Source: Deltaproteobacteria bacterium (GTDB lineage: Bacteria > Myxococcota > Myxococcia > Myxococcales > 40CM-4-68-19). From it: 40,051 bases of DNA. The notes under the pieces are model-generated. The model saw only the letters and a list, made by a program, of their open reading frames with translations, ran no database searches and was not told where the DNA came from. Each line of letters starts with the position of its first letter. Positions within the stretch are counted from its first letter, which is position 1. The DNA lies in contig VBLC01000080.1 in NCBI GenBank assembly GCA_005879315.1, positions 1 to 40,051 of the forward strand, written 5' to 3'. A program made the position numbers and the translations under genes. Shown here piece after piece: positions 1 through 40,051 of the stretch.

Positions 1-502
1 CCACGAACATGCGTGGCCCGGGAATGACTCCGCGGGCGATGGCGGTCTTGAGGTCGACGTCGGCATACATCGCGCCTTCGGTCTCGAGGTCGCGGATGGC
101 CGTGAATCCGTTCATCACCGCCGTGCGCACGGCCGCGCTGGCGCGCAGCGCGCGATAGGGGATGCTTTCTTTCAATAATTGCTCGTCATACTCGGCCGCG
201 GTGATGTCGCCCTGCAGGAGCGCATGGGTGTGGGCGTCGATCAGCCCCGGCAAGAGCCATGCATTTCCCAGGTCAATGACTTTCGCGCCCGCCACCTGCA
301 GCTCGGCCGCCGGCGCGATCTTCTGGATGCGGTCTCCCTCGACGAGCACCGCCATCCCTTCCCGCGGCGCATCGGACTTGCCGTCGATCAGGTGCGCAGC
401 TTTGACCACGACGCGCTCGACCGGCCGCGGCGAAGGAGCGGTTTCGCGAGGCGCCTGTGCGAGGAGAAAGACAAGAAGCAGCATGGCCGCGCACGCTCGC
501 AC
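1..502 (-). CDS. Secreted metal-dependent amidohydrolase, N-terminal part (cut by window edge)
   Basis: Reading the complementary strand gives an amidohydrolase N-terminus: a hydrophobic leader, a beta-sandwich segment (VLVEGDRIQKIAP, then VIDLGNAWLLPGLIDAHTH) and the first metal-binding HxH (HTH), followed by GFTAIRDLETEGAMYADVDL. This is typical of imidazolonepropionase-like or prolidase-like amidohydrolases (PF01979). The remaining metal ligands lie beyond position 1. An ATG at 484 begins directly at the hydrophobic stretch. A GTG at 502 adds MRACAA and gives a better signal peptide with a positive N-terminus, so I chose 502; neither start has a convincing ribosome binding site. The gene follows the giant repeat lipoprotein on the same strand and may be read from the same transcript. 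The substrate cannot be told from this fragment; a small cyclic amide or dipeptide is the family's usual target. Confidence 0.82.
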   Translation of the reverse strand, partial: MRACAAMLLLVFLLAQAPRETAPSPRPVERVVVKAAHLIDGKSDAPREGMAVLVEGDRIQKIAPAAELQVAGAKVIDLGNAWLLPGLIDAHTHALLQGDITAAEYDEQLLKESIPYRALRASAAVRTAVMNGFTAIRDLETEGAMYADVDLKTAIARGVIPGPRMFV

Positions 503-3500
503 GCCGCTGATCTGCACGCAACTCAGGACTTGAAAACGCCAGAGAGGCGCCGGGTGGCTGCTCGCGAGAGCCGCCCGGCGTTGGTCCCTCCGGCTGGCGC
601 CGGCATCGCGGCGGCAGGGTTACCGGTCCGAGCGCGATCGGCGTCGTCTTGTGCAAAGAACCATCGCCATGGCGGTCGACCAGGTTAGCCCCCCAGCACC
701 ACAGACTTTGCTCGAACGCGCCCCCGACTGCAGTTTTTCGGATGCCACACGTATCGCGGTTTACGGCAGTCACGCTTTGCCAGTCGGTGAAGCTGTTCGC
801 CTCTTGTGTGACGCCGCGGGTTCCGTTGAACGTTCCGTCGCCGATCTCTCCGCTCGTATTTAGACCCCAGCAAAAAACCGTCCCTGCTGTCGTAACTCCA
901 CAGGCATGGCCGCCGCCAGCGCTCACCGTCAAATAGCCACTGGCGACGAGAGCGGGCGAGGTGACCGGGGTCGCGGCGATCGCCGGTACGACACCGTAGC
1001 CGTTATATCCCCAGCAGAAAACCTCGTTCGTGGTGCGCAGACCGCAGGCGGAATCGTCGCCCGCGCTGATCATGGTCCAATCAGTCGTCGTGCCCACTCG
1101 TAGGGGTGTTGTCGAGAACGCCGGAGTCATGCCGCCTTGGCCGAGTTGGCCGAATTGGTTCTCGCCCCAGCAAAACAGCGCGCCGCCGTTGATTCCACAA
1201 GTATACCCGGACCCCGATGATCCGGACGGACTGGTTGAGACCATGGTCCAACCGGTGTCAGTCGCTGGAGCTACTGTGGTCACGCTCTGCGGCGTCGGGA
1301 AGAAAGCCGTGGCACTTCCGTTGCCCACTTCGCCGCGAGAGTTGTCGCCCCAGCAGAAGAGATTTCCCGTCGCCGTGATGCCGCATCCCGCGGCGCCGAT
1401 CGAAACCTGCGCGAAGCTGTTGCCGGAGTTCTCGGGCGCATGTTGATCTACGAGGGTCAGATTTACCACGCCATCGCCGAGCACGCCATTGGCGTCGGAC
1501 CCCCAGCTCCAGACTGCATTCGTCAGCTTCACTGCCAACACTGAGTTGCCGCCGCTCGCCAGGCTGGCCCAGTCCGTATGGGTACCGACCTGGGTAAGGA
1601 TCGGATGCGTGGTAGTGTCGCCGAGGCCGTTCACGCCATTCGTGTTATCACCGGCACACCAGACGGTTCCGTCCTTGCGCAGGGCACAAGCGTTGGTATT
1701 CGAGCCTACCCACTGTGCCCAGTTGGTAGCGGAGCTCACCCGCATCGGCCTGTTCTTCTGACCAAAGAGGCCGATGCCGAGCTGACCCATATCGTTCGCG
1801 CCCCAGCACATCACTGTCGGCGTTGCGCCCGCCCTGGCTGCGCATGCCTGCCGCTCGTTGGCGACGACCAGATCCGGGCTCGCAAGCCCCCCAGTGAGCG
1901 ACGAGACCGATCCGAGATCGGGGTGCGCAAAGGAACCAATCGGGTCATAGTTGCCATTTGCCAACTCGCCATCTTGGTTCCTACCCGCGCAGGCGAACGT
2001 CTTTGCGACGTCCATCTCAGCACCGCACGAAAATTCTCTACCGAGGGCAATGTGCTGCCAGCTGGCAGTACCTACTTGCTGCGGGGCGCGATAGATGTGG
2101 GTCGGGTCCGCGGTGGTGAACGCGGCAAAGCCAAGGCCAAACTGGCCAGAGTTATCGGAACCCCAGCACCAACGCGTGTCATCCCCGGCGCGGATGGCGC
2201 AGGTCGTCGCGTAACCTGCACTCACCGAAATCACCGGTGAGGCCAAGCCGCCGAGAGTAACCTGCGTTGGAGTGCTGGTCGTCGCCGTGCAACCAGGTCC
2301 GGGAACGCACGTCCCCGTGCCACTGTCGATTCCGAGCTGTCCAGCGCCATTGTCTCCCCAGCAGAATAGTGAGCTGTCATTCGCGCGCGTGGCGCACACG
2401 TGTTGCGCTCCCACTGACACGCGACTCCAGCTTCCGGCTACCGGCGTGGGCGATGTCACGGGATTTGTCGTGTTGGGTACACCAGTCTGGCCAGAGCCGT
2501 TGCTGCCCCAACACCAGAGCGATTGGTCACTGCGCAAGGCGCAAGTTGTCTGCGATGAGGAGGTCGCGATCGTCCAATTGGTGGCGGTTCCCACCTTCAG
2601 GGGTGTCATCGAAAACGACGGGGTGATGCCGCCTTGGCCGAGCTGGCCGCTCGAATTGATGCCCCAGCACCAAAGCGAACCGTCCGAACCGACCGCGCAC
2701 GTGTGTTGCGAACCGGCGGCCACGGTCGTCCAGCTCGCAGGCAGCGCGGGGCCGCTGATCGGGGCAGCCGCGGCGTGTGGCGTGCTTGTTCCGTCTCCTA
2801 GCTCACCATTCTCATTCTGGCCCCAGCAGGTGGCGGCGCCCGATGCGTCGACCTCGCAGCCATGCTGAGCGCCGAGTGCAAGCAGACCATCGAGTGTCGA
2901 AGTGATCGTATAGGTGAAGCTTCTCGACGTTCCTGCCGCGTTGAAAACGGTGAGCGTGTAGTTCGTGGACGAAGCCGCCATGAGCGGCCCGATTGGAATT
3001 CCCGTGCCGGACGTCGCCGTCGTCGGAAATCCAGGCGTGGAAGGGTTCGAGGTTATCGACGGCGCGGAAGTCCCCCCTGCGGCCGGGCTGAAGGTGGGTT
3101 CGAGGGAGGTGGTACCTCGCCAGAAGAGAAGGCTGGCGCCCGTCAGATTGGCGGTCGGTGGCGCCACGAGGGTCGCACTCGCGACCGATGGCACGTTGCT
3201 GTCGATGGTGTTCGCGCCGGTCGGCTCGGCAGTGCTCGCGATCTCGTTCGATTCCTGGGCGGTGAGCACGAGCGGCGCCCCGGTGTTGCCCGCTGTGAAA
3301 CTGACGTAGTTGCACGCGCCGCCGTTGCACACGGGATTGAATGGCCCGGTGAGGTTGCTGGTGCCGTTGACGCTCGAGAATCCGCTGCCGTTCGATAGGG
3401 TCCAGAAGTAGTGCATGCGCGGGCGGGCTGGCACGGATGCCGAGTAGTTGGCGCCCGCGGTCAGCGTCGACTGCGGGTTGTTGTTCATCGTGATCGGTTC

Positions 3501-6164
3501 GATGAAAGGTGCCGGATACACGAAGATCGACGTCGGCGATGAAGGCGAGGCAGTCCCGTCATCGATGCCGTTCAGCTCGGCGCAGGCCAGCGTCATGGTG
3601 TCGGTGCCGTCACCCGCAGTCGCGTTGGTGGCGGTGAACGTGATGCTGTTGTTCCCGCCGCCGGTCACGCCGGCGGTGCCACCTGCGCTGGTGATGGTGC
3701 TGTTGGTGACGGTCCAAACGTAGTGCATTCCGGGATGCGTGGGCACCGAGGCGGAGTAGACCCTGTTGAAGGTCTGCGCGCCGCTGATCGACTGCGTGAC
3801 TTTGCTCGGGGCGGTCACGGTGGTTGCCGCCGGCGCCGGGAAGATGTCCGGCGTGACGGTGGTGGTCAGCCTGTCGCCGGCGCCGTTGGTCTCGGTCACC
3901 GTGACGGTCACGATGTGATCGGTGCCTGTCAAGTCCGAGTTGGTGGGCGTGAAAGTCACCGAAGTGCCGGCGGTCGTGTCGAACCCGCCGCTGGTGCTGG
4001 TGCCGTCGACCTTGGCCCACGAATAGACGAGCGGGTCGGTGGCGCCGATGCCATTCCGGCTGGCGACCGAGAGTAAGTACGTCTTGCTCGAGGTCATGAC
4101 GGCGGGCGGCGTCAAGGTGAACGCGGGCGCGACCGGGGCCGTGTAGGCGATGGCGCTGTTGTTCGCGTTCTTGCTGTCGTCGAGGCCGTTGTCCCAGATG
4201 CAGTTCGCCACCATCGACGCCGAGAAGCCCGGGCTGACCGCATTCGGTGTTACGTGCATGCTGGTGAGCCCGCTGGTGGAAGAGGTTCCATTCTCGGTGA
4301 AGGTTGCATTGGTCACGGTGCAGGAGATGGTCTGGTTCAACACCGTCGACACGACCATCGAGTACGAGGTCCCCGCGGTGATCTTCGAGGGGAGCCCGGT
4401 GCTGTAGAGCGGCGTCTGCGGCGCGCCGCGGACTTGCACCGGGATCGCCGTATTGCCGAAGTCGTCGATAGCATTGATCTCGGCGACGACGAGGTGCATG
4501 GCCTTCTCAGAGTTGTCGCTGTTGGCGTCGCCCGCAGTGATGGTAACGGTATTCGGCGCCGGGAACGTGCCGGACCCGCTGGAGCATGCGGACGCAGAAA
4601 CAGCGCCGCACAGTGTGGTAGGGGATAGTCCGCCGTTGTCGTCGACCGACCAGAAGTAGTGGAAGCCGCTCCGCGTCCCGACCGAACCGGAATAGGCCTT
4701 TCCCGAGGTCATCTTGCCGGGGATCGTCCCCGCGAGTGCGATGGTCAGCGCCCCAGGCGCTGGGTGCGAAGTTGTGCCGCTGGACCCGCTGGCGAAGTCC
4801 GCGATCTCATTTTCTTCCTTGACGGCGATCGTCACCGTCCCCGTCGAGCCGTCGGCGACAGCGGTTGGGACGAAATTGATCGTCAACGTTCCCGTCGACG
4901 TGCCAGTTACGCCGGATGCCAGCTTGCCGGTAGTGCTCGCGGAGTAATCGGGGAGCGTTCCTCCGACGATGGTGAAAGTATAGAAAAAGTGCGAGCGCAC
5001 GGTCGTCGACGTCGTGTACGTCCTGCCCGCGGTGACCGCATTGCCGTTGGCCGCCTTGCCATTGATCACCACCGTTGTGGAAACCGGCGTCGGGTAATCG
5101 GCCATCGGGAGCGAGATAGTCGCAGAGTCATTGATGGCGTTGGACTCGACGACCGTGAGCGTGAGGGCGTCCGGCGTGTTGTCGGGTTTGTTGTCGGCCG
5201 CCGCGGTGAAGGTGGCGCTATTCGTGCTGCTGCTGGCGACGCCGGCCGTCGAGCTGCTGCTGTTGCTGAAGGTGCCGCGATCGAGCGTCCAGACGTACGT
5301 CATGTTCTGGTGGGCCGTGATCGTCGGCGTATACATTTTGCCTGCGGTCACCGCCGTGGTGGGCGAGGGTCCGGTGTTCGGATGAGCCGCTTTGAACGCG
5401 CTCAGGTCGGGCGCGAGCGGCCTCGGGTAGGCGTTGACGCTCGCCGTTCCAGTGGCGCTGTCGCCGGATGTGGTGGTCTCGATGCAGGTGATGAGCACGC
5501 CCGCCGTGCCTTGCGTGTACGGCACATCGTTGGGGTTGTATTGGATCGCGGTGGTGCCCTGCGTTCCCGCTGTCGAAGTGGCGGAAGTGCACCCCGCTGG
5601 ATCGAGGCAGCTGCCGCTGCCGTTGGGGATCACGCCTCCGGCGATGGTCCACGAGTAGATGTTGCCCGTGACCGGCGCGTGGATGGTGGCGATCGCGTCA
5701 TACGTCGTGCCGGCAGTGACGCCGCCCTTGCCGTCTACGCCGTCGGTAACGTGCGCGCGCTGGCTGAGATCGATCATGGGCGCGACGGCCGGCGGCACTA
5801 CCGTCACGCTCGCCGTACCGGCATGCGCGGCCGAGTCGCCGGCCATGTTGGTCTCGATGCAGGTGATGACGCGGGTTCCCAGCGCGCCGGCGTTGAACTG
5901 AATGAGGTTGGTGCTGCCATCGGCCGACAACTGGCCCGCCCCGCCACCGACGCTGGTGATGGCGGTGGTGGCGCCATCGACCGTCCACAAGTAGATCGCA
6001 TTCGACTTGGCGTTCACCCAGGCGATGTAGACCTTTCCGCTCGCCGCGCTGGCCGGCGCGGTGATGGGGATGAAGTCCGTCGGCGGAGGGAAGATCGTCG
6101 CGGTCGCGCTCGCTGCCGCGCTGACCGTCCCCGCGTCGTTCAGCGTGGTGCAAGAGAGCACCAT
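273..6164 (-). CDS. Giant Ig-like/RCC1-repeat surface protein, 3' part of a frameshifted gene
   Basis: The 1963-residue product starts with about ten Ig-like repeats of 80-110 residues (recurring pattern 'TAG-x-TY..S.......Y.W...'), rich in Thr, Ser, Ala and Gly. From about residue 1093 to 1850 come 14 RCC1-type repeats with the core CWGxNxxGxLGxG, many carrying a Cys pair (C-A...WCWG). RCC1 repeats usually form a beta-propeller; here they are presumably extracellular. The reading frame is open upstream to at least 6320 and continues the lipoprotein encoded at 6193-8634, so this ATG (6164) is internal to a repeat and probably not the real start. The last ~110 residues (nt 273-600) are Arg/Pro-rich, unlike the rest, and overlap the amidohydrolase gene in another frame. 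The authentic end is probably near nt 600, or nt 523 after a shift into the adjacent frame. A surface or adhesive role is inference. Confidence 0.75.
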   Translation of the reverse strand: MVLSCTTLNDAGTVSAAASATATIFPPPTDFIPITAPASAASGKVYIAWVNAKSNAIYLWTVDGATTAITSVGGGAGQLSADGSTNLIQFNAGALGTRVITCIETNMAGDSAAHAGTASVTVVPPAVAPMIDLSQRAHVTDGVDGKGGVTAGTTYDAIATIHAPVTGNIYSWTIAGGVIPNGSGSCLDPAGCTSATSTAGTQGTTAIQYNPNDVPYTQGTAGVLITCIETTTSGDSATGTASVNAYPRPLAPDLSAFKAAHPNTGPSPTTAVTAGKMYTPTITAHQNMTYVWTLDRGTFSNSSSSTAGVASSSTNSATFTAAADNKPDNTPDALTLTVVESNAINDSATISLPMADYPTPVSTTVVINGKAANGNAVTAGRTYTTSTTVRSHFFYTFTIVGGTLPDYSASTTGKLASGVTGTSTGTLTINFVPTAVADGSTGTVTIAVKEENEIADFASGSSGTTSHPAPGALTIALAGTIPGKMTSGKAYSGSVGTRSGFHYFWSVDDNGGLSPTTLCGAVSASACSSGSGTFPAPNTVTITAGDANSDNSEKAMHLVVAEINAIDDFGNTAIPVQVRGAPQTPLYSTGLPSKITAGTSYSMVVSTVLNQTISCTVTNATFTENGTSSTSGLTSMHVTPNAVSPGFSASMVANCIWDNGLDDSKNANNSAIAYTAPVAPAFTLTPPAVMTSSKTYLLSVASRNGIGATDPLVYSWAKVDGTSTSGGFDTTAGTSVTFTPTNSDLTGTDHIVTVTVTETNGAGDRLTTTVTPDIFPAPAATTVTAPSKVTQSISGAQTFNRVYSASVPTHPGMHYVWTVTNSTITSAGGTAGVTGGGNNSITFTATNATAGDGTDTMTLACAELNGIDDGTASPSSPTSIFVYPAPFIEPITMNNNPQSTLTAGANYSASVPARPRMHYFWTLSNGSGFSSVNGTSNLTGPFNPVCNGGACNYVSFTAGNTGAPLVLTAQESNEIASTAEPTGANTIDSNVPSVASATLVAPPTANLTGASLLFWRGTTSLEPTFSPAAGGTSAPSITSNPSTPGFPTTATSGTGIPIGPLMAASSTNYTLTVFNAAGTSRSFTYTITSTLDGLLALGAQHGCEVDASGAATCWGQNENGELGDGTSTPHAAAAPISGPALPASWTTVAAGSQHTCAVGSDGSLWCWGINSSGQLGQGGITPSFSMTPLKVGTATNWTIATSSSQTTCALRSDQSLWCWGSNGSGQTGVPNTTNPVTSPTPVAGSWSRVSVGAQHVCATRANDSSLFCWGDNGAGQLGIDSGTGTCVPGPGCTATTSTPTQVTLGGLASPVISVSAGYATTCAIRAGDDTRWCWGSDNSGQFGLGFAAFTTADPTHIYRAPQQVGTASWQHIALGREFSCGAEMDVAKTFACAGRNQDGELANGNYDPIGSFAHPDLGSVSSLTGGLASPDLVVANERQACAARAGATPTVMCWGANDMGQLGIGLFGQKNRPMRVSSATNWAQWVGSNTNACALRKDGTVWCAGDNTNGVNGLGDTTTHPILTQVGTHTDWASLASGGNSVLAVKLTNAVWSWGSDANGVLGDGVVNLTLVDQHAPENSGNSFAQVSIGAAGCGITATGNLFCWGDNSRGEVGNGSATAFFPTPQSVTTVAPATDTGWTMVSTSPSGSSGSGYTCGINGGALFCWGENQFGQLGQGGMTPAFSTTPLRVGTTTDWTMISAGDDSACGLRTTNEVFCWGYNGYGVVPAIAATPVTSPALVASGYLTVSAGGGHACGVTTAGTVFCWGLNTSGEIGDGTFNGTRGVTQEANSFTDWQSVTAVNRDTCGIRKTAVGGAFEQSLWCWGANLVDRHGDGSLHKTTPIALGPVTLPPRCRRQPEGPTPGGSREQPPGASLAFSSPELRADQRRASVRGHAASCLSPRTGASRNRSFAAAGRARRGQSCAPDRRQVRCAAGRDGGARRGRPHPEDRAGGRAAGGGRESH
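600..2890 (-). repeat. Array of 14 RCC1-type repeats
   Basis: Within the giant gene, 14 diverged units of roughly 50 codons carry the core CWGxNxxGxLGxG. Examples are CWGQNENGELGDG, CWGINSSGQLGQG, CWGDNGAGQLG, CWGLNTSGEIGDG and the last, CWGANLVDRHGDG. Two units have CAG and one SWG in place of CWG. Fourteen units is consistent with two seven-bladed propellers. The units are diverged at the DNA level, so this is an old protein repeat rather than a recent tandem duplication. Confidence 0.85.
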
Positions 6165-6860
6165 GGCTCCCGCCGCGGAGCCCGATTGCAGGCTAAGGGT
6201 CGTGGCGGTCGAGCCGAGCGTGCCGCTGCCATTCCCGCTGGTGATGGTGCCATTGATCAGCGAACAGGAGTAGGCGAGCCCGCCGAGGCCATTGAGACTC
6301 GCGTGGCGCCTGGAAGATGACGACCTTGCCGACCGACTTCGCCGTTCCGGCGGGGTTCATCTCGGCGATGGTGATGGAGACATCGCCAGCGCTCTGCGAG
6401 GTGAAGTTGATGGAGGTGAGCGAGCCGTCCGAAGAGAGAACGCCCGCGTTTCCGGCGGCGCTAGTGATGTTGCCCGGGCTTGCCACGAGCCACGAATACG
6501 TCATCCCTGCGCCGGTCGATGCGCTGGCCGTGTAGGTCTGGCCCGTAGTGGCGAACGCCGGCGCGGTAAACGTGCTGATCGAGGGGGTAGCGACGACGTT
6601 GATGATTGCGCTGCCCGGCGACCCGCTCGAGTTGTTGGCGTTAGTCTCCGTGCAGGTAAGCGTCATGGAGCGCGAGGCATTGGGCCCGCTCACCGTGAAC
6701 GTTATCGTGTTCGTCGAGCCGTTGGCGGAGAAGGTGCCCGACGCAGGGCTGGAGATGACCGTCGAACCGCCAGGGTCACTCAGGCTCCAGGCGTAGGTCA
6801 TTCCCGGTCGCGCTGGCACCGAGGCGCTGTACGTTGTGCCGGCCGTCATGTTGCTGGGGG
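2890..6860 (-). repeat. Block of about 12 Ig-like repeats
   Basis: Successive units of 80-110 codons share the pattern 'TAGxTYxASVxxxxGMxYxWxxxxG' followed by 'TFTA...TLTxxExNxxxDS'. Examples are ITAGTTYSMVVSTV, NRVYSASVPTHPGMHYVWTV and ANYSASVPARPRMHYFWTLS. The frameshift at about 6305 falls in the first third of one unit, which also lacks the usual 'AGxTYTASV' segment. Confidence 0.7.
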
Positions 6861-8634
6861 CAGCGACTTTCGGCGTGCCCGACGCGAGGAATGCCTTGAG
6901 AAATGCCGAGGCCGAAGCCGACTTGTTGCCGATCGAGCCGACGGCTTGTACCGAGTAGTCCCCCGCCTCGGCGGCGGTGAAGTTCGCGATCGCGCTTCCC
7001 GGCGATTGCGGAACCAGCGATGCCGACCCGCTAAACGAGGTCCAGTCATAGCTGACTTTGGTCAGGTCCAAGGTGAACCGCAGCGGGCAAAGCGTCGTGT
7101 CGTTGTCCTTCGTGACAGCGGAAGCCGTCAGCGTCCGTGCCGAGCCGGTGTTGAACTTGCTCGGACCAGGCGTCCCCGACTGTGAAGTCGCCGGAGAGAT
7201 GCTGACGGTGAGCGGGTAGGCGCCGCAGGTCGAGGTGGTGACGGTGGTAAAGGCGGTGGCCGGCGCGCTGGTCGCGTTGCCCAGGGCGTCCTGGCCCGCC
7301 GTCGAGAACACGTAGCTGCCTTGCACGTCGGGCACGAAGAACGGCGTCGCATCGGTCGCCGAGCTGAGCGCCGCCTGGCTTCCCGTCGGGCGCGAGACCA
7401 TGGTCCAGCTGTACTGGATCGTTCCCAGCGAAACGCTGCCGCAGGTGTTGCCGGTGGACTCCGCAGCGTGGGGCGTGAGCATCACGCGCGCACCGACATG
7501 GATCGCGGAAGTGACGTTGTCCGGATCGAGCACGACCGAAGACGTGACCGGCGTGCCCGACCAGACCAGCGGCGACGTGCTGCACTTGCTGACCGTGATG
7601 TTCTGGTAGCCGACCGGCGAGGAGAAGCCTTGCGGGTTGGTCACTACCTCGCTGACCTGGTACGTGCCGGCCACGTCCGGCGTGAATTGAGGGGTCGCGG
7701 AGGCGGGATTGTTGAGAAACGCCTGGCTTCCGGCAGGGATTACCAGAGTCCAGTTGTGCGTGAAGGTCTTGGGAGCCCTGTTGAGGCAATTCTGATCGGA
7801 GGCGCTGTCGCCCAGGATGATCGGGGTGCCCATGACCCCGCTGGTCGGGCTGATGCTTCCGACGACCGGAGCATTCTCGCCGCAAGTGCTCACCTCGATG
7901 GTGCCCGTCGCGGGCGCGCTGGAGAGGCCGGTCGAGTCGGCGACCACGACCTCGAACTGGTAGCTGCCCGGCACATCGGGAACGAACGCCGTGGCGGCGA
8001 CGCCGGATTCAACCGCGCCCCTCGGCTTGGGGATGACGGCGGAGCTGCCGGCCGGACGCGCCTTCAGGGTCCAGGCGTACTCGAGCGTCTCGGGGAAGTT
8101 GCAGGCGCTATCGGCGTCCGTCACGGGGACTGAGACCTGCACGGTGTCCCCCGGCTTGGCTTCGGCGCCGGCCGCCGCGGCCTGGGGCGTAGGCGAAGCA
8201 GGCCCGCCAGGCGGGGCGGAGATGATCAAAATGCCCGATGTTACGATGCCCAGCACCGGCGGGTAGCCGCCGCACGGGCTGACATCGATCTCCACCGTGG
8301 CGGCATCGCTCAGGACGCTGTTGGACACGACCAGCTCCACCACGTATTTGCCCGGGAGATCGGCGACGAAGCTTGGCTTCTCCGAGGTCTCGCTGTTGAG
8401 CGTGGCCCTGCTCCCCGTCGGCGACTCCAGAATCCTCCACTTGAAGGTGAGCGAGTATGCCTGCGGGTCGATGCTGTCCGAGCCGTCCAGCTGGACCGCA
8501 GTGCCGACGTTGGCCATGCCCTGGAGCCCTTGGCCCGCGGCTTTGGGCATCGCGACAGGGCGCTGAAGTTCCCTGGGGCAAGCGACCAGAGCGAGAGCAA
8601 GGATTGCTGCGAGACCACGTGCGCTCGGTTGCAT
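6193..8634 (-). CDS. PKD/Ig-repeat lipoprotein, 5' part of the frameshifted giant gene
   Basis: The protein begins with a lipoprotein signal peptide with lipobox L-V-A-C and Cys19 as the likely lipidation site. About five PKD-like domains of 90-110 residues follow (for example VGTAVQLDGSDSIDPQAY...FKWRILESPTGSRATL...PGKYVVELVV), then two Ig-like repeats of the kind that continue in the gene at 273-6164. The reading is coherent down to KVVIFQAP (nt ~6305), after which it turns into Arg/Trp/His-rich nonsense and stops at 6193. The adjacent frame takes over at once with SLNGLGGLAYSCS, a recognisable repeat. The two parts therefore look like one gene of about 2,650 codons broken by a frameshift. 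It starts 18 bp after the barrel gene (8653-9954), so the three envelope genes look like an operon. Confidence 0.8.
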   Translation of the reverse strand: MQPSARGLAAILALALVACPRELQRPVAMPKAAGQGLQGMANVGTAVQLDGSDSIDPQAYSLTFKWRILESPTGSRATLNSETSEKPSFVADLPGKYVVELVVSNSVLSDAATVEIDVSPCGGYPPVLGIVTSGILIISAPPGGPASPTPQAAAAGAEAKPGDTVQVSVPVTDADSACNFPETLEYAWTLKARPAGSSAVIPKPRGAVESGVAATAFVPDVPGSYQFEVVVADSTGLSSAPATGTIEVSTCGENAPVVGSISPTSGVMGTPIILGDSASDQNCLNRAPKTFTHNWTLVIPAGSQAFLNNPASATPQFTPDVAGTYQVSEVVTNPQGFSSPVGYQNITVSKCSTSPLVWSGTPVTSSVVLDPDNVTSAIHVGARVMLTPHAAESTGNTCGSVSLGTIQYSWTMVSRPTGSQAALSSATDATPFFVPDVQGSYVFSTAGQDALGNATSAPATAFTTVTTSTCGAYPLTVSISPATSQSGTPGPSKFNTGSARTLTASAVTKDNDTTLCPLRFTLDLTKVSYDWTSFSGSASLVPQSPGSAIANFTAAEAGDYSVQAVGSIGNKSASASAFLKAFLASGTPKVAAPSNMTAGTTYSASVPARPGMTYAWSLSDPGGSTVISSPASGTFSANGSTNTITFTVSGPNASRSMTLTCTETNANNSSGSPGSAIINVVATPSISTFTAPAFATTGQTYTASASTGAGMTYSWLVASPGNITSAAGNAGVLSSDGSLTSINFTSQSAGDVSITIAEMNPAGTAKSVGKVVIFQAPRESQWPRRARLLLFADQWHHHQREWQRHARLDRHDP

Positions 8635-8652
8635 TGGCTTTCGCCTTTCTTC

Positions 8653-9954
8653 CTAGAAGGACCTGCCGAAGCCGGCGGAGGCTCCGTGCGAGACGCGGGT
8701 GGAGTAATCGAAGGTGAGAACGTCGCCGCGGTAGTCGAGGGCGAGCGCGTAGCCTCCCGCCAGAGGGAAATCGAGGCCGGCGCGGACGCCGAACTGGCCG
8801 AGCAGTGACCCGAGCGCGGAAAACCGCGACGGGTGCACGAGGTTGTAGGCCCACCCGAAATTCGCGTGCACCGCGACGGCTTGCGAAAGCGCGTAGCGCA
8901 GTCGCGCCATCAGATCGACCCCGAACAGGTCCGCCGGAAAGGCGCTGTTCTCGAGTCGCATGTACTTGAGGCCGATGACCGGGGCGGCCGTCAGGCGGGG
9001 GAGCCCGAGCAAGTGGCCGAAGTCGTAGCCGATGCCGGCGAGGACGTCGTAGCGGTACTCGTCGATGGGCGAGTTCGCGGCACCCGGCTGGCCGAGCACA
9101 TAGGCTTGTCGCGAGGCGCTCCAGTCGAACTCGAACAGCGCGAGGCCGGTGATCCAGAGCGTGCGGCTGGCCTCGAGGCCGAAGCGCGCGAGCGTCGCCG
9201 CGGCCGTGAAATCCTGGTTGCTCCGCGCCGCTCCGCCGAAGAGCATCATCGACCAGACGCCGTGGTCCCAGGCAGGCTCGGGGCGGAACGCGAGCGCTGG
9301 CGTGGCGACCCTGGCAGACACGGCAGGCGGGGGCGGGACCGCTGCCGGAACCGCGACAGGAGGCGGCGGGGGAGGCTCTGCTGCAGGCGGTGGGACGGCC
9401 TTCGGCGCTGCCGCGATCTGCAGCGGCGGGCTCTCGGGCGGCACCAGCTTCGGCAGCTCGTTCTCCCCCGGCAGCGAGGGCAGGGAGGGCAACACCAGCG
9501 CGCGCTCCTTGGCGATCCGCACCCCGGAAATCGCGACGAGCGCATCGCCCTCCGCATTCCAGGGCCAGCGCAGCACGACCGTGTGTTTCCCCGCCGGCAC
9601 GGAGACCGCGAACCTCGCCGCCTTGCTCAGAACGAGGCCGCTCTCCGACGTAGCCTGCGGATCGGCGACTTTGGGAAGCGAACGCCGCGCGGCAACTTTT
9701 CCGTCGAGCTCGGCGACGATCGCGGCCGGCACCGAGCTCTCGGCTCGCACCGCGAAACGCAGCTTGGCAGGGCCGATGATCTTCAGGCTCAGCGTCTTGG
9801 CGGGCTCGATCCGATAGTGCGCTCTCTTCGCGCCGCGCACGGTGACGTTCACGCCGTCCGCATCGCCCTGCAGCTGCGCCTTCGGACTCGCCGACTGCGC
9901 AGCGAGGGGCGCGAAAAGAGCGCAAAACAGCATCCATGCCGGGGAGGTTTTCAT
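8653..9954 (-). CDS. Outer-membrane beta-barrel protein with N-terminal periplasmic domain
   Basis: The 433-residue product has a signal peptide (MKTSPAWMLFCALFAPLAAQSA). Residues ~25-160 form an all-beta domain that repeatedly reads like a carbohydrate- or lipid-binding sandwich (FAVSVPAGKHTVVLRWPW). Residues ~180-235 are a Pro/Ala-rich linker, and the rest is a C-terminal domain of alternating aromatic/small residues ending in GRSF. The terminal Phe is typical of outer-membrane barrels recognised by BamA. I chose ATG 9954, preceded by GGAGG at eight bases' spacing, over an in-frame TTG at 9960. The gene lies 16 bp after the PEGA protein and 18 bp before the giant lipoprotein, so the three probably act together at the cell surface. 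No specific family was recognised; a porin-like or anchoring function is equally possible. Confidence 0.75.
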   Translation of the reverse strand: MKTSPAWMLFCALFAPLAAQSASPKAQLQGDADGVNVTVRGAKRAHYRIEPAKTLSLKIIGPAKLRFAVRAESSVPAAIVAELDGKVAARRSLPKVADPQATSESGLVLSKAARFAVSVPAGKHTVVLRWPWNAEGDALVAISGVRIAKERALVLPSLPSLPGENELPKLVPPESPPLQIAAAPKAVPPPAAEPPPPPPVAVPAAVPPPPAVSARVATPALAFRPEPAWDHGVWSMMLFGGAARSNQDFTAAATLARFGLEASRTLWITGLALFEFDWSASRQAYVLGQPGAANSPIDEYRYDVLAGIGYDFGHLLGLPRLTAAPVIGLKYMRLENSAFPADLFGVDLMARLRYALSQAVAVHANFGWAYNLVHPSRFSALGSLLGQFGVRAGLDFPLAGGYALALDYRGDVLTFDYSTRVSHGASAGFGRSF

Positions 9955-9970
9955 TTCCAAAGCCTCCGTC

Positions 9971-12769
9971 TCAGAAACTCCACAAGGTGATGGTGCCGAG
10001 GACGAAGGCCCCGCTGACTCCGAGCAAGACCCGGCTGATGACCCGGTCGTTGTCGATGCGCGTCTGGATGATGTTCTTCTGGTCGGCGGGATAGGCCGCC
10101 GCGTTCTGTCTCAGGTCATTGGTGGCGCTGTTCGCGTGCAGCGTGAGCGCGCCGGCCGCGAGCACCGCCGCAACCGCTCCCCCAGCGGCGATGTAGCTCG
10201 CGAGATGGCTCTTGCGAGGGAGAGGCGGAGGCGCTTCATGCTCGGCGGCCGGAAGCGCGGGCTTCGGCGCCGTCGTCGACACCGCTGGAATGACCTTCAC
10301 CGCCTCGGTGGCGACGGCCGCCAGCACCGGCCGGGGCGCTTCCTCGACCGCCACCGAATTCGGCAGCTCGGCCGCGCCGCTGCGGGCCGGACCGTTTTCG
10401 TTGTTGTCGTAGGCCTCGAGGTAGTAGGCGAAGCCGTCGTTGACGGCCTTGGCCGGCACCTCGATCCCGTACTGGTCCTCGCCGACCTTCGCCATCGGCT
10501 GGCACTCGAAGTCCTTGCTGTAGAGGTTGCGCCAGCAGGCCTGCGCCGTGCCGACGCCGCTGCGCTCGTCGACGATGCGCGCGAAGAGCCGTACCGGCTG
10601 TCCGCGGATGGCCTTCTTCACCGGCTGGTGAGTGAGGATCGGCGGATCGGTGTCCTCTTCCTCTTGCAGCGCGGGCGTCTTGCCCGCCGCCGTCGCGAGC
10701 GCCACCGCCGGTTCGGCCGGCTTCAGCTTCGCCTCGCAGAGGGCGAGGTGCTTCCTGGCTTCGTCCTTGGCCCGCTCCTGCCCCTGCGGCACGTCCTTGA
10801 GGAACGCCTGGTACGCCGCCGCCGCCTCCTTGAACTGCCCCATGTGCCGGCGCATCTGCGCGATGTTGAAGAGGAGGATCTGCTTGGGCTCGTACTCGAA
10901 CGCCTTCTGGTAGCTCTTCAGCGCGCACTCGTAGTCGCCCTGCTTGGAGCAGGCGTGCGCGGTGAGGATCTGCGCCTTGGAGAAGTCGTGCGCGGTGGGC
11001 GCCTCGTGCTTCTCCTCGACGCCGCGCACCGGCCGCAGCGAGATCGCCAGGCGCAGCTCGAAATCGCGTGTCTCGGGCAGCGTGATGTTCGCCGACCGAG
11101 TCAGGTAGCCTTCGAGGGCGAGCTTGATCTCGTGCCGCCCCGGCGTGCTGCGCGCCTTGATGGGCGTGATGCCGATCCGCTTTCCGTCGATGTAGAACTC
11201 CGCGCCCTGCGGATCGGAGGCCACCGCGAGGAGCGGGGGCACCGGTCCGGCCTGCGCCGGCTGCATGGCGAGCTTGAGCGAAAGCTGCTGGCCGGGATCG
11301 AGCGAGAGCTGCTGGCCGATGGTCTTGTAGCCCTCGAGTGTGATCTGCAGCTCGTGCTCGCCCGGCGTCACTTCGGAATTGAGTGGCGAGGTCCCGAGCG
11401 GATTGCCGTCGACCGTGACCTGTGCCTCGGGCGGCTCGGTCTCGACGTGCAGCCGGGCCGGGCCGGGCGAGCGGTTGAGCGCGAACGTCAGATCGACGTC
11501 GCGATTCGGCTGCACCGCGACCAGGCGCTCTTCTTTGAGATATCCCTTCGCGGCCACCGCCACGCGGTGGTTGCCCGGCCTCATCTCCGCGGCCCAGGGA
11601 GTGAGGCCTACTTCCTTGCCGTCCAGCGTCACCGCCGCGCCGCCGGGCTGCGAGGTCAGCGTCAGCCGCGACCCGCTGCCGCTCCCCATCGGCAGGTCGA
11701 GCCGGATGCCGTAGTCGTGGTCCTTCGGCATGGTGAATTCGCTGCCCACCTCGCGGTGGCCTTCCATCTTCACGACCAGCTGGTGGCGCCCGGAGGCGAG
11801 CGGCGCGAGATAAGGCGTGCGGCCTTTCTCCTTGCCGTCGAGGATCACCGCCGCGCCGAGCGGATCCGACTCGACCGACAGCGCCGGATCCTTCGGGACC
11901 GAGGGCAGCGCGAACGAGACGTTCGAATCGCGGCCCTCGCGTGCGAAGATCTTGCGCTCCTGGCGCAGGCGCCCCTCCATCTCCACCGCGACCAGATGCT
12001 GGCCGGGGGCCAGCTCACCCTGGTAGGGCGTGCGGCCCAACACCGCGCCGTCGACGAGGACGTTGGCGTTGGAGGGCTCGGTCGTGACCGAGAGCGTGGC
12101 CGGCCCGCCTGCCTCCCGCGACAGCTCGATGGGGAGGCTCATCTTCTTGCGGCCCGCGAGCACGTCGATGTGCTGCTCGGCGCTGCGGCCGTCGGGCGAG
12201 ACGAGGGCGACGGTGTGCGGACCGGGAAGGAGATCGACCGTGACCGGCGTCTTGCCGACTTCGTTGTCGTCGATGCGGACGGTATCGCCCGCGCGACCGC
12301 TGGTGATGGTGCAGGCGACCGGCTCGGGCGGCGGATCGAAGGCGACGCAGGCGAAGGGCGAGCGCGGCGAGCCGCGGCGGGTCGGGCCACCCTGTTCGTG
12401 CTGCGCCTCGATGAAATACTCGAAAGAGCCTTCGCTCAGGATCGAGGCGGGCAAGAAAGCGCGGAAGCGGCGCTTGCCGCGCTCACGCAGTGTGAAGGCT
12501 TCGTAGCGGTTGTTGCCCGCCCTGCGCGCGAACACGAGCGGAGCGAAGAGATGCGAGGGGTCGTCGATCCTCGCTTCGACGACGACGGCGCGGCCTCGAG
12601 GCCATTTCGCGATCGGCGTGTGCTCGATCTTGCTCGCCTGCTGGGACTCGGGCGCGCCAGGTCGGGCCGCCTCTTCGTTGACGGCGAAAAGGATCTGCTG
12701 GCGCCAGCCGCCCTCGCCCGCGGCAGGGCTCGCTGCCGCCGCGGCGATCAGCACGAATGCGAGAGACAT
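9971..12769 (-). CDS. PEGA-repeat and TPR membrane protein
   Basis: After a signal peptide the 932-residue protein has an Ig-like domain (~50-140), then six PEGA repeats (~150-575). These show the signature 'V.VDGxxLGxTP...ELxPGxHxLxVxxEGY', for example VLVDGAVLGRTPYQGEL and VTVDGNPLGTSPLNSEV. TPR-like helices follow (~597-685: GDYECALKSYQKAFEYEP, QFKEAAAAYQAFL). Next comes a second Ig-like domain (~715-815) with a Cys pair, and finally two hydrophobic segments (~860-885 and ~915-932). PEGA domains are found in surface and cell-wall-associated proteins. The start is ATG 12769, preceded by GTGGAGGGGACC; the in-frame GTG at 12781 lies in the ribosome binding site itself. It is the first gene of the envelope operon. 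The overall role is unknown; TPRs and Ig domains suggest scaffolding of a surface complex. Confidence 0.85.
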   Translation of the reverse strand: MSLAFVLIAAAAASPAAGEGGWRQQILFAVNEEAARPGAPESQQASKIEHTPIAKWPRGRAVVVEARIDDPSHLFAPLVFARRAGNNRYEAFTLRERGKRRFRAFLPASILSEGSFEYFIEAQHEQGGPTRRGSPRSPFACVAFDPPPEPVACTITSGRAGDTVRIDDNEVGKTPVTVDLLPGPHTVALVSPDGRSAEQHIDVLAGRKKMSLPIELSREAGGPATLSVTTEPSNANVLVDGAVLGRTPYQGELAPGQHLVAVEMEGRLRQERKIFAREGRDSNVSFALPSVPKDPALSVESDPLGAAVILDGKEKGRTPYLAPLASGRHQLVVKMEGHREVGSEFTMPKDHDYGIRLDLPMGSGSGSRLTLTSQPGGAAVTLDGKEVGLTPWAAEMRPGNHRVAVAAKGYLKEERLVAVQPNRDVDLTFALNRSPGPARLHVETEPPEAQVTVDGNPLGTSPLNSEVTPGEHELQITLEGYKTIGQQLSLDPGQQLSLKLAMQPAQAGPVPPLLAVASDPQGAEFYIDGKRIGITPIKARSTPGRHEIKLALEGYLTRSANITLPETRDFELRLAISLRPVRGVEEKHEAPTAHDFSKAQILTAHACSKQGDYECALKSYQKAFEYEPKQILLFNIAQMRRHMGQFKEAAAAYQAFLKDVPQGQERAKDEARKHLALCEAKLKPAEPAVALATAAGKTPALQEEEDTDPPILTHQPVKKAIRGQPVRLFARIVDERSGVGTAQACWRNLYSKDFECQPMAKVGEDQYGIEVPAKAVNDGFAYYLEAYDNNENGPARSGAAELPNSVAVEEAPRPVLAAVATEAVKVIPAVSTTAPKPALPAAEHEAPPPLPRKSHLASYIAAGGAVAAVLAAGALTLHANSATNDLRQNAAAYPADQKNIIQTRIDNDRVISRVLLGVSGAFVLGTITLWSF

Positions 12770-12889
12770 GGTCCCCTCCACGCCAGCGAATGGCGGCGGA
12801 CCGGTGTCGGTGGGTGTGGCTTTTGGGCGGCCCAGGTCTGCCTGCCTGTTCCCTCAGCGTCCCCACCACCGCTCGGTCACACATACAGC

Positions 12890-12919
12890 GTTCTACTAGG
12901 CATGCGACAGCCGTGACAA
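12890..12919 (-). promoter_or_regulatory. Possible sigma70-type promoter for the PEGA operon
   Basis: On the complementary strand, TTGTCA (12914-12919) and TAGAAC (12890-12895) are 18 bases apart, about 120 bases upstream of ATG 12769 in the longest intergenic gap. The -10 match is weak. This is the only relatively AT-richer part of the gap. Confidence 0.2.
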
Positions 12920-12998
12920 GTGGTGAACATTTGGATCTCTTTTCCCCGGAAGGATCGCTGCATTGCGGCGGCGGCCGCCGCGCGATAGACGCTTCGCG

Positions 12999-14159
12999 AT
13001 GGCCAGCGAGGCTGTGCGTGTTCTGTCCGCACTGGACGAAATCGCTCCGGCGGACTGGGACGCGCTGCTCTCGCCGCGCTCGACGCCGTTCCTTCGCCAC
13101 GCCTGGCTGCACGCGCTGGAGAGATCGGGCTGCGCTTCGTCGCGCAATTCCTGGTCGCCGCGCCATCTCGCGCTCTACCGCCGCGGCAAGCTCATCGCCG
13201 CGGCCCCCGCCTATCTGCGCGACGACAGCGACGGAGACTTCGGCCGCGATTGGGACCTGGCTTCGGCCGCGAGCCGCGCCCATCTCGCCTACTATCCGAA
13301 GCTGACGGTCAGCGTGCCGTTCACGCCCTGCAGCGGCGAGCGCATTCTCGTCGCTCCCGGCGAGGACCGATCCGCCTGCGTGGCCCGCATCGTCGAGGCA
13401 GCGCGCGATCTCTGCGCCCGCGAAGGCTGGCCCACCTTCCAGGTCCTCTTTCCCGAAGGGACGGCCGAGCTTGAATCGGCCGGCATGGCCGCGCGCGTCT
13501 CCTTCCAGTTCCACTGGCGCAACGACCGGTATCGATCGATGGACGACTTCCTCGCCCGCTTCAATTCCAAGCGCCGGCACATGCTCAAGCGGGAGATGTC
13601 CGCTGCCGCGGCGCAGGGGATCTCCATCCGCACCGTGCGCGGCGAGGAGCTGGCGCGCGACTGGAAGAAGTGGGCGCGAGCGGCGCACGCGCTGCACCGA
13701 TCGACCGTCGACAAGCTGATGTGGGGCCGCCGCTGGCTGAACGAGAGCTTCTACCTGCTCGCTTTCGAGAAGATGCCCGACGCGGTCGAAGTCGTCGCTG
13801 CCGAGCGGGAGGGGAAGCTGGTCGCCGGCGCCTTCAACGTCGCCTCGGGCGAGCGGCTCTACGGGCGCTACTGGGGATGCTTCGAGGAGCATCCCTTCCT
13901 GCACTTCAATGTCTGCTACTACCACTCCATCGCCGACTGCATCGCGCGCGGCGTCCAGGTCTTCGAGGGCGGCGCGGGTGGGGAGCACAAGCTGCCGCGC
14001 GGATTCTTGCCCGCGCTGACCCACAGCGCGCATCTCTTTCTCGACCCGCGGCTCGACCGCGCCGTGCGCGATCACCTGCGCGGTGAGACGGAGGCGCGCA
14101 AAGAGAGCGTGGCGCGTTATGTTGCGCAGTCGCCCATCTTCAAGGCGGAGGCGCGGTGA
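12999..14159 (+). CDS. FemAB/GNAT-fold protein of the DUF482 family
   Basis: This 386-residue cytoplasmic protein ends with the hallmark of DUF482 (PF04339, 'peptidoglycan biosynthesis/recognition'): YWGCFEEHPFLHFNVCYYH followed by FEGGAGGEHKLPRGFLP. The family is related to the GNAT/FemAB fold used by acyl- and aminoacyl-transferases; its substrates are not well established. I chose ATG 12999 over the in-frame TTG at 12963, whose extra residues (MRRRPPRDRRFA) look like read-through of GC-rich leader. The stop codon overlaps the GTG start of clpS (GTGA at 14156-14159), so the two are translationally coupled. As Aat-type leucyl/phenylalanyl-transferases share the same fold and feed the ClpS pathway, a role in N-end modification is an attractive but unproven idea. 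Confidence 0.82.
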   Translation: MASEAVRVLSALDEIAPADWDALLSPRSTPFLRHAWLHALERSGCASSRNSWSPRHLALYRRGKLIAAAPAYLRDDSDGDFGRDWDLASAASRAHLAYYPKLTVSVPFTPCSGERILVAPGEDRSACVARIVEAARDLCAREGWPTFQVLFPEGTAELESAGMAARVSFQFHWRNDRYRSMDDFLARFNSKRRHMLKREMSAAAAQGISIRTVRGEELARDWKKWARAAHALHRSTVDKLMWGRRWLNESFYLLAFEKMPDAVEVVAAEREGKLVAGAFNVASGERLYGRYWGCFEEHPFLHFNVCYYHSIADCIARGVQVFEGGAGGEHKLPRGFLPALTHSAHLFLDPRLDRAVRDHLRGETEARKESVARYVAQSPIFKAEAR

Positions 14160-14494
14160 GCCCTCGGCGCAAAGAAGACCCCGGCGTCGGCCTGGCCGAG
14201 CCCAAGACGAAGGCGAAGCCGAAGCTCGAGCGGCCGCGCCTCTACAAGGTGCTCCTGCACAACGACGACTTCACCCCGATGGAGTTCGTCGTCCTCGTCC
14301 TCCGGCAAGTCTTCAACAAGTCCGACGCCGATGCCGTCTCGATCATGCTGCACGCCCATACGCACGGGATGGCCGTGGCCGGCGTCTACACTTTCGAAGT
14401 GGCCGAGACCAAGGTGCAGGAGACGATGGCGCTGGCGGAAAAGTCGGCCTTCCCGCTCTTGTGCACCCTGGAGCCCGAAGACGCGCCGCAATGA
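14156..14494 (+). CDS. clpS: ATP-dependent Clp protease adaptor ClpS
   Basis: This 112-residue protein has the complete ClpS core: LYKVLLHNDDFTPMEFVV, which carries the Asn-Asp-Asp that binds the free amino terminus of N-degron substrates, then a helix-rich middle and GVYTFEVAETKV. ClpS delivers proteins with destabilising N-terminal residues to ClpAP. A charged ~25-residue N-terminal extension, which in this family inserts into the ClpA pore, is present. The start is a GTG overlapping the previous stop, and the stop overlaps the ATG of the MFS gene (ATGA at 14491-14494). The usual neighbour clpA is not in this window; a DUF482 protein lies upstream instead. Confidence 0.95.
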   Translation: MSPRRKEDPGVGLAEPKTKAKPKLERPRLYKVLLHNDDFTPMEFVVLVLRQVFNKSDADAVSIMLHAHTHGMAVAGVYTFEVAETKVQETMALAEKSAFPLLCTLEPEDAPQ

Positions 14495-15642
14495 TCGGCA
14501 GGCTGCGGTGGATCTACTTCCTCGCCTACGCGGGCGTGGGGACCTGGCTCTCGTATTTCGCCCCTTACCTGCGCGGGCTGGGATTCTCGGGCGAGGAGAT
14601 CGGCGCGGTCACGACCGTGCAGCAGCTGGCGGCCGCGCCGGCGGCCCTTCTCTGGGGAAGCATCGGCGACCGGCTCGGGTCGGTGCGGGCGCTGCGCATC
14701 TGCGTCGCGGGCGCTGCTGTCGCGGTCTCTTTTCTCCTGCTCGCGCGGACGCCTTGGCAGATGGGCCTCGTGCTCCTCTTTGCCGCGAGCTTCGCCGGCG
14801 GGCTCGTGCCGCTGGTCGACTCGACGACTGTCGAGGCGGTGCGCCGCTCGCCCGAGCACAGTTATGCGCGTACGCGGCTCTGGGGATCGATCGGGTTCGT
14901 CCTCAGCGCGCAGGGGCTGGGGCTTTTGCTCTCGGGGCGCGGCGATCGGCCCGCCGATCCCGTCATGCCGCTCGCCTATCTCGGCTGCGTGGTGGGCTAT
15001 GCCATCCTCGCCCAGACGCTGCCGCCCATCGAGGCGCACCCCGATCGGCCGCACTGGCGCGATGCCGTGGCGCTCTTGCGAAGCCCGCAGCTGCTCTTCC
15101 TTCTTTTCATCTGCGCGCTGCACTGGGGCGCGTGCGGGCCCTATCACTTGATGTATGGCGTCCTGGTTCGCGACCTTGGGCTGCCTTCGAGCATCACCGG
15201 CCTGGGGATGGCGCTCGGGGTTGCGTGCGAGGTGGTCGCGCTGCTCGTCTTCCCCTGGCTCGAGCGGCGCTTTTCCTTGCGCGCTCTCTTCGCCGTCGCG
15301 TTCGCGGGAACCGCGCTGCGCTGGGCGTTGCTCTCGCGCGCGGAAAGCGCCGCGGCGGTGGTCGCCCTCCAGCTCTTCCACGCGCTGACTTTTGGCCTGT
15401 GGTGGGGATGCGCCATCGGGGGAATGTCGCGGACGGTGCCTCCGCGGCTGCGCGCCACGGGGCAGGCGCTCTTCTCCGCGGTGGTCTTCGGCGCAGGACA
15501 GGCGACCGGGTACGTCCTCTCGGGGATCGGCTACGACCGCTTCGGCGGAGTCCCGCCGCTCTACGCCTGGGCAGCGGCTGTGGAGGTGTTGCCGCTCGTC
15601 CTTTTGCTCGCTCCGCTTACTCCCGAGAAAGGGGGTGCATAG
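14491..15642 (+). CDS. MFS permease
   Basis: This 383-residue integral membrane protein has about 12 predicted transmembrane segments. The first is RWIYFLAYAGVGTWLSYFAPYL, and the loop between helices 2 and 3 (WGSIGDRLGSVRALR) matches the MFS motif G-x-x-x-D-R-x-G. The N-terminal 'YFAPYLRGLGFSGEEIGA' and the overall layout resemble the MFS_1-like group that includes PPP-family (phenylpropionate/HcaT-type) and LacY-like permeases. The substrate is unknown. The ATG overlaps the clpS stop, so the two genes are translationally coupled, although a functional link to N-degron proteolysis is not obvious. Confidence 0.88.
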   Translation: MIGRLRWIYFLAYAGVGTWLSYFAPYLRGLGFSGEEIGAVTTVQQLAAAPAALLWGSIGDRLGSVRALRICVAGAAVAVSFLLLARTPWQMGLVLLFAASFAGGLVPLVDSTTVEAVRRSPEHSYARTRLWGSIGFVLSAQGLGLLLSGRGDRPADPVMPLAYLGCVVGYAILAQTLPPIEAHPDRPHWRDAVALLRSPQLLFLLFICALHWGACGPYHLMYGVLVRDLGLPSSITGLGMALGVACEVVALLVFPWLERRFSLRALFAVAFAGTALRWALLSRAESAAAVVALQLFHALTFGLWWGCAIGGMSRTVPPRLRATGQALFSAVVFGAGQATGYVLSGIGYDRFGGVPPLYAWAAAVEVLPLVLLLAPLTPEKGGA

Positions 15643-15654
15643 GTTGCCGCCGAC

Positions 15655-15660
15655 AGGAGG
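15655..15660 (+). promoter_or_regulatory. Strong ribosome binding site for the 68-aa basic protein
   Basis: AGGAGG lies five bases before ATG 15666. A perfect Shine-Dalgarno is unusual among the genes of this window and supports high expression of the small protein. Confidence 0.7.
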
Positions 15661-15665
15661 CAGCA

Positions 15666-15872
15666 ATGGCTCAGCGCAGCTTCGGCAGCTCCAAGCGCAA
15701 CCGGCAGTACGAGAAGATCAAGGCCTCGGTGAAGCGCCGCGGCGCCAGCACGAAGACCGCCAAGCGGATTGCAGGCGCCACGACCAACAGGACGCGCAGG
15801 GCGCGGGGCGAGGTGAGGGGCCGCAGCAAGGTGGCGGGGAGGAAGGGCAGGCGCGCCCGCAAGTCCCGGTAG
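15666..15872 (+). CDS. Very basic 68-aa protein, probable nucleic-acid binder
   Basis: About 26 of 68 residues are Lys or Arg and only two are acidic. The middle (SVKRRGASTKTAKRIAGATTNR) resembles the short helix-turn segment 'KRG-s-kTA-xRIA-xxTVNK' of small proteins annotated as plasmid-stabilisation or DNA-binding proteins. The C-terminus is an Arg/Lys-rich tail. It has a perfect AGGAGG ribosome binding site and lies 23 bp after the MFS gene. A role in binding DNA or RNA is inferred from charge only. Confidence 0.72.
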   Translation: MAQRSFGSSKRNRQYEKIKASVKRRGASTKTAKRIAGATTNRTRRARGEVRGRSKVAGRKGRRARKSR

Positions 15873-15884
15873 AGCGCGGGGGCA

Positions 15885-15929
15885 GCCGCGGCCGGTTTCC
15901 GGGTTGTGGTAATACCGGCCGGCGCGGCT
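15885..15929 (+). other. GC-rich hairpin ahead of the POTRA-barrel gene
   Basis: AGCCGC-GGCCGG (15885-15896) pairs with CCGGCC (15915-15920) and GCGGCT (15924-15929), leaving a 3-nt bulge and an 18-nt loop. It ends one base before ATG 15931. There is no T-tract after it, so it is not a standard terminator. It could attenuate transcription from the upstream operon or control translation of the next gene. Confidence 0.35.
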
Positions 15930-15930
15930 G

Positions 15931-17469
15931 ATGCTCCTCGCACTGCTCCTCGCCGATCTGCTGGTCTTCCATGGCAACGTGGCCATGGTCGAGGACGTCT
16001 ATCGCAGCGTGCTCGAGTTGCCGCCCGGCATGAAAGCGACGCCGGACAACGCCCACTCGGTCGCCACCCGCCTGCGCCGCTTTCTCCGCCGCGCCGGCTA
16101 TTCCCTCGCGACGGTGCGCGCGCGCGCCGAGGCCAGTCACATCGTCGTCGACGTCGACGAAGGGCGGCTGGACAAGACCATCTTCCTCGGCGGCGGCGCT
16201 TTCGAGACCCTGCGGCTGCGGCTCGACCTGCACCTCGACCACGACGTCTTCAACAAGTTCGAGCTGGAGCGGCAGCTCAGGGGACTGGCCCACCGGCTCG
16301 GGCTCGCCGATTTCGCCTACGAGGTGGTGCCGGTGCCGGACGTCCCGGCGCCGCGGCTCTCGCTCGACGAAGTGGAACCCCTCGAGGAGCTCTCGCTCGG
16401 CCTGGTTCGGCCGGGGCGGCCGTACGAGCTGCACATCCTCGTGCAGCCCGGCGTCTTCCGATCGGGGATCTCGCCCGAGCTGCAGGTGGACTCGATCGAA
16501 GGCGGCGGCCTCGGCGCCACATACAACACGGGCCGCTTGATCTTCACGGAGGATCGCTTGCGCCTCGGCGCCCGCATCGCCGGCGCGCTGCGCGACCGGC
16601 TCGACAACAGCGGCACCCGTTTCGTCTTCACCCGCGCGACCGGTGACGTGGCGTATTTCGCGCCGCCCATCTGGCCCTGGTTGCGCCCCGCCATCCGCGG
16701 CCGCGCGGACTTGAGCTCGCGGCAGCGGCCCGATCTGCAGCTGGAGTCGTTCGAGTTCGCCACGCTGGAGGGCGGCGTCGACGTCGTCTTCCAGCCTCAC
16801 GCCGCCATCCGCAGCCGCGTCGGCGGCGGAGTGGAGCGGCGTATGCTCTACGGCCTGCAGGGCGTCGGGAGCGCGCCGCCTCCCCCGAGCCTGCCGGCTT
16901 CCGTGGCCCAGAACCGCCCCTACGCCGAGGCGAGCCTCGAGCTGACTTTCGATCCGCGCGCGCTGCGCCGGGACCAGCACCACTTTCTCGGCCTGCAGGC
17001 TCGCGCGTACGGCAAGCCCGACGCGAATTCGAGGGGAGCGCTGCACCTCTCCGGCAGGTACCAGAAGATCGTCCACCTCGGCTGGCACGAGCTCTGGATC
17101 GAGTCGACCGGCTTCTCGCGCACCGGCGCGATCCTCTTTCCCGAGGAGGCCTCGGTCGGCGGCGGCGACGAGCTGCGCGGACCGTTCGGATCGGATTACG
17201 CGCGGCGGCTGGGGGCGTTCGACCTCGAGCTGCGCTTCTCACTGCTGCGCGACATCTTCAAGCTGGGCATTTTCCACAATGCCGTGGGGTACGGAATGAT
17301 CGATCGCGCGACCGGCAAGGAGACCGCCAAGCTCGCCGACGCCATGGGCCTGGGGGTGCACGCTCTCATCATCGATGAGTTTCAGCTGGACGCGTGGTTC
17401 GGCGTGGGATTCGCCAGCGGCGGCAGGTTCGGTTCGGGGGCTGCCCTCCGCATCGTCCAGGCCTACTGA
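15931..17469 (+). CDS. POTRA plus beta-barrel outer-membrane protein (BamA/TamA/ShlB-like)
   Basis: This 512-residue protein has a short hydrophobic leader, then a POTRA-like module (~20-100: SVATRLRRFLRRAGYSLATVRARAE..HIVVDVDEGRL) and a second alpha/beta stretch (~70-130: VFNKFELERQLRGLAHRLG). The C-terminal half has alternating strands (YAEASLELTFDPRAL, FDLELRFSLLRDIFKLGIFHNAVGYG, FQLDAWFGVGFASG) ending in IVQAY. POTRA domains mark the Omp85/TpsB superfamily, which inserts or secretes outer-membrane and two-partner-secretion proteins. At 512 residues it is shorter than BamA and nearer to TpsB or TamA size. No secreted partner gene is adjacent. The annotated ATG has no clear ribosome binding site and sits directly after a GC-rich hairpin. 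Assembly or lipid-transport functions cannot be distinguished here. Confidence 0.7.
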   Translation: MLLALLLADLLVFHGNVAMVEDVYRSVLELPPGMKATPDNAHSVATRLRRFLRRAGYSLATVRARAEASHIVVDVDEGRLDKTIFLGGGAFETLRLRLDLHLDHDVFNKFELERQLRGLAHRLGLADFAYEVVPVPDVPAPRLSLDEVEPLEELSLGLVRPGRPYELHILVQPGVFRSGISPELQVDSIEGGGLGATYNTGRLIFTEDRLRLGARIAGALRDRLDNSGTRFVFTRATGDVAYFAPPIWPWLRPAIRGRADLSSRQRPDLQLESFEFATLEGGVDVVFQPHAAIRSRVGGGVERRMLYGLQGVGSAPPPPSLPASVAQNRPYAEASLELTFDPRALRRDQHHFLGLQARAYGKPDANSRGALHLSGRYQKIVHLGWHELWIESTGFSRTGAILFPEEASVGGGDELRGPFGSDYARRLGAFDLELRFSLLRDIFKLGIFHNAVGYGMIDRATGKETAKLADAMGLGVHALIIDEFQLDAWFGVGFASGGRFGSGAALRIVQAY

Positions 17470-17485
17470 AGGCGCCGCCGGACTT

Positions 17486-18229
17486 TCAGTGCGCAGCGAG
17501 TCGCAGGTCGAGCGCCGCCGCGATCTCCCTCGCCTTCGCCTGGATCAATTTCGTGTTCCGCGGTCCCATGCGGAGCAAGTGCTTCTCCACCGGCCCCAGC
17601 GACTCCAGCCGCTCGTCAGCGAACTGCCAGAGCGCTCCCTTCGACTTCAGCGCCGGCGGAGCCTCGCTCACCGGCGTATCGAGGAGCCGCTGCAGCGCCG
17701 ACTGCACCGCGGAGTCGATGCTGCGGTCGGGATACCCCAGCTTGTGGTAGGCGGCCTCGAGCAGCGGGTGCAGCTCGCGCACCGCCGCGGCGAACGCGCG
17801 CACATCGACGGAGGCGACCGCGTCGGCGAACAGATCGTAGCGCTGGTAGCTGCGCGGATCGACGGAGGCGCGCCCTCCTTTCTCCAGGGCCCTGAAGGGC
17901 GCCTTGGGCGCGAGCATGGCGAGCTGCTTTCGCGGGCTCACGTCGAGCGCGAGGTTGTCGGTCAACACCGCCCAGCGATCGAGCAGCGCGTCCTCCTTCA
18001 GCCACTCGCGCAGCCGGGGCGAGGCTCCCGCCAGAAGCGATCGGATGCGCGCATCGCTCTCCGCCGCTGGCGGCAGCGGAGCGTCGGCCGGCTTCACAGC
18101 CTGGGCCGGCACGGGCGGTACGAACGCCGACTCGGCGGGCTTCGACTGCATCCGGTACCAGGCAGTGAAGCCGATCAACCCGGCGGCGACTGCGGCGACG
18201 ACGATCCAGAGGCGCTGGCTCATGCCCAT
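17486..18229 (-). CDS. DUF3014 membrane-anchored protein
   Basis: This 247-residue protein has an N-terminal membrane anchor (LWIVVAAVAAGLIGFTAWY), a Pro/Ala-rich stretch (~28-58) and a globular helical domain typical of DUF3014 (PF11219): WAVLTDNLALDVSPRKQLAML, SYQRYDLFADAVASVD, ELHPLLEAAYHKLGYPDRS and a C-terminal KHLLRMGPRN. The family's function is unknown; members occur widely in proteobacteria. It follows the kinase-like gene on the same strand by 42 bp and probably shares its transcript, so it may be a partner of that signalling protein. Its end faces the POTRA-barrel gene 16 bp away. Confidence 0.85.
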   Translation of the reverse strand: MGMSQRLWIVVAAVAAGLIGFTAWYRMQSKPAESAFVPPVPAQAVKPADAPLPPAAESDARIRSLLAGASPRLREWLKEDALLDRWAVLTDNLALDVSPRKQLAMLAPKAPFRALEKGGRASVDPRSYQRYDLFADAVASVDVRAFAAAVRELHPLLEAAYHKLGYPDRSIDSAVQSALQRLLDTPVSEAPPALKSKGALWQFADERLESLGPVEKHLLRMGPRNTKLIQAKAREIAAALDLRLAAH

Positions 18230-18271
18230 CGAACAAGCGCGGGCGCTGCGGCATTTCTCGGCGGAAGGTCT

Positions 18272-21121
18272 CTATCGCGACTCGAGGCGTCCGGAGCCGC
18301 GCACCCGCGCAAGTCGGGCCCGCGCATCGCGCAGCTCGGGCAGATCGGAGTCGGCCTTGGCCCAGGCCTTGAGGAACCTCTCGGTGCTCTCGGCGGACAG
18401 CTTCCGCTGCCCGCTGCGCTCGTAGAGCACGCCGAGCTGGTAATCGCTTCGCGCCCGGAACATCCCGCCGAATCCTGGCCCGGGCGCAGTCACGGCCGGA
18501 AAAGTGGCCCGCGCTTTGGTGAGGCTCTCGATCGCCCGCTGGTGCTCGCGCGCCTGCGTCCAGCTGTCGGCGACCAGATAACCAAGGAAGTCGCGGTAGG
18601 GCGACTTGTTGGCGAGCGACTCGAGCGCGCTCGCCGCCGCGGCGTGATCGCCCTTCTTGCGCTTGCTGAAGGCCGCCACCGATTTCTCCGCGAGGGGATC
18701 GCCGGCCTGCCGCAGGGCCGCGCCGTATTTCTCGAGGTCACCGTACAGCGGATAGAGGAAGGCGAAGGCCGTCTCGGGTACGCCGCGCGCCACGGCTTCG
18801 CGGGCGATGCGTCGCGCGCCCTCCGCCTCGCGGAGGAAGAGAAAACGCGCCAGACCCTCGTTCGTCAGAGCGACCGCCTCCATCTCCGGGTCGCCCGCAT
18901 CGCGCGCGTCGGCGGCGGCTTCGTCGAAGGCGCGCAGCGCTTCGCGGATTCTTCCGCCCTGTGCGAGCGCGCCGCCCAGCACGAGGCGGCCGATGAGCCG
19001 ATCGTGCGCCGGCCTTGCGCCGTGCAGCAGCGGCGCCAGGGCAGCCGCGGCGCCCTCCGCGTCGAAACGCCAGGCGAGAAGGGCGGCGCGATCCGCTGCG
19101 GGGAGCGGACTGCGGGGGAAGAGCCTCGCCGCTCTGTCGAAGGTGCGCTTGGCGCTGTCGAGATCGCCCGCGGCCGCCTGCGCCCGGCCGAGATGGCCCC
19201 ACGATTCGTCGTTGCCGACTGCCTCCAGGTAGGCGCGGGCCGCGGCGATCGTCGCCAGCCGATCCCCGAGCAGCTGCTCTGCCCAGATCAGGTGTTGATG
19301 GGCGCGCTCCATCGCCGGATCGAGAGCGAGCGCGTCGCGAAAGCGCGGCAGCGATCGGCCCGGGTTCCCGGCATGGAAGAGGATCTCGCCGAGCATGAAC
19401 GGACATTCCTTCTCGGCCGGCCAGCGCCGGGTGCAATCGCGATAGAGGCTGGAGGCCTCATCTCCGCGAGAAAAGAGGATCGCGCGCATCGCCTCCGCCA
19501 GCAGGCGCTCCTTGTCGGGCAGCTTGTCCGCGCTCTGCACGGCGCGCTCGATCGCCTCCCGCGCGCGCGCGCCGTCCTGCATCCACATCAAGGACCAGGC
19601 GAGGCGGTACCAGGCGAGAGCGAAGCTGCCGTCGATCTGCAGCGCGGCGCGAAACTGATCGGCCGCGCGCGAGAACTGCAGATGATCGACCAGCTCCTCG
19701 CCGCGGAAATAGCGCTGGTACGCCTCGATCTTGTGCGTCGTCACCTGCTCGACGGCGGCGGCCGGCTTCGGCTTGTCGTCGAGGCTGCTGCGGGCTGCCA
19801 GGGAGAGACGGTCGATCATCGCGGGAACGCTCGCCTTGCCGGTCCCCTCTTCCTTGAAGGCAGCCACGTACTGATTCGTGCGCGGGTCGAGCATCTTCAA
19901 ATCGATGACGTAAAGGCTGTCGAACTTGCGGACGGTCGCGAGCAGGAGGGCCTGGGCCTGCGCCCGCTGCGCCACTTCGCGGCCGAGCGCCTCGTCGATC
20001 CGCGGCGTGGCGCCGCGCCCCGCCTGGCGGAGCAGGTCGAACATGCGCGAGCGCGTCAGGACCGAGAGCTTTCGCGACTGCTCCAGCGAAGTGATCAGCA
20101 TCCCCGACAGCCCGTCGAGGCCCTCGTCGCCGGTCTCGTTGGCGAAGTCGGCCACCGCCACCGTCACGGGCGCGCTGCGGCCGAAGAGCTGCCAGAGCAG
20201 CGGAATGAAGAGCAGCAGCGCGAGCGCGGTCAGGGCGGCGCTCAGCGGCCTCGGGCGCTTGATCTTGCGGAGCGACTTCCCGATGCGAGTGGGCGGCCGC
20301 GCCAGCACCGGCTGGCCGCTGAGCGACCGCTGCAGGTCCTCCGCCAGCGCTTTCGCGCTCTGGTACCTGTGCTCCGGCTTCTTCTCCAGGCACTTGAGGA
20401 CGATCCTCTGCACGTCCCCCGGCACCCCCTGGGGGGGCTGCGGGTCGTCGTTGAGCATTTTGTACAAAATCTGCAGTTGCGAGGCGCCGTCGAAGGGCGG
20501 CCGGCCCGTGAGCGCCTCGTAGAAGGTCGCGCCGAGGCCGTAGACGTCGGTGCGCGCATCGACTTGCGGGCGGCCGCTCGCGGCCTGCTCCGGCGCCAGG
20601 TACTGCGGCGTACCGAGCGGCGCTCCCTCCTGCCTCGCGCCAGGCGAAGGCAGATCTGGCAAGAGCCCGAAGTCGGTGAGGAAGGGCCGCAAGTCGCCCT
20701 CGGAATCGATCTCGATGAGGATGTTGGCGGGCTTGATGTTGCGATGGACCAGGCCGAGCTGGTGCGCGGCGTGCACCGCCTCGGCGACGTCGCGCAGCGC
20801 CGCCGTCTTTTGCACCAGCGAGAGCTCCTTGGCCGCCGCGCGCAGGGTCTTGCCCTCGATGTACTGCATGGCGATGCAGGGCTCGTCGCCGATCCGGCCC
20901 ACTTCGTAGACCTTGCAGATGTTGGGGTGATCGATGCGGGCCTGGGCTTGCGCCTCCTGCAGAAAGCGCCGCCCCAGCGCGGCGTCCGCGCCGCGGAGGA
21001 ACTTGAGCGCCACCGAGCGCCGCAGCCTGCGGTCGAAGGCTTTGTAGACTTTGCCCATGCCGCCGGCGCCGATCGGCTCGACGATCTGGTAGCGCTTCGA
21101 GTCCGGCAGCTCCTCGGCCAT
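18272..21121 (-). CDS. Transmembrane Ser/Thr kinase-like protein with HRN catalytic loop, TolB/FlgO-like domain and TPRs
   Basis: Residues 11-270 form a PknB-type kinase fold: glycine loop GAGGMGKVY (18-26), Lys40 in VALK, Glu56 in helix C, DFG at 150-152 and APE at 176-178. The catalytic loop reads H126-R127-N128-I-K-P-A-N; the catalytic Asp is replaced by Asn (codon AAC at 20738-20740). Such a change normally abolishes or strongly lowers phosphotransfer, so this is a candidate pseudokinase. A transmembrane helix (~293-313) leads to a TolB-N/FlgO/CsgG-like domain (VTVAVADFANETGDEGLDGLS..., ~318-440), and residues ~450-940 are a long TPR-like array. This architecture is common in myxobacteria, but normally with an intact HRD. 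The kinase half is cytoplasmic and the TPR half probably periplasmic. Confidence 0.9.
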   Translation of the reverse strand: MAEELPDSKRYQIVEPIGAGGMGKVYKAFDRRLRRSVALKFLRGADAALGRRFLQEAQAQARIDHPNICKVYEVGRIGDEPCIAMQYIEGKTLRAAAKELSLVQKTAALRDVAEAVHAAHQLGLVHRNIKPANILIEIDSEGDLRPFLTDFGLLPDLPSPGARQEGAPLGTPQYLAPEQAASGRPQVDARTDVYGLGATFYEALTGRPPFDGASQLQILYKMLNDDPQPPQGVPGDVQRIVLKCLEKKPEHRYQSAKALAEDLQRSLSGQPVLARPPTRIGKSLRKIKRPRPLSAALTALALLLFIPLLWQLFGRSAPVTVAVADFANETGDEGLDGLSGMLITSLEQSRKLSVLTRSRMFDLLRQAGRGATPRIDEALGREVAQRAQAQALLLATVRKFDSLYVIDLKMLDPRTNQYVAAFKEEGTGKASVPAMIDRLSLAARSSLDDKPKPAAAVEQVTTHKIEAYQRYFRGEELVDHLQFSRAADQFRAALQIDGSFALAWYRLAWSLMWMQDGARAREAIERAVQSADKLPDKERLLAEAMRAILFSRGDEASSLYRDCTRRWPAEKECPFMLGEILFHAGNPGRSLPRFRDALALDPAMERAHQHLIWAEQLLGDRLATIAAARAYLEAVGNDESWGHLGRAQAAAGDLDSAKRTFDRAARLFPRSPLPAADRAALLAWRFDAEGAAAALAPLLHGARPAHDRLIGRLVLGGALAQGGRIREALRAFDEAAADARDAGDPEMEAVALTNEGLARFLFLREAEGARRIAREAVARGVPETAFAFLYPLYGDLEKYGAALRQAGDPLAEKSVAAFSKRKKGDHAAAASALESLANKSPYRDFLGYLVADSWTQAREHQRAIESLTKARATFPAVTAPGPGFGGMFRARSDYQLGVLYERSGQRKLSAESTERFLKAWAKADSDLPELRDARARLARVRGSGRLESR

Positions 21122-21169
21122 CTCTTGTCGAGGGTAGCGGGAGATGGCCGCAGGGCGAAGCGATCTCTG

Positions 21170-22243
21170 TCACTGGACCAGCTCGAGCAGCGCGGCGAAG
21201 GCGCCGGGCAGGCGGGCCACCGCTCCGACGGCCTTGCGCCGCAGCGCCGGCCGCCGGGAGAGCGCGACCAGGGCGTGCGCCGGCGCGGCATAGCGAAGCC
21301 AACCGGCGCGCAAGGAGTCGTCGTAGCGGCGGAGGGCCGGCGACAGATCGCTCGACAGATCCTTCGGCAAGGCACGAAGCAAAAGGCGCGAGGCGACAAA
21401 GGCGAGCGAAAGCCCCTGCCCGGTGATGGCGTCGACATATCCCGCGGCATCCCCGCACAGAGCGAGGCGGTCTGCATGCCGAGCCCGGACGCGCTGCAAG
21501 AGCGGCCCCGCCCCTCGCGCTTCGGTCTCGGCGGCTGCGCCGCGCAAGCTCTCCAGGAGTCGCGGGAAATGCGCGAGCAGCTCATCGAAATGCGCGCGCT
21601 TCTCCTGCCAGAGAAAAGCGACGTTGACCCGCTCCGGCCCGACCGGCGTGACGTAGGCTTCGACGCCATCGGCCCAGTGGACCTCGACCAGATCCGTCCA
21701 GGGCCGCAGGGCGAAGTGCCGCCGGACGCCGAAGCGCTGCAATCCGGATCCCTGCAGCTCCAGCCCCGCCGCTCGCCGCAGCGGCGAGTGCAGCCCATCG
21801 GCGGCGGCGAGCAGCCGCGTCTCGATCGGTCCATCGTCGGTGCGCACCTCGATCAGGCCTTCGCGAGCCTTCGCTTCGAGCACCGTCGCGCGGCGGATCT
21901 CTGCCCCGCACTCGAGCGCCCGCTCCCGCAACGCGCGCGTCAGCGCCGTCCGGCGGATGCCAAGGCCGCTGCCGCGCCGGAAGCGCGCCTCGACGGAAGC
22001 GCCGTTTTCCTGAAGGTAACGGATGCCGCGGAATTCCATCCGGTCGGCGGGCGCGATGCGCCCCAGCGCGCCGAGGCTCTCCAGCTCGCGCAGGCCGCTC
22101 GGCATCAGCCCTTCGCCGCAGGCCTTGTCGGGGATCTCCGCGCTCCGCTCCAGCACCACGGCGCGCAGTCCCGCTTGGGCGGCGCGGATGGCGAGGGCCA
22201 GCCCCGCCGGCCCTCCGCCGGCGATGGCGATGTCCCAGATCAC
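21170..22243 (-). CDS. FAD-dependent oxidoreductase (geranylgeranyl reductase / PHBH-like family)
   Basis: This 357-residue flavoprotein has an N-terminal dinucleotide-binding motif IAGGGPAGLALAIRAAQAG with the following LER, the CGEGLMPSGLREL segment typical of geranylgeranyl-reductase-like proteins, and the second FAD motif GDAAGYVDAITGQGLSLAF. Family members reduce isoprenoid double bonds or hydroxylate aromatic and polyketide rings. Its ATG overlaps the stop of the fatty acyl-AMP ligase (ATGA at 22240-22243), and it is the last gene of the four-gene type III PKS operon. Context therefore favours oxidation or hydroxylation of the polyketide lipid product, as flavoprotein hydroxylases do in other type III PKS clusters. 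Confidence 0.9.
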   Translation of the reverse strand: MIWDIAIAGGGPAGLALAIRAAQAGLRAVVLERSAEIPDKACGEGLMPSGLRELESLGALGRIAPADRMEFRGIRYLQENGASVEARFRRGSGLGIRRTALTRALRERALECGAEIRRATVLEAKAREGLIEVRTDDGPIETRLLAAADGLHSPLRRAAGLELQGSGLQRFGVRRHFALRPWTDLVEVHWADGVEAYVTPVGPERVNVAFLWQEKRAHFDELLAHFPRLLESLRGAAAETEARGAGPLLQRVRARHADRLALCGDAAGYVDAITGQGLSLAFVASRLLLRALPKDLSSDLSPALRRYDDSLRAGWLRYAAPAHALVALSRRPALRRKAVGAVARLPGAFAALLELVQ

Positions 22244-23907
22244 AGCCCGGCGCGCAGCCGTGCGGCCATCGACCGCGCTGCCTCGCCGACGAGGCCGAGG
22301 AAGGTCACCTTGCGCGGCGCCCGCAGCGAGCCTTGCAGATGCAGGCGCAGCGCCTCGGCGCGGCGCAGCTTGCCGCTGGAAGTGCGCGGCAGCGTCCCCG
22401 GCGCGAGCAGATGCACCTGGTCGGGCCGGATGCCGGTCCGCTCCAAGAGGCGCGCGCGGATTTTTTCCCCCAGCGCGGGATCGTCGGTGGTGCGCTCGAC
22501 GAGAAGGACCAGCTCCTCTCCGGACTCGGTGACGCAGCCCACTGCGGCAGTGCAGCCGGGGCGCACGCCCTCGAGCCCGTCGAGCGCCTCCTCGAACTCC
22601 TGCGGCGCGTGGTTCTTGCCGCGAAGGATGATGAGGTCCTTCTCGCGGCCGCAGATGAACAGCTCGCCAAAGGACGTGAAGCCCAGATCGCCGGTCTCCA
22701 GCCAGCCGCCGCGCAGCGCCTCGCGCGTCGCCGGTTCATTGCCGAAATAGCCCGCCATCAGCGAAGGTCCGCGCACCCGGACGGGACCCACGGTGCCGTC
22801 GGGGAGATCGTCGCCAATCTTCACCTCCATGCCGGGCAGCGGCGCGCCCACCGAAGGAAGCTCGCGCTGCTCCAGAGGCCGCGTCCGGGCGCCGCGGCCC
22901 GGCGGCGTGAAGGTGACCGCGAGCGACGCCTCGGAGAGGCCGTAGACGGGCATGAAGGCGCGCGCGTCGAATCCCCAGGGAGCGAATCGCTCGGCGAAGC
23001 GGCGCAGCACCGCCGGCGCGACCGGCTCCGCGCCGTTGAGGGCGAAGCGCCAGGAGCTCAGGTCGACCCCGCGCAGATCCTCGTCACGGACGCGCCGCGC
23101 GCAGAGGCCGTAGGCGAAGTTCGGCGCAACCGAGATCGTCGCGCGCTTGCGCGAGATGGCGCGCAACCAGAGCGCCGGCCGGGCGAGAAAGGTCTCCGGG
23201 CCGAGCAGGGTGAGCGGTCCTGGATGGACCACCGCCAGGAGGAGGCAACCGATGAGCCCCATGTCATGGTAGAGCGGCAGCCAGCTGACGCCCGCCTGCG
23301 CATCGTCGCGCGGCACGAAGGTATCGATGGCGGCCGCGTTGCACAGCACGTTCCAATGGGTGAGCGCGACCGGCTTGGGGTCGACCGTCGTCCCCGAGGA
23401 GAACTGGATCAGCGCCAGGTCGTCGGGGGTCGAGGGCTCTTCGAGCTCTTCGCCCAGCTCGACCGGCCGCAGGCCCAGCTCGGGCCGCGCCTGCGAGACC
23501 GCCACGCCGAGCAAGCGCGAAATGCGCGCGTCGCTCAGGACGATGCGCGCCCCCGTCGCCGCCAGCATGCGCGCGGTGCGCTGGTGGAACTCGTCGAGGC
23601 GTGCCAGCCGCACCGGCGGATAGAGCGGAACCGGCACCGCTCCTGCGAAGAGCGCACCGAAGAAAGCATCCATGAACTCGACGCCGGTGGGCAGGACGAT
23701 GGCCACCCGATCGCCGCGCCGCACGCCGCGCTCGCGCAGCGCTCCGGCCGCCTGGCGCGCCCGCCGGTGCATCTCTGCGAAGGGCAGCGCCCGCTCGCGC
23801 TCCTGCGCGTCGACGAAGGTGAGCCCGATCGCACTCTGCGCGGCAGCGGCCAGCGCGCGCGGGATCGTCTCGTGCCGGGGCCGCGGCATCGGCGCGCCGC
23901 TCAGCAT
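22240..23907 (-). CDS. Fatty acyl-AMP ligase (FAAL-type adenylate-forming enzyme)
   Basis: This 555-residue protein shows the adenylation core motifs: QFSSGTTVDPKPVALTH (P-loop), SWLPLYHDMGLIG (a signature of fatty acyl-AMP ligases), ALNGAEPV, YGLSEASLAVTF, the hinge-side ETGDLGF and the C-terminal PRTSSGKLRR with the catalytic Lys. FAALs activate long-chain fatty acids as acyl-AMP and hand them to an acyl carrier protein rather than to CoA. An ACP gene lies immediately upstream and overlaps it by 7 bases (ATG 23907 inside the ACP stop region), a textbook partner arrangement. ATG at 23889 is an alternative start. The acyl-chain length cannot be predicted from sequence. Confidence 0.92.
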   Translation of the reverse strand: MLSGAPMPRPRHETIPRALAAAAQSAIGLTFVDAQERERALPFAEMHRRARQAAGALRERGVRRGDRVAIVLPTGVEFMDAFFGALFAGAVPVPLYPPVRLARLDEFHQRTARMLAATGARIVLSDARISRLLGVAVSQARPELGLRPVELGEELEEPSTPDDLALIQFSSGTTVDPKPVALTHWNVLCNAAAIDTFVPRDDAQAGVSWLPLYHDMGLIGCLLLAVVHPGPLTLLGPETFLARPALWLRAISRKRATISVAPNFAYGLCARRVRDEDLRGVDLSSWRFALNGAEPVAPAVLRRFAERFAPWGFDARAFMPVYGLSEASLAVTFTPPGRGARTRPLEQRELPSVGAPLPGMEVKIGDDLPDGTVGPVRVRGPSLMAGYFGNEPATREALRGGWLETGDLGFTSFGELFICGREKDLIILRGKNHAPQEFEEALDGLEGVRPGCTAAVGCVTESGEELVLLVERTTDDPALGEKIRARLLERTGIRPDQVHLLAPGTLPRTSSGKLRRAEALRLHLQGSLRAPRKVTFLGLVGEAARSMAARLRAGL

Positions 23908-24137
23908 GCGCGGCGCTCCAGAACCAGCGCCGCCAGGTCGGCGACGGTGCGCACGCGCGCGGCGTCCTCCTCGGAGAGGATGACGCGAAAGCGATCCTCC
24001 AGGCCGACCACCAGCGTGACGAGGCCGAGCGAGTCGAGCTGCAGGTCGGCCACCAGGTCGTCCGCAGGCCGGACCTCGCGTTCGAGCGAGAGCTCTTCGC
24101 GCAGCACGCGGCGGATCTCGGCGACCACCTCATCCAT
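23901..24137 (-). CDS. Acyl carrier protein
   Basis: This 78-residue protein has the four-helix ACP pattern and the phosphopantetheine site at Ser36 in DLQLDSLGLVTL. Helix III (LSEEDAARVRTVADLAALV) is also typical. It starts 3 bp after the stop of the type III PKS and its end overlaps the FAAL start, so all three are co-translated. It is expected to carry the fatty acyl chain made by the FAAL and present it to the type III PKS as starter. A phosphopantetheinyl transferase is needed but not encoded here. Confidence 0.93.
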   Translation of the reverse strand: MDEVVAEIRRVLREELSLEREVRPADDLVADLQLDSLGLVTLVVGLEDRFRVILSEEDAARVRTVADLAALVLERRAC

Positions 24138-24140
24138 CGA

Positions 24141-25190
24141 TCACCATTGCAAGAGCACCAGCTCGGAGCAGAAGCCGGGGCCCATCGCCGAGAGCAGCCC
24201 GTAGTCGCCGGGCTGCGGTTCGCCCGAGGCGAGCAGGTCTGCGAGCACGAAGAGCACCGAGGCGGAGGAGAGGTTCCCCGCCGTCTGCAGCGAATCCCAG
24301 CTGCGCTGCAGCGCCCGGCTCGGCAGCTCCAGCGCCTCCTCGACCGCCTCGAGCACCTTGGGCCCGCCCGGGTGGCAGATGAAGTGGCGGATGCCGGCGC
24401 GCGAGAGGCCCTGCTCGGCGAGAAAGGCATCGACGTCGCCGCGCAGCCGCTCGCGCACCAGCTGCGGGACGGCAGGCGAGAGCACGACCTTGAATCCGGA
24501 GTCGACGATGTCCCAGCCCATCACGCGCTCGGTGCCGGGATAGAAGATCGATCGGGTGGCGACGATCCGCGGACCGCGCCCGCGCGCGCCGCCCTCCAGC
24601 ACCACCGCCGCCGCGCCGTCGCCGAAGAGACCGCTGGCGATGATGTTGGGGATGGAGAGATCCTCGCGCTGCAGCGTGAGCGAGCAGAGCTCGACGGCGA
24701 GCAGCACCGCGATCTCGCCGGGCGCTGCGCGCAGGACGTCGTGCGCGCGGGAGATTCCCGCAGCGCCGGCCACGCAGCCGAGGCCGAAGATGGGCACGCG
24801 CTTGACCGAGTCGCGCAGGCCGAGCGGCTCGACCAGGCGCGCGTCGATCGAGGGCGTGGCGATGCCCGTGACGGTGACGAAGAAGAGATGATCGACCTGG
24901 GCAGGAGCGAGGTCCGCGGCGAGCAATGCGCTGCGCACGGCGCGCTCGCCGACGAGGGTCGCGGCGCGCGTCCAGGCGGCGTTGCGCGCGGCGAAGCTCT
25001 CCAGCGCGGAATACTCCTCGAGGGGCAGCGCCAGGTGCCGCCCGCCGACGCGCACCGCGCGGTGGAGCTGCTCGAGCCGCTCGAGATTGAAATGCTTCTT
25101 CCCCCAGTGCTCGCGGAAGGCGGCGAGCAGCGTCTCCTGATCGACGTAGTTGTCGGGCAGCGCCGTCTGTGCCGAGAGAACGCGGGTCAC
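24141..25190 (-). CDS. Type III polyketide synthase (chalcone/alkylpyrone synthase family)
   Basis: This 349-residue thiolase-fold enzyme has the full Cys-His-Asn triad: Cys139 in FGLGCVAGAAG, His273 in FICHPGGPKVLEA and Asn306 in TAGNLSSASVLFVL. The C-terminal GPGF loop (MGPGFCSELV) of type III PKSs is also present. Such enzymes extend an acyl starter with malonyl-CoA and cyclise it to alkylpyrones, resorcinols or related phenolic lipids. I chose the GTG at 25190 because GGAG precedes it and the longer in-frame reading would run across the divergent PilZ gene start. It is the first gene of the operon with ACP, FAAL and FAD enzyme. Direct ACP-borne fatty-acyl priming is the likely logic here, in place of acyl-CoA. 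Confidence 0.93.
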   Translation of the reverse strand: MTRVLSAQTALPDNYVDQETLLAAFREHWGKKHFNLERLEQLHRAVRVGGRHLALPLEEYSALESFAARNAAWTRAATLVGERAVRSALLAADLAPAQVDHLFFVTVTGIATPSIDARLVEPLGLRDSVKRVPIFGLGCVAGAAGISRAHDVLRAAPGEIAVLLAVELCSLTLQREDLSIPNIIASGLFGDGAAAVVLEGGARGRGPRIVATRSIFYPGTERVMGWDIVDSGFKVVLSPAVPQLVRERLRGDVDAFLAEQGLSRAGIRHFICHPGGPKVLEAVEEALELPSRALQRSWDSLQTAGNLSSASVLFVLADLLASGEPQPGDYGLLSAMGPGFCSELVLLQW

Positions 25191-25266
25191 CGCCTCTCCA
25201 CTCGCACCCGGTGGACCCGGCCGCAAGCACTTCCAACTTGGCTGGCCGTCATGGAACAGTGCGGCC

Positions 25267-25920
25267 ATGCGGAAGCCGCTGGTCTTTCCCGTGCGCTTCG
25301 TCGCCGAGGGGCAGACGGTGCAGAGCACTTCGCGCGACCTGGATGAAGAGAGCGTCTTCGTCCGCTGCGTCGAGCCGCCCGAGCGCGGCGAGCGGGTGGT
25401 TCTGCGCCTCTATCTGCCGGGGATCGCGGCGGGAGATTCTCTCGAGGGCGCTGTCACCGAGACTTCCTCCGAGGGATTCCGCGCCTCCTTCACCGACCTG
25501 CCGGAAGAGGCGCGGCAGCAGATCCAAGCGGCTCTTGCCGCTGGGCCGTCTGCGCAGCCGGCGGCCGTCGAGCCGCTCGAGCACCCGTCCGCCGCCGAGC
25601 GGCGTCTCTTGCCCCGCTACCTCGATCGGTTTCGCGTCACGCTGCAATTCGCCCGACACCGCGCCCAGCGCGAGGCGCTCAACCTGAGCGCGACCGGGCT
25701 CTTCATCCAGACCGACGCGCCGCCGGCCATCGACCAGATCGTGCAGGTGATCCTGGAACTGCCCGACGGCAAGCCGCCGGCCGAGACGCAAGCGATCGTC
25801 GTCCACCGCGTCGTGCCGGGCGACGTCGCCGTTCCAGGCGCGGGCGTGCAGTTCATCGCCGCGGACGACGATTTCCGGGCGCGGCTCGACGCTTATCTGG
25901 AGAAGCTTTACCGGCGTTAG
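25267..25920 (+). CDS. Tandem PilZ-domain protein
   Basis: This 217-residue protein has two PilZ-like halves. The C-terminal half (~110-215) has LPRYLDRFRVTLQF, NLSATGLFIQTD and GAGVQFIA, which match the RxxxR and N-x-S-x-x-G signatures used to bind cyclic di-GMP, although the first Arg pair is spaced loosely. The N-terminal half (~1-95) has the PilZ-like beta pattern (FPVRFVAEGQTVQSTSRDLDEESVFVRC) but without clear N-x-S-x-x-G. It is divergent from the type III PKS with 76 bp between starts. The end converges on the next gene with overlapping stops (TTAG at 25917-25920). Confidence 0.85.
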   Translation: MRKPLVFPVRFVAEGQTVQSTSRDLDEESVFVRCVEPPERGERVVLRLYLPGIAAGDSLEGAVTETSSEGFRASFTDLPEEARQQIQAALAAGPSAQPAAVEPLEHPSAAERRLLPRYLDRFRVTLQFARHRAQREALNLSATGLFIQTDAPPAIDQIVQVILELPDGKPPAETQAIVVHRVVPGDVAVPGAGVQFIAADDDFRARLDAYLEKLYRR

Positions 25921-26351
25921 AGCATCACCTTGCCGGCCTTGCTGTTGATCGCTTCGCGCAGCGCGTCCAGATCGCGCTGCTCGGGATGCCACTCGCGCAG
26001 GTGCGACAGCCGCCGCTCGGCGAAGCGATGCGCGGCGACGACCACCGACGGCGCCCCGTGCCCGTGCGCCACCTGCTCCACCTGGCGCGCCAGCTTGGCT
26101 GTCTCGTGGCGGTGGTGCGGGTCGATCTTGCCGTCGTCGCGCACGCGGATCTTCGAGAACCAGAGGCGCGCGATCTGCGACGGCCTGCGGTTGCGCATCT
26201 CCAGCGACATTCCGATGCAGCGGACGAAGCCGTCGCCGTCGTGCGGCAGGGGCCGCTCGCCCACGAGAAAGCGCTGCATCGAAGGGTTCGAGATGCGCCG
26301 GATCTCTCCGGGAGCGGTGCGCTGGAAGAACCAGAGTGCCATCCGCGGCAT
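25917..26351 (-). CDS. Unrecognised 144-aa protein
   Basis: No family was recognised. The product is soluble-looking with an N-terminal MALWFFQRTAPGEIRRI (ATG 26342 is an alternative start), an Arg-rich middle (MRNRRPSQIARLWFSKIRVRDDGKID) and a C-terminal amphipathic stretch (DLDALREAINSKAGKV). There is no signal peptide or membrane segment. GC-biased codon positions and the convergent stop overlap with the PilZ gene support a real gene. It is 85 bp downstream of the DUF488 gene on the same strand, so a shared transcript is possible unless the hairpin at 26430-26453 terminates it. Confidence 0.6.
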   Translation of the reverse strand: MPRMALWFFQRTAPGEIRRISNPSMQRFLVGERPLPHDGDGFVRCIGMSLEMRNRRPSQIARLWFSKIRVRDDGKIDPHHRHETAKLARQVEQVAHGHGAPSVVVAAHRFAERRLSHLREWHPEQRDLDALREAINSKAGKVML

Positions 26352-26429
26352 CCCCGCCTCGCCGCCTCCGAGCGCGGCTCCTCGATCGGTAACACGAGGG
26401 ACGCCGAGCGCAAGAACACTTCCCCGCCG

Positions 26430-26453
26430 GGGCTGTTCAGCGAGAAACAGCCC
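26430..26453 (-). terminator. Hairpin overlapping the DUF488 stop codon
   Basis: On the complementary strand an 8-bp perfect stem GGGCTGTT/AACAGCCC encloses an 8-nt loop (26438-26445). The TGA stop of the DUF488 gene (26437-26439) lies within it. The downstream sequence has only a weak T-rich tail (GTGTTCTTG), so termination may be partial. Confidence 0.35.
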
Positions 26454-26811
26454 TCTCCACCAGGCTTTTGAGCAGCGTCCTGTGGCAGCAGCTCTCCTCG
26501 GCGCAGGCCGAGGAGCAGAGCAAGGTCAGGGTCTCGCCCGAGCGCACCCGTTCCGCCAGATGCTCGATCAAGCCGCGGCGCGCGGCCATCTCGGCCAGGT
26601 AGCGCGAGCGGTACTCCTTCCAGCCGATGGTCCGGCCGCGCTTTCCGTAAGCGTCGGCGTGCAGCTCGATGCTCGGGCCGAGGTCCTTCCACCAGGCGTC
26701 CCACGTCTCGTCCGCCTTGCGCACACCGCGCGGGCGATAGCGGCACACCAGGAGCCGGAAGCCGTCGCCGGGCTGTCGCGCATCGTTCCAGCGTCGCGTG
26801 CGGATGGTCAT
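26437..26811 (-). CDS. DUF488 family protein (YeaO-like)
   Basis: This 124-residue protein has the family's conserved blocks: LLVCRYRPRGVRKADETWDAWWKDLGPS, YGKRGRTIGWKEYRSRYLAEM and a C-terminal TLLCSSACAEESCCHRTLL, where the Cys-His-Arg matches the CHR of DUF488. Function of the family is not known. The start is the ATG at 26811, since the frame further upstream crosses the next divergent gene. It is divergent from the pseudo-receiver gene with 78 bp between starts. Confidence 0.88.
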   Translation of the reverse strand: MTIRTRRWNDARQPGDGFRLLVCRYRPRGVRKADETWDAWWKDLGPSIELHADAYGKRGRTIGWKEYRSRYLAEMAARRGLIEHLAERVRSGETLTLLCSSACAEESCCHRTLLKSLVERAVSR

Positions 26812-26889
26812 CGGTTCTCTCTTGCAGCGCAGAAGGGAATTCTTCTCAATCCAGGGAGGGTGGGGTAGTTTGCTTCTGAGAGGAGATTC

Positions 26890-28827
26890 GTGCCCGCAAC
26901 CCGGCTTCTGGTCGTCGCCGACTCCAAGATGCTGGCCGCGCTCGCCGCCGGCCTCCGCGATGGCGGGAAGTTCGACGTGCTCCCCGTGCCGCTGGGCGAC
27001 GCCGCCAGCGCGCAGGCGGCTGCTGCAAGCGCCGACGCGCTCGCGCTCTTCTACGGCGCTCCCGACAAGCCGCTGCCCGCCGCGCTGCAAGCGCTCGCTC
27101 CCAAAGTGCGCGAGCGCGGCGGCAGGGTGGTTGCCGTCCTGCAGCGCGAGCAGACCGCGCAGCGCGACGAATGCTTCCGCGCCGGCGCCAGCGACCTGCT
27201 CTTCATGCCCATGCCCAAGGACCAGTTCCTCGCGCGGCTGGTCGCGGCGGTGGGCTTGAGCTGGTCGCCGGAGGCGGGGACGCCCGCGCCCGTCTCGATT
27301 TCGACGCGCACCTCGACGGCGCGAATGGAATATGCGGCGATTAGCGCCGCGGGCATCGAGGCGCCTGGCGAGCTGCCGGTGAAGAGCGGCGAGACCGTCC
27401 GGCTGAGCTGGGGCAATTTCCAGAGCTGGGGGTTGGTGGTTCGAGGCGGCCCCTCCGTGCAGATCCGCTTCGCGGGCCTCGCTCCCGACGAGGAGGCCAA
27501 CATCCGCGATTGGCTCAAGAACGGCGGGCGCGCTGCAGCGCCGCCGGCGCCTGCCCCGACGCCGGCGAAGCCCGCCGCGGCCTCGCCAGCTCCTGCGGCC
27601 GGACCTCCGCCCGGATTCGCTGAACGCAAGCCGGTCAAGCCGCAGACGCCGATGGCGCAGACCCGTCCCCCGCAGGCGCCGGCCCGCATCGCTCCGCCGG
27701 TGATGAATCGTGGCAACGGTGCTCCCGCGGCAAAACCGGCCGCGCCGCCTGCGAGACCGCCGCCAGCGAAGCCGCCGCCAGCGAAGCCGCCTCCACCGCC
27801 CAAGGCAGAACAGAAACAAGTACTGCCGGGCTTGTTCGATGACGCCGCTCCGGCCGGCGCCGAATCCGCTGCGGCCTCCGGTCCCTCCTGGCCGGTGCCT
27901 GCCGACCTCACGGAGACGAGGTCCGCCGCGCTGGAATTTCTCCACGCCAAGACGGTCTCCGCCGACTTGCCGCCGACGCTCGCCGCCTCGGTGAAGAAGA
28001 TCGCGAGCACCCTGAGCTCAGGCGAGCGGTCCGCCCTGGAGAACGCCGGCCCCGAATCGCACCTCGCCGACGCGCTCGCCGCGCGCATCTCGCTCGACGC
28101 CGCCACTGCCGAGGGCGTGGTCCTCTACGGCAGCAAAGGCATGCCCACCGTCGACGCGGCGGGCGTCGCCGCGCTGACTCAGCTGGCTGATGCGGCGGCG
28201 GCGCGCCTGCAGCAGGAAGCCAACGCCGCCATCGGCAAGGGGCAGGTCGAGCAGCTGCAGATGGTCACGGCAGCCAGCGCCGCCCTCAGCCGCGATCTAC
28301 TCGCCTTCAAGGAGACCGCCGATCGGCTGCGCGGAGTCGGGGCTGCGCCGCGGCTCGGCGCGGGAGGGCTCGACCCGGATGTCGTCCTCCCCGGACAGCA
28401 GCCGCGGCCGCGCACGCCGACCCAGCCGGGCGCGCCGGTGGTCAAGGCGGAGCTGCGCGACTTTCAGGGCCTGGAGGCGAAAAGGAGCGGCGGCAAGACG
28501 GTCTTCTTTCTCATCGTCCTCGCGCTGTTCATCGCCAGCCTCTCCTACGCGTTCTTCTTCGCCCGGCCGCGCAGCAGCGAGCTCTCGCCGGAGGCCGCCG
28601 GCCCCAACGTGGTGCGCATCGAGGTGAGCGGGCCGCAGGCGCTGATCACGGTCAAGCAGGCCTGGGCCGACAACCCAGATGTGGGCAGGCTCGTCAATCT
28701 TCTCCGCAGCAACCAGATACAGTCCGCGCTCGTCCGCCTCCCGACGGGAGGGAACGTCGGCATCCTCGACGTCAAGACTGGAAAGCTGGTGGGCAGGCCC
28801 AGGCCGCCGGCCGCGCCGGCGAAGTGA
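26890..28827 (+). CDS. Pseudo-receiver/PilZ-like membrane protein
   Basis: Residues 1-125 have a response-regulator fold (LLVVADSKMLAALAAGLRDGGKFDVL..., GASDLLFMPMPKDQFLARL), but the strand that should end in the phospho-accepting Asp reads ALALFYGAPDKP, so phosphorylation is unlikely. Residues ~135-220 look PilZ-like (ARMEYAAISAAGIEAPGELPVKSGETVRL). A Pro/Ala/Lys-rich linker follows (~220-315), containing the repeat PPAKPPPAKPPP, then a helical domain (~345-530) and a transmembrane helix (~545-565: VFFLIVLALFIASLSYAFFF). A C-terminal beta domain of about 80 residues ends the protein. The GTG start at 26890 has AGGAGA just upstream. The stop abuts that of the pilin-like gene (TGATCA at 28825-28830). 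A c-di-GMP-linked role in motility or secretion is inference. Confidence 0.75.
   Translation: MPATRLLVVADSKMLAALAAGLRDGGKFDVLPVPLGDAASAQAAAASADALALFYGAPDKPLPAALQALAPKVRERGGRVVAVLQREQTAQRDECFRAGASDLLFMPMPKDQFLARLVAAVGLSWSPEAGTPAPVSISTRTSTARMEYAAISAAGIEAPGELPVKSGETVRLSWGNFQSWGLVVRGGPSVQIRFAGLAPDEEANIRDWLKNGGRAAAPPAPAPTPAKPAAASPAPAAGPPPGFAERKPVKPQTPMAQTRPPQAPARIAPPVMNRGNGAPAAKPAAPPARPPPAKPPPAKPPPPPKAEQKQVLPGLFDDAAPAGAESAAASGPSWPVPADLTETRSAALEFLHAKTVSADLPPTLAASVKKIASTLSSGERSALENAGPESHLADALAARISLDAATAEGVVLYGSKGMPTVDAAGVAALTQLADAAAARLQQEANAAIGKGQVEQLQMVTAASAALSRDLLAFKETADRLRGVGAAPRLGAGGLDPDVVLPGQQPRPRTPTQPGAPVVKAELRDFQGLEAKRSGGKTVFFLIVLALFIASLSYAFFFARPRSSELSPEAAGPNVVRIEVSGPQALITVKQAWADNPDVGRLVNLLRSNQIQSALVRLPTGGNVGILDVKTGKLVGRPRPPAAPAK
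27766..27795 (+). repeat. 15-bp tandem repeat in the Pro-rich linker
   Basis: GCGAAGCCGCCGCCA is repeated twice in direct tandem (second copy with one change), encoding A-K-P-P-P twice. It sits within the linker of the pseudo-receiver protein and may vary in copy number. Confidence 0.6.
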
Positions 28828-29376
28828 TCAGAAGCCCGGGGCGGGGTACTCGGCTACGCCGAGGACGGTATTGGCCTGCAGCGACTCCTGGTATTCGTAG
28901 TTCCCCGACATCGCGCCGACCGTGCCGTCGTCCGTGCCACAGTCGTGGGTGGCGTCGCCAAAACCGGGGAACATGCCGCAGACGTAGAAGGTCAGCTGGT
29001 CGGAGGCGTCGACGCTGTAGCGGTAGCGCAGCTTGATGTTGCCTTCCGGAGGGAAGGGCATGTCCACCCAGCCGTGACCGGCGTTGGACCATTGTCCGCC
29101 GGGGCCAGGCACGCTGGCGGGGTTCCAGGCGCTCACCCGGCCCGCGTGGGACATGTCGAACCCGCCCGGGTTGGCGAAGTAGTTCGACTGGTCATTGTAG
29201 ATGTTCATGAAGTACTGGCGGACCTTGTTCAGCACGACGTTCACTTCGGTGCGGTGGGCGCGCGCCGTCGTCTTCAGATAGAAGGGGATGGCGATGCCGC
29301 TGATGATGCCGAGGATCATCACGACCAGCATGACCTCGACCATGGTGAAACCGCGGCTCCGGCGGGCGTTGCGCAT
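28828..29376 (-). CDS. Type IV pilin-like protein
   Basis: This 182-residue prepilin has a short basic leader ending in Gly, then FTMVEVMLVVMILGIISGIAIPFY: cleavage G-F, N-methyl-Phe and Glu5 of mature pilins. The remaining globular domain has a Cys pair (YVCGMFPGFGDATHDCG) that could close a short D-loop. Expected to be processed by PilD and inserted into a type IV pilus or type II secretion pseudopilus; neither set of genes is present here, so it is a lone pilin. ATG 29376 is chosen since the longer reading adds 12 residues outside the leader type. It lies 49 bp downstream of dinB on the same strand. Confidence 0.9.
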   Translation of the reverse strand: MRNARRSRGFTMVEVMLVVMILGIISGIAIPFYLKTTARAHRTEVNVVLNKVRQYFMNIYNDQSNYFANPGGFDMSHAGRVSAWNPASVPGPGGQWSNAGHGWVDMPFPPEGNIKLRYRYSVDASDQLTFYVCGMFPGFGDATHDCGTDDGTVGAMSGNYEYQESLQANTVLGVAEYPAPGF

Positions 29377-29425
29377 GGCCTGATTGTGGGGCCCCGCGAC
29401 CTCGGGCTGCAAGTCTTTGGGTGCC

Positions 29426-30586
29426 CTACAGGGGCCTACCCTTCTTTTTCAGCAGATCGGCCGGCAGGACGGCGTCGGGACCGAATTTTTCGGCGATCCG
29501 GTCGAGCGAGCGATTGAGGCGTTCGCGCTTCTTCGCCTCCTCCTGGAAGAGCCCCAGCTGCGGTGCGGCGGGGCCGAGGTCGCCTGCGTGTACACCCGTG
29601 AGGCGCACCGGCCGCAACTCGACGCGATCGAGCTGCCGCGCCGCGACCCGGTAGATCTCGGCGCCGTCGTCGGTGGGATCGGGCAGCGTCTCTTGCCGGG
29701 TAGCGATGCGGAAGTCGGCGAACTTGATCTTGAGGTGAACGGAGCGGGCCCGCAGTCCCGCCCGGCGCAGGCGCGCGGCGACGCGGAGCGCCTGCCCGTG
29801 GATGAAGGGCAAGAGATGCTCGCCCTGCAGATCCTCCTCGAAGGTCTCCTCCGCCCCGACGCTCTTGGCCTGCAGATCGGGCTCGACGCTGCGCGGGTCG
29901 ATGCCGTTGGCGAGGTCGTGCAGCCAGCGGCCATTCGATCCCAGCTGCGCCTCGAGAAAGGCGGGGTCGGCGCGGGCGACGTCGCCGATCCGCCGGAGGC
30001 CGAGCCGCTTGAGCTGCTCGTCGGTGCGCGGCCCCACTCCCCAGAGCCGCGCGGCCGGCAGCGGGGCGAGAAACTCGCGCACCTGCCCGCGCGGCACCTC
30101 GAGGAGGCCGTCGGGCTTGGACAGCTCGGAAGCGATCTTTGCCGCGAACTTCACCTCTGCGATGCCGACGCTGGCGGTGAGCTGCGTCTCGCCGCGGATC
30201 TTCGCCTTGATCGACTGCGCCTGCGCGAGCGGAGGGCCGAGCAGCGACTGCGAGCGGGTCACGTCGAGAAAGGCCTCGTCGAGCGAGAGCCCCTCCACCT
30301 CTGGCGTGAAGGAGTGGAAGATGGCGAAGACCTGCTCGCTCACCGCCGAGTACTTCTCGAAGTCGGGCGGCACGACCGACAGCTGCGGGCAGAGCCGGAT
30401 GGCGCGCGCCATCGGCATCGCCGAGCGGACGCCGAAGGGCCGCGCCTCGTAGCTGGCGGCGAGCACCACGCCGCGCCGCGAGGGCCCTCCCACCGCCACC
30501 GGCTTGCCGCGCAGCCGCGGGTCGTCGCGCTGCGCCACCGAGGCGTAGAAAGCGTCCATGTCGACGTGGAGGATGGCCTGCTCCAT
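29426..30586 (-). CDS. dinB: DNA polymerase IV (Y-family translesion polymerase)
   Basis: This 386-residue Y-family polymerase has the palm motif LHVDMDAFYASV (metal-binding Asp9 and Asp11), GVVLAASYEARPFGVRSAMP, the signature EGLSLDEAFLDVT, and helix-hairpin-helix LWGVGPRTDEQLKRLGL. A clamp-binding motif QLGLF occurs about 45 residues before the C-terminus. It performs error-prone synthesis past lesions. The start is ATG 30586; the frame stays open upstream for a long way but that would run across the divergent HDAC gene. Only 24 bp separate the two divergent starts, so promoters must lie within coding sequence. No LexA box was identified. Confidence 0.95.
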   Translation of the reverse strand: MEQAILHVDMDAFYASVAQRDDPRLRGKPVAVGGPSRRGVVLAASYEARPFGVRSAMPMARAIRLCPQLSVVPPDFEKYSAVSEQVFAIFHSFTPEVEGLSLDEAFLDVTRSQSLLGPPLAQAQSIKAKIRGETQLTASVGIAEVKFAAKIASELSKPDGLLEVPRGQVREFLAPLPAARLWGVGPRTDEQLKRLGLRRIGDVARADPAFLEAQLGSNGRWLHDLANGIDPRSVEPDLQAKSVGAEETFEEDLQGEHLLPFIHGQALRVAARLRRAGLRARSVHLKIKFADFRIATRQETLPDPTDDGAEIYRVAARQLDRVELRPVRLTGVHAGDLGPAAPQLGLFQEEAKKRERLNRSLDRIAEKFGPDAVLPADLLKKKGRPL

Positions 30587-30610
30587 CGCAGCGCATGGTA
30601 ACCCTTTGCG

Positions 30611-32329
30611 GTGCTCCGCGGGGTCGAAGGCCGGGTCCGGCGCTGGCTTTTCGGGCGCGATTTTTCTCTCTGGTATGCGCCGGAGTACCGGTTGCCCTTG
30701 AGCCACCTCGAGGCGCGCACCGGATTCGACCCGCGACGCTCCGCCTACGCGCTCTGGTATCTGCTGGACAGAGGGGCGGTCGCTCTTCGCGATCTTCGTA
30801 TGCCGCGCAAGGCCGAATACTCCGAGCTGGCCCGCGTGCATTCGCCGGAGCTGCTCGACTCGCTCAGCCGGGCGGAGACGGCCGCCCGCGTCTGGTCGGT
30901 GGACCCCAGCGACGTGCCGGTCGACGAGGTGATGACCACCGTCCGGCTCGCCTGCGGCGCGACCATCGACGCCGCGCGCGAAATGGCGGCGCCCTCGCCG
31001 CGCGCGGTAGGCCGGCGCGCGCTCAATCTGCTGGGCGGATTTCATCATGCGAAGCCGGACGTTGCCGGCGGCTTCTGCCCCGTCAACGATCTGGCCGTCG
31101 CCATCGCCGCGCTGCGAGCCGAGGGATTTTCCGGCCGCGTCCTGGTGCTCGATCTCGATGCCCATCCGCCCGACGGCACCGCCGCATGCCTCGAGCGCGA
31201 TCCTTCCCACTGGATCGGATCGATCTCGGGCGCGGACTGGGGACCGATGGGAAACGTCGACGAGACGGTCCTGCCCGAGCACGCCGGCGACGAGCCGTAC
31301 CTCCGCGCGCTCGAGGCCTTGCTCGCGCGGATGCCGCCGGGCGATCTCGCCTTCGTCGTCGCCGGAGGCGACGTGCTCTTCGGCGATCAGCTCGGCAACC
31401 TCGGCCTCAGTCTGGCTGGCTGTCGCGAGCGCGACCTGCGCGTCGCCGATGCGCTCTCACGTGTCCCCTCGGTGTGGCTGCCCGCGGGCGGATATGGCCG
31501 GGACGGATGGCGCGCCCTGGCCGGCACGGGGCTGGCGCTCGCGACTCGATCGCGCGCGCCGATCCCCGCCAGGTACGATCCCCTGCGGGCGAGATTTTCG
31601 GCGATCGCACGCAGCATCCTGCCGGCCGATCTCGGCGAGGAGATCGACGAGGACGTCGGCCTCGGCAGCACGCGCCGCAAGCTCTTCCTCGAGTTCTACA
31701 GCGCCGAGGGGCTCGAGCACGCGCTCCACCGATACGGAGTGCTCACCGAGCTGGGCCGGCTGGGCTACGGGCCTTTCCAGGTAGAGATCCAGCGCGAGGG
31801 AGTGGGCCAAAGCGCGAGGGTGATCGATCTTCCCAGCGGCCAGGCGCTGATCGAGCTGGTAGCGGAGAAGCGGCGCATCGGCGGAGCGGAGATGCTCTAC
31901 GTGCACTGGCTCGCGCTGCGCCATCCCCGGGCGCGCTTCTCCCAGGAGCGGCCACAGCTGCCGGGGCAGGACGTGCCGGGGCTGGGAATGGCCAAGGAGA
32001 TCTCTGCGCTGCTCTTGCGCATGGCGATGCGGCTCGGTCTCGAGGGGATCGCCCTGCGACCCGCCGCGTACCACCTCGCCTACAACGGCCGCCAGCTCCT
32101 CCGCTTCCTCGATCCGGCGCGGCAGGGCCGCTTCGAGGCGCTCGTCCGCGACCTGGCCGGGCTATCGCTCACGGATGCGACCCGGGCCGTCTCGCAAGGC
32201 CGCGTGCTCCTGGAGGGGGCACCCTATCGATGGGAGCCGGACGAGATGGTGCAGTGGATCAACCCCCGCCCCGACGAGCGCGAGGCTATCGAGAAGGAGA
32301 AGCAGCGGGTGAGATTCCGGATCTCCTGA
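30611..32329 (+). CDS. Class IV-like histone-deacetylase homologue with large C-terminal extension
   Basis: This 572-residue protein has the deacetylase fold in residues ~1-320: GGFHHAKPDVAGGFCPVND (catalytic His145/His146), VLDLDAHPPDGT (zinc ligands Asp183 and His185), VAGGDVLFGDQLGNLGLS (zinc ligand Asp254) and PAGGYGRDGW (transition-state Tyr295). The DLDAH and GGD..GD.LG patterns are nearest to HDAC11-type class IV enzymes. Residues ~340-565 form an extra domain of unknown family (LFLEFYSAEGLEHALHRYG...YVHWLALRHPRARFSQERP). The likely activity is deacylation of Nε-acyl-Lys or polyamine-like amides. The start is GTG at 30611. It converges with the 53-aa membrane protein (3 bp between stops). 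Confidence 0.85.
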   Translation: MLRGVEGRVRRWLFGRDFSLWYAPEYRLPLSHLEARTGFDPRRSAYALWYLLDRGAVALRDLRMPRKAEYSELARVHSPELLDSLSRAETAARVWSVDPSDVPVDEVMTTVRLACGATIDAAREMAAPSPRAVGRRALNLLGGFHHAKPDVAGGFCPVNDLAVAIAALRAEGFSGRVLVLDLDAHPPDGTAACLERDPSHWIGSISGADWGPMGNVDETVLPEHAGDEPYLRALEALLARMPPGDLAFVVAGGDVLFGDQLGNLGLSLAGCRERDLRVADALSRVPSVWLPAGGYGRDGWRALAGTGLALATRSRAPIPARYDPLRARFSAIARSILPADLGEEIDEDVGLGSTRRKLFLEFYSAEGLEHALHRYGVLTELGRLGYGPFQVEIQREGVGQSARVIDLPSGQALIELVAEKRRIGGAEMLYVHWLALRHPRARFSQERPQLPGQDVPGLGMAKEISALLLRMAMRLGLEGIALRPAAYHLAYNGRQLLRFLDPARQGRFEALVRDLAGLSLTDATRAVSQGRVLLEGAPYRWEPDEMVQWINPRPDEREAIEKEKQRVRFRIS

Positions 32330-32332
32330 GTC

Positions 32333-32494
32333 TCAAGGAACCGTCGGTCCCGCCGTGCTCCGCCCGCGGAAGAATCCAAGCACGAAGAGGATGAGGCCGG
32401 CGATCAGCGCGAGGTGGATGACGCCGGACGTCACCTTGAAGGCGAGGCCGATGACCCAGAGCACGATGAGCAATGCGCCGAGGAACCAGAGCAT
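32333..32494 (-). CDS. Lmo0937-type 53-aa membrane protein
   Basis: Read from the complementary strand: MLWFLGALLIVLWVIGLAFK followed by a second hydrophobic segment VIHLALIAGLILFVLGFF and a short polar tail. The two-helix pattern matches the small lmo0937/DUF5670 membrane-protein family, of unknown function, often stress-induced. A perfect AGGAGG lies 7 bases before the ATG. The gene lies downstream of the cNMP-binding protein on the same strand (93 bp gap). Confidence 0.8.
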   Translation of the reverse strand: MLWFLGALLIVLWVIGLAFKVTSGVIHLALIAGLILFVLGFFRGRSTAGPTVP

Positions 32495-32501
32495 GGTGAC
32501 A

Positions 32502-32507
32502 CCTCCT
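32502..32507 (-). promoter_or_regulatory. Ribosome binding site of the 53-aa membrane protein
   Basis: AGGAGG on the complementary strand, seven bases before ATG 32494. It supports this short gene, which might otherwise be overlooked. Confidence 0.7.
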
Positions 32508-32587
32508 CGGCGAAAGCTAGGACCTCGACTGCAGCACGGCCTGCCCGGAAGAGGGGCGGACAGCCGCTGGCTCCCGCCGTCGGCAGG

Positions 32588-33253
32588 TCAGTTGAGGTCG
32601 ATGCGCTGGATGGCGTGGTACGGCACCACCGTCAGCTTGTCGTCCTCCAGCTTGAGCACGACGGTGTAGCCCGCGGCGTGGTGGTCCATCTGGAGAATGC
32701 GCCCCGAGACGCTGGTGTCGCCGCTCAGATGCAAGGTCACCTGCCGCAGGTCCTCGGCCATCGTCTTGAGGTTCAAGGTGTGCGCGCCGGTGGCCTCGAT
32801 GCCGAAGGCGACCGCCTCGCGGTAGAGCTCGTTGGTGGTGCGCAGGCGAGCAGCAACGATGCCGGCCATGTTGCGGAAGAAGGCGGCGGCGATGTCCGGC
32901 CGCTCCTCCTGGACGCGGGCGAAATTCTGCCGGGAGAGGACGAGAAACTCGCTCGACTCGGTGGTGCGCGCGGTGGCCGAGCGGCGCGCCCCGTCGATGA
33001 AGCTCATCTCGCCGATGACGTCGCCGGGGCCGAAGGAGGCGAGCGACCGATCGACTTCGCCGCGGATGTTCTTGAAGATGTCCACCCGCCCGCTCTGCAC
33101 GATGAAGAGCGAGTCGCCGGCATCGTTCTCGTGGAACAGCTCTTCGCCGGCGTTGAGGTTCCGCTCCTCGCAGGCCCGGAGCACGACCTGCGCCTCGTCG
33201 GAGGAGAGCCCGGCGAAGAGGTGAGAGCGGTTGAGCCTGTCTTCGTCGTTCAT
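32588..33253 (-). CDS. Cyclic-nucleotide-binding protein with possible Sm/Hfq-like C-terminal domain
   Basis: Residues ~8-120 form a CRP-type cNMP-binding domain, including GDVIGEMSFIDGARRSATA, where Glu82 and Arg91 match the phosphate-binding cassette. There is no helix-turn-helix for DNA binding. Instead, after a helical linker, residues ~168-221 read QVTLHLSGDTSVSGRILQMD, then VVLKLEDD and VVPYHAIQRIDL. This resembles the Sm fold of Hfq (V-S-x-x-L...G-x-I...V-x-L-K...Y-K-H-A-I). It should therefore not be called a CRP/FNR transcription factor. It lies 43 bp after the ketopantoate-reductase family gene on the same strand. The Sm assignment is from pattern reading only. Confidence 0.8.
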   Translation of the reverse strand: MNDEDRLNRSHLFAGLSSDEAQVVLRACEERNLNAGEELFHENDAGDSLFIVQSGRVDIFKNIRGEVDRSLASFGPGDVIGEMSFIDGARRSATARTTESSEFLVLSRQNFARVQEERPDIAAAFFRNMAGIVAARLRTTNELYREAVAFGIEATGAHTLNLKTMAEDLRQVTLHLSGDTSVSGRILQMDHHAAGYTVVLKLEDDKLTVVPYHAIQRIDLN

Positions 33254-33296
33254 CGGCCCTCGTGCATCTCACGGAGAGTACGGGTCGGGCAAGTGA

Positions 33297-34214
33297 TCAC
33301 CCGAGCTGGGCCCAGAGGATCAGCCCTGCGTAGATGGCCCGATGGACGGGGGTCGGAACTCCCTGCCGCTCGCCCCGGCGGACGACGGCGCCGCTCAGCC
33401 ACTCCAATTCCAGCGGCCGGCCGCGCAGGAGATCCTGCGCCATCGAGGAGAGCATCGCCGGCGGAAAGGAGTCGACCAGCTGCAGCTGCGCGTCGGCGAA
33501 GTCGTCGGGCAGCGCCGCGCCCTCGGCGCGGGCCACCGCTGCCGCCTCGCGCAACGCTTCGTGCAGGAGAGCGCGGGTGGCGGGCTGCGAGCGAACTTCG
33601 CCGATCGGCTTGCGGGTCAGCGCCGTCAGTCCGCTCACGGCGGTGAGGAAGACGAACTTTTCCCAGGTGACGCGGCGGATGTCCTCGCTCAGGATCGTCT
33701 CGACGCGCGCCCCCTGCAACGCTTCGACGATCTTCCCCAGCCGCTTGCTGCGCGATCCGTCGAGCTCGCCCAGCGTCACGCGCGCGAGCTTGCCGGTGTG
33801 CGCGATCACGCCCGGCTCCGCGACGACGACGCCGATGTGCGTGACGCCGCCGATGACGTGCTCGCCTCCGACCGCGCGCGAGAGGATCTCGTCCTTGTCG
33901 ACGCCGTTCTGCAGCGAGACCGCCGTGGTCGTCGGCCCGATCATCGGACCCAGCGCAGCCGCGGCCTTCTCCGTGTCCCAGAGCTTGACGGCGAGCACGA
34001 CCAGATCGACCTGACCCACCTGCGCGGGATTCTCGAAGACCCGCACAGGCTGGAGGTGCGTGTCGCCCAGCTCGCTTTTGACGCGCAGGCCGTTCTTGCG
34101 CATCGCCTCGCCGTGCGCGCCGCGGGCGATGAAGGAGACCTCGTGCCCGGCCTGGGCCAGGCGGCCGCCGTAGTAGCCTCCCACCCCGCCGCTGCCCATC
34201 ATGGCGATCTTCAT
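33297..34214 (-). CDS. 2-dehydropantoate 2-reductase (ketopantoate reductase family)
   Basis: This 305-residue NADP-dependent enzyme has GSGGVGGYYGGRLAQAGHEV at the N-terminus, VVLAVKLWDT, SLQNGVDKDE and the catalytic-Lys region RRVTWEKFVFLTAVSGLTAL. The C-terminal domain has DLLRGRPLELEWLSGAVVRRG, matching the PanE/ApbA substrate-binding segment. PanE reduces ketopantoate to pantoate for CoA synthesis, but bacteria often carry several paralogues with other 2-oxo-acid substrates, so I do not give a gene symbol. Start ATG 34214 is one base after the stop of the CBS gene, so the two are coupled. Confidence 0.9.
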   Translation of the reverse strand: MKIAMMGSGGVGGYYGGRLAQAGHEVSFIARGAHGEAMRKNGLRVKSELGDTHLQPVRVFENPAQVGQVDLVVLAVKLWDTEKAAAALGPMIGPTTTAVSLQNGVDKDEILSRAVGGEHVIGGVTHIGVVVAEPGVIAHTGKLARVTLGELDGSRSKRLGKIVEALQGARVETILSEDIRRVTWEKFVFLTAVSGLTALTRKPIGEVRSQPATRALLHEALREAAAVARAEGAALPDDFADAQLQLVDSFPPAMLSSMAQDLLRGRPLELEWLSGAVVRRGERQGVPTPVHRAIYAGLILWAQLG

Positions 34215-34215
34215 C

Positions 34216-34635
34216 TCAGCGGCCGTCGATGTAGCACTGCAGCTGCTCGATGAGGAATTGCTTGTCGTCGAGCATGAGCTGGATGACGTCGCGCATGGAG
34301 ATGATGCCGACCACCTTGCCCTCGTCCTCGACGAGCAGGTGCCGGGTGTACTGGGTGCGCATCAGCTCGGTGGTCTCGCTCTCGCTGCTGTCGGGCCGGA
34401 TGCGGGGCAAATCCGTCCGCATCGCCTCCCCGATGGGCATCACCCCGCTGTCGCCGCAGGCCAGGACTCGCGCCACCATGTCGCGCTCGGTGACGATGCC
34501 GACGATGCGCCCTCCCTCCCGCACCGCCACGGCGCCGATCTTCTTCTCCGACATGACCCGGGCCGCGTCGCGGCAGGGGGTGGAGGCGTCGAGTGCAACC
34601 AACTGCCGGGTGACGTGCCTCTCGATAGTGGCCAT
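34216..34635 (-). CDS. Tandem CBS-domain protein
   Basis: This 139-residue protein consists of two CBS domains: ~10-60 (DAARVMSEKKIGAVAVREGGRIVGIVTERDMVARVL) and ~72-125 (TRHLLVEDEGKVVGIISMRDVIQLML). Stand-alone CBS pairs bind adenosyl ligands such as AMP, ATP or SAM. ATG 34635 is the start. It is the first gene of a set with the ketopantoate-reductase and cNMP-binding genes and is divergent from the helicase gene with only 21 bp between start codons. Confidence 0.92.
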   Translation of the reverse strand: MATIERHVTRQLVALDASTPCRDAARVMSEKKIGAVAVREGGRIVGIVTERDMVARVLACGDSGVMPIGEAMRTDLPRIRPDSSESETTELMRTQYTRHLLVEDEGKVVGIISMRDVIQLMLDDKQFLIEQLQCYIDGR

Positions 34636-34656
34636 GCACCGAGTATAGAAAAGCCG

Positions 34657-36486
34657 GTGGATCTCGAACAGCACTTCGCGCGACTCGGTGCGCTGCTCGA
34701 CAGGGAGCGCGCCGCCGAGAAGGAGCGCTTCGCCGAGGCGCGCAGCCGGCTGTCCCTGGCGCAGCGCGAGGCGCGCGGGATTGCGCTGGTCGACGTCGAG
34801 GCGGTGGAGGAGGGAGGGTTGGCGGGGCGGACGCTGCTTACCTTCGCGCGGGCGTCGGACCGCGAGCTGGGCGGCAGCCAGATCGGCGTCGGATCGATCG
34901 TCCGCGTGGGTCTGCGGCGCGAGCAGCGCGACGATGCTCCGACCGGCGTGGTCGCGCGGCGGCAGCGGAGCCGGGTCGCGGTCGTCTTCGACGAGCCGCC
35001 GCCTTCGTTCGTCGGCGCCGGGCGGGTGGTGCTCGAGCTGCAGGCCTCTTCGGCGACCCACGACCGATTGTCGGGCGCGCTGCGGCGCATGGCGGAGGCG
35101 CGCCGCTGGCACGCGGTCCTGCGCGGTGAACCGCCGCGCTTCGAGAGCCGCGCGCGCGGACCTGAGCTGGAGGCGCAGCTCAACGACGAGCAGCGCGCAG
35201 CTCTCGATCTGGCCGACCGGGCGCAGGACCTCACGCTCGTGCACGGTCCGCCGGGAACCGGCAAGACGACGGTGCTGACGGAAGTGATCCGGCGCGCCGC
35301 CGCGCGCGGCGAGAAGGTGCTCGCCAGCGCGCCTTCCAACCTCGCGGTCGACAATCTCGTCGAGCGCCTCGTCGCGCTCGGCGTGGACGCGGTGCGCGTC
35401 GGACATCCGGCGCGCGTGCTGCCGGCAGTGATCGAGCACACTCTCGACCGGCGTGTCGCGGACCATCCTTCGGCGCGCCTCGCCGCCGGTCTGGTCGATC
35501 AGGCGCTGCGACTGCGCGCCGACGCTCGCAAGCGTCACAGGCGGCGCGGTCCCGGGCGGTTCAGCGAGTCGCGCGCGCAGGAACGCGAGGCGCGCCAGCT
35601 GCTCGCCGAGGCGCGCGAGCTGGAGGATCGGGCGGAGAGGGAGGTGCTCGGCAGCGCCCAGGTGGTGCTCGCCACGCTGACGGGCATCGAGTCGCAAGCG
35701 CTGCGGGGCCGCAAGTTCGATCTCGCCGTCGTCGACGAGGCCACGCAAGCCGTCGAGCCCGCCGCCTACCTGGCGCTGCTGCGCGCCGACCGCGCCGTGT
35801 TGGCGGGCGATCATCTGCAGCTGCCGCCCACCGTGATCTCCCCCGAGGCGCAGGACCTCTCGCTCTCGCTCTTCGAGCGCCTCGTCCAGCCCGCCGCGAT
35901 GGTCAGCCTGGCCGAGCAGCACCGGATGAACGAACAGATCATGCGCTACCCGTCGGACGCGCTCTATCAAGGCAAGCTGCGCGCCCACCCCGCCGTCGCC
36001 CGCCACGCCATCGACGCCGCGCCCTTCGAGGTGATCGACACGGCAGGCCGCGGCTTCGAGGAGGAAACCCCGCAGGACAGCGACTCCAAGCTCAACGAGG
36101 GCGAGGCAGAGCTGGCCGCCGCCGAGGTGCGCAAGCTGCTCTCGCTCTTGCCCGCGAAGGAGATCGCCGTCATCTCTCCGTACGACGCGCAGGTGCAGAG
36201 GATCCGCCAGCTGCTCGCCGACCTCCCCGACCTGGAAGTCGATACCGTCGACGGCTTCCAGGGCCGCGAGAAGGAGGCGGTGGTCGTCTCGCTGGTGCGC
36301 TCCAACGACCGAGGCGAGCTCGGCTTCGTCGCCGACATCCGCCGCATCAACGTGGCGCTCACCCGCGCGCGCAAGAAGCTGATCGTCATCGGCGACGGCG
36401 CCACCGTGACGCGGCATCCGTTCCACGAGGGTCTTCTCAAGTACGCCCAGCAGATCGGCGCCTGGCGATCGGCGTGGGACCGCTAG
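34657..36486 (+). CDS. UPF1/IGHMBP2-like superfamily 1B helicase
   Basis: This 609-residue protein has an N-terminal OB/1B-type domain (~1-150) and all SF1 motifs: HGPPGTGKTT (I), APSNLAVDNL (Ia), VVDEATQAVEP (II), AGDHLQLPPTV (III), LAEQHRMNEQI (IV), TVDGFQGREKEAVVVSLVRSN (V) and NVALTRARKKLIVIGD (VI). It is thus a complete UPF1-like DNA/RNA helicase, probably 5'-3'. I chose GTG 34657 (MDLEQHFARLGALLDRERAAEKERF), which matches the family's N-terminal helix; the frame is open further upstream but overlaps the CBS gene. No accessory nuclease domain is seen. Confidence 0.92.
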   Translation: MDLEQHFARLGALLDRERAAEKERFAEARSRLSLAQREARGIALVDVEAVEEGGLAGRTLLTFARASDRELGGSQIGVGSIVRVGLRREQRDDAPTGVVARRQRSRVAVVFDEPPPSFVGAGRVVLELQASSATHDRLSGALRRMAEARRWHAVLRGEPPRFESRARGPELEAQLNDEQRAALDLADRAQDLTLVHGPPGTGKTTVLTEVIRRAAARGEKVLASAPSNLAVDNLVERLVALGVDAVRVGHPARVLPAVIEHTLDRRVADHPSARLAAGLVDQALRLRADARKRHRRRGPGRFSESRAQEREARQLLAEARELEDRAEREVLGSAQVVLATLTGIESQALRGRKFDLAVVDEATQAVEPAAYLALLRADRAVLAGDHLQLPPTVISPEAQDLSLSLFERLVQPAAMVSLAEQHRMNEQIMRYPSDALYQGKLRAHPAVARHAIDAAPFEVIDTAGRGFEEETPQDSDSKLNEGEAELAAAEVRKLLSLLPAKEIAVISPYDAQVQRIRQLLADLPDLEVDTVDGFQGREKEAVVVSLVRSNDRGELGFVADIRRINVALTRARKKLIVIGDGATVTRHPFHEGLLKYAQQIGAWRSAWDR

Positions 36487-36625
36487 CGCGTGCAGCGCGG
36501 CCGCGAGACGGCGCCGACTGTCCAGATGCGGACTCTGCGGGCACTTCCCCGGGGCTTCTGCGCGCTTACTTTCCCGGGATGCAGCGGGACCTCGTCCGGC
36601 TGCGCGTCTTGGGGGGAGGACGGAC

Positions 36626-37816
36626 GTGAGGATCTACGAGCGCCTTGCGCGCTTGTTCGAGCTCGAGGGCAGCCGCGGACGCATCTTGTCGATGGAAGGC
36701 CTGCGCGGACTGGCCGTCACGCTGGTCTTCTTCTTCCACTACGAAGCGCTGTTCGGCGCATGGGTCCGGCCGGGCACCGCTTCCGCGGGCGTGGCGGGTT
36801 TTCTCGGCACCGTCGGCCGCTGCGGCGTCGACCTCTTCTTCGTCCTCAGCGGATACCTGATCTACGGCGCCGTCATCAAGGCTCGCGGGAGCGAGGGCGG
36901 CGGCTACCTGGGCTTCATGCGGCGCCGCGTCCGCCGGATCTATCCCACCTTCCTGGTGATGTTCAGCGTGTATCTCGCGCTCTCGAAGCTGGCGCCGGGC
37001 GAGAACAAGCTGCCGCCCGGCCGGCTCGCCGCGCTCGTCTACATCGTCGAGAACGCGCTCTTGCTGCCGGGAATGTTCGACATCAAGCCGCTCATGACGG
37101 TGGCGTGGTCCCTGAGCTACGAGGTCTTCTACTACGCGTTCATCCCGCTCCTGGTCGGCGCGCTGGCGATGCGCTCCTGGCAGCCGCGCGCCCGCGTGCT
37201 GACGTTTCTCGGTCTGGCCGGCGGTTTCGTGGTGGCGTGCTTCCTCGGCGTTGAACATGTGCAGCTCGTCCTCTTCATCTCGGGGATTCTCGTCTACGAG
37301 GCATCTCAGTCGCGGCGCGTGGCGGCGCTCGCTTCGCGGCCCGCGGCGCAGTGGATCGCGACCTTCGCGCTCGCGGCTTTCCTGCCCGTCGTCTTCGTGG
37401 TCCTGACCGGCGCCGCGCCAGGCCTTCCTGCCTCGATGGGGGGCCGGCACGTCGTCCGGGCCATCTGGCTTTTCGGCGCGCTCTTCGTCGTGACGCTGGT
37501 CGTGTTCCGCGCCGCGGGACCCTTGCGGGCGCTCTTTTCCGTCGCTCCCCTGCGCTGGCTGGGGAACATGAGCTACTCGTACTACCTGATGCATGGCCTC
37601 GCCCTGAAGGCGCTCGCGCTCGCCATTGCGCGCGTACGACCCGGCTGGAATCCCGGAGACGCAGGGCACTGGGCGCTCTTGCCGATCGCTTTCGCGGTGA
37701 CGCTGGTGAGCTCGGCCGCGCTGTTCGCGGCGATCGAAAAGCGCTTCAGCCTCGGCGCGCCGCGCCCGTCGCCGGCGCAGCCGGTCCAGGCGAGTGGCGG
37801 GCTGAGCTTGTCCTGA
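36626..37816 (+). CDS. Acyltransferase-3 family membrane protein
   Basis: This 396-residue polytopic protein has the acyltransferase-3 (PF01757) signature SMEGLRGLAVTLVFFFH, with His38 as the conserved active-site residue, then GVDLFFVLSGYLIYG, FMRRRVRRIYPTFL and about ten membrane spans. Family members O-acetylate or succinylate surface glycans and lipids. The GTG start at 36626 is preceded by GGGGGGAGGAC. The 139 bp upstream of it hold no gene that I can recognise. It converges with the M28 peptidase gene (11 bp apart). Confidence 0.9.
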   Translation: MRIYERLARLFELEGSRGRILSMEGLRGLAVTLVFFFHYEALFGAWVRPGTASAGVAGFLGTVGRCGVDLFFVLSGYLIYGAVIKARGSEGGGYLGFMRRRVRRIYPTFLVMFSVYLALSKLAPGENKLPPGRLAALVYIVENALLLPGMFDIKPLMTVAWSLSYEVFYYAFIPLLVGALAMRSWQPRARVLTFLGLAGGFVVACFLGVEHVQLVLFISGILVYEASQSRRVAALASRPAAQWIATFALAAFLPVVFVVLTGAAPGLPASMGGRHVVRAIWLFGALFVVTLVVFRAAGPLRALFSVAPLRWLGNMSYSYYLMHGLALKALALAIARVRPGWNPGDAGHWALLPIAFAVTLVSSAALFAAIEKRFSLGAPRPSPAQPVQASGGLSLS

Positions 37817-37827
37817 GCGCCTGACGA

Positions 37828-38760
37828 TCAGCGTGAGACCGCCAGCGCATGCAGCGCGGCGGCGACCCCGTCGACCACCTTCGCCATCGTCGTGTAATCG
37901 AGAGTGTCGGGCGTATCGAGCGCCGTGTGGTAGCGAGGATTTCGATAAAAAGCGGTGTCGGTGATCATCACCGCCGGCATCCCCGCGTTCCAGTAGTTGG
38001 CGTGGTCGGAGAAATCGACGCCGGGGATCGATCGCGGAGCATTGATCGATCGCACCGGCGCGCCGGCCGAGAGCAGCGCGCGTTTCACCGACCGGACCAG
38101 GGCAAAATCGCCCGGCCTTCCGACGACGACGATGTAATTCCCCTCGCTGGGATAGAGCAGCTTCAAGGCCGAGAGAGGAAAGCGCTGCGTCTCCGTGAAG
38201 CAGCCGATCATCTCCAGGCCGATCATCGCCCGTACCTCCTCGGGGCGCAGCGAGGAGGCGTGGATGAAGCTGCCCATCCCCCGGCTGTGGAAGGCGGGCG
38301 GCTCTTCGTTGGGATAGAAGACCAGCTCGGTGCGCAGGGCGGGCGGCCGCTCGCGCAGGAGTCGGGCGATTTCCAGGAGTCCTGCCACGCCGCTGGCGTT
38401 GTCGTCCGCGCCGGGGAAGGGGCCGGCGGTGTCGTAATGCGCGCCGGCGACGAGGAGCTGCGGGGTGCGCGGCCCGAAGGAGACGATGATGTTTCGATAA
38501 TTTTCCTGATCGAATCGATAAACCTGCTCTGAGATCGATAATCCGGAAAGCTGCTCGCGGATGAAGGCCGCCGCCCGCTCCATCCCGGAATGCGTATTGC
38601 GCGGCCCCAGGCCGACCAGCCCGCGAACGCTGGCCGCCAGGCGTGCGGGGTCGGCGCGCGGTCCGCTCCAAGGCCGCGCGCGGCCCAGAACAGGCTGCGT
38701 GACGAGGACGAGGGCCGCGCCTGCCGCCAGCGCCACCAGCGCTGCGGCGAGGACGAGCAT
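37828..38760 (-). CDS. M28 family zinc aminopeptidase
   Basis: This 310-residue protein has an N-terminal membrane anchor or signal sequence (MLVLAAALVALAAGAALVLV). The M28 metal ligands follow: GAHYDTAGPFPGADDNASG (His and Asp), PNEEPP (Glu-Glu), GLEMIG and the later SDHANYWNAGMPAVMITDTAFYRNPRYH. It should remove N-terminal residues from peptides in the periplasm or outside. I chose ATG 38760 because the longer frame overlaps the S9 peptidase gene in a poorly composed leader. Two bases separate it from the S9 peptidase stop, so the two peptidases form an operon. Confidence 0.9.
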   Translation of the reverse strand: MLVLAAALVALAAGAALVLVTQPVLGRARPWSGPRADPARLAASVRGLVGLGPRNTHSGMERAAAFIREQLSGLSISEQVYRFDQENYRNIIVSFGPRTPQLLVAGAHYDTAGPFPGADDNASGVAGLLEIARLLRERPPALRTELVFYPNEEPPAFHSRGMGSFIHASSLRPEEVRAMIGLEMIGCFTETQRFPLSALKLLYPSEGNYIVVVGRPGDFALVRSVKRALLSAGAPVRSINAPRSIPGVDFSDHANYWNAGMPAVMITDTAFYRNPRYHTALDTPDTLDYTTMAKVVDGVAAALHALAVSR

Positions 38761-38762
38761 TC

Positions 38763-40051
38763 TCACTCCAGTCCCAACTGCCGCAGCATGAACGCGTAGT
38801 CGTAAGCGACATCGTGCAGACGATCGTATCGGCCCGATGCCCCGCCGTGGCCGGCAGGCTCCATCTTCACGCGAAAGAGCAGTGGACTTGCGTCGGTCTT
38901 GTTGGTGCGCAGTTTCGCCACCCACTTGGCCGGCTCCCAGTACATCACCTGGCTGTCGTTGTAGCTGGTGCGCACCAGCATGGCGGGGTAGGCCTTGCGC
39001 GTAACATTGTCATAAGGACTATAGGAACGGATATAGACATATTCGGCAGGATCCTTCGGATTGCCCCATTCTTCGAACTCCGGGACCGTGAGCGGCAGGG
39101 TCTCGTCGAGCATGGTGTTGATCACATCGACGAAGGGGACCCAGGCCATCACCACCTTGAAGAGATCGGGACGCTGGTTGACGACCGCGCCCATCAAGAG
39201 GCCGCCTGCGCTGCCGCCCCCGATGGCGAGGTGCTCCGCCGAGGTGTAGCCCTGCCGGATGAGATGCTCTGCCGCGGTTATGAAATCGCCGAAGGTATTC
39301 TTCTTGTTCATCATCCGGCCGGCATCGTGCCATTTCTTCCCCATCTCGCCGCCGCCGCGGACGTGGGCGATGGCGAAGGTGACCCCGCGGTCGACGAGCG
39401 AGAACCGATCGCTGGCGAAGAAATCGGGCAGGGCAGCGCCATAGGAACCATAGCCATAGAGATAGAGCGGGCTCTTTCCGTCGCGGGCGACTCCTTTCTT
39501 GTGCACCAGCGCGATGGGAACTTGCACGCCGTCGGTCGCAGTCGCCCAGATGCGCTCCACCTCGTAGCGCGAGGGATGGTAATTGGGCACCGGCTGCTGT
39601 TTGAGCAACTTCCGCTCCTGCGACTGCAGGTCGACGTCGAGGACGGAAGGCGGCGTCACCAGCGATTGATAATTGATGCGCAAGGCGCTCGGAGCGAACT
39701 CCTCGTTGTGCTCGGGCGAGACGTGATAGTCGGCTTCGGGAAAGGAGAGCCGCCGCGTCTCGCCGGTGTGCAGATCGGTCACCAGGACCTGTGGCAGGCC
39801 GCCCTCGCGCTCCCAGCGCACCAGAGAATCGCGGAAAAGGTCGTGGTCGACGAGCATGACCTCTTCGCGGTGCGGCACGATCTCCTTCCAGTTGGCGCGG
39901 CCCGGCGACCAGACCGGAGCGGTGACGAGGCGGAAGTTGCGGCCCCCCGAATTGGTGCGGATGTAGAAGAGGCCGCCGCGATGGTCGACGGAGTATTCGT
40001 GGTCCTTGGAGCGCGGCTCGATGAGGATGAGCGCGGCGTAAGGATCGCTGG
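38763..40051 (-). CDS. Oligopeptidase B-like S9 peptidase, C-terminal part (start beyond window)
   Basis: The frame stays open to the window edge, so only the C-terminal ~430 residues are seen. The C-terminal alpha/beta-hydrolase domain has the nucleophile GGGSAGGLLMG, the Asp in VRTSYNDSQVMYWEPAKWV and the His in EPAGHGGASGRYD. The preceding beta-propeller part shows WKEIVPHREE and RYEVERIWATATDGVQVPI, typical of oligopeptidase B/prolyl oligopeptidase (S9A). It cleaves short peptides, in oligopeptidase B after Arg or Lys. It is followed by the M28 peptidase gene 2 bp downstream, suggesting successive peptide degradation. Confidence 0.93.
   Translation of the reverse strand, partial: SDPYAALILIEPRSKDHEYSVDHRGGLFYIRTNSGGRNFRLVTAPVWSPGRANWKEIVPHREEVMLVDHDLFRDSLVRWEREGGLPQVLVTDLHTGETRRLSFPEADYHVSPEHNEEFAPSALRINYQSLVTPPSVLDVDLQSQERKLLKQQPVPNYHPSRYEVERIWATATDGVQVPIALVHKKGVARDGKSPLYLYGYGSYGAALPDFFASDRFSLVDRGVTFAIAHVRGGGEMGKKWHDAGRMMNKKNTFGDFITAAEHLIRQGYTSAEHLAIGGGSAGGLLMGAVVNQRPDLFKVVMAWVPFVDVINTMLDETLPLTVPEFEEWGNPKDPAEYVYIRSYSPYDNVTRKAYPAMLVRTSYNDSQVMYWEPAKWVAKLRTNKTDASPLLFRVKMEPAGHGGASGRYDRLHDVAYDYAFMLRQLGLE

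Follow-up and report, generated by a model that had tools for sequence, protein, structure and literature searches.

The locus analyzed here raises the question of whether a receptor-kinase-like protein whose catalytic loop reads HRN in place of HRD is a pseudokinase and, if it is, whether it represents a conserved family, a recent loss in one lineage, or an artifact of assembly. The window (the whole stretch of 40,051 nucleotides that was analyzed) is one whole contig, G000:C105, of G000, its own genome, which is a MAG of 4.43 Mb in 125 contigs, estimated to be 97.55% complete. The kinase gene, its features, and its downstream neighbor are located as follows.

18272..21121, minus strand: receptor-kinase-like protein, 949 aa (open reading frame and translation, Pfam, AF2 models)
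20342..21091, minus strand: Ser/Thr kinase domain, PknB-like, residues 11-260 (PF00069)
21002..21004, minus strand: Lys40, ATP-binding lysine, kept (alignment)
20954..20956, minus strand: Glu56, helix-C glutamate, kept (alignment)
20738..20740, minus strand: codon AAC, Asn128 replacing the catalytic Asp, HRN (sequence, ortholog alignment)
20666..20674, minus strand: DFG motif, residues 150-152, kept (alignment)
20588..20596, minus strand: APE motif, residues 176-178, kept (alignment)
20177..20251, minus strand: single hydrophobic (TM) segment, residues 291-315, after a Lys/Arg-rich stretch (hydropathy)
19916..20167, minus strand: CsgG/TolB-like region, residues 319-402, below threshold (PF03783, 20.5 bits against a cut-off of 20.8)
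18287..19753, minus strand: TPR solenoid, residues ~457-945 (Pfam TPR families, all-helical model, Foldseek)
17486..18229, minus strand: DUF3014 protein, 42 bases downstream of the kinase (Pfam, 156.1 bits)

The reading frame of the kinase gene is intact across all 949 aa, which are laid out as a kinase domain, one TM segment, a putative CsgG/TolB-like region, and a TPR solenoid. At 20738-20740, the plus strand reads GTT, so the minus strand carries AAC, an Asn codon, in frame as residue 128, and the catalytic loop around H126-R127-N128 is LVHRNIKPANILI. The HRN change described in the initial annotation is confirmed, with the right coordinates and residue numbers. Alignment also confirms that Lys40, the helix-C glutamate (Glu56), DFG, and APE are kept; Lys130 and Asn133 are likewise present. 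The same annotation paired the kinase with a DUF3014 neighbor, which was recovered, and with a TolB/FlgO-like plus TPR half, of which the TPR part is borne out by Pfam; the TolB/FlgO-like label for the region past the TM segment is plausible and draws on the one CsgG match just below its cut-off.

Domain architecture and predicted structure

The Pfam Pkinase profile (PF00069) matches the protein at 138.6 bits (E 3.2e-40; cut-off, 31.7), which assigns it to the Hanks-type kinase fold and excludes HRN as a chance motif; for the domain span alone, the score is about 143 bits (142.6 over residues 11-260). The nearest solved structures by sequence are those of PknB (E 5.8e-52). An AF2 model of residues 1-314 has a kinase fold (pLDDT 85.3), and its best Foldseek matches are bacterial Ser/Thr kinases, with eukaryotic kinases also among the matches. 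No PASTA repeats were found in the 949-aa protein with Pfam at E 0.001, so it is not a PknB PASTA kinase; its score against the NCBIfam PknB_PASTA model, 264.3 bits, is below the cut-off of 450.

Residues 291-315 are the sole stretch with a 19-residue mean hydropathy above 1.6 (peak, 2.16). Since this single hydrophobic segment follows a basic stretch, the most likely topology places the kinase in the cytoplasm and the remainder of the protein in the periplasm. In the AF2 model of residues 315-949 (pLDDT 85.6), an alpha-beta domain is followed by an all-helical solenoid, for which Foldseek returned TPR superhelices and other helical-repeat proteins at low TM-scores over the query (0.20-0.38). 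The CsgG scores of the orthologs described below are 19.1, 19.6, and 25.2 bits, with none listed for the fourth (cut-off, 20.8).

Orthologs and gene neighborhood

A search of 60 related genomes, the window's own included, identified clear orthologs in four other genomes at 57-64% identity, all belonging to records titled Myxococcales or Deltaproteobacteria. Three of these genomes (G001, G002, and G003) are of the same genus as the window genome, and the fourth (G007) represents an outgroup genus. The DUF3014 gene lies downstream of the kinase in all three same-genus loci; around the G007 gene, a tblastn search of 19 kb did not recover it. On the other side, a compact operon-like run (21170-25328, minus strand), whose genes are 3-48 bases apart or overlap slightly, lies upstream of the kinase.

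21170..22243, minus strand: FAD-dependent oxidoreductase, 48 bases upstream of the kinase (Pfam)
22240-23907, minus strand: fatty-acyl-AMP-ligase-like protein, upstream run
23901-24137, minus strand: acyl carrier protein, upstream run
24141-25328, minus strand: type III PKS/chalcone-synthase-like protein, upstream run

The oxidoreductase is upstream of the kinase in three of the four orthologous genomes (G007, G001, and G002); the G003 contig stops within the kinase gene. Each orthologous locus shares gene neighbors with the window on at least one side, and this synteny supports the orthology of the four loci. The PKS, ligase, and oxidoreductase genes adjoin the kinase in G007 and G001, as do the ligase and oxidoreductase genes in G002; the 949-aa kinase may regulate, or be cotranscribed with, this biosynthesis cluster.

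Further features of these loci were observed. A gene with a POTRA match (15931-17469, plus strand), likely encoding an outer-membrane protein, is convergent with the DUF3014 gene and adjoins it in all three same-genus loci. The G002 ortholog (L098:4454-7497) shows a frame change near query residues 576-600 and an apparent repeat of query residues 759-846, and the G001 ortholog is interrupted by contig ends near residues 593-598; these disruptions seem to be assembly trouble or real breaks.

Distribution of the Asp-to-Asn change

All four orthologs have Asp at the catalytic position, encoded by GAC in G003, G001, and G002 and by GAT in G007; one transition, at the first base, therefore separates the three GAC loci from AAC. 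Among 30 loci, Asp was found in 24/24 of the non-window loci aligned at the catalytic site, the four orthologs included (five lack an alignment over the site, and one is the window's own). It was likewise found in 77/77 loci from named genomes, again with the four orthologs included, these being the best 77 of 133 relatives. A kinase survey of the window genome gave 28 places, 27 of them above the Pkinase cut-off; counting the two halves of one gene once gives 26 genes or gene pieces. The 25 besides the window gene all have Asp, and the subthreshold place has no alignment. A second genome of the window's species was not found among the relatives searched. The orthologs thus run against the initial annotation, which had proposed a nucleotide-binding pseudokinase working as a signaling scaffold and had itself named Asp in all orthologs as the refuting outcome: with Asp in every one of them, a family-wide pseudokinase reading is unsupported, the loss being seen in 0/4 orthologs and 0/77 of those best-ranked loci.

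At the DNA level, the pattern H-[R/S]-N-x-K-P-x-N has a single match in 12 genomes of the family, at the window site, versus 233 for the Asp version. It is present in 8/145 genomes of the order, where four of the other matches lie within kinase domains (three HSN and one HRN) and three have no kinase alignment. With Arg codons restricted to CGN, the pattern occurs in 7/195 genomes of the phylum; besides the window gene, two matches fall in kinase domains (L107 and L110) and four have no kinase alignment at the site.

The kinase domains at L102:3919-6408 (G075), L103 (G077), and L105 (G013) form a separate set whose catalytic loop reads PHSNLKP[DE]N and in which the Lys and DFG are kept; the one in L102, which alone was scanned, is fused to an FGE-sulfatase-like domain. 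Unlike in the window case, three genomes have the Asn in this set, which may therefore represent a true, conserved group of pseudokinases. Three other kinase domains have HRN together with an altered DFG: DPG in L106:4032-5543, DLG in L107, and DFV in L110.

The observed pattern, with Asn confined to one assembly and Asp in every aligned relative, is what would be expected whether the change is recent and fixed, a strain variant, or an error. The metagenome assembly could be wrong in its consensus at this base, or could have captured a minority strain variant, the population protein having Asp and being an ordinary kinase. A one-base transition confined to one 125-contig assembly, Asp in every aligned relative, and the lack of significant relaxation in the kinase domain (p = 0.08; see below) are consistent with this explanation, which we regard as unlikely but of appreciable weight. 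Against it, the 949-aa frame is intact; typical error rates suggest that a consensus error would seldom strike one of ~26 catalytic Asp codons, whereas HxN occurs naturally in kinase domains of the order (e.g., L102, L103, L105, and L106), and for this reason we judge a real change to be likelier than an error. We lean, with modest confidence, toward the view that the catalytic base was lost recently and privately in the lineage of one MAG, a loss that would have left an ordinary PknB-like receptor kinase crippled and probably still ATP binding.

Evolutionary rate of the kinase domain

The whole-protein Pkinase score of the window protein is 138.6 bits, compared with 152.6, 159.0, and 161.6 in three orthologs and 124.3 in G003, where the gene has no start. 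At kinase-domain sites invariant in the other four sequences, G000 departs at 22/139, the highest of the five (G007, 17/134; G003, 8/125; G001, 3/120; G002, 2/119); for residues 269-949, the corresponding counts are 49/315 in G000 and 66/332 in G007. The G000 branch also has A154L, R155P, and G182S, and the window kinase has a 4-residue deletion after residue 230 relative to all four orthologs (alignment columns 232-235).

In relative-rate counts with G007 as the outgroup, G000 versus G003 gave 34:15 in the kinase domain (p = 0.009) and 80:61 in the rest of the protein (p = 0.13), with no significant difference between the two ratios (Fisher p = 0.13); the comparisons with G001 and G002 gave p values of 0.22 and 0.08. 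With G009 as the outgroup, 3/3 kinase comparisons were significant (p = 0.003-0.011), as was 1/3 with G011 and 0/9 with G007b, G056, and G021. Branch lengths fitted freely for the kinase domain and the rest gave lnL -6820.01 (16 parameters), versus -6830.91 (10 parameters) for proportional lengths. When the branches were freed one at a time (1 df, a simpler substitution model, kinase versus the rest of the protein), a disproportionately fast kinase domain on the G000 branch was not significant (p = 0.08). On the common stem of G001 and G002 (L096 and L098), where Asp is kept, the kinase domain is faster than the rest predicts (p = 0.0009). Kinase-specific relaxation was rejected as corroboration, given that the heterogeneity comes mainly from this Asp-keeping stem. 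The window kinase domain appears mildly fast, with relaxation not demonstrated.

The changes near the catalytic site were set aside on similar grounds. Where all other sequences agree, G000 departs from them at 4/48 positions (D128N, A154L, M175L, and G182S), three of the orthologs at 0/44, and the fourth at 1/45; on long branches that keep Asp, the counts are 4/48 (G034) and 7/51 (the paralog G007b). At a looser threshold (0.93), G000 has 8/73 and the four orthologs 1 to 3, and G007b has 10/72, G009 7/76, G011 11/77, and G034 6/71. The window kinase has LLP after DFG, versus LAR in the four orthologs, and DFGLLP co-occurs with HRD in L013, just as YLSPE is found in PknB. Because HRD kinases have them too, neither LLP after DFG nor YL before APE/SPE corroborates a loss of activity.

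These data bear on whether the receptor was repurposed, under selection, as a nucleotide-binding, nonphosphorylating scaffold. The retained ATP-binding residues fit this idea, as do the additional changes on the same branch (A154L, R155P, G182S, and the deletion after residue 230), the 22/139 departures, and the outgroups that favor a faster kinase domain; primate PSKH2, with a lineage-specific D-to-N change described in excerpts of PMC9988210, offers a precedent. The absence of Asn from all four orthologs, the faster G001/G002 stem with Asp kept, and the conserved-site changes matched by G034 and exceeded by G007b, both with Asp, make it decidedly improbable. The recent private loss remains our preferred reading.

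Predicted catalytic consequence

Residue D136 of CaMKII is, we assume, its HRD Asp. A CaMKII D136N structure with Mg2+/ADP (5hu3, going by its title) was among the Foldseek matches of the kinase model, and nucleotide may therefore still bind after such a change. The HRD Asp is called the putative catalytic base in excerpts of PMC9988210, and passages of PMC7586955 state that its replacement by Asn "usually abolishes catalysis." RIPK1 D138N appears in part of PMC8026634 as an established inactivating change, used as a kinase-dead form. By analogy with these cases, the expected product is probably a folded, ATP-competent, catalytically crippled kinase. The Asn enzyme might instead retain useful activity, the change being near neutral, as the very low activity reported for the HRN domains of HER3 and JAK2 (excerpts of PMC9988210) would allow, but Asp in the genome's other kinases and in every aligned relative, together with the kinase-dead use of engineered D-to-N (PMC8026634, in part), renders this highly improbable.

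In a definition given in part of PMC12599244, a pseudokinase is recognized by sequence when at least one of the beta-3 Lys, the HRD Asp, and the DFG Asp is lost. The window copy, as represented by one assembly's consensus, fits this definition, with the HRD Asp replaced by Asn and Lys40 and the DFG Asp kept, which makes it a predicted pseudokinase, one that may still bind nucleotide. The residue pattern given in the initial annotation is therefore right, and its pseudokinase reading is supported in part; a conserved family is not supported, as 4/4 orthologs have Asp.

The proposed course of events begins with an ancestor that, like the orthologs, would have been a PknB-like membrane Ser/Thr kinase of the ordinary Hanks type, its kinase domain joined by a single TM helix to a CsgG/TolB-like plus TPR half on the far side of the membrane. 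In the lineage of one MAG, a single recent coding-strand G-to-A transition would have changed Asp128 to Asn, abolishing or strongly reducing phosphotransfer. The fold, ATP/Mg binding, and sensor half would have been retained, giving a recently crippled kinase that may then serve as a scaffold or may simply be on its way out. If real and fixed, the change would allow an active receptor kinase to be compared with one newly inactivated in nature within a single bacterial genus. A single odd catalytic residue in a single metagenome assembly does not make a pseudokinase family, and interest in the locus is low unless the base is confirmed and common to other strains. A bolder view, which we consider rather unlikely, is that this is a bacterial receptor kinase in mid-transition to a pseudokinase by one base, with the ATP site, sensor half, and neighborhood intact, as a counterpart of primate PSKH2 for which the HRD orthologs of sister species would be active controls.

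Comparison with known systems

Pseudokinases with HRN have precedents in PSKH2, HER3, and ActPs2, so the window protein offers little that is new. Among bacterial Ser/Thr kinases of the Hanks type, PknB provides the nearest solved structures and shares the single TM segment with a sensor half beyond it; unlike PknB, the window protein has no PASTA match and carries a putative CsgG/TolB-like region plus TPRs instead. The ActPs2 proteins, as characterized in passages of PMC12599244, are bacterial pseudokinases, often with TM regions, in which the HRD Asp is Asn; however, they are mainly actinobacterial, with a beta-3 Lys-to-Arg change, DFG mostly deleted, and long insertions. The window protein is not a member of this group, since Lys40 and DFG are intact and its orthologs are from Myxococcales/Deltaproteobacteria. 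HER3/ErbB3 is also a receptor with an HRN catalytic loop and an intact DFG, but excerpts of PMC13259870 list it without the helix-C Glu, whereas the window kinase keeps Glu56 and has HRD orthologs.

The human pseudokinase PSKH2, according to excerpts of PMC9988210 and PMC7586955, combines a lone lineage-specific HRD Asp-to-Asn change with retained ATP-binding residues, and most nonprimate PSKH2 orthologs keep HRD. It differs in being eukaryotic and in that the Asn is common to primates, versus one assembly here; in addition, those excerpts report that restoration of the Asp in PSKH2 gave no activity back. The closest parallel in kind to the window case is primate PSKH2.

Follow-up and report, generated by a model that had tools for sequence, protein, structure and literature searches.

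A cyclic-nucleotide-binding protein with a predicted Hfq-fold domain in the place of the helix-turn-helix, and its candidate link to PilT-type pilus motors

The locus and the nucleotide-binding half of the fusion protein

The window (the whole stretch of 40,051 nucleotides that was analysed) carries on its minus strand, at 32588..33253, a gene for a protein of 221 amino acids plus stop, in which a cyclic-nucleotide-binding domain (cNBD) is joined to a small C-terminal domain of predicted Hfq fold. This open reading frame is a genuine gene: it begins with ATG, its codon-position composition is that of a real gene (GC3 0.94), and relatives were found over the whole length of the protein, ten at 56–85% identity and ten more at 32–43%. 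On the same strand and 43 bases upstream lies panE/apbA (33297..34214, minus strand), a ketopantoate reductase gene with ApbA and ApbA_C domains, which stands outside the mechanism proposed below. Downstream of the fusion gene, a short open reading frame (32333-32494, minus strand) encodes a hydrophobic membrane protein of 53 amino acids, a counterpart of which adjoins the fusion gene at another locus (L097). The neighbourhood also contains a gene for a prepilin-like protein (28828-29412, minus strand) with the type IV pilin N-terminus RGFTMVEVMLVVMILGIISGIAIPFY, and a similar pilin gene is present in the corresponding neighbourhood of L003, L004, L095 and L097.

The sequence-only reading had assigned the N-terminal half to the cNMP-binding domains with an intact phosphate cassette, and this assignment held. 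Residues 31-116 (32906..33163, minus strand) match the cNMP_binding family PF00027 with an E-value of 1.3e-21 and a score of 76.8 bits, above the curated cut-off of 27.5, and their best Foldseek matches belong to the CRP family, CRP-type proteins being the closest solved relatives of this part by both sequence and fold. Within the phosphate-binding cassette, residues 81-93 (GEMSFIDGARRSA; 32975..33013, minus strand), G81, E82, R91, S92 and A93 align with G71, E72, R82, S83 and A84 of E. coli CRP. The cassette positions are nearly invariant among the 21 aligned family members (E82 kept in 20 and R91 in all 21), and each nucleotide-holding residue is retained in at least 18 of the 21, apart from the position of CRP S128.

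The long C-helix (residues 119-149; 32807..32899, minus strand), which is helical in the model and aligns with that of E. coli CRP, is probably the dimer helix. Its residues R136, T140 and N141 sit at the positions of CRP R123, T127 and S128, whereby the threonine is kept in 20 of the 21 members and the S128 position is occupied by N in 15, T in 5 and S in 1. The window's genome has eight matches to class III nucleotide cyclase domains and is thus equipped to produce the ligand. The nucleotide sensed is most likely cAMP.

The protein thus shares with the CRP/CAP family the cNMP-binding domain, the E, R, S/T and A residues of the cassette, and the equivalents of R123 and T127 in the C-helix. 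In contrast, where the CRP/CAP proteins have a helix-turn-helix DNA-binding domain, by which the CRP/FNR regulators are recognised, the fusion has the Hfq-fold domain. No helix-turn-helix was found after the C-helix, either in the models, where one helix is followed by an all-beta domain, or among the families of the Pfam search.

The C-terminal domain and its resemblance to Hfq

The C-helix leads into a presumably flexible linker with an 'EATGA' motif (residues 148-161; 32771..32812, minus strand), whose confidence in the full-length model is low (pLDDT <50), yet whose sequence is conserved in relatives. The full-length AlphaFold2 model, built from the 21-sequence alignment, has a mean pLDDT of 80.9 and places one helix and then five strands after this linker. 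A fold search with the full-length model returned CRP-type structures only, because the larger domain filled the list, and the tail was therefore folded and searched alone. Folded from an alignment of 18 tails, it reached a pLDDT of 83 with the same order of a helix and strands beta1 to beta5; the helix spans residues 162-167 and the strands residues 171-176, 180-192, 195-201, 207-211 and 215-220, with a short turn at P-Y-H-A joining beta4 and beta5.

All of the best 50 Foldseek matches of the tail model in the PDB are Hfq, with 4nl3 at the top (E 3.6e-4, TM 0.77). With VIA-align, all 50 matches listed were likewise Hfq (Z from 9.7 to 10.9), the best being Synechocystis Hfq 3hfo (Z 10.9, rmsd 3.2 over 64 residues), while Anabaena Hfq 3hfn reached a Z of 9.8; since scores up to 1 Z below the top count as ties, this ranking does not single out cyanobacterial Hfq as especially close. 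On the level of sequence, the tail and Hfq share only about 20% of their residues. Of 13 tails, 9 match Pfam Hfq (best E 1.6e-4) and 7 match Hfq_1, and in whole-genome scans with Pfam Hfq the fusion tail was the best match in three genomes (G022, G023 and G686). The tail of the window scores 13.8 bits with Pfam Hfq (PF17209), below the gathering cut-off of 27, and the fusion tails stay under this cut-off in the genome scan and wherever scores were given. The profile search of the tail against the PDB was topped by ankyrin-repeat DARPins, which were discarded as an artefact: their scores sum over many repeats with poor individual E-values and cover profile positions 2-30 only. With such repeat proteins set aside, Hfq takes the top places, the first of them being Anabaena Hfq 3hfn (E 0.0032), which is among the best full-length matches in a single stretch.

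An hhalign comparison of the 18 tails with eight Hfq sequences gave a score of 33.4, whereas 200 column shuffles averaged 10.1 (sd 2.3) with a maximum of 17.8 and the reversed alignment scored 11.2, so that the resemblance to Hfq is above chance. Four of the eight Hfq sequences came from loci found in this analysis (one of them a second Hfq-like gene) and one from a cyanobacterial locus; the remaining three were those of E. coli, B. subtilis and S. aureus. By sequence profile and predicted structure, it is nearly certain that residues 162-221 (32591..32770, minus strand) adopt the Sm/Hfq fold of a helix and five strands. The sequence-only reading had described an all-beta tail of about 52 residues, resembling the Sm1 and Sm2 motifs of Hfq, in the place of the helix-turn-helix. 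Both the replacement and the resemblance are borne out by profiles and predicted structure, which returned an Sm barrel; the domain itself is slightly longer, at about 60 residues.

The Sm1-like motif (residues 172-184, VTLHLSGDTSVSG; 32702..32740, minus strand) aligns with V22-G34 of E. coli Hfq, and the Sm2-like motif PYHAI (residues 211-215; 32609..32623, minus strand) replaces the YKHAI of Hfq. Contrary to the prospect, raised together with the original proposal, that no homologue would show these motifs, V172, L176, G184 and D190 of the first and P211-Y-H-A-I215 of the second are conserved across relatives with whole-protein identities as low as 32%. Among the 18 tails, the structural G34 of Hfq (G184) is invariant, the D40 position holds D or E in 16, H57 (H213) is kept in 17, and A58 in 16. 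In comparison, the positions of Hfq that contact RNA have changed. The Sm2 pattern Y/F-K/R-H-A-I of Hfq retains only its H, A and I, with Y55 replaced by P and K56 by Y212 in all 18 tails. The basic rim of Hfq is missing, with R16 replaced by I, A, S, G or V and R17 mostly by E or T, and the position of the distal-face Y25 is variable, while an aromatic residue or H occurs near the position of F42. These positions were mapped by hhalign and strand register; as the beta2-beta3 loop differs in length, the F42 position is the least certain of them.

Compared with the canonical Hfq of E. coli, S. aureus and Listeria, the tail has in common the helix and five strands, G34 and D40 of Sm1, and H57-A58-I59 of Sm2, but it has no counterparts of R16, R17, K56 and Y25, its loop ahead of strand 3 is longer by about four residues, and its score falls under the Pfam cut-off. 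Overall, this is the pattern of an Hfq fold without canonical RNA-binding chemistry, as far as can be judged from the residues. The proposal that a second-messenger sensor is coupled to an RNA-binding module thus stands as to the coupling with an Hfq-type module and is not supported as to RNA binding, since R16, R17, K56 and Y25 are unconserved.

Distribution and pairing with PilT/PilU-family genes

The fusion is present in all seven sampled genomes of the window's genus. Outside the genus it turned up in four Geobacter-like genomes, in a further Myxococcota genome (G013) and, sporadically, in other deltaproteobacterial classes; a search of five genomes from four other listed genera of the window's family did not detect it. 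The tail profile had no match among 398 genomes from the phylum to which a gammaproteobacterial MAG belongs, a result of little weight on its own, and in a plasmid search the whole protein gave cNBD matches only and the tail none. Ordinary Hfq was not detected by the Pfam Hfq scan in the window's genome or in two others of its genus (G022 and G023), so that the role of an sRNA chaperone would be vacant there. Two Geobacter-like genomes (G195 and G197) carry ordinary Hfq besides the fusion, which means that the fusion is no substitute for it in these organisms. One of them, G197, has in addition a second, divergent Hfq-like gene (L111, G197:C135), which scores 45.5 bits, above the Pfam cut-off.

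In nine genomes, the fusion gene lies on the same strand as a gene for a type 4a pilus ATPase of the PilT/PilU family, at a distance of no more than about 55 bases. The PilT gene comes first in five of them (L002/L094, from the window's genus, L006, L007, L008 and L092), and the sensor gene comes first in the other four (L083, L084, L085 and L120). The five partner ATPases that were scored reach 425-469 bits with TIGR01420 (NCBIfam) against a cut-off of 319. With about 12 type IV pilus ATPase matches per genome, an immediate adjacency that recurs in three lineages, with either gene first, greatly exceeds chance, which we roughly estimate at about 0.5% per locus. In the Geobacter-like group (for example at L006:4462-5946), and likewise in L002, the match to the PilT family is preceded by about 125-130 additional N-terminal residues of the partner, to which no Pfam family corresponds.

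The pairing is not universal. No PilT gene lies beside the fusion gene in the window, and in the window's genus the pair occurs in only one of seven genomes, which counts against a PilT partnership. In one other class, no PilT gene occurs in the stretch read for six of nine members (L086-L091), with the stretch of L086 ending about 450 bases upstream of the gene; the same is true of the stretch read for the second Myxococcota relative (L093). A tblastn search with the PilT of G020 detected no PilT remnant in the window or in ten neighbourhoods. The closest PilT relative in the window's genome (on G000:C58) is 52% identical and falls in a sister clade to the adjacent PilTs. A single-origin operon is not supported, as the adjacent PilTs do not form one clade in the PilT tree.

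Proposed function and alternative readings

From the pocket residues, the predicted fold, the lost RNA-binding residues and the gene pairing, we infer, at a probability of roughly one half, that the fusion is a cAMP-responsive regulator of PilT-type motors with an Hfq-fold docking or ring module in the place of the helix-turn-helix. A CRP-type sensor would have lost its helix-turn-helix and acquired an Hfq-fold domain in that place. It would bind cAMP in the CRP-type pocket and dimerise through the C-helix as CRP does, while the Hfq-fold domains would form a ring or serve as a docking surface for a PilT-type ATPase. Nucleotide binding would then alter the engagement of the ATPase, in one direction or the other, and the second messenger would thereby tune pilus retraction directly rather than via DNA. 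It is the pairing with PilT genes in relatives, together with the loss of the RNA-binding residues, that points to the pilus motor and not to RNA as the target. The stand-alone cNBD gene directly ahead of another PilT-like gene in the window's genome, described below, speaks for the same reading.

Such an engagement would parallel the binding of Synechocystis Hfq to the C-terminal domain of the assembly ATPase PilB1; hfq mutants of this organism are non-motile and have no pili (PMC7690835, PMC4390875). Cyanobacterial Hfq is reported to lack the key RNA-binding residues, to have very low affinity for RNA, and to act with PilB and EbsA on pili (PMC10989914). The fusion tail resembles it in fold, in not keeping the RNA-binding residues, and in its link to type IV pilus ATPases. 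The two differ in that the tail is the C-terminal domain of a nucleotide sensor, that its gene partner is of the PilT/PilU and not the PilB type, and that the K56 position holds Y instead of K or R. Moreover, cyanobacterial Hfq contacts the extension ATPase via a C-terminal zinc-finger-like domain specific to PilB1, which counts against the parallel with PilT. A bolder version, in which an Hfq-type ring, gated by cAMP, clamps hexameric PilT or docks onto it as a collar, and the binding of pilus motors is recurrent for Hfq-fold domains in Cyanobacteria and deltaproteobacterial lineages, is tentative and has, in our view, less than even odds. In that case the fusion would represent a second-messenger effector of a new class, through which cAMP acts on pilus retraction directly at the protein level.

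That the protein is instead an Hfq ring binding RNA under cyclic-nucleotide control, an equivalent of CRP at the post-transcriptional level in bacteria without ordinary Hfq, seems rather unlikely. The Hfq fold, the retention of H57, the acidic residue at D40 and the aromatic residue or H near F42 would suit such a role, as would the vacancy in the window's genus and the report that M. xanthus, a myxobacterium, has no hfq homologue (PMC5684412); against it stand the loss of rim R16 and R17, of K56 and of the distal-face Y25, and the presence of ordinary Hfq in G195 and G197. We consider it quite unlikely, though conceivable, that the Hfq-fold domain is a module for oligomerisation or protein docking whose partners vary by lineage, with the PilT link as one lineage-specific use. 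Many members without a PilT neighbour, and adjacent PilTs that are not one clade, speak for it, but PilT pairings that arose independently in three or more lineages, with either gene leading, are difficult to account for if the family had no shared function.

Least of all do we credit a convergent likeness to Hfq of some other small beta-barrel, such as a PRC or SH3-like domain, which would be highly improbable despite the low identity to Hfq and a weak match of PRC_RimM to 4 of 13 tails (best E 4.7e-4). A PRC-barrel identity was dropped because Hfq matches more tails and with a better E-value; the best 50 structural matches are all Hfq and not LSm or SH3-like barrels, and the signature of G34, D40 and H57-A58-I59 is common to the tail and Hfq.

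The established role of CRP-type sensors is mostly in the control of transcription, and that of Hfq mostly in chaperoning RNA. Both halves of the fusion are of known kinds, and their combination is a new variant, of which we found no description in the open-access literature on Hfq/Sm proteins, cyclic-nucleotide-binding domains and PilT. If the fusion does regulate PilT-type motors, cAMP would have an outlet other than transcription, through a conserved protein encoded beside pilus motor genes, and the part that Hfq plays in cyanobacterial pili would have a counterpart in other bacteria. The fusion also puts an Hfq-fold domain into relatives of the myxobacteria, for which no hfq homologue has been reported (PMC5684412).

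Some further arrangements of sensor and PilT-family genes were observed. At L083 and L084, two tandem PilT-family genes stand behind the sensor gene and a response-regulator gene before it, and at L083 a histidine kinase gene lies ahead of the latter; this suggests a two-component input to the same operon. The window's genome contains, at L023:421-2031 (G000:C9), a stand-alone cNBD protein whose gene directly precedes that of a PilT-like ATPase, as in the sensor-first fusions; unlike the fusion, this protein ends after the C-helix and has no Hfq-fold domain.
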